Source of the DNA: a virus
IMG/VR virus record: IMGVR_UViG_3300005618_000045
Span: 1-29,987 of that record
Length of the DNA: 29,987 nt
Strand: one strand, 5' to 3'
Shown: in pieces, positions 1 to 29,987 of the stretch
Numbering within the stretch: position 1 is the first letter of the stretch
Layout: the number at the start of each line of letters is the position of its first letter
Translations under genes and position numbers: made by a program
The notes under the pieces: generated by a model
What the model was told of the DNA's origin: nothing
Seen by the model: only the letters and a program-made list of their open reading frames with translations
The model's database searches: none

Positions 1-165
1 GGCCAAGTTCTAATTTCTGGCAGAGGCATGATTGCTATATTTAGATCAGGTACATCAATTGAATGTAGAAAATGCGGTAACAAATATGTCTTCGGTCAAA
101 AAGATAGCCTACTAAAATCTAATGAATTGGTAGTTATAGCTGAAATCGACGATAACTATGTATAA
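1..165 (+). CDS. Partial small protein with a CxxC pair (5' end outside window)
   Basis: An open frame runs from the first base to a TAA at 163-165 and gives 54 residues of a protein whose start lies upstream of the window. It contains one CxxC pair (C-R-K-C) followed by G-N, like half of a zinc-ribbon knuckle, then an acidic C-terminal tail. No second Cys pair is visible in the part present, so metal binding is only a possibility. It is followed 16 bases later by another small + strand gene, which fits an operon of small phage accessory genes. I do not recognise the family. An internal ATG at 28 could be a start, so a shorter complete protein cannot be excluded. Confidence 0.5.
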   Translation, partial: GQVLISGRGMIAIFRSGTSIECRKCGNKYVFGQKDSLLKSNELVVIAEIDDNYV

Positions 166-181
166 CCTAAGATAACAACTT

Positions 182-373
182 ATGAAATGGGATGATGACG
201 AATTCAAAGACTTGAAATATCAAATTTTCGACCTACTCGTGGATGAGCTAGATCATCATTACCAAAATTTATCACTCAAACAAATTTCAGATGCCATTGA
301 CGATATGTTTGAAAAATTGATTGGGATGAGTGATTCATTTGAAAAAATGATTAATTCGGATAAATCAAAATAA
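182..373 (+). CDS. Small acidic hypothetical protein (63 aa)
   Basis: A 63-residue, strongly acidic protein beginning M-K-W-D-D-D-E and predicted by eye to be mostly helical (regular Leu/Ile/Phe spacing). There are no Cys motifs, signal peptide or membrane segment. Only 16 bases separate it from the preceding frame, consistent with one transcript. The ribosome site is weak. I do not recognise the family. Small acidic proteins are common in phage accessory regions upstream of terminase genes, but no function can be assigned. Confidence 0.55.
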   Translation: MKWDDDEFKDLKYQIFDLLVDELDHHYQNLSLKQISDAIDDMFEKLIGMSDSFEKMINSDKSK

Positions 374-446
374 TCATGTATACAAAATGCCGATTTCCTA
401 TGCATAATCTACCTATCATGCCTAAATTTTAAGGAATTTTAAACAT

Positions 447-659
447 ATGAATGAGTTTAGAAAAAATATGCATGTTGCTTACAAAAAAAAATTATCTGGC
501 ATAATATTAATGTTTGTTAAATCTGTTGATGATGACATTGCTGGATTTGCAAAAGATCCAATTTCTTTTGTCGAAAAATGGGTTGATGGAAACTGTCTTC
601 CAATGGGAGATTTCTCAAAAGAAGATGCCATTAAAGAAATGGAGGCATGGCAAGAATGA
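447..659 (+). CDS. Small hypothetical protein (70 aa)
   Basis: A 70-residue protein with a basic N-terminus (N-E-F-R-K-N, then Y-K-K-K), a short hydrophobic stretch around residues 18-25 (G-I-I-L-M-F-V) and an acidic helical C-terminus. The start at 447 is preceded by AAGGAA at a workable distance. The stop overlaps the next start as ATGA (656-659), which suggests translational coupling. A competing - strand frame over the same bases has no ribosome site and is treated as a shadow. The family is unknown to me. The hydrophobic stretch is too short for a confident membrane call. Confidence 0.65.
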   Translation: MNEFRKNMHVAYKKKLSGIILMFVKSVDDDIAGFAKDPISFVEKWVDGNCLPMGDFSKEDAIKEMEAWQE

Positions 660-1048
660 GCGGAGATTGCGAATCTTGTGGCGAACATTGTCTAGATTGT
701 AAATGTGGGTTTCGATGTGATCCCCCAGGAACAAAATTTGAATTGGGTAGATTTAAATTACCTGAATTTTTACCTATTCCTGATTTTCCTCCAAGATGCC
801 TATGCGTCCAGGCCCTTGATGGTTACGAAACATACAAACTTGAAGACAACATTATTGGCGTTCGGCCGATTTGGTTTAGCGTTAAAGATCGTTTACCACC
901 TGAAAATATTAGAGTTTTAATCCTTTGTAAAGATGGTTATATAGAAATTGAAAAAATAACCTATCCAAAAGATAATAATTTGTGGTCATGCATTAGTAAA
1001 GAAGATATAACCCATTGGATGCCGCTTCCTCAGCCTCCAAAGGATTAA
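656..1048 (+). CDS. Cys-rich protein with C-terminal DUF551-like domain
   Basis: A 130-residue protein in two parts. The first about 25 residues are Cys-rich (C-E-S-C-G-E-H-C-L-D-C-K-C-G), which could be a small metal-binding knuckle. Residues about 70-130 resemble DUF551, a small domain common in phage and prophage genes: W-F-S-V-K-D-R-L-P-P, then V-L-I-L-C-K-D-G, and a closing T-H-W-M-P-L-P. DUF551 has no known activity. I choose the ATG at 656 rather than 647 because GGAGG at about 641-645 is well spaced for 656 and the start overlaps the preceding stop as ATGA. The next gene, 3 bases downstream, looks related. Confidence 0.75.
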   Translation: MSGDCESCGEHCLDCKCGFRCDPPGTKFELGRFKLPEFLPIPDFPPRCLCVQALDGYETYKLEDNIIGVRPIWFSVKDRLPPENIRVLILCKDGYIEIEKITYPKDNNLWSCISKEDITHWMPLPQPPKD

Positions 1049-1050
1049 TT

Positions 1051-1263
1051 ATGCAATGGAAAGATGTTGAAAAAGAACTTCCCAATGATCTACTTAAAAA
1101 ATACCTTGTCAAAAATGCTAATGGCACAATTAAAAAAGCTTTCTTTATGCCTGATCATGCAGCTTGGCGCGCATGGTATAATATGCCCACTTCATATTGG
1201 CTTGAAACGCCCTCAGCTGAATTAATTCTTGATGTCATCGAATGGTCGCTTGACCAACAATAA
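1051..1263 (+). CDS. DUF551-like small protein (70 aa)
   Basis: A 70-residue protein beginning M-Q-W-K-D-V-E-K-E-L-P, the W-x-x-V-x-x-x-L-P opening typical of DUF551-like phage proteins, and closing with V-I-E-W-S in place of the usual T-H-W-M-P. It follows another DUF551-like gene by 2 bases, so the two may be diverged tandem copies. The start at 1051 is preferred over an upstream in-frame ATG at 1015 because the latter lies inside the preceding gene and would add a sequence unlike the domain. The function is unknown. The location just upstream of the terminase pair is typical of such accessory genes. Confidence 0.65.
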   Translation: MQWKDVEKELPNDLLKKYLVKNANGTIKKAFFMPDHAAWRAWYNMPTSYWLETPSAELILDVIEWSLDQQ

Positions 1264-1289
1264 ACCTTTGATTATATTGAAATCAAAAT

Positions 1290-1298
1290 ATGAGGTTA
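1290..1298 (+). promoter_or_regulatory. Recurrent extended ribosome site ATGAGGTTA
   Basis: The 9-mer ATGAGGTTA lies just ahead of the start at 1302. The identical 9-mer occurs at 8171-8179, 17867-17875 and 28995-29003, each time 5-12 bases before a start codon (8185, 17878, 29008). GAGG is the Shine-Dalgarno core and the flanks are also conserved, so this may be an extended ribosome site used at the heads of gene blocks. Confidence 0.6.
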
Positions 1299-1301
1299 AT
1301 A

Positions 1302-1778
1302 ATGGCTTGCGCTCCTTCGCATTTTCCAGGTCCAAAGGTAAACGGAAGACCCCCGACAGATTTAGTGAAATTAGCTGCCGATTTAATTGAATGGTCTTAT
1401 TTACCAGATTCTTTAAATTTAATTGGCTTTAGTTCTCCTCGGAAATTTAGTGTAACTAGACTTGCAGATTATGCAGCTAAAGATAAAGACTTTTCGGATG
1501 CCTTATTACTAGCTAAAGAAAATATTTCTCAAAATAGATTCAAAGCTGCTTGTTTAAAGATTATGCCAGAAGTATTTTACACTAGATGTGAAGGACTTTA
1601 CGACCCATTATATCATAAATATGACCGAGATCAGAAAAAGTTTGATGCTGATTTAAGAAAAGATATTGAGGGTTCAAAGCAATCAACATATAACATAGTG
1701 GTTCCTCATGACCTCGCAATTGGAACTAACATTCCAACCTCGACCATATCAAAAGAAGTTCATTCAAGCTCTAAATAG
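1302..1778 (+). CDS. terS: Probable terminase small subunit
   Basis: A 158-residue protein immediately upstream of, and overlapping by 71 bases, the large terminase gene. That is the usual place for the small subunit, which recognises viral DNA and delivers it to the packaging motor. Residues about 30-75 look like a DNA-binding helix-turn-helix (W-S-Y-L-P-D-S-L, then F-S-V-T-R-L-A-D-Y-A-A-K-D) followed by a helical Leu/Ala-rich stretch, as in small terminases with the 'S-x-x-x-L-A-x-x-A' pattern. I start at 1302 because the ATGAGGTTA ribosome site is 4 bases upstream. The track-style start at 1290 lies within that site. The assignment rests mainly on position and this HTH-like pattern. Confidence 0.7.
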   Translation: MACAPSHFPGPKVNGRPPTDLVKLAADLIEWSYLPDSLNLIGFSSPRKFSVTRLADYAAKDKDFSDALLLAKENISQNRFKAACLKIMPEVFYTRCEGLYDPLYHKYDRDQKKFDADLRKDIEGSKQSTYNIVVPHDLAIGTNIPTSTISKEVHSSSK

Positions 1779-3069
1779 TGGCACAAAGCGTGCAGTCTGG
1801 GTAGTTCATCGACGCGGTGGCAAGGACGTTACCGCATTCAATTGGGCTATTCTTCAATTGCTGCTTAATCCTGGATGGACTGCATTCCATATCCTTCCTA
1901 CATATTCACAAGCAAAAAAAGTTATTTGGGATTCATCTACAAATGATGGTCAGCGAATTCTTGATTACATTCCTAAAGAATGTATTGAATCTAAGAATGG
2001 CCATGAAATGAAAATAAGGTTATCTAATGGATCTTTATATCAGCTTATTGGAAGCGATAATATTGATAGTCTTGTTGGGAGCAATCCCAAAATTATTATC
2101 TTTAGTGAATACGCCATTCAATCGCCAGCAGCTTGGGACTATTTACGTCCTATATTGGATGTTAACAGGGGGTATGCTATCTTTATTAGTACTCCTCGTG
2201 GTAAGAATCATTTCTATGACCTAATGAATATGGCAAAATCCTCTAAGGATTGGTTTTGTGAGGTATTGCCAATAAGCGCAACAGGCGTGTTAAATGATGA
2301 AGACATTCAAAAGATGCGCGACGAAGGCGTATCAGAAGAACACATTCAACAAGAATTCTATTGTAGCTTTAACAGAGGGGTTGAGGGAAGTTATTATGGC
2401 AGACTTATTGAAAAGGTTAGAGAAGAAAAACGCATCTGCAACGTTCCTTATGAAACTAGATCCCCAGTAAATACAGCAATGGATATTGGGTATCACGATG
2501 CTACTTCAATAGTATTTTGGCAAGAAATTGGTGGTGAACTAAGAATTATAGATTTTTATGAAGCTCAAGGAGAGGGTCCAGAACATTACGTTAAATTAAT
2601 CAAAAGTAAATCATATTTATACGGTTCTCATTATGTTCCTCATGATGCTGGCGCAGGTTCAGCTCAAACAGGAAGAACTTATCAGGATATTATGTGGGAA
2701 CTTGGATTAAAAACAGTACTCCTTGAACGTGAAATAGATAAACAGGTAGGCATAGATGCTGTTAGAGCCATGCTTAGTATAGTTTTTATTGATGGAAACA
2801 AATGCTCTCATCTCATTAAATGTCTTGAGAACTATCATAAGAAGTTTAATGAAAAACAAAATTGTTATGGAGACTCACCCGTTCATGACTGGACTAGCCA
2901 CGCTGCTGATTCGGTTAGGTACATGGCTAATGCCAGAATCCAATATGGACGCGGTCCTGGATCAATGACAAAAGATTCTTTAGATCGATTGAAGGCTAAT
3001 ACACCGTATGCAAAGAAACAACCTGCTCAACTTCCACCAAATAACAATCCGTATTCATTTAGAAGGTAA
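1708..3069 (+). CDS. terL: Terminase large subunit (packaging ATPase/nuclease)
   Basis: A 453-residue protein with the two-domain layout of large terminases. The N-terminal ATPase has a Walker A variant R-R-G-G-K-D at residues 35-40 and a Walker B K-I-I-I-F-S-E-Y-A at 128-136, with Glu as the catalytic residue. The C-terminal RNase H-fold nuclease shows acidic positions D259 (A-M-D-I-G), D313 (P-H-D-A-G-A-G) and D394/D401 (H-D-W-T-S-H-A-A-D-S). It pumps DNA into the prohead through the portal and cuts the concatemer. Length and motif spacing are normal and the gene looks intact. The long 71-base overlap with the preceding gene suggests coupled translation. This is one of the safest calls in the window. 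Confidence 0.95.
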   Translation: MTSQLELTFQPRPYQKKFIQALNSGTKRAVWVVHRRGGKDVTAFNWAILQLLLNPGWTAFHILPTYSQAKKVIWDSSTNDGQRILDYIPKECIESKNGHEMKIRLSNGSLYQLIGSDNIDSLVGSNPKIIIFSEYAIQSPAAWDYLRPILDVNRGYAIFISTPRGKNHFYDLMNMAKSSKDWFCEVLPISATGVLNDEDIQKMRDEGVSEEHIQQEFYCSFNRGVEGSYYGRLIEKVREEKRICNVPYETRSPVNTAMDIGYHDATSIVFWQEIGGELRIIDFYEAQGEGPEHYVKLIKSKSYLYGSHYVPHDAGAGSAQTGRTYQDIMWELGLKTVLLEREIDKQVGIDAVRAMLSIVFIDGNKCSHLIKCLENYHKKFNEKQNCYGDSPVHDWTSHAADSVRYMANARIQYGRGPGSMTKDSLDRLKANTPYAKKQPAQLPPNNNPYSFRR

Positions 3070-3072
3070 TCA

Positions 3073-3318
3073 ATGACAACTGAAGACGCAGAATATATAA
3101 AAGAAGTTTTTAATAAAGAAATAACTAAACTTAGAAAAGAAATATGGTATTTATCTCAGGCAGATTTGTTAAGACACTATTGCCAAGAAGATATTAATAG
3201 AGCATTTCATTATTTTAATGCTTATCCGATCATGGACTCACTCAACAGAAAATCTTTAGAAGTGCTTATTGAATGCTGTCAAAATGCAGAACTTTATCGA
3301 ATGGGTAAAAATAGATGA
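3073..3318 (+). CDS. Small hypothetical protein between terminase and portal (81 aa)
   Basis: An 81-residue, charged, mostly helical protein. An N-terminal E/K-rich stretch (about residues 5-25) could form a short coiled coil, followed by a Tyr/His-rich middle and a C-terminal Leu/Ile helix. It starts 3 bases after the large terminase stop and has AAGG upstream. A gene at this spot sometimes encodes a packaging accessory factor, but nothing in the sequence shows that here. Family not recognised. Confidence 0.65.
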   Translation: MTTEDAEYIKEVFNKEITKLRKEIWYLSQADLLRHYCQEDINRAFHYFNAYPIMDSLNRKSLEVLIECCQNAELYRMGKNR

Positions 3319-3393
3319 AGAAATATCCACAATGACAATTTTATTTTATTATCACTTTAATGTATAAGTAAGATTTTACTATTAGGTGATATT

Positions 3394-5433
3394 ATGACAA
3401 GTGGAATGCTCGAAAGGAGTCAGGTTGTCCCGAACGTTTACCAAAGCTATTATCAAGATGGTAAAAGAGATATTGTAGCCGAGGCAGATGCACGATATCA
3501 ACAGAATTTATCGGCTTGGCAGCTTTTCTTTTATGAGCAGTTAATTGACAGAAAAGTTTATCTTGGCGACCAGCGTTTTCTAAATATGTATTCAGGTTTG
3601 AGTTATGAGCATCAAAAATGGGTATTCAATAACTCAATGCCTGTAGTCAATATGGTTTGCGGACGTCAGCGTCAGCATCGCAAAGCAACTCAAATGATTC
3701 CAGTACATGGATCTAGCGATAAGACAGCATCTCAAGCAACCAAATGCATTCAATCAGCCTATTATAATGACGATACATATAACACTCATTCAGCATGTTT
3801 TAAAGAAGCAGCAGGCATAACTGGTCTAGCTTTAGAGCATTCTTGGATAGACTATAGGCGAGATCCTATTTGCGGAGACTTGCGCACTGAATGCCTTAGT
3901 GCTGACATGATAATGATGGATGCATTTTGGCGTGAAATGGATTTAAGCGATTGTCAATTCATACGCACTCGCAAATATCTCTGGAAAGAACAAGTTAAAC
4001 AGATGTTGCCGGGTCGAGAGCATGATATTGATATGCTCAATGACCAAGCTTATTTTGATACTAAGTTTACATACATGCCTCAGCAATATAATATCAGGCG
4101 TAAAGGTTTCCTAGCATATGATGAATATTGGTATTTAACCGAACGTATGGCAACATTTATTGTCGATCCTGAAACATATGAAAGCACGGAGGTGGACTTT
4201 GATCGAGAAGAAATGGAACAACTCAAAGTACAATTTCCGCAAGTTGTCGTGGTTAAGGAAAAAGTGCCTACTGTGCATCTTGCTATCATTGTTAACAATA
4301 CTTGCTTCTATGATGGGCCAAATCCTCTTGGCGTAGATATGTATCCTTTTATACCTTTTGTTGGGTATCATGATCTTGCTAATAATAACTATGCATTTCG
4401 TTACCAAGGTATTATTAGAAATATAAGAGATAGTCAATACCTTTATAATTACCGCAAGCAATTAGAATTGGACCTATTAGCGGCGCAATTTTCAGGTGTT
4501 GACGTCGAAGAAGATGCGTTAATTGATGATAGTGATGCTTTTAAGGTAGGACCGGGAAAAGTTAGATTCTTAAAGAAAGGTAGACTTAATGCGCTCGTTG
4601 ACAAGCCAGGAGCAAATATTAATCCTGCTAACTATCAGGCAACCCAATTCCTTAAAGAGGATATACAATCAAATGCCGGAGTTACGCCAGAATTGCTGGG
4701 ACAAGCGGAAGACAGTGATGTGGGTATTACAGAACAATTGCGTCAGGGTGCAGCTCTCACCACTTTACAAGAGTTATTCGACAACCTCGACTTATCACAG
4801 CGTAATGCTGGCAGGCTACATTGGGCGCTTATTCAGAAGAATTATACCCTTGGAAAGATTAGAAGGATGATCGAGGAAGACCCAACGAATGAATTCCGTG
4901 ATAAGTCATTCCAGAGATACGACGCTGTTGTTGCTAATGCGCCTCTAACAAATACTACAAAGCAACTTGCATTCATCCAGAAATACCAGCTATGGAAAGA
5001 TGGATTGCCTATCCCTGTCGATCAATTGCTTGCTGACGTTGATATGCAAGATAAAGACAAGCTAATAGAATCAATTCAGCAACAGCAACAGCAACAAGCA
5101 CAACAAGAACAACAAATGGCACAGCTTCAGATGCAGAATCAACAGATTGTTAATGAGTCATTGCAATCTAAGGCTATTAGCGATCGCGCACTTGCAGAAG
5201 AACGAATTCAGAAAGGCCACCTCGAACAAGTTTCATTGATGACTAAATACAATGAATCTGAGCATCAAAAAGCATCTGCAACACTTGATAAGGTTAAAGC
5301 TGCAAAAGAAGTGGAATCTATGCATATTGAAGATTTCGTTAAGGTATTTACCTTGATAGAAAATATTCAAAAAAGACAAGATGATAAAGAAATAGCAATG
5401 TCACAACCGAAAGGAGTTTCAAATGGGACATAG
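3394..5433 (+). CDS. Portal protein, P22 gp1-like
   Basis: A 679-residue protein directly after the terminase block. Its length and features fit the P22-type portal family (P22 gp1 is about 725 residues). These include an N-terminal R-Y-Q-Q-N-L-S-A-W-Q-like helix, the R-Q-R-Q-H-R-K segment near residue 93, and an aromatic- and Asp-rich core. A helical C-terminal region holds Q-rich and coiled-coil sequence (about residues 565-640, with a run of seven Gln), reminiscent of the P22 portal barrel. The dodecameric portal forms the DNA entry vertex, binds the large terminase and seats the tail. The ATG at 3394 has AGGTGA upstream. Its 3' end overlaps the next gene by 11 bases. Confidence 0.9.
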   Translation: MTSGMLERSQVVPNVYQSYYQDGKRDIVAEADARYQQNLSAWQLFFYEQLIDRKVYLGDQRFLNMYSGLSYEHQKWVFNNSMPVVNMVCGRQRQHRKATQMIPVHGSSDKTASQATKCIQSAYYNDDTYNTHSACFKEAAGITGLALEHSWIDYRRDPICGDLRTECLSADMIMMDAFWREMDLSDCQFIRTRKYLWKEQVKQMLPGREHDIDMLNDQAYFDTKFTYMPQQYNIRRKGFLAYDEYWYLTERMATFIVDPETYESTEVDFDREEMEQLKVQFPQVVVVKEKVPTVHLAIIVNNTCFYDGPNPLGVDMYPFIPFVGYHDLANNNYAFRYQGIIRNIRDSQYLYNYRKQLELDLLAAQFSGVDVEEDALIDDSDAFKVGPGKVRFLKKGRLNALVDKPGANINPANYQATQFLKEDIQSNAGVTPELLGQAEDSDVGITEQLRQGAALTTLQELFDNLDLSQRNAGRLHWALIQKNYTLGKIRRMIEEDPTNEFRDKSFQRYDAVVANAPLTNTTKQLAFIQKYQLWKDGLPIPVDQLLADVDMQDKDKLIESIQQQQQQQAQQEQQMAQLQMQNQQIVNESLQSKAISDRALAEERIQKGHLEQVSLMTKYNESEHQKASATLDKVKAAKEVESMHIEDFVKVFTLIENIQKRQDDKEIAMSQPKGVSNGT

Positions 5434-5632
5434 TCATAAAAATACATCTATGGGTGGATCTGGGAAGGGTAATACTGGAGCAGATTATAGCAAGATCAAA
5501 GAAAACCATGATCCAAAGCCACCAGCAGGCGCAAGCAATAGCTACGAGCAAGTAAGAAAAAAGATCGATCATCATGATGATAGGTCACTCGCTCACAAGC
5601 CATATACACGCGAAAAGATGATGAATAAATAA
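5423..5632 (+). CDS. Small Gly/Lys/His-rich protein after portal (69 aa)
   Basis: A 69-residue hydrophilic, low-complexity protein starting M-G-H-S-H-K-N, with a G-x-G-K-G segment and a His/Asp run (H-H-D-D). It is likely disordered. The start overlaps the portal 3' end by 11 bases and has an excellent AAGGAG site 6 bases upstream, which supports real expression. Similar tiny polar proteins recur at 5935, 6117 and 6444, so this is a cluster of small proteins between portal and scaffold. They could be minor virion or assembly factors, but that is inference. Confidence 0.7.
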   Translation: MGHSHKNTSMGGSGKGNTGADYSKIKENHDPKPPAGASNSYEQVRKKIDHHDDRSLAHKPYTREKMMNK

Positions 5633-5638
5633 TCATTT

Positions 5639-5742
5639 CCTATTGTAGCTCAGCAGTGAGAGCGCGATGATCCGTTTTGCGGTAGGGATTGAGCCTCTTA
5701 AGTAAACGGGGAGAGGTCGCAGGTGCAATTCCTGCCAATAGG
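5639..5742 (+). tRNA. tRNA-like sequence 1, expanded anticodon region (non-canonical)
   Basis: The ends form a 7-bp acceptor-like stem (CCTATTG 5639-5645 with CAATAGG 5736-5742). Next comes TA and a textbook D arm (GCTC, 8-base loop, GAGC). A perfect T arm (GCAGG, 7-base loop, CCTGC, 5719-5735) is preceded by a typical AGGTC variable loop. Between D arm and variable loop there are about 49 bases where a normal tRNA has about 18. I could not fold a standard 5-bp anticodon stem with a 7-base loop there. The inner bases can form other stems (TCCGTTT with AAACGGG). No CCA is encoded. It may be an interrupted tRNA, a degraded tRNA, or a tRNA mimic, and no amino acid can be assigned. Confidence 0.5.
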
Positions 5743-5749
5743 TTTTTAT

Positions 5750-5840
5750 GGATTCTGTAGACTCAACTGGAAGAGCGGCGGTTGTACAGGTAAAGCTGTT
5801 ATATGCAGGTTGTTGGTTCGAATCCAACCAGAGTCCACCA
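5750..5840 (+). tRNA. tRNA-like sequence 2, encoded CCA, unusual anticodon region
   Basis: GGATTCTG (5750-5757) pairs with CAGAGTCC (5829-5836) as an 8-bp acceptor with one G.T pair, followed by discriminator A and an encoded CCA (5838-5840). The T arm is perfect (GTTGG, loop TTCGAAT, CCAAC; 5812-5828). The D loop carries the conserved GG, but its stem is only about 3 bp. From the D arm to the T arm there are 35 bases with no good anticodon stem. The best local hairpin is ACAG with CTGT around GTAAAG. A GTA triplet preceded by T is a possible Tyr anticodon, but its flanks do not pair. At 91 nt it is class II size. Likely a real tRNA-related RNA, identity unresolved. Confidence 0.6.
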
Positions 5841-5864
5841 TTTTATAAAAAGGATAAATAATTT

Positions 5865-5922
5865 TTGAGGCAGGGAGCGAACGCGATTGGTGCAGCTGCA
5901 AGAGCCTTGCCTCAACTTTTTT
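5865..5922 (+). terminator. Terminator-like hairpin with T-tract
   Basis: An 8-bp perfect stem (TTGAGGCA 5865-5872 with TGCCTCAA 5908-5915) encloses 35 bases that can form a further inner stem, followed by C and six T. It sits after the two tRNA-like sequences and just before the gene at 5935. It could end the portal/tRNA transcript or be a third structured RNA in the same array. The long loop is unusual for a simple intrinsic terminator. Confidence 0.5.
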
Positions 5923-5934
5923 AAAGGATAAACT

Positions 5935-6111
5935 ATGTCAAAAATAAAGATCATTCCGGAAGCTGTTAAGCCGATGGTGCCAAAAAATAAAAACTTGAAT
6001 CAAACAGAGCCACGTTTCCGTGCTCCTGGTGGTAAGCCTCCATTGCAATTGGAAAAGAGCTATAATCGTGCAGGTGGCTTTAACGAAAAAGAACCAAAGA
6101 CTAGAGGATAA
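5935..6111 (+). CDS. Small basic Pro/Lys-rich protein (58 aa)
   Basis: A 58-residue basic protein, M-S-K-I-K-I-I-P-E-A-V-K-P, ending G-F-N-E-K-E-P-K-T-R-G, with R-A-P-G-G-K-P-P in the middle. An AAAGGAT ribosome site lies about 5 bases upstream of the ATG at 5935. The next gene starts 5 bases after its stop. Composition suggests a disordered, nucleic-acid- or virion-associated peptide. No recognised family. The ribosome site, tight spacing and similar neighbours are the reasons for calling it a gene. Confidence 0.6.
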   Translation: MSKIKIIPEAVKPMVPKNKNLNQTEPRFRAPGGKPPLQLEKSYNRAGGFNEKEPKTRG

Positions 6112-6116
6112 ATAAT

Positions 6117-6374
6117 ATGGCTGCTAATCCTAAACCATTGAGAAAAGAACATAAAAGCATGTCTTCAGAAACGCGAGAACATGGTAAAAAATTATATCCA
6201 CATAAAGGAACAAGAAAAGCTGTAATAGAAACAAAAGTTAAATCAGAAAAAAGTCGACCAATGGGAAAGAGATTAGCCAAATTTGCAAAAAGTGAAGGGG
6301 CTGCGGATTATGGTCAAATGAGAAAAGAAAAAAGAGAAGCAGCAGCAAAGCATATGAAAATGCATGGTGGTTAA
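6117..6374 (+). CDS. Small Lys-rich basic protein (85 aa)
   Basis: An 85-residue, very basic protein with repeated K/R-E patterns (R-K-E-H-K-S, E-K-R-E-A-A-A-K-H) and no hydrophobic core, hence probably helical or disordered and possibly nucleic-acid binding. It has GAGGAT upstream of the ATG and sits 5 bases after the preceding gene and 2 bases before the next start. It resembles the other tiny basic proteins in this cluster in composition but not clearly in sequence. No family recognised. Confidence 0.65.
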   Translation: MAANPKPLRKEHKSMSSETREHGKKLYPHKGTRKAVIETKVKSEKSRPMGKRLAKFAKSEGAADYGQMRKEKREAAAKHMKMHGG

Positions 6375-6376
6375 AT

Positions 6377-6490
6377 ATGTTTATTGATTGGGAATTAGTT
6401 GAAAAATGTGCAGGAATAACAGAGGAATTATTAGGTATATCTAATGACAATGATCCCGCCAAAAATCAAGAAGCTTCCGAATATACATAA
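6377..6490 (+). CDS. Tiny hypothetical protein (37 aa)
   Basis: A 37-residue acidic frame (M-F-I-D-W-E-L-V-E-K-C-A-G) starting 2 bases after the preceding stop. Its 3' half overlaps the better-supported frame at 6444-6581 in another register, so it may be a short coupling peptide or not a gene. Position and an open frame from the operon junction are the only support. Confidence 0.35.
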   Translation: MFIDWELVEKCAGITEELLGISNDNDPAKNQEASEYT

Positions 6491-6581
6491 GCCAGTCGGT
6501 TACAAAATGTCACCGACTCAAAGCTCAATGCACAGCAATAGATCTCTCTATATGGGTGGAAGCAAGATGAGGAATTCATGA
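6444..6581 (+). CDS. Tiny polar protein (45 aa)
   Basis: A 45-residue basic protein. It begins M-T-M-I-P-P-K-I-K-K-L-P and its C-terminus is Ser/Met/Gly-rich (S-S-M-H-S-N-R-S, Y-M-G-G-S-K-M-R-N-S). Its stop overlaps the next gene's start as ATGA (6578-6581), the junction type used throughout this operon. That, and the similarity in style to the M-G-G-S protein at 5423, favour a real gene. An alternative start at 6450 is possible. Function unknown. Confidence 0.5.
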   Translation: MTMIPPKIKKLPNIHKPVGYKMSPTQSSMHSNRSLYMGGSKMRNS

Positions 6582-6865
6582 ATGGAAATTATTCTTCGCA
6601 ATTTATATATAAACCTCCTGAAGTAGAAGGTGAAATACCTCCTAAATTGCCAATTCGTTATTTAACAGATAAATTTGTCATAAATCTAAGAAAAAGCGAA
6701 GAATATTGCGCTGATTGTGAAGCAATATCTCATTATGCAACATTGCAAAACATAAATTTCAAGGATGGCAATACAGATTTTTCAGAATGTTTAGAAAAAT
6801 TAAGAGATGCTCTTTGTTTTGTTCTTGAAAATGTTGATTGGCCTACAAATGATGGTGAAAAGTAA
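6578..6865 (+). CDS. Hypothetical protein (95 aa)
   Basis: A 95-residue acidic protein, N-terminally Pro-rich (K-P-P-E-V-E-G-E-I-P-P-K-L-P) and then helical with a C-x-x-C pair near residue 45 (Y-C-A-D-C-E) and two further Cys (C70, C80). It overlaps the preceding stop (ATGA) and shares one base with the next start (TAATG), so it is translationally embedded in the operon. I do not recognise it. Confidence 0.65.
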   Translation: MNGNYSSQFIYKPPEVEGEIPPKLPIRYLTDKFVINLRKSEEYCADCEAISHYATLQNINFKDGNTDFSECLEKLRDALCFVLENVDWPTNDGEK

Positions 6866-7287
6866 TGTTTAGTACTCCTGAAGTCGGCGAAATCCTGCAA
6901 GCTGCATTGCCTAAATTCAAGGCTCATATAGAAAGCATTGTGCAGCAGCAATACGATATGTGCATGAAGAAAGGTTTCGATTTAAAGAAATATTATATCT
7001 GGATTCTCTATTACAAAAATAACCATACAAATAAACTAGTCTTTCGCCCGGCAATCTGTCGCGTAACACGTCCTAGTCCTTATCAAGATGAAGACATGTT
7101 TCTTTGGTCAGTCACCGATTATGACCACGTAAAATTTGAATATGCCATTCCTAAAAAAGAAACGTTAAATTACATTCTTGCAAATCCAGATAAATTCGAT
7201 AAAGAGCATGTAACAATGCTTAGAAATTATTGCAATGATAAAATTGACAAAATCGAAGATTACATCATTCAAGGCAAAATAGTCTAA
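6865..7287 (+). CDS. Hypothetical protein between portal and scaffold (140 aa)
   Basis: A 140-residue mixed alpha/beta protein with an aromatic-rich centre (K-K-Y-Y-I-W-I-L-Y-Y-K-N) and a C-terminal helix (D-K-I-D-K-I-E-D-Y). It starts on the last base of the preceding stop. No signal, membrane segment or catalytic motif is evident. It lies just before a promoter-like spacer and the scaffold gene. Family not recognised. Confidence 0.65.
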   Translation: MFSTPEVGEILQAALPKFKAHIESIVQQQYDMCMKKGFDLKKYYIWILYYKNNHTNKLVFRPAICRVTRPSPYQDEDMFLWSVTDYDHVKFEYAIPKKETLNYILANPDKFDKEHVTMLRNYCNDKIDKIEDYIIQGKIV

Positions 7288-7305
7288 TCAATATCTAATT
7301 TTAAG

Positions 7306-7334
7306 TTGTAATGAAATTCAATTTTTATTAAATA
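7306..7334 (+). promoter_or_regulatory. Candidate sigma-70-type promoter ahead of scaffold/capsid
   Basis: TTGTAA (7306-7311) and TAAATA (7329-7334) are separated by 17 bases in a very AT-rich, gene-free spacer of 125 bases before the scaffold gene. This is a plausible start point for high-level capsid transcription. AT-rich sequence produces such matches by chance, so the call is tentative. Confidence 0.3.
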
Positions 7335-7412
7335 TTATAGCAACGTCATGTCAATATGATTTTGACACGATTTCGGCGCAATAGAGATTTCGCCAATCTC
7401 AAAGGAAAATGC

Positions 7413-8144
7413 ATGAGTTCACCAGAACAGACCCAAATACCTGAAGTGGTCGATCAGGCGGTTGATACCCATGAGAAGGAAAGCAAAACACCTAAAGAGA
7501 GTTTTGCTGAACTTCGCAAAGCTAAAGAAGACCTCGAAAGGGAACTTTGGCAGGCTCGCAAAGAAAGGGAAATGTATGAGAAGCAAATGCAGATGCAAGC
7601 GCAGTATCAGCAAAAGCAGACTCAGCCAGAACCCGAAGAAGATTTTGATTATAGACAGCTAGAACAAGAAGAATTCCCTGATGGGAAGAAACTTGTTAAA
7701 GCTTTCAATGCATTCAACAAACAATTGTCCAAAAAGGACAAGGAAATTGCTGAGGCTAAACAACAGCTTCTTATTTTGCAGACTGCTCAAGAACATCCCG
7801 ATTTTAAGGAGGTCGTCACGGCTGAAAATATTGAAAAATATATCAAAAGTGACGAAGACCACGTTGAAGCGATGCAAACGGCTAGCAATCCTTTGAGAAA
7901 AGCGTATAATCTCATCAAAAAAGATGCACGTTACCAAGCTGATAAAGCTGCAATAGCGTCAAAAGATAAGCCAATCTCTCAGGAGCAAAAGAGAGTTGAG
8001 GACAAACAGGGAAAGCCGATGACAGGAAGCTTAGGGGTTCGCTCTGAAGCTGTATCAACTGCGGCTCATATCTCTAATTCTCGCATGACTAAAGAGCAAA
8101 AGACAGCTCTTTGGAAAGAAACTCTTGCAGCAGCTCGTAAGTAA
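7413..8144 (+). CDS. Probable scaffold protein
   Basis: A 243-residue, highly charged, Gln-rich, almost entirely helical protein placed between portal and major capsid, the standard site of the scaffold gene. Residues about 28-70 are a long E/K/R coiled coil with a Met/Gln run, and residues about 90-130 form another (K-K-D-K-E-I-A-E-A-K-Q-Q). The C-terminus is basic (T-K-E-Q-K-T-A-L-W-K-E-T), like the coat-binding helix-loop-helix of P22 gp8. Scaffolds direct prohead assembly and leave before maturation. I start at 7413, with AAAGGAAAA upstream, rather than at the in-frame ATG at 7356 that adds a basic, unlike segment. The family call comes from composition and position, not motif identity. 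Confidence 0.75.
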   Translation: MSSPEQTQIPEVVDQAVDTHEKESKTPKESFAELRKAKEDLERELWQARKEREMYEKQMQMQAQYQQKQTQPEPEEDFDYRQLEQEEFPDGKKLVKAFNAFNKQLSKKDKEIAEAKQQLLILQTAQEHPDFKEVVTAENIEKYIKSDEDHVEAMQTASNPLRKAYNLIKKDARYQADKAAIASKDKPISQEQKRVEDKQGKPMTGSLGVRSEAVSTAAHISNSRMTKEQKTALWKETLAAARK

Positions 8145-8162
8145 TCCTTTATATGTGACTTC

Positions 8163-8183
8163 GTCTTAACATGAGGTTAAGAC
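8163..8183 (+). promoter_or_regulatory. Perfect hairpin presenting the capsid ribosome site
   Basis: GTCTTAAC (8163-8170) and GTTAAGAC (8176-8183) form a perfect 8-bp stem around the 5-base loop ATGAG, ending one base before the capsid ATG at 8185. The Shine-Dalgarno GAGG (8173-8176) lies in the loop and its edge. Such a structure could expose or block the ribosome site, or stabilise the mRNA. Confidence 0.7.
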
Positions 8184-8184
8184 T

Positions 8185-9808
8185 ATGTCCGGCCCGACAA
8201 CCTCCAATATTCTGCCTCCAGCTGTTCAGCAGCAATTGAGCATGAAATTATTGGCACGTCCTATGCCAGACTTGATTCATACTACAATGGGTTACCCCAT
8301 CACAATGGATCAACAAGCTGGCGATATTCTGAGACGACGACGTTATCAGAACTTGCTAACCGCTCCAGTGCCTTTAGGCAATGGAATTGTAGACCCACCA
8401 GCGCAGCAACTTACAGCGCTTGATATTGATGCTAGAATTGACTGGTATGGAACTTACATTATACTGCAAGAGCAGGTAATGTTGATTAACGAAGACCCTA
8501 GACGTATACATGGGGTCTATAAATCTTCTCTGATGGACTTGAAACCCTTCGCTATGGCAGCATAGAAAGGCAACAAGGGGCAAGATTATGGATGAAAATA
8601 TAATAGATTATTTTGAAATGAAATTATTGCAGAATCCTAAAAGAGAGGTGCAATCAGATGGTTACATTAAAGAAATCTATAATCAGCCTGAACGCAGTAA
8701 GCGAGAAGACCTTAAATATTACTATGTTTGTTTAGAAGAGGATAGTTGTAATTGTCCAAATCCTTGGCATACCTGTTTTGAAACAGATTCAAAACAAGAA
8801 GCTGAAGAATGGGTAAATAGGATGCCTCATAAACGTACATGGCATGAACATATTAGGGATGCGGTACTCTGAACACTATGGAAACATAGTGAGGCCAGCT
8901 GAGAAGATTTGGCCCGCCTAGATTACTAGGTCAACAAGTAACAGATTGGTGTTAAACAGCGCAGTGTCTACATTAGGCCAGTCTCTTCGAGAAACAGAAG
9001 ACCAATTGGCTCGTAGCATGATGGAGGGGGGTGCTCCGCCGATTAATTGTACCTCTGGTACCAACGGTAAGGCATATTGGGTTATTGCCGTTGTAAAATT
9101 TCCTCTGATTGAGGTGGAACTCTCTAATAGAGACAACACTGCGCAAGCGAAAGCAGCGTAATCGACTGAGTGAGGAAACTCGAAAGAGATGCGACAGTCA
9201 GGCCTCATAGGTGACTATGAGAGGGAGATCCGAAGAGGTTTCCCCGCCATAGAAATATGGTCAATAAAGTAACAGAAACGGACAACCCAACAAACATCAG
9301 CCCATTGGATTGCAGCAAAGTCGTTCGCTTATTGCGCACTGCTAATGCACAATTCATCATGGACTTGATTGAAGGCGAAGACAAATTCGGTACTGGTCCA
9401 GTTCGTACCTGCTTCTTTGGCTTAACTCACACTAACCTTAGTGCTGACTTAGATCAAATGGTGGGCTTCCAGAACGTTGCGCAGTATGCGAATACAGCAA
9501 ACCTATTGCAAGCGGAATGGGGTACTATTAGAAACATCCGTTTCTTATTGTCCTCTGTTGGTAGTATTTCGCCTAATGCTTCTGCTAATGGACAAGACGT
9601 TTATAATATCTTTATTCCAGGACAGGAAAGCTATGACATGGTTGATCTTGATGGCTATAGTGCGCAGTTTATCTATGCACCGCCAGAGATTGCATCACCA
9701 CGTTTAAGATTGTATCAAACAGCAGGCTGGAAAATGGCGCAAGTATTCAACATCACTAACACCTCTTGGATCGTCAACTTACGTTGCACGCTTCAAGTAG
9801 CACTATAG
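8185..9808 (+). CDS. Major capsid protein, N4-gp56-like, split into three exons
   Basis: Exons 8185-8499, 8949-9068 and 9281-9808 join in phase 0 to give 320 residues (105+40+175). They are separated by two group I-like introns. The rebuilt protein reads through the family-typical D-P-V-L-N junction followed by L-G-Q-S-L-R-E-T-E-D (exon 1/2). It continues with an A-E-W-G-T-I-R-N-I-R-F core and a C-terminal hydrophobic strand (exon 3). These resemble the N4-gp56 major capsid family of HK97-fold shell proteins. Without splicing, exon 1 runs on only 21 codons to TAG at 8563-8565 and exon 2 runs to TAA at 9159-9161, so no full coat protein is made. The scaffold lies just upstream, as expected. 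Confidence 0.88.
8500..8948 (+). ncRNA. Group I-like intron 1 in capsid gene (449 nt, ORF-bearing)
   Basis: The exon end AGACCCT (8493-8499) pairs with the guide GGGGTCT (8512-8518), seven pairs ending in the diagnostic U.G at the 5' splice site. The intron ends in G8948. The exon 2 start GTGT can pair with ACAT (8508-8511) as P10. The core includes P7 (GGGTA 8811-8815 with TACTC 8865-8869), P8 (ATGCC 8822-8826 with GGCAT 8841-8845) and J8/7 AGGGATGCGG (8855-8864). Three 3' hairpins follow: 8874-8891 with a GAAA loop, 8893-8914, and 8917-8930. All match intron 2 in order with compensating changes. An ORF fills the P6-P8 region. P3 to P6 were not resolved. Confidence 0.85.
8588..8872 (+). CDS. 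Intron-encoded protein of unknown type (94 aa)
   Basis: A 94-residue protein inside intron 1. It has an acidic N-terminus and a central aromatic stretch (K-Y-Y-Y-V-C-L-E-E-D-S-C-N-C-P), giving a small Cys cluster. The C-terminal half (E-A-E-E-W-V-N-R-M-P-H-K-R-T-W-H-E-H) contains three His. It lacks LAGLIDADG, GIY-YIG and a recognisable HNH or His-Cys box signature, and is shorter than most homing endonucleases. Its last about 60 coding bases also form P7, P8 and J8/7 of the ribozyme, and its TGA stop lies next to P7'. The ribosome site is GGGGCAAG upstream. It may be a maturase, a very diverged nuclease or an unrelated passenger. Confidence 0.65.
   Translation: MDENIIDYFEMKLLQNPKREVQSDGYIKEIYNQPERSKREDLKYYYVCLEEDSCNCPNPWHTCFETDSKQEAEEWVNRMPHKRTWHEHIRDAVL
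9069..9280 (+). ncRNA. Group I-like intron 2 in capsid gene (212 nt, minimal)
   Basis: The exon end CAACGGT (9062-9068) pairs perfectly with the guide GCCGTTG (9087-9093), closing with the U.G pair. The intron ends in G9280. P7 is GACTG (9164-9168) with CAGTC (9195-9199). P8 is GAG-GAAA-CTC (9172-9181). J8/7 is AGAGATGCGA (9185-9194), nearly identical to that in intron 1. Hairpins follow at 9204-9221 (GTGA loop), 9223-9244 and 9247-9260 (GAAA loop), then the conserved tail GGTCAATAAAGTAACAGA. At 212 nt it is close to the smallest self-splicing group I introns known (Azoarcus tRNA-Ile, about 205 nt). TTGGGTT (9077-9083) can pair with AACCCAA near the start of exon 3 (9284-9290). Confidence 0.85.
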
Positions 9809-9818
9809 GAGGTTGAAT

Positions 9819-10922
9819 ATGGCTGGTAGCACACAAATTGTAAGCGGAACATTTAAAAACGTTGCGTCTACACCAAAATTTATAGCTATTCCGAATCAAA
9901 TTTCTAAATTCCAATTGTGGAACTTGACTTTATCGGGTCAAACTGCTCTTGGGGTTTCTGGTTCTTTGACATCGGATAGAATTGTAGAAGGTCTTTTCTT
10001 GCCTTCTTATATGGCTTCTGGAACAGGTATCATTAAGATGAATGGTACTGTGGCTGGTACAATTGCTCCTTATGAAAATGGAAAGATGACTATCAATGGA
10101 TTTAGTTTGTATGATAGTTCTATCTATAGTCAAGGCGCAACAATTGCTGTATCTAGCTTTACACCTGGACAGCCTACAGTATTTGTAACAGGAACAAATC
10201 ACGGTTTCCAAGTTGGCGACAACGTAAGAATTGTAAATATGACAAGTGCGCCTGAATTAGGTGGACTTATCATGACTGTTACAGCAACTAACGGAACAAA
10301 CCAATTTACAACTCTATTAGACTCAACTAATTCTTTAACAAGCGTTGGTTCTGTTTATAAAGTTGGTAATTCTTCTGTTATCAATACAAGCCTCTATTAC
10401 CCACAGAATCGTGTAATAGCAAAGATAACACTAGCTAATCCAATGGTAGTTACTACTTTGGTTCAGCAAAATTATCAAATTGGTGATGTTGTTAGATTCC
10501 AAATTCCAACGGCTTATGGAATGCAACAACTTAATAGCACATCAAATGGATTGCCAGTTCAATTCACTGTATCGGCCGTTAACAATGCTGTGGGTACTCA
10601 AACGGTAACGTTTGCTAACGTTGATTCATCTGCATTTACTGCATTTGCTTCAATATTGGCTGCAAGTTATCCTCAGTCATTGCCTGTAATGATTCCTCAA
10701 GGGGAAGGTAATACCAATAATTTAACCGGTGTTACTCCAACTCCTCTGCCTTATGCCAACCAAGACATTTTAGGTTTTGCAACACAAAACTTAGGATCTA
10801 GAGGGGTATTAATTGGCGCTGGGGATGGTACTAACAGCGCAACTGTTGGGGGTATCATAGGATCTACTGTAGATGCATGGTATTGGGAAGCAACCACAGT
10901 TGAACAGTCGTTTAATTCATAG
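9819..10922 (+). CDS. Capsid-adjacent protein with two FCCH-like domains
   Basis: A 367-residue beta-rich, Thr/Asn/Gly-rich protein next to the capsid gene. AGGAGG lies 5 bases before the ATG at 9819. Two stretches, about residues 112-170 (H-G-F-Q-V-G-D-N-V-R-I-V) and about 200-275 (Q-I-G-D-V-V-R-F-Q-I-P-T), match the FCCH-like pattern named after ubiquitin-activating E1 and common in phage structural proteins. The second resembles the small protein at 11541 along most of its length, including the P-Y-x-N-Q-D motif. It is probably a head decoration, head fibre or head-tail structural protein. The exact role is not determined by sequence. Confidence 0.7.
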   Translation: MAGSTQIVSGTFKNVASTPKFIAIPNQISKFQLWNLTLSGQTALGVSGSLTSDRIVEGLFLPSYMASGTGIIKMNGTVAGTIAPYENGKMTINGFSLYDSSIYSQGATIAVSSFTPGQPTVFVTGTNHGFQVGDNVRIVNMTSAPELGGLIMTVTATNGTNQFTTLLDSTNSLTSVGSVYKVGNSSVINTSLYYPQNRVIAKITLANPMVVTTLVQQNYQIGDVVRFQIPTAYGMQQLNSTSNGLPVQFTVSAVNNAVGTQTVTFANVDSSAFTAFASILAASYPQSLPVMIPQGEGNTNNLTGVTPTPLPYANQDILGFATQNLGSRGVLIGAGDGTNSATVGGIIGSTVDAWYWEATTVEQSFNS

Positions 10923-10931
10923 TAATTATTT

Positions 10932-10955
10932 GGAAGAGGTTCGCGAGCCTCTTCC
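10932..10955 (+). terminator. Strong hairpin after capsid block
   Basis: GGAAGAGG (10932-10939) and CCTCTTCC (10948-10955) form a perfect 8-bp stem around TTCGCGAG, in the 49-base gap between two genes. Only TTAATT follows, so the T-tract is weak. It may be a partial terminator or an mRNA-stabilising or processing hairpin that lowers expression of later genes relative to capsid. Confidence 0.55.
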
Positions 10956-10971
10956 TTAATTAAAGGAAAAT

Positions 10972-11541
10972 ATGGCAAGACAAAAAAAAATTAAAAGTAT
11001 ACAAATAGAAGCACAACCAGAGGTTAATATGAGCGAAACTGCTACATTAGAAGGTGTGTTAACTGAAATTGATTTAGCGCGTATTGAACTTGAAAAGACT
11101 AAGCGTGAAATTGAAGAAAAGAAAGCTGAAATTGCAAAATATCAATATACAGAAAGACCCAAAAGGGAACTAAGCGAAGATGAAAAAGTTATTGTTGATA
11201 AGCAGTTAGGAATGTCTGTTGAAAAGAAAGCATTGGCAGCAAAGATTGAAGCTCAAAGAGCGCATGATAACCAAATGATTACTGGAAAATTTCTGAATCT
11301 TAGAGCTAAAGGTCAATCCGCTAAATTATGCTATGATAAGCATGTAGGTGACGTGCCTCAATGGATAACATTTCAGCATGGCCAAGTTTATACGATTAAA
11401 CGTGGTTTTGCAGATCAAATAAATAATTACTATCACACACCCCGATTTATCCAGAAAGAAGGCCCTGACGATGGATCTAGTCAAATAGATAGCGTAGATA
11501 CATCGGATAAGAAGTATGCGTTTGTTGCAATAGGATTCTAA
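10972..11541 (+). CDS. Coiled-coil structural protein (189 aa), role unknown
   Basis: A 189-residue protein with a basic N-terminus (Q-K-K-I-K-S). A heptad-like charged coiled coil spans about residues 28-60 (L-A-R-I-E-L-E-K-T-K-R-E-I-E-E-K-K). The C-terminus is compact and beta-like (W-I-T-F-Q-H-G-Q-V-Y-T-I-K-R-G-F-A-D-Q-I). The C-terminal pattern, in which a 'hydrophobic-G-x-V-Y-x-I-K-x-G-F-A-D' element precedes a Tyr/His segment, occurs in phage head-region proteins, but I cannot name the family. It shares its last base region with the next start (TAATG). Confidence 0.6.
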   Translation: MARQKKIKSIQIEAQPEVNMSETATLEGVLTEIDLARIELEKTKREIEEKKAEIAKYQYTERPKRELSEDEKVIVDKQLGMSVEKKALAAKIEAQRAHDNQMITGKFLNLRAKGQSAKLCYDKHVGDVPQWITFQHGQVYTIKRGFADQINNYYHTPRFIQKEGPDDGSSQIDSVDTSDKKYAFVAIGF

Positions 11542-11954
11542 TGAGTGCAGTTGTTACCTATTATCCTGGTTATAGTCAGGTTCAAGTCCAAGAGAATTTG
11601 CGTTGTCAAACGATTGCTTCTGTGACTAATGCAAATCCTTGCGTTGTGACCACGGTTGATGACCACGGATATCCGGCAGGATTGAAGGTGCGTTTTTTGA
11701 TTCCTACGCAATTTGGAATGGTTCAATTGAATTTGGTAAATACTCAGGTGATTGCAGTGACGAGCGATACTTTAACTTTAGATTTGGATTCGACTAATTT
11801 CAATGCATTCGCTTACCCAAGTCCATTGCCAAGTGCATATACTAATCCTTCGGTAATTCCTAATAGTTCAGGACCTTATTTAACTCCTCTGCCGCTTCCT
11901 TATGGAAATCAGGATAGTTTTGAAGGAACTGTATACAATGCAGGAGTCGTGTGA
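11541..11954 (+). CDS. FCCH-like domain protein (137 aa)
   Basis: A 137-residue single-domain protein. Residues 22-90 (A-N-P-C-V-V-T-T, then V-R-F-L-I-P-T-Q-F-G-M-V-Q-L, then L-D-L-D-S-T-N-F-N-A-F) repeat the second FCCH-like unit of the protein at 9819, and the C-terminal P-Y-G-N-Q-D-S-F-E-G matches its P-Y-A-N-Q-D-I-L-G-F. This indicates a duplicated structural module. It overlaps both neighbours (TAATG before, TGATG after). Probably a minor head or neck protein. Confidence 0.7.
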   Translation: MSAVVTYYPGYSQVQVQENLRCQTIASVTNANPCVVTTVDDHGYPAGLKVRFLIPTQFGMVQLNLVNTQVIAVTSDTLTLDLDSTNFNAFAYPSPLPSAYTNPSVIPNSSGPYLTPLPLPYGNQDSFEGTVYNAGVV

Positions 11955-12985
11955 TGGTACAGCTTTTAGAAATGAGAAATACTGTAAGGCGGATGACCGC
12001 TCGATACAGTCCTGCACAAATGCCAGATACGCAAATTGATCGCTATATCAATCTGGCGTACACACTGCATTTTCCGGAGCAATTTAAGAACCTAAAGCTA
12101 ACTAAACCTTATGTATTTACTACTATTCCAAATGTTGATACATACCCCTTCTTATACGAAAATAATCCAACTAATAACCAAGGGCAAGCAGTAGTTGCAA
12201 CGCCTGGAAACATAACAATAAGCCCTCCTGTATATTGTCAAGGATATATTTTAAGGTATTATCAAGATAAAACTACATTTTATAATAGATGGCCTAAGTT
12301 AACAGTTAATCAGCAGATAGCTCTAGGCACAGGAACATTATTTAATTATACTGGGATAATACCTTCTTTTCCTTTCTTAAGAGCGCAGCAGGATATTTTC
12401 GGTAATGTGACGGAAGCAGCTGTTATTATTTCAGGATTTGATAATTCAGGTTTTAATTTCTCAATATCAGATAGTCCACAAGCCAATAGCAATACAGGTT
12501 TATTAGTAGATACTTCAAACTCTATTGTGGGACAAGTTAACTATGTCACAGGAGCATACACCTTTACTTTGGTTATACCTAGTGGTGCTGCTATATATGC
12601 TTCTGTGGTTCCTTATCAATCATCAAGACCCACGGATGTAATATTCTATAATCAGCAGATTACATTTAGGCCAATTCCACAGCAAGTTTATCAGGTCGAG
12701 TTTCAAATCAGTCAGCAGCCAACTGATTTGATTGCTAATTCTGATGCTCCTGAACTTGATGAATGGTATCTTTTTATATGCGCAATAGCAGCGAAACTTA
12801 TTTACACAGATTTTCCAGATCCCGAAGGCATGGCTTATTTAATGCCGATATATCAAGACCAATTGCAAATGGCGCAGCGAAGAAGTTTAAGGCAGATGGG
12901 CAGCCAGCGAGCGCAAACAATATTTAGTCAACCTGGCAGACCTTTCGCAAGTTGGTTTTATGGAACACAATATTCTGGAGATTAA
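11954..12985 (+). CDS. Probable head-tail adaptor/neck protein
   Basis: A 343-residue protein. Its N-terminus (R-N-T-V-R-R-M-T-A-R-Y-S-P-A-Q-M-P-D-T-Q-I-D-R-Y-I shown in parts) has the helical pattern 'M-x-D-x-x-I-x-x-x-I-N-x-A', common in phage neck/adaptor proteins that dock under the portal. The rest is beta-rich and Pro/Tyr/Gln-rich, ending in a basic Q-R-R-S-L-R-Q segment. The ATG at 11954 overlaps the preceding stop (TGATG). Position between capsid and tail genes supports the role, which remains inferred. Confidence 0.55.
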   Translation: MVQLLEMRNTVRRMTARYSPAQMPDTQIDRYINLAYTLHFPEQFKNLKLTKPYVFTTIPNVDTYPFLYENNPTNNQGQAVVATPGNITISPPVYCQGYILRYYQDKTTFYNRWPKLTVNQQIALGTGTLFNYTGIIPSFPFLRAQQDIFGNVTEAAVIISGFDNSGFNFSISDSPQANSNTGLLVDTSNSIVGQVNYVTGAYTFTLVIPSGAAIYASVVPYQSSRPTDVIFYNQQITFRPIPQQVYQVEFQISQQPTDLIANSDAPELDEWYLFICAIAAKLIYTDFPDPEGMAYLMPIYQDQLQMAQRRSLRQMGSQRAQTIFSQPGRPFASWFYGTQYSGD

Positions 12986-12988
12986 ATA

Positions 12989-13576
12989 GTGTTATATAAT
13001 CCAAATATACCTCAAGCAGCATCCAAAAGAGTCATTTCGCAAGCGCAAATTCGTGCTAATTTTACTGAGATTTTTAATTCATTTGCGAAGAATCATTCAC
13101 CTCTTGGCAATAATGATTTGCAAGGTGCCCACAACATATTGATTCTTCGACCACAAACCCTTGATCCAGCGACTACAGCTACACAGACGGCAATATATAA
13201 TAAGTTAGTTTTGACTGTACCTAATTTATTTTTCAGACCAAACAATAGTCAAACTCCTATTCAAATGACTTATCCATCTATCAAGGTAGGTCTTCAATCT
13301 ACTAATCCTGACGTTTATTTTCCTGATCAATATAGCTTTGTTGCAGGGCCTTTTGTGTTTTATGCAGGTGTCATTCTCAATCCGACAAATGGACAAGTGG
13401 TAAATTTATCACCTGTGACTACGCTTAGATATGTTGGTGTGTGTGTTAAAGATTTTGTAGGAACTTTAGTCAGTTCTGTAGCCGCTACAAACATTGCAGG
13501 ATCTTCCTTCACTATAAATTTTCAAGCACAAGTGGGTTCCACAAGAGATGTTTATTACATAGCGATAGGTAACTAA
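12989..13576 (+). CDS. Tandem paralogue 1 of a tail/fibre-type protein (GTG start)
   Basis: A 195-residue protein starting with GTG at 12989, with GGAG about 9 bases upstream. Its layout recurs in the next two genes: an N-terminal Q-x-x-I-R-x-N-F-x-E-I-F-x-x-F-x-x-N-H segment, G-A-H-N-I-L-I, a middle Tyr-Asn-Lys, then F-V-A-G-P-F-V-F-Y-A-G, and a closing V-Y-Y-I-A-I-G-N. It is beta-rich, like small tail fibre or appendage subunits. Function unproven. Confidence 0.65.
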   Translation: MLYNPNIPQAASKRVISQAQIRANFTEIFNSFAKNHSPLGNNDLQGAHNILILRPQTLDPATTATQTAIYNKLVLTVPNLFFRPNNSQTPIQMTYPSIKVGLQSTNPDVYFPDQYSFVAGPFVFYAGVILNPTNGQVVNLSPVTTLRYVGVCVKDFVGTLVSSVAATNIAGSSFTINFQAQVGSTRDVYYIAIGN

Positions 13577-14205
13577 TGAGCGGTCCTGACATAAAAGAAT
13601 ATAACCCAATAATTCCGGGTCCAAATGACTTTTTGGCCGTTTCTCAAGGTGATTTTTTAACTAATTTTGAGCAACTATATGATGCTTTTTCTAGAAATCA
13701 TGTTGCGCTAGATGCAGTTTCTTCGTCAGGAAATCATACAAATATTGAATTACTTCAACAACAACAAGGACCACAAACAAGTGTTGGTGAAATTTCACTA
13801 TATTCAAAATCTGTCGTTAATCCTACTCAAACTATAGATAATTTGTTTTTAAGATATCAGGGGGGAAGTGCTGCTGGAACTGAAGTTCAGATGACTACAT
13901 ATCAATTGTACAATCAACAAAATATACAACTAGGACAAACAGGTTTATTTACATATCTTCCTGGGGGATTAATCTTATATTTTGGAATTATCAATTTTTC
14001 TATAACTAATGCTAATACTTTATATTTAAATCCTTTTATAACAAAAAATCTAATTGCTGTTAATTTTTGTACCTTGGGAACAACGCCATTGCTTTCTCCT
14101 TGGGTATCTGTTTTGTCTGAAAGGGAGGGTCTTATTACAACTTTAATTGGGCATGATTTTGTAGCGGGTATTCAATATTTTTATATAGTTTTAGGTAATA
14201 CATGA
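13576..14205 (+). CDS. Tandem paralogue 2 of a tail/fibre-type protein
   Basis: A 209-residue protein with the same architecture as its neighbours: F-L-T-N-F-E-Q-L-Y-D-A-F-S-R-N-H-V-A-L near residues 27-45, G-N-H-T-N-I-E-L-L, I-S-L-Y-S-K, L-P-G-G-L-I-L-Y-F-G-I-I, and a final Y-I-V-L-G-N. It starts on the last base of the preceding stop and overlaps the next gene by ATGA. Likely a duplicated appendage subunit that has diverged. Confidence 0.65.
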   Translation: MSGPDIKEYNPIIPGPNDFLAVSQGDFLTNFEQLYDAFSRNHVALDAVSSSGNHTNIELLQQQQGPQTSVGEISLYSKSVVNPTQTIDNLFLRYQGGSAAGTEVQMTTYQLYNQQNIQLGQTGLFTYLPGGLILYFGIINFSITNANTLYLNPFITKNLIAVNFCTLGTTPLLSPWVSVLSEREGLITTLIGHDFVAGIQYFYIVLGNT

Positions 14206-14798
14206 CATATTCACCCATAACTCCGCAGTCTCAACCCTCCCCAGCAGTTACACAAACGCAAATACAAACTAACTTTGCTCAATATGCTTTAAAATTCTTA
14301 GTAAATCATACTGCTTTAAATAAGAAAAATCAGGGGGATCATGAAAATGTTATCCTTGAAAAATTATCAGCTGATCCTGGTGTGGTTGAAGATCTGGTAG
14401 CTTTATATGCAAAAAATGCAACATCAAAGTCGGGGACCGAGCCACAATTATTTGCTCAAATAAAGAAATTCCTACCGACATCAAATGATCCCAATGATGC
14501 CGATAATCTTGGTATGCAATTGACGCAAAGTGTTGTAAATATTGTAGGTCCTAATCAATTCCAAAGTTTCCTGCCTGGTAATTTCATGTTGTATTTTGGA
14601 ACGGTCACGGCAAACGGAACAGTAACTTTAATTCCTGCGCCTACGACGATTCACGTTGCAATAGCAATACCAAATAATATTACAAGCAGTATTCCAAGTT
14701 TGGTCAGCACAAGTATTACAGGCAATGCAACATTTGATATATTTTCAAATGCAAGCGGTGTTTTTTCTTTTACCTGGATAGCAATAGCCACGGCTTAA
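14202..14798 (+). CDS. Tandem paralogue 3 of a tail/fibre-type protein
   Basis: A 198-residue protein. It repeats the scheme Q-T-N-F-A-Q-Y-A-L-K-F-L-V-N-H-T-A-L, G-D-H-E-N-V-I-L, L-Y-A-K-N, F-L-P-G-N-F-M-L-Y-F-G-T-V and a final W-I-A-I-A. It overlaps the preceding gene by ATGA and is followed 3 bases later by the large tail gene. The three genes may form a hetero-oligomeric ring or fibre; this is inference from tandem duplication. Confidence 0.65.
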   Translation: MTYSPITPQSQPSPAVTQTQIQTNFAQYALKFLVNHTALNKKNQGDHENVILEKLSADPGVVEDLVALYAKNATSKSGTEPQLFAQIKKFLPTSNDPNDADNLGMQLTQSVVNIVGPNQFQSFLPGNFMLYFGTVTANGTVTLIPAPTTIHVAIAIPNNITSSIPSLVSTSITGNATFDIFSNASGVFSFTWIAIATA

Positions 14799-14801
14799 TA
14801 T

Positions 14802-17336
14802 ATGACAACACAACAATTTCTCATAGGTCCGATAACTGAAGGCGTAACAAAGAATACGAAGCCTTGGGCAACTCCTGAAGATAGCTTTGAAACTTTGCTT
14901 AATTCTTATCAGTTTCGTGGCAGGGTCGTTAAGAAAGGTGGATATAGCCTACTAGGTAAACTTGCTAATGGAACGCCTGTAATGGGGCTTAAAACGCGTG
15001 AGCAGTTCGGCATTAATATTCAAAGTTTGGTGGCATTTGATTTAACGACATCTTATGAATTTAATGGTACAATATTTGTACCTCTTGTTTTTTCAGGCAC
15101 TCTTACAACAGCACTTTGGAATGGTACAAATTCTGACTTCTTTTATACGGCTAATTATGCCAATGCTTTTTGGGCAACGAATAATAAGCCTGGTTTGCAT
15201 GGGTGGAATTTAGATCCTATAGGAACCTTTGCAGGATCGGCAGGGGTAGGAAATTTAGCAACAGTACAAGTTTTGGCTACTGGTAACAGCGTGCAGGTTG
15301 GGGATCAAGTTTATTTTCTTCATCTCGATACTGCTGTCTCTGGTAATGCAGCCATTTTAGCCACTGTCACAATTGCAGGAAATCCATTTACAGTTCAGGC
15401 AACAGGATTGAAGGCCACATCGACTTTTACTTGGACAAATGGAAATTCGGCGACAGGTATTGTTTTAGATGCTTCTAAAAACATTAGTGGTCAAGATGGA
15501 ATACGATATTATGGAGTACTCAGCAATGGAACTGGTTGGGCAAATTATAATCCTCCTATTGATCCTAATACTGCTCTATTGGGAGCGTTATTAATATTCC
15601 CTTATCGTGGATATCTTGTCTTTCTTAGCACCACTGAAGGCAATGAACAAGGTAATCAAACATTTACTAATAGGGCACGCTGGACACAAATTGGCACCCC
15701 ATATTATTCTTCTCCACAGCCAGTTTTTCCAAACGTACAAGGAATAGACGTTAATGCTGCTCGTGATGATCTTTTTGGAAGGGGTGGGGCGAACGATGCT
15801 CCGACTAATGAACCCATTGTTGGTGCTGCTTTTATACGTGATATATTGGTGGTTTATTTTTCTCGCTCTACTTGGCGTTTGCGTTTCGTTAACAATGCGC
15901 AAAATCCATTTGTATGGGAAAGAGTTAACGTCGAATTGGGTAGCGATTGCACAGGAAGTACGATCCCTTTTGACAAAGGATTAATGGCTATTGGAAATCG
16001 TGGTATTGTAATCAGTGATGGTAATGATACGCAGCGTTTCGACGAGAAAATACCTGATGAGATATTTCAAATAAGAGCTACTAACTTTGGTTTCAATAGA
16101 ATTCAAGGGATTAGGACTTTTAAGACTAGATTGAATTTTTGGACGATTCCAAGTGTGGAAAATCATGTTGGCACTTTCCCTGATAAAGTGCTAGTTTTTA
16201 ATTACGACACTAAGACTTGGGCTTTTTTCGATGATTGTTTCACTTGTTTCGGATACTTTTATCCTTCGAGTTCGGGGGAAACCTGGGCTGAGTTGACACA
16301 ACCTTGGTCAAATTATAGCGAATTGGCTTGGAATAGCGGTGTTTCTTCTGATGGTTTTGAGGAAGTTGTGGCTGGAAATCAGCAAGGTTATGTTTTTCTT
16401 TTGGAGCAGCCAACAAGTTTTAATGCTCCTTCGTTGACTATTTCCAATATTACTGCTGCTGATCCTGCTGTTTTCACTGTAACAGATAATAATTTGCCAA
16501 ATGGCACTTGGATACGTCTTTCGGGTATTATTGGAATTACCAGCGATGATGGCGTTTCTCTTAATGGTCGTAATTTCAAAATATCTAAAGCATTGACTAC
16601 AGACAATGATTTTACAATTAGTGAATTTGAGGCAATTAATGGAGGGACCGCAACAGGTACTACATATACTAATACAATTTCATATGTGCCCATTGTTCCA
16701 GGATCAGTGCAAATCAATGTAGGTACTCTTGTTTTTAAAGATACTTCTTTAAATGGAGTTTTGTTTGAAGCTAGTGCTCTGGGCACAGGCACTATTAATT
16801 ATACTACTGGGGCTATTTCTCTGACTTTCAATCCTGCAATCGGTGCCTCTGCGGTTGCGATTAGAGTTGTTTCTTATGCTGACGATCAAGGATTGGCGAT
16901 AGTGGCTACAACAGGGGTCTATACGCCAAATAGCGGGGAATTAGCGACTATTAGCAATCTTGGAATTCAAACTAAGTTTTTTAACTTCTTTAAGAATGCA
17001 TCTAGGGCAAGGTTAAGCAAGGTTGATTTTTACGTGAATACAACAAGTGCAGGTCAGGTCACATGTGATGTGCTTGCTGATTCAAGCGATGTTCCTGTAA
17101 ATACACCACTAAGCGATAATCCTCAATCTAACATTATATTGACAACAGAAAATCCATATCAAGTGGGTGGAGGACCTGAGACAATATACCGCCTATTCTG
17201 TGATGCGCAAGCTCAGACGTTGCAATTGAGTCTATACATGTCAGATGAGCAAATGGCGGTCAACGCCATAAATGAATCAGATTTTGAACTTTTGAATATG
17301 GTTATGAGCGTAAGGCCAGGAGGCAGGCTCGTATGA
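14802..17336 (+). CDS. Large tail hub/stabilisation-type protein (844 aa)
   Basis: An 844-residue beta-rich protein. The N-terminus resembles short-tail hub or 'stabilisation' proteins (P22 gp10 type): W-A-T-P-E-D-S-F-E-T-L-L-N, then G-R-V-V-K-K-G-G-Y near residue 43. An insert at about 545-615 (I-T-A-A-D-P-A-V-F-T-V-T, then L-N-G-R-N-F-K-I-S) looks like an FCCH-like domain. A second beta domain with G-T-I-N-Y-T-T-G-A-I-S follows. It is longer than P22 gp10 (about 470 residues), consistent with extra inserted domains. The 3' end overlaps the next start as ATGA. Tail role likely, precise family uncertain. Confidence 0.65.
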   Translation: MTTQQFLIGPITEGVTKNTKPWATPEDSFETLLNSYQFRGRVVKKGGYSLLGKLANGTPVMGLKTREQFGINIQSLVAFDLTTSYEFNGTIFVPLVFSGTLTTALWNGTNSDFFYTANYANAFWATNNKPGLHGWNLDPIGTFAGSAGVGNLATVQVLATGNSVQVGDQVYFLHLDTAVSGNAAILATVTIAGNPFTVQATGLKATSTFTWTNGNSATGIVLDASKNISGQDGIRYYGVLSNGTGWANYNPPIDPNTALLGALLIFPYRGYLVFLSTTEGNEQGNQTFTNRARWTQIGTPYYSSPQPVFPNVQGIDVNAARDDLFGRGGANDAPTNEPIVGAAFIRDILVVYFSRSTWRLRFVNNAQNPFVWERVNVELGSDCTGSTIPFDKGLMAIGNRGIVISDGNDTQRFDEKIPDEIFQIRATNFGFNRIQGIRTFKTRLNFWTIPSVENHVGTFPDKVLVFNYDTKTWAFFDDCFTCFGYFYPSSSGETWAELTQPWSNYSELAWNSGVSSDGFEEVVAGNQQGYVFLLEQPTSFNAPSLTISNITAADPAVFTVTDNNLPNGTWIRLSGIIGITSDDGVSLNGRNFKISKALTTDNDFTISEFEAINGGTATGTTYTNTISYVPIVPGSVQINVGTLVFKDTSLNGVLFEASALGTGTINYTTGAISLTFNPAIGASAVAIRVVSYADDQGLAIVATTGVYTPNSGELATISNLGIQTKFFNFFKNASRARLSKVDFYVNTTSAGQVTCDVLADSSDVPVNTPLSDNPQSNIILTTENPYQVGGGPETIYRLFCDAQAQTLQLSLYMSDEQMAVNAINESDFELLNMVMSVRPGGRLV

Positions 17337-17836
17337 CGACACCAACAAATCCTTCTAATCTTTTTTCGCCTTTTTTACCTACTACAGTTAATTTCCCTGA
17401 AGAAGAAGAACGTTTAAAGACCTTCTTGGTTGATACTTTTGCCCAATATGCGGATGTTGTTAATGACAAAACTATTGGTGCATTCACACAAGATACAGAG
17501 TCTTTTAATGGCGAAAAATGGGTTTACGATACTACGAATAAAATTCGTAATGGTTTCCAAGCAATAGCTAGAATTACAAGTTTTGTTCCTCAAACAATTC
17601 CTTTACCTATAAATGATGTAAATCCTCAATTAATAATGACTCATGTATACGGAACAGCAAGTTTACCTTGTACAGCCGTGGGAGCAAATGATGGTGTATA
17701 CTTTAGTTTTTTTTCTCAGGGAGATGCGAGAATTCAATTTACTGTCTCCGATACTCAAATAAATATAACTACAAATGGAACGACAGCAGGATATCAGGGT
17801 TTTATAGTTTTAATGTATGTTCGTGATGGAATTTAA
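17333..17836 (+). CDS. Hypothetical tail-associated protein (167 aa)
   Basis: A 167-residue protein. The N-terminal segment N-F-P-E-E-E-E-R-L-K-T-F-L-V-D-T-F-A-Q-Y-A (shown in part) precedes D-K-T-I-G-A-F and a beta-rich C-terminus ending F-I-V-L-M-Y-V-R-D-G-I. The N-terminus resembles an attachment helix found on phage tail fibre subunits, and the rest could be a small beta-sandwich. Overlaps the large tail gene by ATGA. Unrecognised beyond that. Confidence 0.6.
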   Translation: MTTPTNPSNLFSPFLPTTVNFPEEEERLKTFLVDTFAQYADVVNDKTIGAFTQDTESFNGEKWVYDTTNKIRNGFQAIARITSFVPQTIPLPINDVNPQLIMTHVYGTASLPCTAVGANDGVYFSFFSQGDARIQFTVSDTQINITTNGTTAGYQGFIVLMYVRDGI

Positions 17837-17877
17837 CTCTATAAATGCTAATATGAAGAAAAAAATATGAGGTTAAT

Positions 17878-18411
17878 ATGGACCCAGCTACTATTTCAGC
17901 TATTATGGCAGCAATTGGACCTATACTTAGTGCATTCACAGGTAATCAAGGAAAAATGGGTTCTACATATAATAAAGGTCAGAAAAATCTTATTGATGAT
18001 ATTGTAAATCAAGTTAAAGGTATGGGACCTCAAGGAAATATAAACCAAAATCCTCAATTTCAGCAGGGACAAAATTGGTTAATGAGTTTATTTAATAATC
18101 CTGAATTTTTTAATAGCTTTGAAGCACCATTAAGAAGGGATTTCGAAGAGAATATAGGACCCGGAATAGCTAACAGATATGCTGGAATGGGTTCAGGTTC
18201 AACAGGTTCAACTGGGTTTCGCAATCAAATAGCTCGTGAAGGTGGCAATTTAGAAACAAATATCGCAGCTCTTAGAGGCGGTATGCAATCTCAGGCTATT
18301 CCTCAACTATTAGGATATGCTCAAACTCCATTTTCTAATTATCAAACTTTGTTGCAAAATGCCCTAACACCAACCCAGAACGTTTATCAACAATCGGGAA
18401 TAGGATTCTAA
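17878..18411 (+). CDS. Probable internal/ejection-type virion protein (177 aa)
   Basis: A 177-residue protein starting with a hydrophobic helix M-D-P-A-T-I-S-A-I-M-A-A-I-G-P-I-L-S-A-F (in part), then Gly/Gln/Asn-rich sequence with a G-S-G-S-T-G-S-T-G linker near residue 105. An N-terminal amphipathic or membrane-active helix plus a glutamine-rich body is typical of DNA-ejection proteins placed after tail genes in P22-like phages. No catalytic motif. The start has the ATGAGGTTA site. Role inferred. Confidence 0.5.
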   Translation: MDPATISAIMAAIGPILSAFTGNQGKMGSTYNKGQKNLIDDIVNQVKGMGPQGNINQNPQFQQGQNWLMSLFNNPEFFNSFEAPLRRDFEENIGPGIANRYAGMGSGSTGSTGFRNQIAREGGNLETNIAALRGGMQSQAIPQLLGYAQTPFSNYQTLLQNALTPTQNVYQQSGIGF

Positions 18412-18412
18412 T

Positions 18413-19813
18413 ATGGTTAGTATACTTCCTCCACAAATAACTCCGGGACAAGTATTAGGAAAAGCATTTTCACAATTGGGTCAAAATGCTCCTGAATTAT
18501 TAGAAAGAAGATATCAACGAGGTCAACTTCAGCAAAGTTTAGATGAAATTAAAAATCTAGCAAATACTCAAGGTACGAAACCTCTTGATTTGATACTATC
18601 AGCTATGAAAGCTGGTGCTGGTATTCCTGGAAGCGAACGTTATTTAGGTCAACTTATTCCTGAATTAGCCAAGTTTGCTCAAGCTGGAGTGTCTCAAAAT
18701 ATTCCTGTTGCTGGTGAACAACAAAGATCTAGAGAGCCAATGCAACAAGTTCAAGGTAATCAACAACAATTACCTAATTTCTTAAATCAACAAGAACAAT
18801 CTTCTCAATTTTTTCCTACAAATTTAGGTCCTCAAGGTGGTCCTGGTAATTTGCCTCGACCTGCTACTACGGGAGAAATTAGACCTATACCAAATCGTGG
18901 TGAACAAATTTCACAGGCAAGAGATTTAGCTAAACAATCTACAGATGCAGGTATACCATTAACTGTCCCACAAGCTTTGGAACAAATTAAAGCTCAGGTT
19001 GAGGAAGATAAAGCTCATAATGATTTGATTGAGAAAGAAAGACAACAAAGAGTTACTTCACAACAAGAATACGGTCAAAGAGCTGCTAATGAATTATTAA
19101 AACAAATTCCTAATGCAACATCTGAACAACAAGCAATATTTCAGAAATATGGTGAACAAGAAGCATCGAAAGGAAAAAGTGAAGCAGATATAAATCGTTC
19201 GATTGCAAAAAAAGTTGAACAATTTAAAAATTCAATGGCAAATGTGAAAAAAGAATTATCAGCCCCAAGATTGCAAAATAGATTAACAAGAGCATTTGAA
19301 GGGACATATAAAGATATTGAACAGGCTTCAAATGATTTAAGATCTCATCTTAAACCTATTTTAGATTTAGGATTATATGACACTGCTAGGAGTCTATTGA
19401 CAGATCTTGGTTATTACCCAGAAGAAAGAGAAGCTATAATTAATCCATTAAGTGAACATGAAAAGACAGTTTTAAATAAAGTTCCAAAAGCTATTAGACA
19501 AGAAAAATTTGCTTTTGGTTCTCCTAAAACTTTATATCCTCGCTATGATTATGCACCTAATCAACTACAAAATATTCAAGAAGGATTAAAGGATTTAAAA
19601 CAAGCTGATCCAAATTTTAGTTTAGTTTTGGCAAGAAAAGCTTTTGAGGACAAAGGTTATGATTGGCGTATGTTCAAAGATGCTTTTAATGCACTAGAAG
19701 AAGAAGGTTTTGAATTAACAGATGATCAAAAAATTCAAAAAGGGAATTTAGATACACCTCCTTTAAATGATCTTCAAAGACTACTTCAAAGTGTTAATTT
19801 AATAGGTAGATAA
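18413..19813 (+). CDS. Gln-rich probable ejection protein (466 aa)
   Basis: A 466-residue, Gln/Lys-rich, largely helical protein. The first part holds Pro/Gln-rich disordered sequence (N-Q-Q-Q-L-P, Q-Q-E-Q-S-S), followed by long charged helices with coiled-coil character (about 190-300), and a C-terminal half with D-L-G-L-Y-D-T-A-R-S-L-L. It sits between the 177-aa and 413-aa genes with nearly no spacing (1 base, then an overlapping TAATG). Such trios in short-tailed phages usually encode internal proteins that leave with the DNA. No lytic domain is seen. Confidence 0.5.
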   Translation: MVSILPPQITPGQVLGKAFSQLGQNAPELLERRYQRGQLQQSLDEIKNLANTQGTKPLDLILSAMKAGAGIPGSERYLGQLIPELAKFAQAGVSQNIPVAGEQQRSREPMQQVQGNQQQLPNFLNQQEQSSQFFPTNLGPQGGPGNLPRPATTGEIRPIPNRGEQISQARDLAKQSTDAGIPLTVPQALEQIKAQVEEDKAHNDLIEKERQQRVTSQQEYGQRAANELLKQIPNATSEQQAIFQKYGEQEASKGKSEADINRSIAKKVEQFKNSMANVKKELSAPRLQNRLTRAFEGTYKDIEQASNDLRSHLKPILDLGLYDTARSLLTDLGYYPEEREAIINPLSEHEKTVLNKVPKAIRQEKFAFGSPKTLYPRYDYAPNQLQNIQEGLKDLKQADPNFSLVLARKAFEDKGYDWRMFKDAFNALEEEGFELTDDQKIQKGNLDTPPLNDLQRLLQSVNLIGR

Positions 19814-21054
19814 TGATATCACAAATTTCCAATGCTTTATCTAAAGGATTTACTTCAAAACAAATAATTGATTTTTTGATTAAGAAATTTCCTGAACATT
19901 CAGATAAAATAAAAACAGCCTTAGCTTCTGGATATACAGTAGATAAAATATTGAAGTATTTAGGAGGAGGAAGAAAATCAATTAATCGAGATTTACAACC
20001 TCAAACAGAATATGAAAAAACACTTGGAACCGATATTCAAAGAAAAGAAAATGTAAATAAGGGAGCATTAACAGGAGCTGCATTAGCTGCAACATCTTTG
20101 GCTGCCCCTATGGCAGCACAAGCACTTCAAAGAGCAATTCCATCTAATTTGACTTCCATAATACCACAGTTAGCACAGTCGATCCAACCGCAAGCACCCC
20201 TAAGCAATACAATAAATTTATCAAGTCAGGGTCCACAACAACCTCCTATAGTTAATCAAACGCCAAGCAATATAGCACAGCCTCAGCAAGTTATGCAACC
20301 TGAAATAAATATTAACCCAAAGGAATATTTGGAGAAATTGGGCATAAAAGACAAGGTTGATGATTTACTAAAGCGTGGAAATAGCCCAGAGCAAGCAGCA
20401 GCAGCATTAGGCATGAAAGACGGGACTGGAAGGCTTAAGAGCGAAATTAATCCTGAATTGCTGGCAAATATTGATGCTTATTCGAAAGAACCTAAACAAG
20501 AAACAGCAATTGAAACGCCAAAAGAAATTAAACCAATTGCAAAAAATGAAACTGTAGTCTCTCCGCATGGCGTTGGTGAAATCATTACTTCTAGAAATGG
20601 AAAATCTATAATAGAAGTCGATGGAAAGAAACACCAAGTAGATGATAAGAGTTTGTTAAAACCTCCCAAAGAGGCCGCCGTTGAAGCTTTGGAATTGATT
20701 AAAGGTTTCACACCAGAAGAAATGCGATCTACTCACCATATGCTTAATGCATATGATGAAGGGGAGAAGAAAGCATTTTTCGTTTTCCATAATGGAAGTG
20801 CTTACGTTGTCGATGACATTTCTCCCGAAGAATATAAAGAACTTTCCGAAGAAATTGAGGCAGCAAAGACGACAGGAGAAACTATTATAGGAGAATGGGC
20901 TTCTGGCGAAGGTTCTCGCGGTGCTGGTTACAATAAAGTTGTTAAAGGTGTACGTAATAAAAAAGTGGTTCCTGAATTGAAAAAGAAATATAGAAAGCTT
21001 AAAGTAGGATATAATCTACTCGCAGAATGGCAAAGGCTCTTGAATGAAAAATAA
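19813..21054 (+). CDS. Probable ejection protein with KTSC-like C-terminal domain
   Basis: A 413-residue protein. Residues 1-55 hold two similar helical units (G-F-T-S-K-Q-I-I-D-F-L and G-Y-T-V-D-K-I-L-K-Y-L). Residues about 78-105 form an Ala-rich hydrophobic segment (A-L-T-G-A-A-L-A-A-T-S-L-A-A-P). The middle is Gln/Pro-rich. The C-terminal part has H-G-V-G-E-I-I-T-S-R-N-G-K-S (KOW/SH3-like beta hairpin) and F-V-F-H-N-G-S-A-Y-V-V-D-D-I-S-P-E-E-Y, like the small KTSC domain found in phage proteins. A membrane-active internal protein is plausible. Confidence 0.55.
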   Translation: MISQISNALSKGFTSKQIIDFLIKKFPEHSDKIKTALASGYTVDKILKYLGGGRKSINRDLQPQTEYEKTLGTDIQRKENVNKGALTGAALAATSLAAPMAAQALQRAIPSNLTSIIPQLAQSIQPQAPLSNTINLSSQGPQQPPIVNQTPSNIAQPQQVMQPEININPKEYLEKLGIKDKVDDLLKRGNSPEQAAAALGMKDGTGRLKSEINPELLANIDAYSKEPKQETAIETPKEIKPIAKNETVVSPHGVGEIITSRNGKSIIEVDGKKHQVDDKSLLKPPKEAAVEALELIKGFTPEEMRSTHHMLNAYDEGEKKAFFVFHNGSAYVVDDISPEEYKELSEEIEAAKTTGETIIGEWASGEGSRGAGYNKVVKGVRNKKVVPELKKKYRKLKVGYNLLAEWQRLLNEK

Positions 21055-21139
21055 TCTATCTAAGAATGAAATCAAACATCTAAATAAGCTATCTTGGATG
21101 ATGGAGCTTATCAAAAAGGCTAAAAAGAAAAAGAAGTGA
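21044..21139 (+). CDS. Tiny Lys-rich peptide (31 aa)
   Basis: A 31-residue basic frame ending in a K-K-A-K-K-K-K-K tail, starting 11 bases inside the end of the preceding gene and stopping one base before the stop of the convergent helicase gene. The two stops share the palindrome TGATCA. Tight packing and an open frame are the only support. It could be a real tiny protein or read-through noise. Confidence 0.4.
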   Translation: MKNNLSKNEIKHLNKLSWMMELIKKAKKKKK

Positions 21140-22789
21140 TCAAATTTCCATAATTCCAGTAAATTTATGATCTTCAAGATAAAGATTAATGGCTTTAATG
21201 ATTGCTTTTTCTTCAATTTCCATTTCTGCTTTTCGGGCTGATTTAATCGTGTTCCATTTTATTCCAAATTTTTCTAACATTAATCGTTGATATCTTGTGG
21301 TTGGTTCTAATTCTGAGGGATACCATCGACCTAATTTATTTACTGCCGAATAATGTTTGATTCCTCTAGGTATATCTTTTAGTGGTTGTGCTCCCATAGG
21401 AGTCATTGAAACATTAGGTTCATTCCAGACATAAAAAGATTTAAATTTTTCTTTCCAAAAAAGCATAGTTGCATACATGTTAAAATAATTTCCGCTTTCT
21501 CTATCTGACTTATAATTTGATTTTTGAATTTCATAGAAAGTGAATCCTTCAGTAAATGGAACGTAAAAGAAATTTTTAAATTTTACAATTCTTCTAAGTT
21601 TGCATTCATAAAATTCGAAAGGGGATACTCTAACATCCAAGATTTCAATATTTGGATTTCGGAAAAGATTTATATAATGTTTTTTTGCTTCTTCTACTGT
21701 TCTTTTTTGTTTTTCTGTAGAACTTTGAAAGGTAGATGTTTCATCTATATCTTCCCATTTCATCATTTTTGGATCATTGCTAGTGAATTCCAAAACAAAG
21801 CAATCATGTTTATCTTTATGATTTCTAAGTCCACGCCCAATCATTTGCTTATAAAGCACTGGTGATCTTGTTGGTCTAGCTAAAATTACTGATTGAATAG
21901 GAGGATGATCGAAACCTTCAGAAAGTTTTACAGCATTTGTAATAAATTCAATACGTCCTTGTTTGAGCATATTAAAAATGATTTCTAATGTTTTTTTTGG
22001 GGTTTTATAAGAAATTGAAATTGCTTTTCTTTTTTCAATACGTAACCTTTTAGCCAGTTCTTCGGCATGAGCAACAGAAGTACAAAAAACAATTGAAGGA
22101 TTTTTATTTAGATTTTTGCATCTTTCAACAACTAATGAATTAACAGAATCACAATTCATTACCTTATCTAATTGACTAATATCATAATCTCCTTGATGTG
22201 TATCAATTTCTTTTAAAGATTTTTCCATTTCAATGCGTAATCCATGAACTGGAACAATATATCCCAATTGCGTTGCTTCAGAAAGAGTCATTTTAAAGGA
22301 GTGGTCGAGAAATATTTTTCCAAGATGATCTTTATCTCCTCTCAAAGGAGTAGCAGTAAAACCAAACAATAACTTTTTATCTTCAAAAATTTTAAAATGT
22401 TTAAAAATACTTAAATACGAAGGAGCTGTTGCATGATGGGCTTCATCTACAATTATTAATTCAATATCTTCTGGAGAATATTTTTCAATATTTCTATTAA
22501 GACTTTGCACCATTGCAATATTTAGAAGGCCGAATTTTTCTTTTTTCTCGGAGTTAACCAAAAATATTTCTTCTTCCTTAAACCCGCAAAGTTTAGCTTT
22601 TTCATATGTTTGCTTTAGCAACTCCTCTCTATGAACTATTATTAATGTTTTTTTTGCATATTCTTTTGCTAAATGTAAGAATGTAATTGTTTTTCCTGTA
22701 CCTGTTGGCATGGAAATTAATTGTGAATGAGAAACATTATTTTTGCATGCATGCAATACATTTTTTTGATAATCATGGAGAGTAATCAT
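21140..22789 (-). CDS. SF2 DEAD/DEAH-type helicase with C-terminal extension
   Basis: A 549-residue helicase. Motif I G-T-G-K-T at residues 30-34, motif II D-E-A-H at 115-118, motif III T-A-T-P at 145-148, motif V E-G-F-D at 291-294 and motif VI Q-M-I-G-R-G-L-R at 315-322 are all intact, so it should be an active ATP-dependent DNA or RNA translocase of the UvsW/ResIII-like group. A 200-residue C-terminal part follows, with Y-Q-R-L-M-L-E-K-F-G-I near the end, a pattern seen in some phage helicases. It lies antisense to the late genes, behind an HTH gene at 22791. Likely an acquired cassette for replication, recombination or defence. Exact role open. Confidence 0.9.
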   Translation of the reverse strand: MITLHDYQKNVLHACKNNVSHSQLISMPTGTGKTITFLHLAKEYAKKTLIIVHREELLKQTYEKAKLCGFKEEEIFLVNSEKKEKFGLLNIAMVQSLNRNIEKYSPEDIELIIVDEAHHATAPSYLSIFKHFKIFEDKKLLFGFTATPLRGDKDHLGKIFLDHSFKMTLSEATQLGYIVPVHGLRIEMEKSLKEIDTHQGDYDISQLDKVMNCDSVNSLVVERCKNLNKNPSIVFCTSVAHAEELAKRLRIEKRKAISISYKTPKKTLEIIFNMLKQGRIEFITNAVKLSEGFDHPPIQSVILARPTRSPVLYKQMIGRGLRNHKDKHDCFVLEFTSNDPKMMKWEDIDETSTFQSSTEKQKRTVEEAKKHYINLFRNPNIEILDVRVSPFEFYECKLRRIVKFKNFFYVPFTEGFTFYEIQKSNYKSDRESGNYFNMYATMLFWKEKFKSFYVWNEPNVSMTPMGAQPLKDIPRGIKHYSAVNKLGRWYPSELEPTTRYQRLMLEKFGIKWNTIKSARKAEMEIEEKAIIKAINLYLEDHKFTGIMEI

Positions 22790-22790
22790 T

Positions 22791-22997
22791 TCATCCCTTG
22801 GCTTTATTAGCCAAAGACTTTATCAAAGACTCATGTATTGCATCAATACTTTTCTTAGAAATTCTATAAGGACTCTTTAATCCATTTCCAACTCTAATAG
22901 CAATCAAAAAACCTTTCTTTATGGCTCGTCGAATCGTTATCTCATGGACAGCAAAAATCACTGCTGTTTCTTTAATGCTGTAAAACTCTTGTTCCAT
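22791..22997 (-). CDS. Small excisionase/MerR-type HTH protein (68 aa)
   Basis: A 68-residue DNA-binding protein. Y-S-I-K-E-T-A-V-I-F-A-V-H-E-I-T-I-R-R-A-I-K-K-G (in part) is the winged helix-turn-helix of excisionase/AlpA/MerR-like domains. A basic stretch and S-K-K-S-I-D-A-I follow. I choose the ATG at 22997 over a TTG at 23006. The stop lies one base before the helicase start, so the two form a cassette in one transcript. A palindrome at 23008-23021 lies right upstream and could be its operator. Probably a regulator of this cassette or of lysis/lysogeny choice. Confidence 0.8.
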   Translation of the reverse strand: MEQEFYSIKETAVIFAVHEITIRRAIKKGFLIAIRVGNGLKSPYRISKKSIDAIHESLIKSLANKAKG

Positions 22998-23007
22998 AGA
23001 GATCAAT

Positions 23008-23021
23008 CTTGATTAATCAAG
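23008..23021. promoter_or_regulatory. 14-bp perfect palindrome between divergent genes
   Basis: CTTGATTAATCAAG is a perfect palindrome in the divergent spacer between the HTH gene (start 22997, - strand) and the fibre gene (start 23080, + strand). Its position and symmetry suit an operator bound by a dimeric HTH protein that could control both directions. The AT-rich spacer around it holds only weak promoter-like matches. Confidence 0.5.
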
Positions 23022-23079
23022 AAAATTGTATTGATATTGTGATAGTGACATATTAAGGCTTCTTATACAAGGAGTATTT

Positions 23080-25563
23080 ATGTCTAGCCCATTCGTACCA
23101 AGCTCTTTCTCATATAACGACGCTCCACAAGGCGGAGCCTTAATGCCCATGATTATTGCCGGGCGCAATCCAAGCAATACAATAGATAAGCAATATGCTG
23201 CTGGTTATTTTTGGCTTTCTAGCCTAGATATCAAGAATTCTAATGGGACGACTGGTTCGGGAAACATGTATTACCAAGGCGGCAATAGCGGTGGCACACC
23301 TTCCTGGACACTTGTTTCAAATAGTGGAGGCGTATTAAATACTCTTTCTGATGGTGTGACAACAGTTTCCCCTACGGGTGGTAATATTGCCTTAGTTGGT
23401 ACAACTAGCCAAATTACTGTTACATCAAGCGCACCATCTCATGAATTAATTTTCTCAATTCCAAATACATTTATAGCTCCAGGATCAATAGAAGCAACCT
23501 CATCATTAGAATCAGGAACAACATTAGTTGTTGGAACAGATGCCACGGTGAATGGGGATTTACTTGTTAATGGAGATGCTCATGTAGTAGGGAATTTAGT
23601 TGTAGATGGAACTATAACCCTGACTGATCTAACTGTTGATGGCACTGTTGCAATTAATACTACAGGTTCGGGAACAACAAATGTTGGTAATGCATCTGCA
23701 GGAGCTATTACAATAGATGTTGGCACAGGAGATTTTCAAGTTAACGGTGGTGGAAATGAAATTCATATTGGCGACGATGCCGCTAATAATATTATTGTCG
23801 TGGGTACTGATTCAGGGTCAGCTTCATTGCATTTACAAGCCGGCACAGGAGATCTTTTAATTGATGGTGCTGTGACAACAGCAATTACAATCGGAGATGT
23901 TGCACAAACAGGTTTAATTACTTTAGGTCTTTCTACAGCAGGGGAAAACATTTCAATTGGTGATGGAATCAACGTTGGCGCACAAACTATTAGTATTGGT
24001 AATGGGGCTTCAGGTGCTAACAGTACAGTAAATATTTTATCTGGATCAGGAACTGCTGGTGCTGGCGTTTTGGCATTAGGAAATAACACTAGAGTTACCA
24101 CAATTGGTCTTGGTAATGTTGCTCCGGCAGCATCCAGAACAACAACTGTAAGCGGTGGAACGATTACAACTGCTGTAACAGATACTCTTAATCTTGGAAC
24201 TGGTGGTGCAACTACAAATGCTAGTGCTACAAAAACAGTAAATTTAAATAGCGGTGGTGTAACTTTAGGCTCAGTTCTTACTAATATAGCTACCGGAGCA
24301 GTTACTTCGGGAACTCATACAACAGCTATTGCTACAGGAAATAGAGCTGCTGGGACGATGGCTCTTAATTTAATGACAGGAACAGGAACTAAGACAGCTA
24401 CTTTAGGTAACGCTGATGGGTTAACAACATTTAATATTCTAGCCGTTGCTAATATTAACGCCTCTCAAAATAGCAACACTAATATTAATACAGGCACGTC
24501 AACAGGCACAGTGGCAATTGGTAACTCCCTAGCTACAGCTGCGACAATCGATGCAGTTACTTTTAGCATAGATGCCACAGCGAATTCTAACGTTACAGTA
24601 ACAGGAGCTGGAGCAGATTTAACACTTAATTCATCTGGTGGATCTGTTTTAGTAGAATCAACAGAAAATACATCTTTGGCAATTCGTTTACATGCTAATG
24701 GTGGAACTAGTGAAACAATACAAATTCACTCAGATCAGGGAACTGGTGTTGCTTCAGTTGGATTGCTATCAGATGTTGGAGGGTTAACTTTTAGAGCTAC
24801 TGGACTTGCTTCCGCTGATGCTATCAACTTAGAAGCTCCCGCAGGTGGTATTGATGTTGATGCAGCCCTACAAATTAATATTACATCGTCTCAGGCTGCT
24901 GCGGATGCACTTCGTTTACTTTCTTCAGCAGGAGGTATTGACGTTGATGCTGTTGGATCTGCTGGCGTTGACATTAATATTTTAAACACTGGTGGATCGG
25001 TTGTAATTTCTGCAACTGAATCGACTGCTGATTCTATCAAAATTGAATCTACTGCCGGAGGTATTGACATTCTTGCATCTGGTGCTTCGGCTGGAGAAGA
25101 TATCGATATTATAGCTACTGGGTCTAGTGTTAATATTACAGCAACGGAAGCTGTTGCCAATGCTATCGTTTTATCTGCATCAAATGCTGCTGGTGGTATT
25201 GATATTACTACAGGAGGCGGATCTATTGATCTTAGCTCTGCTGGAGCAGTTACGATGGTTGCTAACGCTGCCTCTGTTGCAAGCCCGACCGCTTCATCTA
25301 CTCAAAACTTTAACGTTGGCGCTGCTACATTCACAGGTTTCACAACTGCCTCAGCAGGAACGCAAACATTTACGATTACTAATAGCTTAGTATCTGCAAC
25401 CTCACAATTGTTTGTTTCTATTGCAAATGAAGGTACTAATGATGCTAGAATGCAAATACAAAGAGTTAAGAGATTAGCCGGGTCCTTTGAAGTTTATACA
25501 ATAAACGCAGGTGCAGCTGCTCTTAATGGGAATACAACAATAACCTGGTGGGTAATAGGATAA
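23080..25563 (+). CDS. Large repeat-rich tail fibre/spike-type protein (827 aa)
   Basis: An 827-residue, Thr/Gly/Ala/Asn/Val-rich protein with no Cys-rich or catalytic motifs. Residues about 140-330 hold short beta-strand units (T-V-N-G-D-L-L-V-N-G, G-N-L-V-V-D-G-T, then I-S-I-G), like beta-helical fibres. Residues about 575-735 hold four diverged copies of a longer unit ending A-G-G-I-D. The C-terminus is a compact beta domain with T-W-W. An N-terminal P-Q-G-G-A-L-M-P may be the attachment part. AAGGAG precedes the ATG. Most likely a receptor-binding or long fibre. No endosialidase or pectate-lyase residues are evident. Confidence 0.75.
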   Translation: MSSPFVPSSFSYNDAPQGGALMPMIIAGRNPSNTIDKQYAAGYFWLSSLDIKNSNGTTGSGNMYYQGGNSGGTPSWTLVSNSGGVLNTLSDGVTTVSPTGGNIALVGTTSQITVTSSAPSHELIFSIPNTFIAPGSIEATSSLESGTTLVVGTDATVNGDLLVNGDAHVVGNLVVDGTITLTDLTVDGTVAINTTGSGTTNVGNASAGAITIDVGTGDFQVNGGGNEIHIGDDAANNIIVVGTDSGSASLHLQAGTGDLLIDGAVTTAITIGDVAQTGLITLGLSTAGENISIGDGINVGAQTISIGNGASGANSTVNILSGSGTAGAGVLALGNNTRVTTIGLGNVAPAASRTTTVSGGTITTAVTDTLNLGTGGATTNASATKTVNLNSGGVTLGSVLTNIATGAVTSGTHTTAIATGNRAAGTMALNLMTGTGTKTATLGNADGLTTFNILAVANINASQNSNTNINTGTSTGTVAIGNSLATAATIDAVTFSIDATANSNVTVTGAGADLTLNSSGGSVLVESTENTSLAIRLHANGGTSETIQIHSDQGTGVASVGLLSDVGGLTFRATGLASADAINLEAPAGGIDVDAALQINITSSQAAADALRLLSSAGGIDVDAVGSAGVDINILNTGGSVVISATESTADSIKIESTAGGIDILASGASAGEDIDIIATGSSVNITATEAVANAIVLSASNAAGGIDITTGGGSIDLSSAGAVTMVANAASVASPTASSTQNFNVGAATFTGFTTASAGTQTFTITNSLVSATSQLFVSIANEGTNDARMQIQRVKRLAGSFEVYTINAGAAALNGNTTITWWVIG
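24816..25205 (+). repeat. Four degenerate tandem repeats in the fibre gene
   Basis: Copies begin near 24816, 24900, 25026 and 25155. Each encodes A-D/N-A/S-I/L then a hydrophobic-rich stretch and A-G-G-I-D-V/I. Spacing is unequal (84, 126, 129 bases), so expansions and losses have occurred. They form a regular beta-structured shaft. Confidence 0.65.
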
Positions 25564-25567
25564 CAAT

Positions 25568-25762
25568 ATGTTAAAAATAAAATCTGTAATGACAGTTTCA
25601 ATTAATGGAAAAGATTATCAATTTTCATGTGATCCAGATTCGCCCTTACAAGATGCATTGGATGCGAATAATCAAGTCAATGCATTTTTGTTGGGTAGAA
25701 TACAACAAGCTCAAAAGGTTCAAAGTCCTCCTGCTGTTGAAGAACAACCAAAAAGTGAGTAA
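25568..25762 (+). CDS. Small fibre-cluster protein (64 aa)
   Basis: A 64-residue protein with a short beta-like N-terminus (M-T-V-S-I-N-G-K-D-Y-Q-F-S) and a helical Gln/Ala-rich C-terminus (A-F-L-L-G-R-I-Q-Q-A-Q-K). It sits 4 bases after the large fibre gene and 2 bases before the next. A gene at this spot may be a fibre assembly chaperone, but there is no motif to prove it. Confidence 0.6.
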   Translation: MLKIKSVMTVSINGKDYQFSCDPDSPLQDALDANNQVNAFLLGRIQQAQKVQSPPAVEEQPKSE

Positions 25763-25764
25763 TC

Positions 25765-26082
25765 ATGTCTCAATATTGGAATAATCAAGTTATGCTCCCT
25801 GGCGAAGAATTAATTGAAGCCATGACAGGGAGTCCGGTTAATTTGGGATCATTAGCTTTTACTCCAGTAAAATTGATTATGGACAACCAATCCGATGATG
25901 TGGTTGTCCTTTCTATTTCAACAAATGGAGGAGCTTCAAGTGTCCAATGGCATACATTCCCGGCTGCGGAAGCTATTGTGCTTGATGATGATTTATACGC
26001 TTTTCCGAAAGGAACTGTGTTTTTTGCTGATGGAGCAGGAACAGGAAATTTTTCTATTTCTTACACGTATTTAAAAGAATAG
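25765..26082 (+). CDS. Small beta-rich fibre-cluster protein (105 aa)
   Basis: A 105-residue protein with alternating hydrophobic beta strands (V-V-V-L-S-I-S-T-N-G, I-V-L-D-D-D-L-Y-A-F) and a C-terminal F-S-I-S-Y-T-Y. It is probably a small beta-sandwich virion protein or fibre accessory subunit. It directly follows the 64-aa gene. No family recognised. Confidence 0.6.
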   Translation: MSQYWNNQVMLPGEELIEAMTGSPVNLGSLAFTPVKLIMDNQSDDVVVLSISTNGGASSVQWHTFPAAEAIVLDDDLYAFPKGTVFFADGAGTGNFSISYTYLKE

Positions 26083-26089
26083 GTGAGCT

Positions 26090-26647
26090 TTGAGCCAAAT
26101 ATATAAACCTCTTACTTCAGCGGGTCCAATACCACCAATTATTCCAACTCAATTTACTGCTGATGATGGAAATATAGCTATTCCAGCAGCTAATAATCTT
26201 AATGTATTTAGCCGTGATACTAATGCAAATAATAATAATGGTGTTCAAACAACAGCTGATCCGAATTTAAGTGATAATTTATATTTGGAATTAACCAATA
26301 GAATCACTGGTACAGCTACGACAACAGATGCAGCAACACCAGTTGTTTTAACATCTTTTGCTTTAGGTGCTGCGCCAGCAACCTACATTCTAGAAATTAG
26401 AATAATTGCTTACAATGTAACTGATGCTCTTTCCGCTGGCTATACTTCAACAAGTGTAATCAGAACAACAGGGGCAGCAGCAAGCGAAATTACGGCAAAT
26501 CCTGGAATTATAGGTGAAGAGGGAACAATGACAGGTGTAACAGTATCAAACTTTATTTCTGGAAATACAGTTGAAACCTCGGTTCAAGGTTTATTAGGTA
26601 AAACAATTAATTGGCTTGCATTAACAACCTATATTAAGGTGATCTAA
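26090..26647 (+). CDS. Fibre-cluster protein (185 aa, TTG start)
   Basis: A 185-residue beta-rich protein starting at TTG 26090 with AGGTGAG a few bases upstream. No ATG lies near the front that would keep the N-terminal P-L-T-S-A-G-P. It has T-A-T-T-T-D-A-A-T-P-V-V-L, then a C-terminal N-W-L-A-L-T-T-Y. It belongs to the run of co-directional small fibre-type genes and overlaps the next gene closely (1-base gap). Likely a tail fibre or receptor-binding accessory subunit. Confidence 0.6.
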   Translation: MSQIYKPLTSAGPIPPIIPTQFTADDGNIAIPAANNLNVFSRDTNANNNNGVQTTADPNLSDNLYLELTNRITGTATTTDAATPVVLTSFALGAAPATYILEIRIIAYNVTDALSAGYTSTSVIRTTGAAASEITANPGIIGEEGTMTGVTVSNFISGNTVETSVQGLLGKTINWLALTTYIKVI

Positions 26648-26648
26648 A

Positions 26649-27347
26649 ATGCCTGGATTTGTAAGCTCTATTAGTAATAAAAATGATGCTGTTTTTGCAA
26701 AAAATGCTGATTTTACGTTATCTGCGGATCCTAGTAGTCAAAATGGATTAATTACCGATGGACAATTGTGGATCGGTCATACAGATGCAAATTTAGATGC
26801 GCAGCATGTTTTTGTAGGTCAATTGACTTCACCAAATAACACTATTACGATCGGTTACTCATCGCCAAATATTACATTGGATCTTGCAGGTGGAGGAACA
26901 GCAATTGATTCTTTTACCCCTGATAATGGTACAACCCCTGTCGTTCCAAATGCTGCTGGAAATGTATCAATCCTTGGTTTATCAGGAAGCAAAACTACTG
27001 GTGGATTAAATACTTTAACAATTAAAAGCCCTCCATTTAGTCAAATAGGTGCAAGTGCAACAAGCTCCCTAAATACAGGCGAATTCGTTACGGCTGCGGT
27101 TACTAGAACGTTGCCTGCTTCGGCTGGGTTGGCTGACGGAGATTTATTCATCTATTCATGTACAACTGCTAACGCATTAGTAATTCAGGCTGTAGGCGCA
27201 CAAAAGATAAGGGTTGGCACATTACTATCATCGGCCGCAGGAACGGCAACCAGCACTGCCATAGGTGATTCTATAACCCTTCGATTTGATGCCACTCAAG
27301 GATTTTTCATGGCCGTTAGTGTAATTGGAACTTGGTTAATCGCATAA
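26649..27347 (+). CDS. Fibre-cluster beta protein (232 aa)
   Basis: A 232-residue beta-rich protein. The N-terminus has I-S-N-K-N-D-A-V-F-A-K-N-A-D-F, and a central stretch (V-V-P-N-A-A-G-N-V-S-I-L-G) recalls the T-G-G-N-I-A-L-V-G unit of the large fibre, suggesting a shared fibre-shaft element. AAGGTGA lies before the ATG. Virion surface role likely, unproven. Confidence 0.6.
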   Translation: MPGFVSSISNKNDAVFAKNADFTLSADPSSQNGLITDGQLWIGHTDANLDAQHVFVGQLTSPNNTITIGYSSPNITLDLAGGGTAIDSFTPDNGTTPVVPNAAGNVSILGLSGSKTTGGLNTLTIKSPPFSQIGASATSSLNTGEFVTAAVTRTLPASAGLADGDLFIYSCTTANALVIQAVGAQKIRVGTLLSSAAGTATSTAIGDSITLRFDATQGFFMAVSVIGTWLIA

Positions 27348-27359
27348 TAAGGAATAAAT

Positions 27360-28700
27360 ATGGCCCTAACACATGCATTAAGCACAAATAATTATGGACC
27401 TGCAAAGCTTATTGTCGCTACCTCCGCAGCTAATGGGACCCATACAACGTTAGCCGGGGCGATGGCAGATGCTGTATCAGGAGATACTATATTCCTAAGA
27501 GACAGTGTGACAGAGAACGTCACTTTAATTGCAGGTGTAAATATTGCAGCCTGGCAAGGTGGTACATTAAATACGCCTTCTATTACAGGCACATTGACTA
27601 TGACAGCGGCAGGAACATGTAATATTAGTGGTGTCCGTCTAGTCACTAATTCCGCAGTCTTTTTGGCTGTCACTGGTAATGCCGCTTCAATTGTAAATCT
27701 TAATAATTGCTTCTTAAATGCTTCTAATAACGATGGTATTACATTTTCAAGCTCATCTGCAAGTGCTTCTATAAGAATTGAATATTGTAAAACAGATCTG
27801 GCAACGTCTGGAATAAAATTATTTGCTCATTCATCCAGCGGTGTTTTGTCATTTCGCTATGTAACGAATGGAAATTCTGGAGGATCTTCGACTGCTTCTA
27901 CTTGCTCGGCAGGAACTTTGCTATTTGTTGAAACTACTATAAATCATCCAATTACTTTATCCGGTACTGGTAGTGTTGAGGCAGCTGAATTTAGTATTGA
28001 CACAAGTGCAACAAATACAACTGCATTAACTTTAGGTGGTGGTTCCCAGGCATTTAGATTTACCAAAATAGCTTCTGGTTCAGCTTCAGCAGTTACTATT
28101 AGTACAACAGCTTCACTTGAATCTTGTACAATTAATAGTTCTAACACTAATGCGGTGACAGGAGCCGGCACGCTTCTTTATTCTAATTTAATATTCGATG
28201 GTAGCTCTAATGTTATTAACACTACCACTCAGACAGCTCTAATTAATCGCCCTGGAATTACTAGAAGCGGCTCACAACCAGCTTTCCTTGCTACATCAGC
28301 AGGGGCAACAAATCAGACTGGAGATACCACGCAATATACAATTGTATATGGTAATGAAATTTTTGATCAAAACGGAAACTACGACCCATCAACAGGTATT
28401 TTTACGGCACCATATACCGGACGTTATCAATTTAATATTACTACAGAAGTTACAGGTTTAGGAGTAGCTAATACATCTGGAAATTTATCCTTTATAGCCA
28501 CAAGCCGTAGTATTAATACTGGCTCCTATAATTGGGGTGCTATTATGTCTTCTGTTAATACTGTAAGAGTCTCTGCTGCTTCTTTGATTGATATGACAGC
28601 AGGAGATACATGTTTTGTAAGGCTTACAATAAGTGGGGGAACAAAAATTGTCGGCGTCGGGGCAACTAATACTACATTTTCGGGTTTTTTAGTTTGTTAA
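27360..28700 (+). CDS. Fibre protein with C-terminal C1q-like domain (446 aa)
   Basis: A 446-residue protein. The first about 310 residues are repetitive beta-strand sequence with many Ser/Thr/Asn, like a fibre shaft. The last about 120 resemble a C1q/TNF-like trimeric jelly roll: F-D-Q-N-G-N-Y-D-P, then T-G-I-F-T-A-P-Y-T-G-R-Y-Q-F (in part), then a hydrophobic strand and a C-terminal F-S-G-F-L-V-C. The 'G-x-F-x-A-P-x-x-G-x-Y-x-F' pattern is the family hallmark. Such tips often bind receptors. AAGGA precedes the start. The 3' end overlaps the - strand gene by 4 bases. Confidence 0.75.
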   Translation: MALTHALSTNNYGPAKLIVATSAANGTHTTLAGAMADAVSGDTIFLRDSVTENVTLIAGVNIAAWQGGTLNTPSITGTLTMTAAGTCNISGVRLVTNSAVFLAVTGNAASIVNLNNCFLNASNNDGITFSSSSASASIRIEYCKTDLATSGIKLFAHSSSGVLSFRYVTNGNSGGSSTASTCSAGTLLFVETTINHPITLSGTGSVEAAEFSIDTSATNTTALTLGGGSQAFRFTKIASGSASAVTISTTASLESCTINSSNTNAVTGAGTLLYSNLIFDGSSNVINTTTQTALINRPGITRSGSQPAFLATSAGATNQTGDTTQYTIVYGNEIFDQNGNYDPSTGIFTAPYTGRYQFNITTEVTGLGVANTSGNLSFIATSRSINTGSYNWGAIMSSVNTVRVSAASLIDMTAGDTCFVRLTISGGTKIVGVGATNTTFSGFLVC

Positions 28701-28969
28701 TATTTAATAGGGAATTCAATTTCATGATTTTCAGAAATCGTTTTCATGGATAATTTAAAACCATATTTCATTCCTTGTAAGAAAATAAATTCTTTAAGTT
28801 GCTCATCATTTAAAGTTTCTTCATAATAACACGTCATGTCTAAAATTTTATGAAAGCATTTATCATGATGATTTAATATTTCTTTATAACAATTTTCACA
28901 AGAAAATGATGTCAAAGAAGCGCTAAGTGCTAAAAAAAGATAGATTCCGCTGGTTAAAAAATTTTTCAT
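28697..28969 (-). CDS. Small exported protein with N-terminal signal peptide (90 aa)
   Basis: A 90-residue protein on the opposite strand. The N-terminus M-K-N-F-L-T-S-G-I-Y-L-F-L-A-L-S-A-S-L (in part) is a clear signal peptide followed by a likely cleavage before C-E-N-C. Five Cys in the first half of the mature part (C-E-N-C, C-F, C-Y-Y) suggest disulphides, so it acts outside the cytoplasm. Being antisense at the end of the fibre block, it looks like a cargo ('moron') gene. No family recognised; a host-surface or exclusion role is only possible. Confidence 0.7.
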   Translation of the reverse strand: MKNFLTSGIYLFLALSASLTSFSCENCYKEILNHHDKCFHKILDMTCYYEETLNDEQLKEFIFLQGMKYGFKLSMKTISENHEIEFPIKY

Positions 28970-29007
28970 ATATATAATCCTGGGTAAAATTTAAATGAGG
29001 TTATAAC

Positions 29008-29169
29008 ATGTCCAAAGGAAAAGAACAAAGAAAAGTTTCAAAGGTAATGAGAGAATACAAGGAAGGTAAACTCCATAGTGGATCGAAGAAAGGACCAATT
29101 GTTGAAAATCCAAAACAAGCTCAAGCAATAGCTCTTTCGGAAGCTGGTCTTTCTAAGAGGAAAAAATAA
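29008..29169 (+). CDS. DUF6496-like small basic protein (53 aa)
   Basis: A 53-residue basic protein with the pattern K-V-M-R-E-Y-K-E-G-K-L-H-S-G-S and a C-terminal A-I-A-L-S-E-A-G-L-S, which I recognise as the DUF6496-type small protein found in phages and bacteria. Function unknown. It has the ATGAGGTTA site upstream and shares its last base with the next start (TAATG). Confidence 0.75.
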   Translation: MSKGKEQRKVSKVMREYKEGKLHSGSKKGPIVENPKQAQAIALSEAGLSKRKK

Positions 29170-29348
29170 TGAAAGATCATTATTGTCCTGAAAATGGATG
29201 TCTCTATTGCATGGTTATTGACATCTATTCCAAGATTGATAATCAATCGATTGATAATTTGCGCTTAGCGAAAGAGAATGTTCAATTGAAGAGAGATTTG
29301 AATAATTTAAAAAATAAGTATTACAATCGAAATAAGGTCACAATATGA
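29169..29348 (+). CDS. Small protein with C-x4-C-x2-C motif (59 aa)
   Basis: A 59-residue protein beginning M-K-D-H-Y-C-P-E-N-G-C-L-Y-C, a Cys cluster suggestive of metal binding, and continuing as a charged coiled-coil-like helix (R-L-A-K-E-N-V-Q-L-K-R-D-L). It overlaps the previous stop and its own stop overlaps the next start (ATATGA). No family recognised. Confidence 0.55.
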   Translation: MKDHYCPENGCLYCMVIDIYSKIDNQSIDNLRLAKENVQLKRDLNNLKNKYYNRNKVTI

Positions 29349-29689
29349 TTAAATGGAGAGAGATGTCATTCGCTGAAATCCAAGATCAATGGCGTACATT
29401 TATCTTGAGTAGGCAGAAAGGCAAAAAGGAGAATCATATTACATGCATTGAAAGAGAAGCTTTAATTGATGAATTATTAGCGCGTGTTGAAGGCGCTGAT
29501 CCAGTCATTAAAGGATATAAATATTTTTTAGAAACAATGAAACAGGAAAAAAAAATGGATAAGGCAATTAAGAGTGAAAAAAAAGTCATAGACAAGGGGA
29601 TGGACAAGCTTGTCAAGATGGACAAGAAAAATGACAAGAAGCATGAGAAAATCGGGGCTAAAAAAGCAATGAAGAAAAAAGGGTGCTAA
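29345..29689 (+). CDS. Lys-rich coiled-coil protein (114 aa)
   Basis: A 114-residue protein. The N-terminal half has W-R-E-M-S-F-A-E-I-Q-D-Q-W-R and a helical I-D-E-L-L-A-R-V. The C-terminal half is a very Lys/Met/Asp-rich repetitive helix (K-S-E-K-K-V-I-D-K-G-M-D-K) that may bind nucleic acid. It overlaps the preceding gene by 4 bases. Function unknown. Confidence 0.6.
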   Translation: MIKWREMSFAEIQDQWRTFILSRQKGKKENHITCIEREALIDELLARVEGADPVIKGYKYFLETMKQEKKMDKAIKSEKKVIDKGMDKLVKMDKKNDKKHEKIGAKKAMKKKGC

Positions 29690-29693
29690 CTAT

Positions 29694-29870
29694 ATGCACT
29701 ACATATTAATTTCATTTCTAGCCATATTGTCGATATGGTTTTTATTTTCATCATGCACGATTACTTTTCAGAACACATCCACAAATGGAAAGGCTTCTGA
29801 TGTGGTTGATGATAATTTGCAGACTAAGGCTGATGTTAGCCCTGATATTGACACTTCAGTTGTACCGTGA
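29694..29870 (+). CDS. Small phage-encoded lipoprotein (58 aa)
   Basis: A 58-residue protein with a short positively-poor signal segment M-H-Y-I-L-I-S-F-L-A-I-L-S-I-W-F (in part) followed by L-F-S-S-C, a lipobox-like site with the Cys at residue 21. The mature part is short and acidic with D-V-V-D-D. A lipid-anchored peptide of this size could be an outer-membrane spanin or a superinfection-exclusion lipoprotein, but no partner spanin is visible. It lies 4 bases after the Lys-rich gene, so co-transcribed. Cleavage and anchoring are inferred. Confidence 0.55.
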   Translation: MHYILISFLAILSIWFLFSSCTITFQNTSTNGKASDVVDDNLQTKADVSPDIDTSVVP

Positions 29871-29912
29871 TTTGTATTGAGAAAAAAGATGCAAAGTGAT
29901 AAAAATAAAAGA

Positions 29913-29954
29913 TCTCTAGTTAGTCAATCCTGGCAGGAACCCCCTAACTAGAGA
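29913..29954. repeat. 11-bp perfect inverted repeat
   Basis: TCTCTAGTTAG (29913-29923) and CTAACTAGAGA (29944-29954) form a perfect 11-bp stem around 20 bases. A second stem follows immediately (ACATGC 29962-29967 with GCATGT 29980-29985). There is no T-tract, so a plain terminator is unlikely. The window ends here, so the full structure and the identity of this element (regulatory RNA, attachment site or intron start) cannot be settled. Confidence 0.55.
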
Positions 29955-29987
29955 CGCAGATACATGCCAAAATGTTAAAGCATGTCG

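Follow-up and report, generated by a model that had tools for sequence, protein, structure and literature searches.

The slot described here, which lies between the portal and capsid genes of a phage genome, very probably harbours exchangeable RNAs under selection, among them tRNA-shaped RNAs devoid of an anticodon arm. The window, meaning the whole stretch of DNA analysed (29,987 bases), belongs to an uncultured phage with bacteria as hosts, and its plus strand carries the genes of the terminase (phrog_2), portal (phrog_156) and major head protein (phrog_1357) in that order. The portal protein gene (3394-5433, +; E 2.8e-63 to phrog_156) lies 5' of the slot, which extends from 5633 to 5934 on the same strand and is bordered by two conserved genes, one of 69 amino acids at the 5' flank (MGHSHKNTS...YTREKMMNK; 5423-5632, +) and one of 58 amino acids at the 3' flank (MSKIKIIPEAVKP...; 5935-6111, +), neither having a family match in PHROGs or Pfam. 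This gap ends with AAAGGA, shortly followed by an ATG, and the same gap is present in about 70 relatives, where another hairpin or folded RNA occupies it. In the window, the first RNA follows the preceding stop codon after 6 nt, and the last cassette ends just 5' of the AAAGGA-ATG, a ribosome site. A nucleotide search of cultured phages gave no match, and the portal relatives among them reach an identity of at most about 27%.

Two tRNA-like RNAs are found in the slot, RNA1 (5639-5742, +) of family A and RNA2 (5750-5840, +) of family B. When scanned by cmscan in E-value mode, both match the tRNA family RF00005 above the Rfam cut-off, RNA1 with 40.1 bits (E 6e-7) and RNA2 with 30.1 bits (E 3e-4), their anticodon regions bearing inserts of 47 and 25 nt, respectively; neither was picked up by the faster gathering-mode Rfam scan. 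RNA1 possesses an acceptor of 7 bp (CCTATTG/CAATAGG), a D stem of 4 bp (GCTC/GAGC), a variable loop AGGTC and a T stem of 5 bp (GCAGG/CCTGC), and a hairpin extension stands where the anticodon arm would be. RNA2 has a body from 5750 to 5836, followed by ACCA up to 5840, with an acceptor of 8 bp (GGATTCTG/CAGAGTCC), an irregular D arm, a T stem GTTGG/CCAAC closing the loop TTCGAAT and, replacing the anticodon arm, an internal loop and a hairpin with a GTAAAG loop. Full stems and RF00005 scores thus bear out the near-perfect acceptor and T arms noticed in a preliminary description of this DNA, and the CCA that it saw encoded in one RNA is the end of RNA2.

Both RNAs share with tRNA the acceptor, the D arm, the AGGTC-type variable loop and the T arm, but differ from it by lacking the anticodon arm, with 25-47 extra nt instead. 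The abnormal anticodon region, also pointed out previously, is confirmed by these inserts and by ARAGORN, which detected neither a tRNA nor an anticodon arm in the window, whether introns were allowed or not; the normal anticodon arm that would have spoken against the description was therefore not encountered. Of the parts that a functional tRNA requires, the acceptor and the D and T arms are present and the anticodon arm with its 7-nt loop is absent. A scan for a 7-bp acceptor together with D and T arms yielded about 17 distinct matches in 578 kb of window and relatives, a count that includes normal tRNAs and likely chance matches, and 1 match in a composition-shuffled control.

The case for structure rests on comparison, since the single folds of RNA1 and RNA2 are little above their shuffles in stability (z -1.36 and -1.42, respectively). 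Family A comprises RNA1 and its counterparts in the relatives L031 and L007, all in the same gap (n=3). In the aligned cloverleaf, 95.8% of the cells are paired over 24 pairs and both sides have changed in 11 of these pairs, including 6 of the 7 acceptor pairs, a covariation that comes from three sequences only and to which the relatedness caveat of the test applies. None of 500 shuffles equalled the paired percentage or the double-change count, and the pairing falls to 42-58% when the partner is moved by 1-3 columns. The free minimum fold is the cloverleaf in L007 and L031, as well as in L002 and L055 of family B, and the RNA1 fold constrained to the tRNA arms lies within 0.2 kcal/mol of its minimum. 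CCA is absent from family A, and its T loop, TGCAATT, has a G at position 2. When the core pattern of this family was searched in 84,980 bacterial and archaeal genomes, 34 matches were obtained, with no tRNA-like flanks by inspection, and all of them are read as chance.

The middle of family A follows a defined plan, in which the D stem leads to the usual G at 26 and to a single pair, C27-G, where the anticodon stem stops, and then to a kink-turn signature, located at position 27 in the three members. In RNA1 (5665-5713, +), it corresponds to C-GAT-GA-TCC facing GGG-GA-G, the two strands being joined by a stem-loop whose length varies; in the family, the 5' strand is composed of GAT or AAT, GA and TCC, and the 3' strand of GGG, GA and G. 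The standard kink-turn layout, with a 3-nt bulge, tandem G-A/A-G and helices on both sides, is present in sequence in 3/3 members, which differ in the length of the hairpin beyond it, and the pattern arises in 5% of RNA1 shuffles. The tested sequences of families B and C lack it. A C:G pair at -1b:-1n and a G at 3n, with a non-Watson-Crick 3b:3n, favour kink-turn folding in metal ions (PMC8191799), and under these published rules the predicted RNA1 kink-turn should fold in metal ions. Family A therefore resembles the standard Kt-7 type in the 3-nt bulge, the tandem G-A/A-G, the C:G at -1b:-1n and the G at 3n, but its signature sits one pair past the D stem of a tRNA-like RNA. In the literature searched, which covered few subscription journals, a kink-turn within a tRNA-like phage RNA is not reported.

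Family B joins RNA2 to relatives in four records, three of them in the same gap (L002, L003 and L056) and one at another intergenic site (L055). The 8-bp acceptor is found in all members, with double changes at 5 acceptor pairs, 2 T-stem pairs and 2 inner-hairpin pairs; the paired columns of the alignment include 29-58 and 30-57, and the GTAAAG loop of the inner hairpin is invariant. As the odd middle is kept in relatives, it is no accident of one sequence, and the random decay in relatives that had been named as an argument against the preliminary description is contradicted by compensatory changes. As judged from these comparisons, RNA1 and RNA2 are real, selected and non-decoding tRNA-shaped RNAs that keep the acceptor, D and T arms.

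That the RNAs are functioning tRNAs whose odd or interrupted anticodon arm is spliced or decoded by some non-standard route is a very improbable explanation. The near-perfect tRNA ends and the ACCA of RNA2 would agree with it, as would the ARAGORN calls of L002/L003 as tRNA-Pro and of L031 as an intron-bearing tRNA-Arg, but the window gives no call with introns allowed, the anticodon is not conserved and family A is devoid of CCA. Moreover, the whole anticodon arm of L007 is swapped for a short hairpin with a 4-nt GATC tetraloop, so that splicing has no anticodon to restore. The same observations from ARAGORN and L007 give no support to the interrupted tRNAs proposed at first, and the decoys for host tRNA nucleases, proposed in the same place, are not supported for nucleases of the anticodon type, since no anticodon loop is kept; the RNAs may be decoys for acceptor- or elbow-binding enzymes. 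It is also improbable, although slightly less so, that they are remnants of tRNA genes captured by recombination, having lost the anticodon arm and serving as mere spacer. Normal tRNA-Asn genes elsewhere in L024, L046 and L033, in addition to one empty slot, are compatible with such an origin; nevertheless, the acceptor, T and inner stems have changed in a compensatory manner, the cores are invariant and the same odd middle occurs in distant phages.

The slot was surveyed in relatives collected via the portal and the 69-aa protein, giving 80 short loci with 68 distinct sequences. A dozen or so cassette types could be grouped, including several kinds of anticodon-less tRNA mimics, of which one has the kink-turn at its centre. 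Further tRNA-like types are above the Rfam cut-off in L220 and L196, and those of L041, L117, L028, L112 and L214 were recognized by pattern scan or eye only. Many slots contain non-tRNA elements that were grouped into families by sequence, others contain plain hairpins, and compensatory change is also seen in the non-tRNA cassettes F1 (seven members) and F2 (four). Besides tRNA, no Rfam family was detected in 60 slot loci, and patterns for three of the non-tRNA cassettes (F1, F2 and F6) retrieved no convincing copy beyond the slot. Compared to dinucleotide shuffles, the folding of the slots has a mean z of -1.8 and is negative in 66 of 69 sequences, a list that includes L165, whose boundary is false (a pattern artefact). 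In L100 the slot is empty (8 nt) and in L039 nearly so (30 nt), indicating that the element is not essential.

The third cassette of the window (5865-5915, +) is a hairpin of 11 bp, with its stem at 5865-5875/5905-5915, a loop of 29 nt and a fold z of -2.3, for which no relative and no terminator match were found. The hairpin with a T-tract reported in the preliminary description is thus real, its stem being followed by CTTTTTT, but it is not a standard terminator because of the 29-nt loop. As a separate observation, the palindrome TGTAAAGCSGCTTTACA recurs in slots (e.g., L010, L013, L021, L028, L033 and L049), alone or beside other cassettes. Odd tRNA-like sequences were also seen at other intergenic sites of relatives, at 212-292 (-) of L036, 3345-3425 (-) of L049, 3003-3108 (-) of L032 and 3906-3970 of L045, and some of the odd sequences found elsewhere have oversized anticodon loops.

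Judging exchange from pairwise portal identities, the cassettes do not track portal similarity. L046 and L030 have portals 92% and 90% identical to that of the window, yet carry other cassettes, and family A occurs in L007 and L031, with portals 84% and 78% identical, and family B in L056, with a portal 33% identical. Where cassettes stand in tandem in L046 and L130, the terminal sequence of the upstream gene (GATGAATAAATAA) is copied at their junction, and a shorter similar stretch precedes the third hairpin of the window. Due to these copies at the junctions and to the mismatch between portals and cassettes, the cassettes were probably exchanged by recombination through the flanking genes.

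As to their function, the most likely reading is a role in cis, plausible although somewhat short of probable, in which the RNAs would be folded sites where the late message is processed or protected between its portal and capsid parts, with host tRNA-processing enzymes making the cuts. The late operon would be carried through the slot as one message, and the folded body between the stop codon and the next ribosome site would mark, cut or protect it. Tentatively, the tRNA-shaped cassettes would be cut by host RNase P and 3' tRNA-processing enzymes, and in other phages hairpins or other compact RNAs would do the same job in the same place. The slot parts the portal block from the capsid-leading block, portal and capsid being products required in very unequal amounts, and its elements would presumably bring a benefit. 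Among the three readings offered previously, RNase P processing by means of borrowed tRNA ends is the best fit, with the cleavage itself as the predicted part. A related arrangement is the tRNA punctuation of polycistronic messages in mitochondria, where working tRNAs between genes are cut out by RNase P together with an enzyme that processes the 3' end; the slot likewise places tRNA-shaped bodies between genes, but these are not the working tRNAs of mitochondria and their cleavage would be a prediction.

Such a job in cis would be general, because the slot elements fold in nearly all relatives, including those with plain hairpins; a compact closed RNA is what the tRNA-like, complex and plain-hairpin cassettes have in common, and the cis role is the simplest account of them. 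The position on the coding strand counts in its favour, where no promoter was found around the slot by the promoter scan and no intrinsic terminator (a short-loop GC-rich hairpin with a U run) in 5300-6300 by the terminator scan. On the other hand, the complex, sequence-conserved cores of some cassettes exceed the needs of a simple cut site or hairpin, a second gap of the same operon has plain hairpins only, a few slots are empty or nearly so, CCA is encoded only in RNA2 of the window, and family A is limited to its three members, with the z of -1.36 for RNA1. That second gap (10923-10971 in the window), located 3' of the head genes, contains a long plain hairpin, differing in sequence, in 10 of the 10 phages looked at.

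A possible but doubtful alternative is that the cassettes act in trans, as small RNAs released from the late message that bind a host or rival factor, such as a nuclease, a tRNA-handling enzyme or a defence system, the variety of the slot then reflecting an arms race. The tRNA tail and elbow would bind such factors and permit trimming to a stable RNA. This would explain the great variety at one site, the conserved cores within variable stems, the different cassettes of close relatives and the additional genomic location of family B in L055. However, the scan gave no promoter on the coding strand, a late structural operon is late for counter-defence, many slots have a plain hairpin alone, and some are empty. 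Its extended form, in which the lineage would keep in this one slot a changing stock of small structured RNAs that target the RNA machinery of hosts or rivals in trans and pass between phages like counter-defence genes, is put forward still more tentatively.

A further proposal would be that of bacterial Y RNAs (YrlA-like), tRNA mimics that tether the Ro60/Rsr protein to an exonuclease, and it is very improbable here. The description of YrlA RNAs as tRNA mimics and their report in phages, namely mycobacteriophages, are cited in PMC12282133, and RNA1 and RNA2 share with them a non-decoding, tRNA-like body. Nevertheless, no Rfam Y RNA match was obtained in 5400-6120 of the window or in the 60 slot loci, and a TROVE (Ro60) protein is absent from the 19 phage records searched, several of which are partial.

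Other features of the window and its relatives were observed in passing. The major head protein gene of the window is split by two inserts (8500-8948 and 9069-9280), after residues 105 and 145 as counted along the intact protein of L007. On visual inspection, these resemble group I introns, with GACTTG..., GGGGCAAGA, CAGCCTGA and ...TCTGAAC in the first insert, and Rfam returned no group I match for the inserts of the window. In relatives, including L012, L013, L022, L027, L029, L036, L040 and L046, this gene is interrupted at recurrent sites, at about residues 36, 88, 98, 105, 118, 133, 145 and 223, and one gene can have as many as about four inserts, those whose length was measured spanning about 200-1300 nt; the genes of L007 and L021 contain none. 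At 8145-8187 of the window, and in relatives, a short conserved hairpin (CTTCGTCT...AGAC, then ATG) overlaps the sequence that is the likely ribosome site for the major head protein. Further downstream, 27360-28700 encodes a protein of 446 amino acids with a C1q domain at its end, possibly a tail fibre.

Stable tRNA-like RNAs encoded by phages have a precedent in species 1 and 2 of phage T4, which are made within a tRNA cluster and have an unknown function; no exchangeable slot is known for them. Among the cassettes scanned, none is in Rfam except for the tRNA matches, making this lineage a source of unclassified structured RNAs. The slot provides a natural set of alternative RNA elements at one place, whose shared function is testable by swaps, and the selection of a tRNA shape without its decoding arm in phages opens a test of the tRNA body's own use.

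Follow-up and report, generated by a model that had tools for sequence, protein, structure and literature searches.

Putative group I introns in a phage capsid gene have read-through frames ending in Ala-Ala, a probable built-in degron for truncated capsid subunits

In the window, by which we mean the whole 29,987-nt stretch of viral DNA analysed here (IMG/VR record IMGVR_UViG_3300005618_000045), the major capsid gene is interrupted twice, which raises the question of how the complete coat protein is made and what becomes of chains that end inside an interruption. The interrupted gene spans positions 8185–9808 and consists of the following parts.

8185–8499, plus strand: exon 1 of the major capsid gene, 105 codons (phrog_1357, major head protein, 9.5e-6; also matched by relatives)
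8500–8948, plus strand: putative group I intron 1 (449 nt), inserted in phase 0 behind codon 105
8949–9068, plus strand: exon 2, 40 codons
9069–9280, plus strand: putative group I intron 2 (212 nt), inserted in phase 0 behind codon 145 (a row of alignment A2, below)
9281–9808, plus strand: exon 3 including the stop codon (phrog_1357, 3.4e-16 for the frame 9257–9805)

Exon 1 ends with ...GAAGACCCT at 8499, and the first insertion ends with ...ACAGATTG at 8948, after which the capsid frame resumes with GTG TTA AAC (Val-Leu-Asn) at 8949. A sequence-only reading had proposed a compact group I-like intron at this place, and its account of the coding sequence was borne out: the capsid frame stops at a TAG (8563–8565) and resumes at 8949, and joining 8499 to 8949 restores phase 0, with codons 105 and 106 in frame. 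The proposed Asp-Pro/Val-Leu join agrees with the uninterrupted relatives, which read EDPVLN here. When 8185–8499, 8949–9068 and 9281–9808 were joined, they encoded 320 residues without an internal stop, a protein for which some relatives have an uninterrupted gene. Exons 1 and 3 each matched PHROG 1357 (major head protein), in parts that follow one another. The capsid gene is accompanied by genes for a P22-type portal (PF16510) and a large terminase (phrog_2), indicating that the virus is a tailed phage.

The RNA helices assigned to the two insertions are listed below; the core strands of intron 1 were placed by eye and by script.

8493–8518, plus strand: P1 of intron 1, exon AGACCCU (8493–8499) with guide GGGGUCU (8512–8518), U.G at the splice site
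within 8524–8709, plus strand: P3 of intron 1, UCUUCUC (8524–8530) with GAGAAGA (8703–8709), covariation in relatives
8538–8541/8574–8577 and 8578–8581/8686–8689, plus strand: P4 and P6 of intron 1, covariation in relatives
8696–8868, plus strand: P7 of intron 1, AGUA (8696–8699) with UACU (8865–8868), GACUA/UAGUC in relatives
9062–9068/9087–9093, plus strand: P1 of intron 2, CAACGGU/GCCGUUG, U.G at the border
9099–9105/9172–9178 and 9164–9168/9195–9199, plus strand: P3 and P7 of intron 2

As had been read from the letters, P1 of intron 1 has seven pairs, the last of which is U.G, and the intron ends in G (8948); intron 2 also has a terminal G (9280). The exons vary from site to site, yet elsewhere too the guide pairs with the exon beside it and U.G stands at the border; rows in which P1 had G.U pairs or a long loop, or in which the borders were shifted, escaped the strict P1 test applied there. 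Alignment A2 comprised 57 compact cores out of 83 deduplicated ones, with intron 2 included and intron 1 left out for its long inserts. RNAalifold recovered P3, P4, P6 and P8 from A2, with 20 of 21 pairs changed on both sides. When the P7 pseudoknot was added, 98.7% of 1479 cells were paired, compared with 82.0% in shuffled and 37.7–49.6% in slid alignments, and changes on both sides were seen at 21 of the 26 pairs overall. These included 7/7 pairs in P3; in P7, four of the five pairs were invariant and one covaried. The predicted core of P3, P4, P6, P7 and P8 is supported by this covariation in 57 related cores. P1 with its U.G pair, the terminal G, the P3, P4, P6 and P7 strands, the homologous introns and the covariation support a group I intron at 8500–8948, and both capsid insertions are best regarded as group I introns that would be spliced in this phage.

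The covariance search with the group I model, which the sequence-only reading had named as a check, was negative: RF00028 of Rfam gave no match within the window. An RF00028 match is a detection score and not a defining feature of group I introns. The model matched the T4 introns (3/3) as a positive control, found nothing in a run on 14 loci, and gave a single 25.3-bit match in four related records, in the record of locus L004. The nil result in the window and the one match of about 25 bits in these records indicate that the model misses most of this intron group. A 43-bit sub-threshold match lies elsewhere in the genome of a Parachlamydia bin (L360; genome G002, contig 75).

Viral contigs were scanned with exon 3, giving 380 relatives, 80 of which were kept; with the window they form 81 loci (L001–L081), where L001 is the window's own sequence and L002 its duplicate. 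The loci were compared by spliced alignment, and composites at codons 87/98, which had been mis-split, were read anew. In this clade (clade 1), 14 of the 81 loci are uninterrupted over at least residues 3–321 of the alignment, and the remaining loci are partial, more distant or interrupted. Interruptions occur after codons 14, 36, 78, 87, about 98, 105, 118, 133, 145, 183 and 216, most of them in phase 0, with up to four per gene (L007, L010); nine of the 81 loci, L001 and L002 counted, have an insertion exactly at codon 105. The capsid gene is a hotspot of such putative introns in its clade, with about ten sites. Among isolates, blastn with the intron region gave no match, and a capsid search gave four records of 24–28% identity.

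Longer introns of the relatives contain LAGLIDADG endonucleases (some matches fall below the Pfam cut-off), so that the intron set is probably mobile; the two introns of the window contain no recognisable endonuclease. Intron 1 contains a small frame of its own.

8588–8872, plus strand: 94-aa frame running through P6', P7 and P3', with its stop in P7'

Pfam and PHROGs assigned this frame to no known family. Small, unrelated frames, several of them Cys-rich, lie likewise inside introns of L065, L069, L076 and L004; all of these frames continue through P6', P7 and P3' and have the peptide QPERSKRED or QPERL in common.

If the message is not spliced, translation of the capsid frame would run into each intron and end as follows.

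8500–8565, plus strand: read-through of intron 1 from exon 1, 21 codons and then TAG, ending Phe-Ala-Met-Ala-Ala (Ala-Ala-stop at 8557–8565)
9147–9161, plus strand: Ala-Lys-Ala-Ala-stop within the P6 loop, where the read-through of intron 2 from exon 2 ends

The two tails read ...LMDLKPFAMAA (intron 1) and ...DNTAQAKAA (intron 2). Such endings recur throughout clade 1. After exclusion of duplicate sequences and of the second member of the 87/98 composites, 60 distinct introns lie beyond codon 70, and the capsid frame ends in Ala-Ala-stop in 56 of them and in Ala-stop in 60/60; in the other two frames of the same introns, Ala-Ala-stop was found in 0/60 and 1/60. The background on these contigs is 49 of 1733 other long ORFs. 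At the early sites 36 and 14, 24 of 25 introns would end translation immediately or two codons in, and 0/25 end in Ala-Ala; the 36-residue chain made from a site-36 intron may need no tag. Although the 60 introns are not independent events, because introns within one site share ancestry, the tails use 14 codon/stop combinations and their positions vary: in the 1.2-kb introns of site 105 they lie close to the 5' end, at sites 78 and 145 they fall in P6, and at site 87 they are found in mini-introns, so that P1 loop, P5, P6 and mini-intron are all represented. This spread across sites and structural positions is a stronger argument than the raw counts. A contig in a Parachlamydia bin (L350) has five capsid-gene introns, of which those at late sites end in LLAA or LEAA before the stop and those at early sites do not.

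An RNA element can encode the same peptide wherever it lies, and one such element separates RNA from protein constraint. In some introns the P3-P4-P5 element is read in the capsid frame, whereas in site-36 introns it follows the translation stop. With the frame fixed relative to the RNA, and with duplicates and introns lacking the 5' core motif left out, 28 of 30 read copies end in Ala-Ala-stop, as against 0 of 15 unread ones (Fisher 4e-10), and a pure RNA constraint was rejected on this result. The comparison shows an Ala-Ala end that is evidently under selection at the protein level, and only where the frame is expected to be translated. Intron 2 is a weak single case, because a P6 loop of such sequence gives AKAA-stop as RNA.

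The tmRNA (ssrA) tag directs unfinished proteins to ClpXP-type proteases. One feature of an ssrA-type tag, a small nonpolar C-terminus, typically Ala-Ala, is present in both FAMAA and AKAA of the window; the upstream adaptor-binding part (AND..) is absent from both tails and present in three other phage loci (L155, L183 and L082, below). A further feature is a likely host whose own tag has the same ending. The genome collection gave six matches, including one Simkaniaceae bin and one Parachlamydia bin; the others lie in bins of unlikely hosts, indicating that at least part of the binning of the phage contigs is wrong, and these two MAG bins assign the phage only weakly to a Chlamydiota host. 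The tmRNA tags end in ...LQAAA in the Simkaniaceae bin and ...LMAA in the Parachlamydia bin, and the tag of a Methylococcaceae bin is ANDENYSMALAA. Further Chlamydiota tags come from 29 of the 47 genomes above the cut-off, and G001, of the same set, was read as well; of these 29 further tags, 28 end in AA and one in QVA. The ending is therefore shared by two Chlamydiota bins and 28/29 further tags, for a host assignment that is itself weak.

Tails of this kind were also seen outside clade 1. A J8/7-P7 pattern search returned at least 120 stretches; from the matches listed, 72 host frames were kept by a fixed rule (90 codons or more, and double the length of the next frame), most of them of the same broad capsid family and including homing-endonuclease frames such as L165 and L175. 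Among these listed matches, 28 of the 72 host frames end in Ala-Ala-stop and 41 in Ala-stop, whereas control frames gave 5 and 10 among 141 ends. In three related P22-type coat genes the read-through ends in VANDEKFALVA (L155, whose coat gene is phrog_283; region 1380–1700), VANDSSFALVA (L183) and CANDQSFALVA (L082), in each case just beyond the likely 5' splice site, and the introns of these genes appear to encode near copies of the tmRNA tag, for which ANDENYSMALAA serves as a real example. The tag of E. coli is AANDENYALAA, and in a phrog_1357 capsid gene (L129) P1 (UGACCCU/GGGGUCA) is followed by FVENYALAA-stop. Tape-measure-type genes (L139, L154 and L159; PHROG run for L139) have GALAA or GASAA ends. 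The rule is not universal: P22-type coat genes have Ala-Ala-stop in 1/12 and Ala-stop in 5/12, several ending in ...SGLVH or ...TYVH, and the Ala-Ala tail is absent from a major head gene (L115, ...GVTLH), two terminases (L118 and L126), a ribonucleotide reductase (L125) and T4 td, nrdB and nrdD (FLG, SFA and ELT). The sister capsid clade (clade 2, L264–L343) has as many introns, with Ala-Ala-stop in just 2 of 51 later-site tails, counted without duplicates and seven composite second members. Its later-site tails end in Ala, Ser, Gly or Cys in 33/51 (other frames 8/51 and 3/51), and those beyond codon 100 in 21/26 (other frames 4/26 and 0/26), suggesting that clade-2 tail ends are also under some constraint, other than the Ala-Ala rule. 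Clade-2 ends include VAIS, VAYS, LLS and EA, that is, small residues rather than Ala-Ala.

The capsid intron of mycobacteriophage LittleE and the minor tail intron of BAKA are group I introns whose splicing was proven by RT-PCR, according to the excerpted text of PMC3706429. Their read-through frames end in ...SVATAAA-stop and ...DLAAAAA-stop, 9 and 10 codons in, within a hairpin whose loop contains the stop; the LittleE intron is carried by 29 phage records, 27 of which are other than LittleE. The sequence-only reading had called a group I intron inside a coat protein gene uncommon. As to occurrence this was too strong, given the LittleE capsid intron (PMC3706429, in excerpt), and what stands is that the density of introns and the in-frame degron-like tag found here are unreported in the literature found; a search of open-licence papers revealed no link between phage introns and ssrA-type tags.

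Considering these data, we think it probable that the capsid gene carries group I introns with a built-in degron, which would clear truncated capsid subunits made before splicing; degradation is a prediction from the tail sequences. We infer splicing in vivo, translation of the unspliced message, breakdown of the resulting fragment, the protease involved and the damage that capsid fragments would cause as the steps of the following scheme. Exon 1 would pair with the guide (P1), the ribozyme at 8500–8948 would excise itself from the capsid mRNA with the terminal G defining the 3' splice site, and the in-frame join would fall between codons 105 and 106. Since bacterial ribosomes would arrive while the 3' half of the intron is still to be transcribed and folded, truncated capsid chains would be hard to avoid. 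Splicing of one T4 intron is reported to depend on translation (excerpt of PMC11878797), and a translated unspliced message is therefore to be expected. Such a message would be read for 21 codons into the intron and stop right after ...Phe-Ala-Met-Ala-Ala, an end that resembles the tmRNA tag and may send the fragment to ClpXP or a related protease. The degron would thereby remove capsid fragments that could jam capsid assembly.

The introns could instead be ordinary group I introns, with Ala-Ala-stop a by-product of GC-rich P5, P6 or P1 hairpins or of one ancestral intron that spread to several sites in the same phase. A GCGAAAGCAGC-type P6 loop does give AKAA-stop in one frame, KAA ends occur among the control frames, the tags of intron 2 and of the mycobacteriophages lie within such hairpins, and most sites are phase 0; but the same element in the same frame gave 28/30 when read and 0/15 when unread (a small set), the tags occupy different structural places with 14 codon/stop combinations, and other capsid genes encode sequences close to real tags, so we consider this origin unlikely. 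That read/unread difference would also suit selection of the peptide end for a purpose other than degradation: the truncated capsid N-terminus may be wanted as a decoy or assembly factor, or the end may aid termination and free the ribozyme core, and the translation dependence reported for the splicing of one T4 intron (PMC11878797, excerpt) suggests that ribosome behaviour at an intron matters. The near copies of tmRNA tags (ANDEKFALVA, ENYALAA) nevertheless point to proteolysis, clade-1 truncation points scattered between codons 78 and 216 do not suit one functional fragment, and a termination context would not require Ala-Ala in all codon forms, which makes a role of this kind improbable.

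A capsid gene that contains no intron at all, being broken, misassembled or interrupted by an intein, would fit with Rfam finding nothing in the window. We give this hardly any credence, since seven loci other than L001 and L002 have an insertion at codon 105, the exons are intact and in phase, and the insert has early in-frame stops and covarying group I helices. An intein or a frameshift was rejected on account of the stop early in the insertion.

The degron-bearing introns proposed here share with those of LittleE and BAKA the group I type, the location in virion genes, the U before and the G at the end, and an Ala-rich read-through; the mycobacteriophage introns, which are spliced in vivo, differ in intron sequence and host phylum and occur once per gene, and the excerpt of PMC3706429 makes no mention of a tag. 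T4 td, nrdB and nrdD likewise have a group I core with P7 and a terminal G in phage genes, and homing endonucleases are common to the T4 system and the long introns of the window's relatives, but the T4 introns lie in enzyme genes and are found by RF00028, unlike those of the window. The likeness to the tmRNA tag lies in the C-terminal Ala-Ala and, in some phages, also in AND..FALVA or ENYALAA; the window's tails match at the last residues only. Unlike the tmRNA tag, which trans-translation adds, the intron tag is encoded by the intron in the host gene's frame and precedes an ordinary stop codon. If true, the degron would explain how several introns are tolerated in the most highly expressed structural gene though translation outruns splicing, and it would connect bacterial protein quality control with splicing by ribozymes. 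The laboratory phages LittleE and BAKA, with M. smegmatis as host, would allow the prediction to be tested. A simple sequence test for introns missed by Rfam would be to look for Ala-Ala ahead of the first in-frame stop.

In 43 loci of both clades, an extra stretch of 28–51 nt lies upstream of a full intron (for example, L004, L011, L016 and L031 at codons 87–98 in clade 1, and L265, L283 and L292 at codons 89–98 in clade 2). These mini-introns start after U in a P1 of their own (GAUUGGU/GCCAAUC in clade 1 and UUUACGGU/GCCGUA in clade 2), contain an in-frame stop (in clade 1 usually after ...LLAA) and end in G, and they have no catalytic core. They have to be removed for the capsid frame to pass through the 31-nt exon (clade 1) or the exon of at least 26 nt (clade 2) that follows. 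Translational bypassing was rejected: take-off and landing codons are not matched in both clades, and the U|...G borders and P1 fit splicing. A full intron lies downstream in 43/43 (P7 pattern in 38/43; spliced alignments in L011, L296, L333, L336 and L340), and we hypothesize that mini-introns are spliced by the core of the neighbouring intron. More broadly, and leaning slightly to doubt, we tentatively propose that group I introns of virion genes have repeatedly evolved an in-frame tag, as a form of proofreading by ribozyme and host protease, and that a neighbour's core removes coreless mini-introns across a very short exon; the spliced message would then give coat protein and the unspliced message self-destroying fragments. 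The clade-1 mini-intron folds together with the short downstream exon.

Follow-up and report, generated by a model that had tools for sequence, protein, structure and literature searches.

Group I introns interrupt phage protein genes in T4, where the td, nrdB and nrdD introns all lie within genes for enzymes and give read-through translations without a terminal Ala-Ala. The Bastillevirinae possess a further phage family of group I introns, several of which have been spliced in vitro or in vivo (PMC11878797); the genes named there are again enzyme genes, and a text search of that paper turned up neither capsid nor tmRNA. For structural genes, group I-type introns with reported splicing were described in the mycobacteriophages LittleE (capsid) and Baka (tail) (PMC3706429). 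Translating the upstream exon frame into these introns gives ...GGWNSVATAAA-stop for LittleE and ...SDDLAAAAA-stop for Baka, i.e., an Ala-Ala end in both, which is not mentioned in the passages of PMC3706429 consulted. Because they have a near-identical 156-bp stretch in common (PMC3706429), LittleE and Baka are not two fully independent cases, and their exons, from phages of a mycobacterial host, are unrelated to the capsid gene considered here. A C-terminal Ala-Ala on truncated proteins is also the hallmark of the tmRNA (ssrA) tag, whose last five or so residues are matched by some of the intron tails described below; the tmRNA tag is added in trans, whereas the intron tails are encoded in cis and close by ordinary termination. 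The terminal Ala-Ala-COO is the main determinant for ClpXP (PMC7652416).

Ribosomes can reach a group I intron before splicing (PMC3073962), and the usual view is that self-splicing introns guard against them by an immediate stop codon. The introns described here seem instead to admit ribosomes and then to label the resulting fragment for destruction. We found no earlier report of an intron-encoded degron in the open-access literature searched; subscription papers lay outside the search.

The window, i.e., the whole 29,987-nt stretch of viral DNA analysed here, contains a structural module with a terminase large subunit, a P22-type portal and a major capsid protein. The capsid gene, on the plus strand like every window feature given below, consists of exon 1 (8185–8499, codons 1–105; phrog_1357 major head protein and continuous 320-aa homologues), intron 1 (8500–8948, 449 nt, site 105.0, which is empty in homologues), exon 2 (8949–9068, codons 106–145; spliced frame and homologue alignment), intron 2 (9069–9280, 212 nt, site 145.0; splice-aware alignment, core parse and empty sites) and exon 3 (9281–9808, codons 146–320 plus the stop; phrog_1357, E 3e-16). 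Searching viral contigs with exon 3 returned 380 relatives; 80 of these loci were analysed, and both window introns were placed by splice-aware protein-to-DNA alignment over this set. Joining 8499 to 8949 and 9068 to 9281 yields a single-frame protein of 320 aa, with the second junction in frame and a predicted junction peptide CTSGTNG-DNPTNIS. Among the 75 loci spanning codons 130–160, the codon 145 site holds an intron in 10, the window included, and is empty in 65; 31 of these 65 read exactly CTSGTNGDNPTNIS, which is the predicted junction peptide. One locus (L002) has introns identical to those of the window and is not independent of it.

We consider it very likely that 9069–9280 is a group I intron; the splice sites, covarying core and empty sites establish this at the sequence level, and splicing activity is inferred. 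The 5′ splice site follows U9068, the last nucleotide of the P1 5′ strand CAACGGT (9062–9068), which pairs with the GCCGTTG of the internal guide sequence (9087–9093; guide-sequence site prediction and core parse) such that U9068 and G9087 form the splice-site U.G pair; P1 covaries, with double changes in 5 of 6 pairs. By sequence, a further part of the guide (9079–9086) is able to pair with the 3′ exon at 9281–9288, giving a P10 of 7 out of 8 pairs. The core follows as P3, in which TTTCCTC (9099–9105) pairs with GAGGAAA (9172–9178; double changes in 7/7 pairs), P4, in which GGTG (9113–9116) pairs with CACT (9137–9140; 4/4), the P5 hairpin (9121–9133; 2/3), P6 (9141–9159, GCGC/GCGT with a GAAA-capped P6a; 4/4) and P7, in which GACTG (9164–9168) pairs with CAGTC (9195–9199), P7 and the P3 3′ strand resting on both the core parse and covariation. 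The P8 hairpin CUC-GAAA-GAG (9179–9188) was recognized from sequence and fold by inspection only. The J8/7 heptamer GATGCGA (9188–9194) is identical in 27 of 41 parsed introns, three P9-type hairpins (9204–9221, 9223–9244 and 9247–9260) are supported by folding, and the terminal G at 9280 (omega-G) marks the 3′ splice site given by the splice-aware alignment.

The helices were parsed in 41 distinct introns and counted in 40, window intron 1 being mis-parsed and excluded; owing to its spacing rules, the parser recovered no more than 11 of 70 capsid introns, and most of the 40 come from other phages. Covariation was counted directly, without a covariance model. Across P1, P3, P4, P5, P6 and P7, 98.3% of cells are paired versus 73% after shuffling, and 24 of the 29 pairs show double changes, which carry more weight than the percentage paired because the parser required most of the P3, P4 and P7 pairs. 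P7 is paired in 98% across the parsed introns, with GACTG/CAGTC and GACTA/TAGTC variants. For P1, 99% of pairs form versus 54% after shuffling, with U.G at the splice site in 41/41 introns; since the parser demanded the U and the G at this position, the meaningful test is pairing at the remaining P1 positions. Prediction from the internal guide sequence alone put the 5′ splice site where the protein alignment puts it in 42 of 43 sister introns, and the minimum free energy of the intron 2 fold has z = −4.1 relative to dinucleotide shuffles.

Rfam model RF00028, a library test rather than a definition of group I introns, gave no match to intron 2 up to E 10. However, the T4 td, nrdB, LittleE and Baka introns were likewise unmatched at the Rfam gathering threshold, so the missing match is uninformative. 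The P7.1/P7.2 elements of subgroup IA (T4 type) are absent, as only 3 nt separate P7 (ending at 9168) from the P3 3′ strand (beginning at 9172); we therefore assign no IA label, which is another difference from the T4 introns.

An earlier reading of this DNA, made from the sequence alone, had proposed a 212-nt group I-like intron at 9069–9280 with the CAACGGT/GCCGTTG pairing, an end at G9280, the J8/7 element, P7 as GACTG/CAGTC and three 3′ hairpins, all of which held. It had named the joining of 9068 to 9281 as support, and the frame is indeed kept, with a peptide identical to that of 31 insert-free homologues; it had named homologues that translate 9069–9280 as grounds for refutation, and in 65 of the 75 relatives spanning the site the insert is missing and the reading frame runs on uninterrupted. 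It had also proposed a covariance check over relatives, in which the core helices do covary (40 introns, window intron 1 excluded). Its statement that 212 nt is near the lower size limit failed, as the same gene has 196-nt introns at codon 36 and one of 204 nt at codon 145. Its P7 for intron 1, GGGTA near 8811, is unlikely: homology with two site-145 introns (L054 and L076) points to AGTA (8696–8699), just before a P3 3′ strand GAGAAGA (8703–8709) and within a small ORF. What this sequence-only reading missed was the exon frame that stays open over the first 93 nt of intron 2 and the ssrA-like Ala-Ala-stop at its end.

Translated from the 5′ exon, intron 2 extends the exon frame by 30 codons as KAYWVIAVVKFPLIEVELSNRDNTAQAKAA followed by a stop (9069–9161), across P1, P3, P4 and P5 and into P6. 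The tail ends ...AQAKAA, the Ala-Ala-stop being GCA GCG TAA (9153–9161), which overlaps the P6 3′ strand (9156–9159); Lys rather than Leu precedes the Ala-Ala. The tail of intron 1, RRIHGVYKSSLMDLKPFAMAA, ends ...FAMAA at GCA GCA TAG (8557–8565), in frame, with the stop ending 66 nt into the intron. At the clean sites from codon 78 to 215, 38 of 40 distinct introns end in Ala-Ala-stop in the exon frame, the other two ending in KVA and IDA. Counting all 61 distinct introns from codon 78 onward, i.e., with the mini-introns described below and one full codon-87 intron (VA), the ends are AA in 57, VA in 3 and DA in 1. At the site of intron 2 itself, one relative (L083) has a tail ending EAEA rather than AA. 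In L010 the ending is ...GQAEHYALAA, which resembles the E. coli ssrA tag AANDENYALAA.

Several controls bear on these counts. Read in their other two frames, these 40 introns give Ala-Ala-stop in 1 of 80 cases, and the C-termini of other ORFs in the loci do so in 6 of 503 (1.2%). Introns of the same family at codon 36 lack the Ala-Ala motif in all 24 distinct cases; 26 of 27 of them stop within 0–2 codons, the exception (L054) ending ...VLPA. The tail is spelled in 14 codon/stop combinations, of which 12 encode Ala-Ala, and its location differs: it falls in the P5 loop in most introns, in P6 in window intron 2 and two relatives (L059 and L060), and, in the long introns at codon 105, in the P1–P2 segment. 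Relative to the exon, the core motif has a constant frame in each of the 34 introns at sites other than codon 36 where it was found, over three insertion phases, whereas at codon 36 it is scattered 8/5/1 over the three frames. Because the introns are related, the counts are not independent and the binomial figure computed from them overstates the significance; the strength of the case lies in the controls, the shifting tag position and the cultured phages rather than in the raw counts.

The same end occurs in inserts that have no room for a ribozyme core. At codon 87, 20 relatives have inserts of only 36–51 nt with a P1 and a terminal G, and P10 is concordant in 20/20 (ATGG with CCAT, ACGG with CGT). 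Ten codons downstream of each mini-intron, at codon 97, lies a complete group I intron. Of the 20 mini-introns, 19 end in Ala-Ala-stop and one ends in VA. Among the codon-97 introns downstream of these tag-bearing inserts, 1 of 20 has the Ala-Ala-stop and 19 lack the motif. Since codon 87 is nearly always tagged and codon 97 almost never, the tag sits at the first in-frame stop of the precursor, which fits an action on the protein. It is possible that the mini-introns, with their own guide sequence and the same degron, borrow the ribozyme core 31 nt downstream, and one core may thus remove two introns, those at codons 87 and 97. The mini-introns (site 87.1) were noted in L054 near 3777–3812 and at 19 further loci, namely L003, L004, L011, L016, L018, L019, L021, L023, L027, L029, L031, L032, L033, L040, L052, L056, L059, L062 and L067; at these loci, pairing occurs between the mini-intron and the 31-nt micro-exon.

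Scans with core motifs added related introns from other phages and genes. Where the exon frame is clear, 42 of 90 end in Ala-Ala-stop versus 2 of 180 in the other frames; about half are without the tag, and many stop at once. Some tails resemble tmRNA tags (ANDSSFALVA, ANSAFFALTA, AEQFALAA, YDYALAA), as are VANDEKFALVA and ASNDAVFALAA in two loci (L251 and L266) for which the exact 5′ splice sites are unsettled. A second class of tails (VVAFS, VVALS, EVAIS, AYGVS, AYGTC) was seen in capsid-like genes (L196, L205, L290, L324, L327, L343, L368) and could perhaps be the degron of another host. In cultured phages, a DNA search with intron 2 gave no match, and one with the intron of L251 found related introns in Desulfovibrio phage 7757 and Roseobacter phage CRP-118, whose read-through has no Ala-Ala. 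In the latter (OR420741, 2480–2883) a group I-like intron seemingly splits a ribonucleotide reductase gene that is annotated as two CDS; in the former (OR395405, around 2978) the intron lies in an unannotated large gene and its tail is ...STWAR. The AA ending is also absent from T4 td, nrdB and nrdD, from the Pf-WMP3 DNA polymerase intron, from the CRP-118 reductase intron and from the Tuc2009 capsid intron, which follows a 55-aa exon. The tag may go with long exons of assembly proteins; with few cultured cases, this is suggested, not proven.

Taken as a whole, the explanation we favor as likely is that intron 2 is a group I intron whose tail serves as a degron for clearing the truncated capsid protein to which unspliced RNA gives rise. 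Neither RNA nor protein data exist for this phage; proteolysis is inferred, as are translation of the tail in vivo, removal of the fragment by a host protease and harm from the truncated capsid protein. In this proposal, intron 2 would leave the capsid pre-mRNA by guanosine-initiated transesterification, an activity that is inferred, and with transcription and translation coupled, some ribosomes would enter the intron before its excision. Their exon frame would run on for 30 codons to ...AQAKAA-stop, or in intron 1 to ...FAMAA-stop, and the truncated capsid protein would gain a C-terminal Ala-Ala degron like that of the tmRNA tag. The tagged fragment would presumably be degraded by ClpXP or by a related protease of the host, and truncated subunits that could otherwise poison capsid assembly would be removed. 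We propose that the harm from unspliced message would thereby be limited and the intron would be tolerable in a very highly expressed gene. A pool of such introns, some with LAGLIDADG genes, would have invaded the gene repeatedly by means of new guide sequences. On the degron reading, a protein-level quality-control signal is written inside a ribozyme core, and the reading gives a concrete account, open to test, of how a selfish intron could persist in a gene for capsid subunits, which are likely poisonous when truncated.

Among the alternatives, the one that survives best, although unlikely, is that the tail and stop mainly steer ribosome traffic, either protecting the rest of the core or coupling translation to an intron ORF, with the Ala-Ala incidental. 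In its favor, an early in-frame stop is typical of most group I introns (reviewed in PMC3073962), and nearly all codon-36 introns have one. However, an immediate stop would serve this purpose better, and the frame is instead open for about 4 to 32 codons, mostly into P5 or P6; a plain stop needs no preceding Ala-Ala, yet 57 of 61 introns have it; and the tag is present also without an intron ORF, e.g., in intron 2.

Two further alternatives appear very unlikely. The first takes intron 2 as an ordinary small group I intron in which the Ala-Ala-stop is an RNA structural motif, e.g., a P5-loop contact, that falls in frame by chance; GCTGCATAA is indeed located in the P5 loop of many introns. However, the motif is absent from 24/24 distinct codon-36 introns and from 19/20 codon-97 introns, and the tag shifts among P1–P2, P5 and P6 and varies in spelling while the exon frame is kept across three phases. 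The second takes the intron-extended truncated capsid protein as a functional second product, either a minor capsid or a regulatory protein, for which the open frame into the intron speaks. Against it, the extension follows at least six exon lengths (codons 78–215) and is mostly a read-out of core RNA, termination at codon 36 is immediate, and many relatives are intron-free. Finally, an in-frame coding insertion or pseudogene scar at 9069–9280, suggested by the open first 93 nt, was rejected and is all but excluded by the in-frame stop at 9159–9161 and further stops, the empty-site homologues and the covarying ribozyme core.

The evidence on the host is slight. Exon 3 relatives in genome_contigs were confined to two Chlamydiota MAGs (L082, Simkaniaceae, and L083, Parachlamydiaceae). 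Of 19 genomes sampled from the class to which L082 belongs, 18 have a tmRNA tag ending in AA and the remaining one a tag ending in VA, with endings such as ERLAA, LLLAA, LQAA, FALAA and ARAA. Tailed phages of environmental chlamydiae are thus hinted at as a possibility, the host being only suggested by two MAG contigs, for which binning can err.

This single capsid gene is an intron hotspot in these phages, with at least ten sites: codons 36, 78, 87, 97, 104/105, 117, 133, 145, 182 and 215. No one gene has more than 4 introns of at least 150 nt, and 17 of 60 full-length genes have none of that size. The sequence-only reading had inferred core kinship of introns 1 and 2 and either intron duplication or repeated invasion. 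The kinship held, as did repeated invasion, introns of one family lying at 10 or more sites of the gene among the 80 exon relatives. Best-match comparison does not support the origin of either window intron by duplication of the other. Codon-145 introns from other phages come nearest to intron 2, with that of L059 as its best match (220 bits), the best matches of intron 1 are L054_145, L076_145 and L020_105 (about 218 bits each), and each window intron is absent from the 14 best hits of the other. Because the two are not each other's closest relatives, simple duplication is unlikely, and we regard them as having arrived independently out of a shared pool.

Long members of the family carry LAGLIDADG endonuclease genes, which lie in the sense orientation in codon-105 introns and in antisense in those at codon 145; intron 2 contains no separate ORF. 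At the site of intron 2, introns of ~1.1 kb in three loci (L034, L066, L083) carry antisense LAGLIDADG genes; intron 2 may possibly represent an allele, lacking the endonuclease, at a homing site. Intron 1 contains a 94-aa ORF of no known family (8588–8872; ORF calls and sequence), which overlaps its P7, P3′ and P7′. The short ORFs of L054_145 and L076_145 share with it a core-encoded QPERSKRED stretch.
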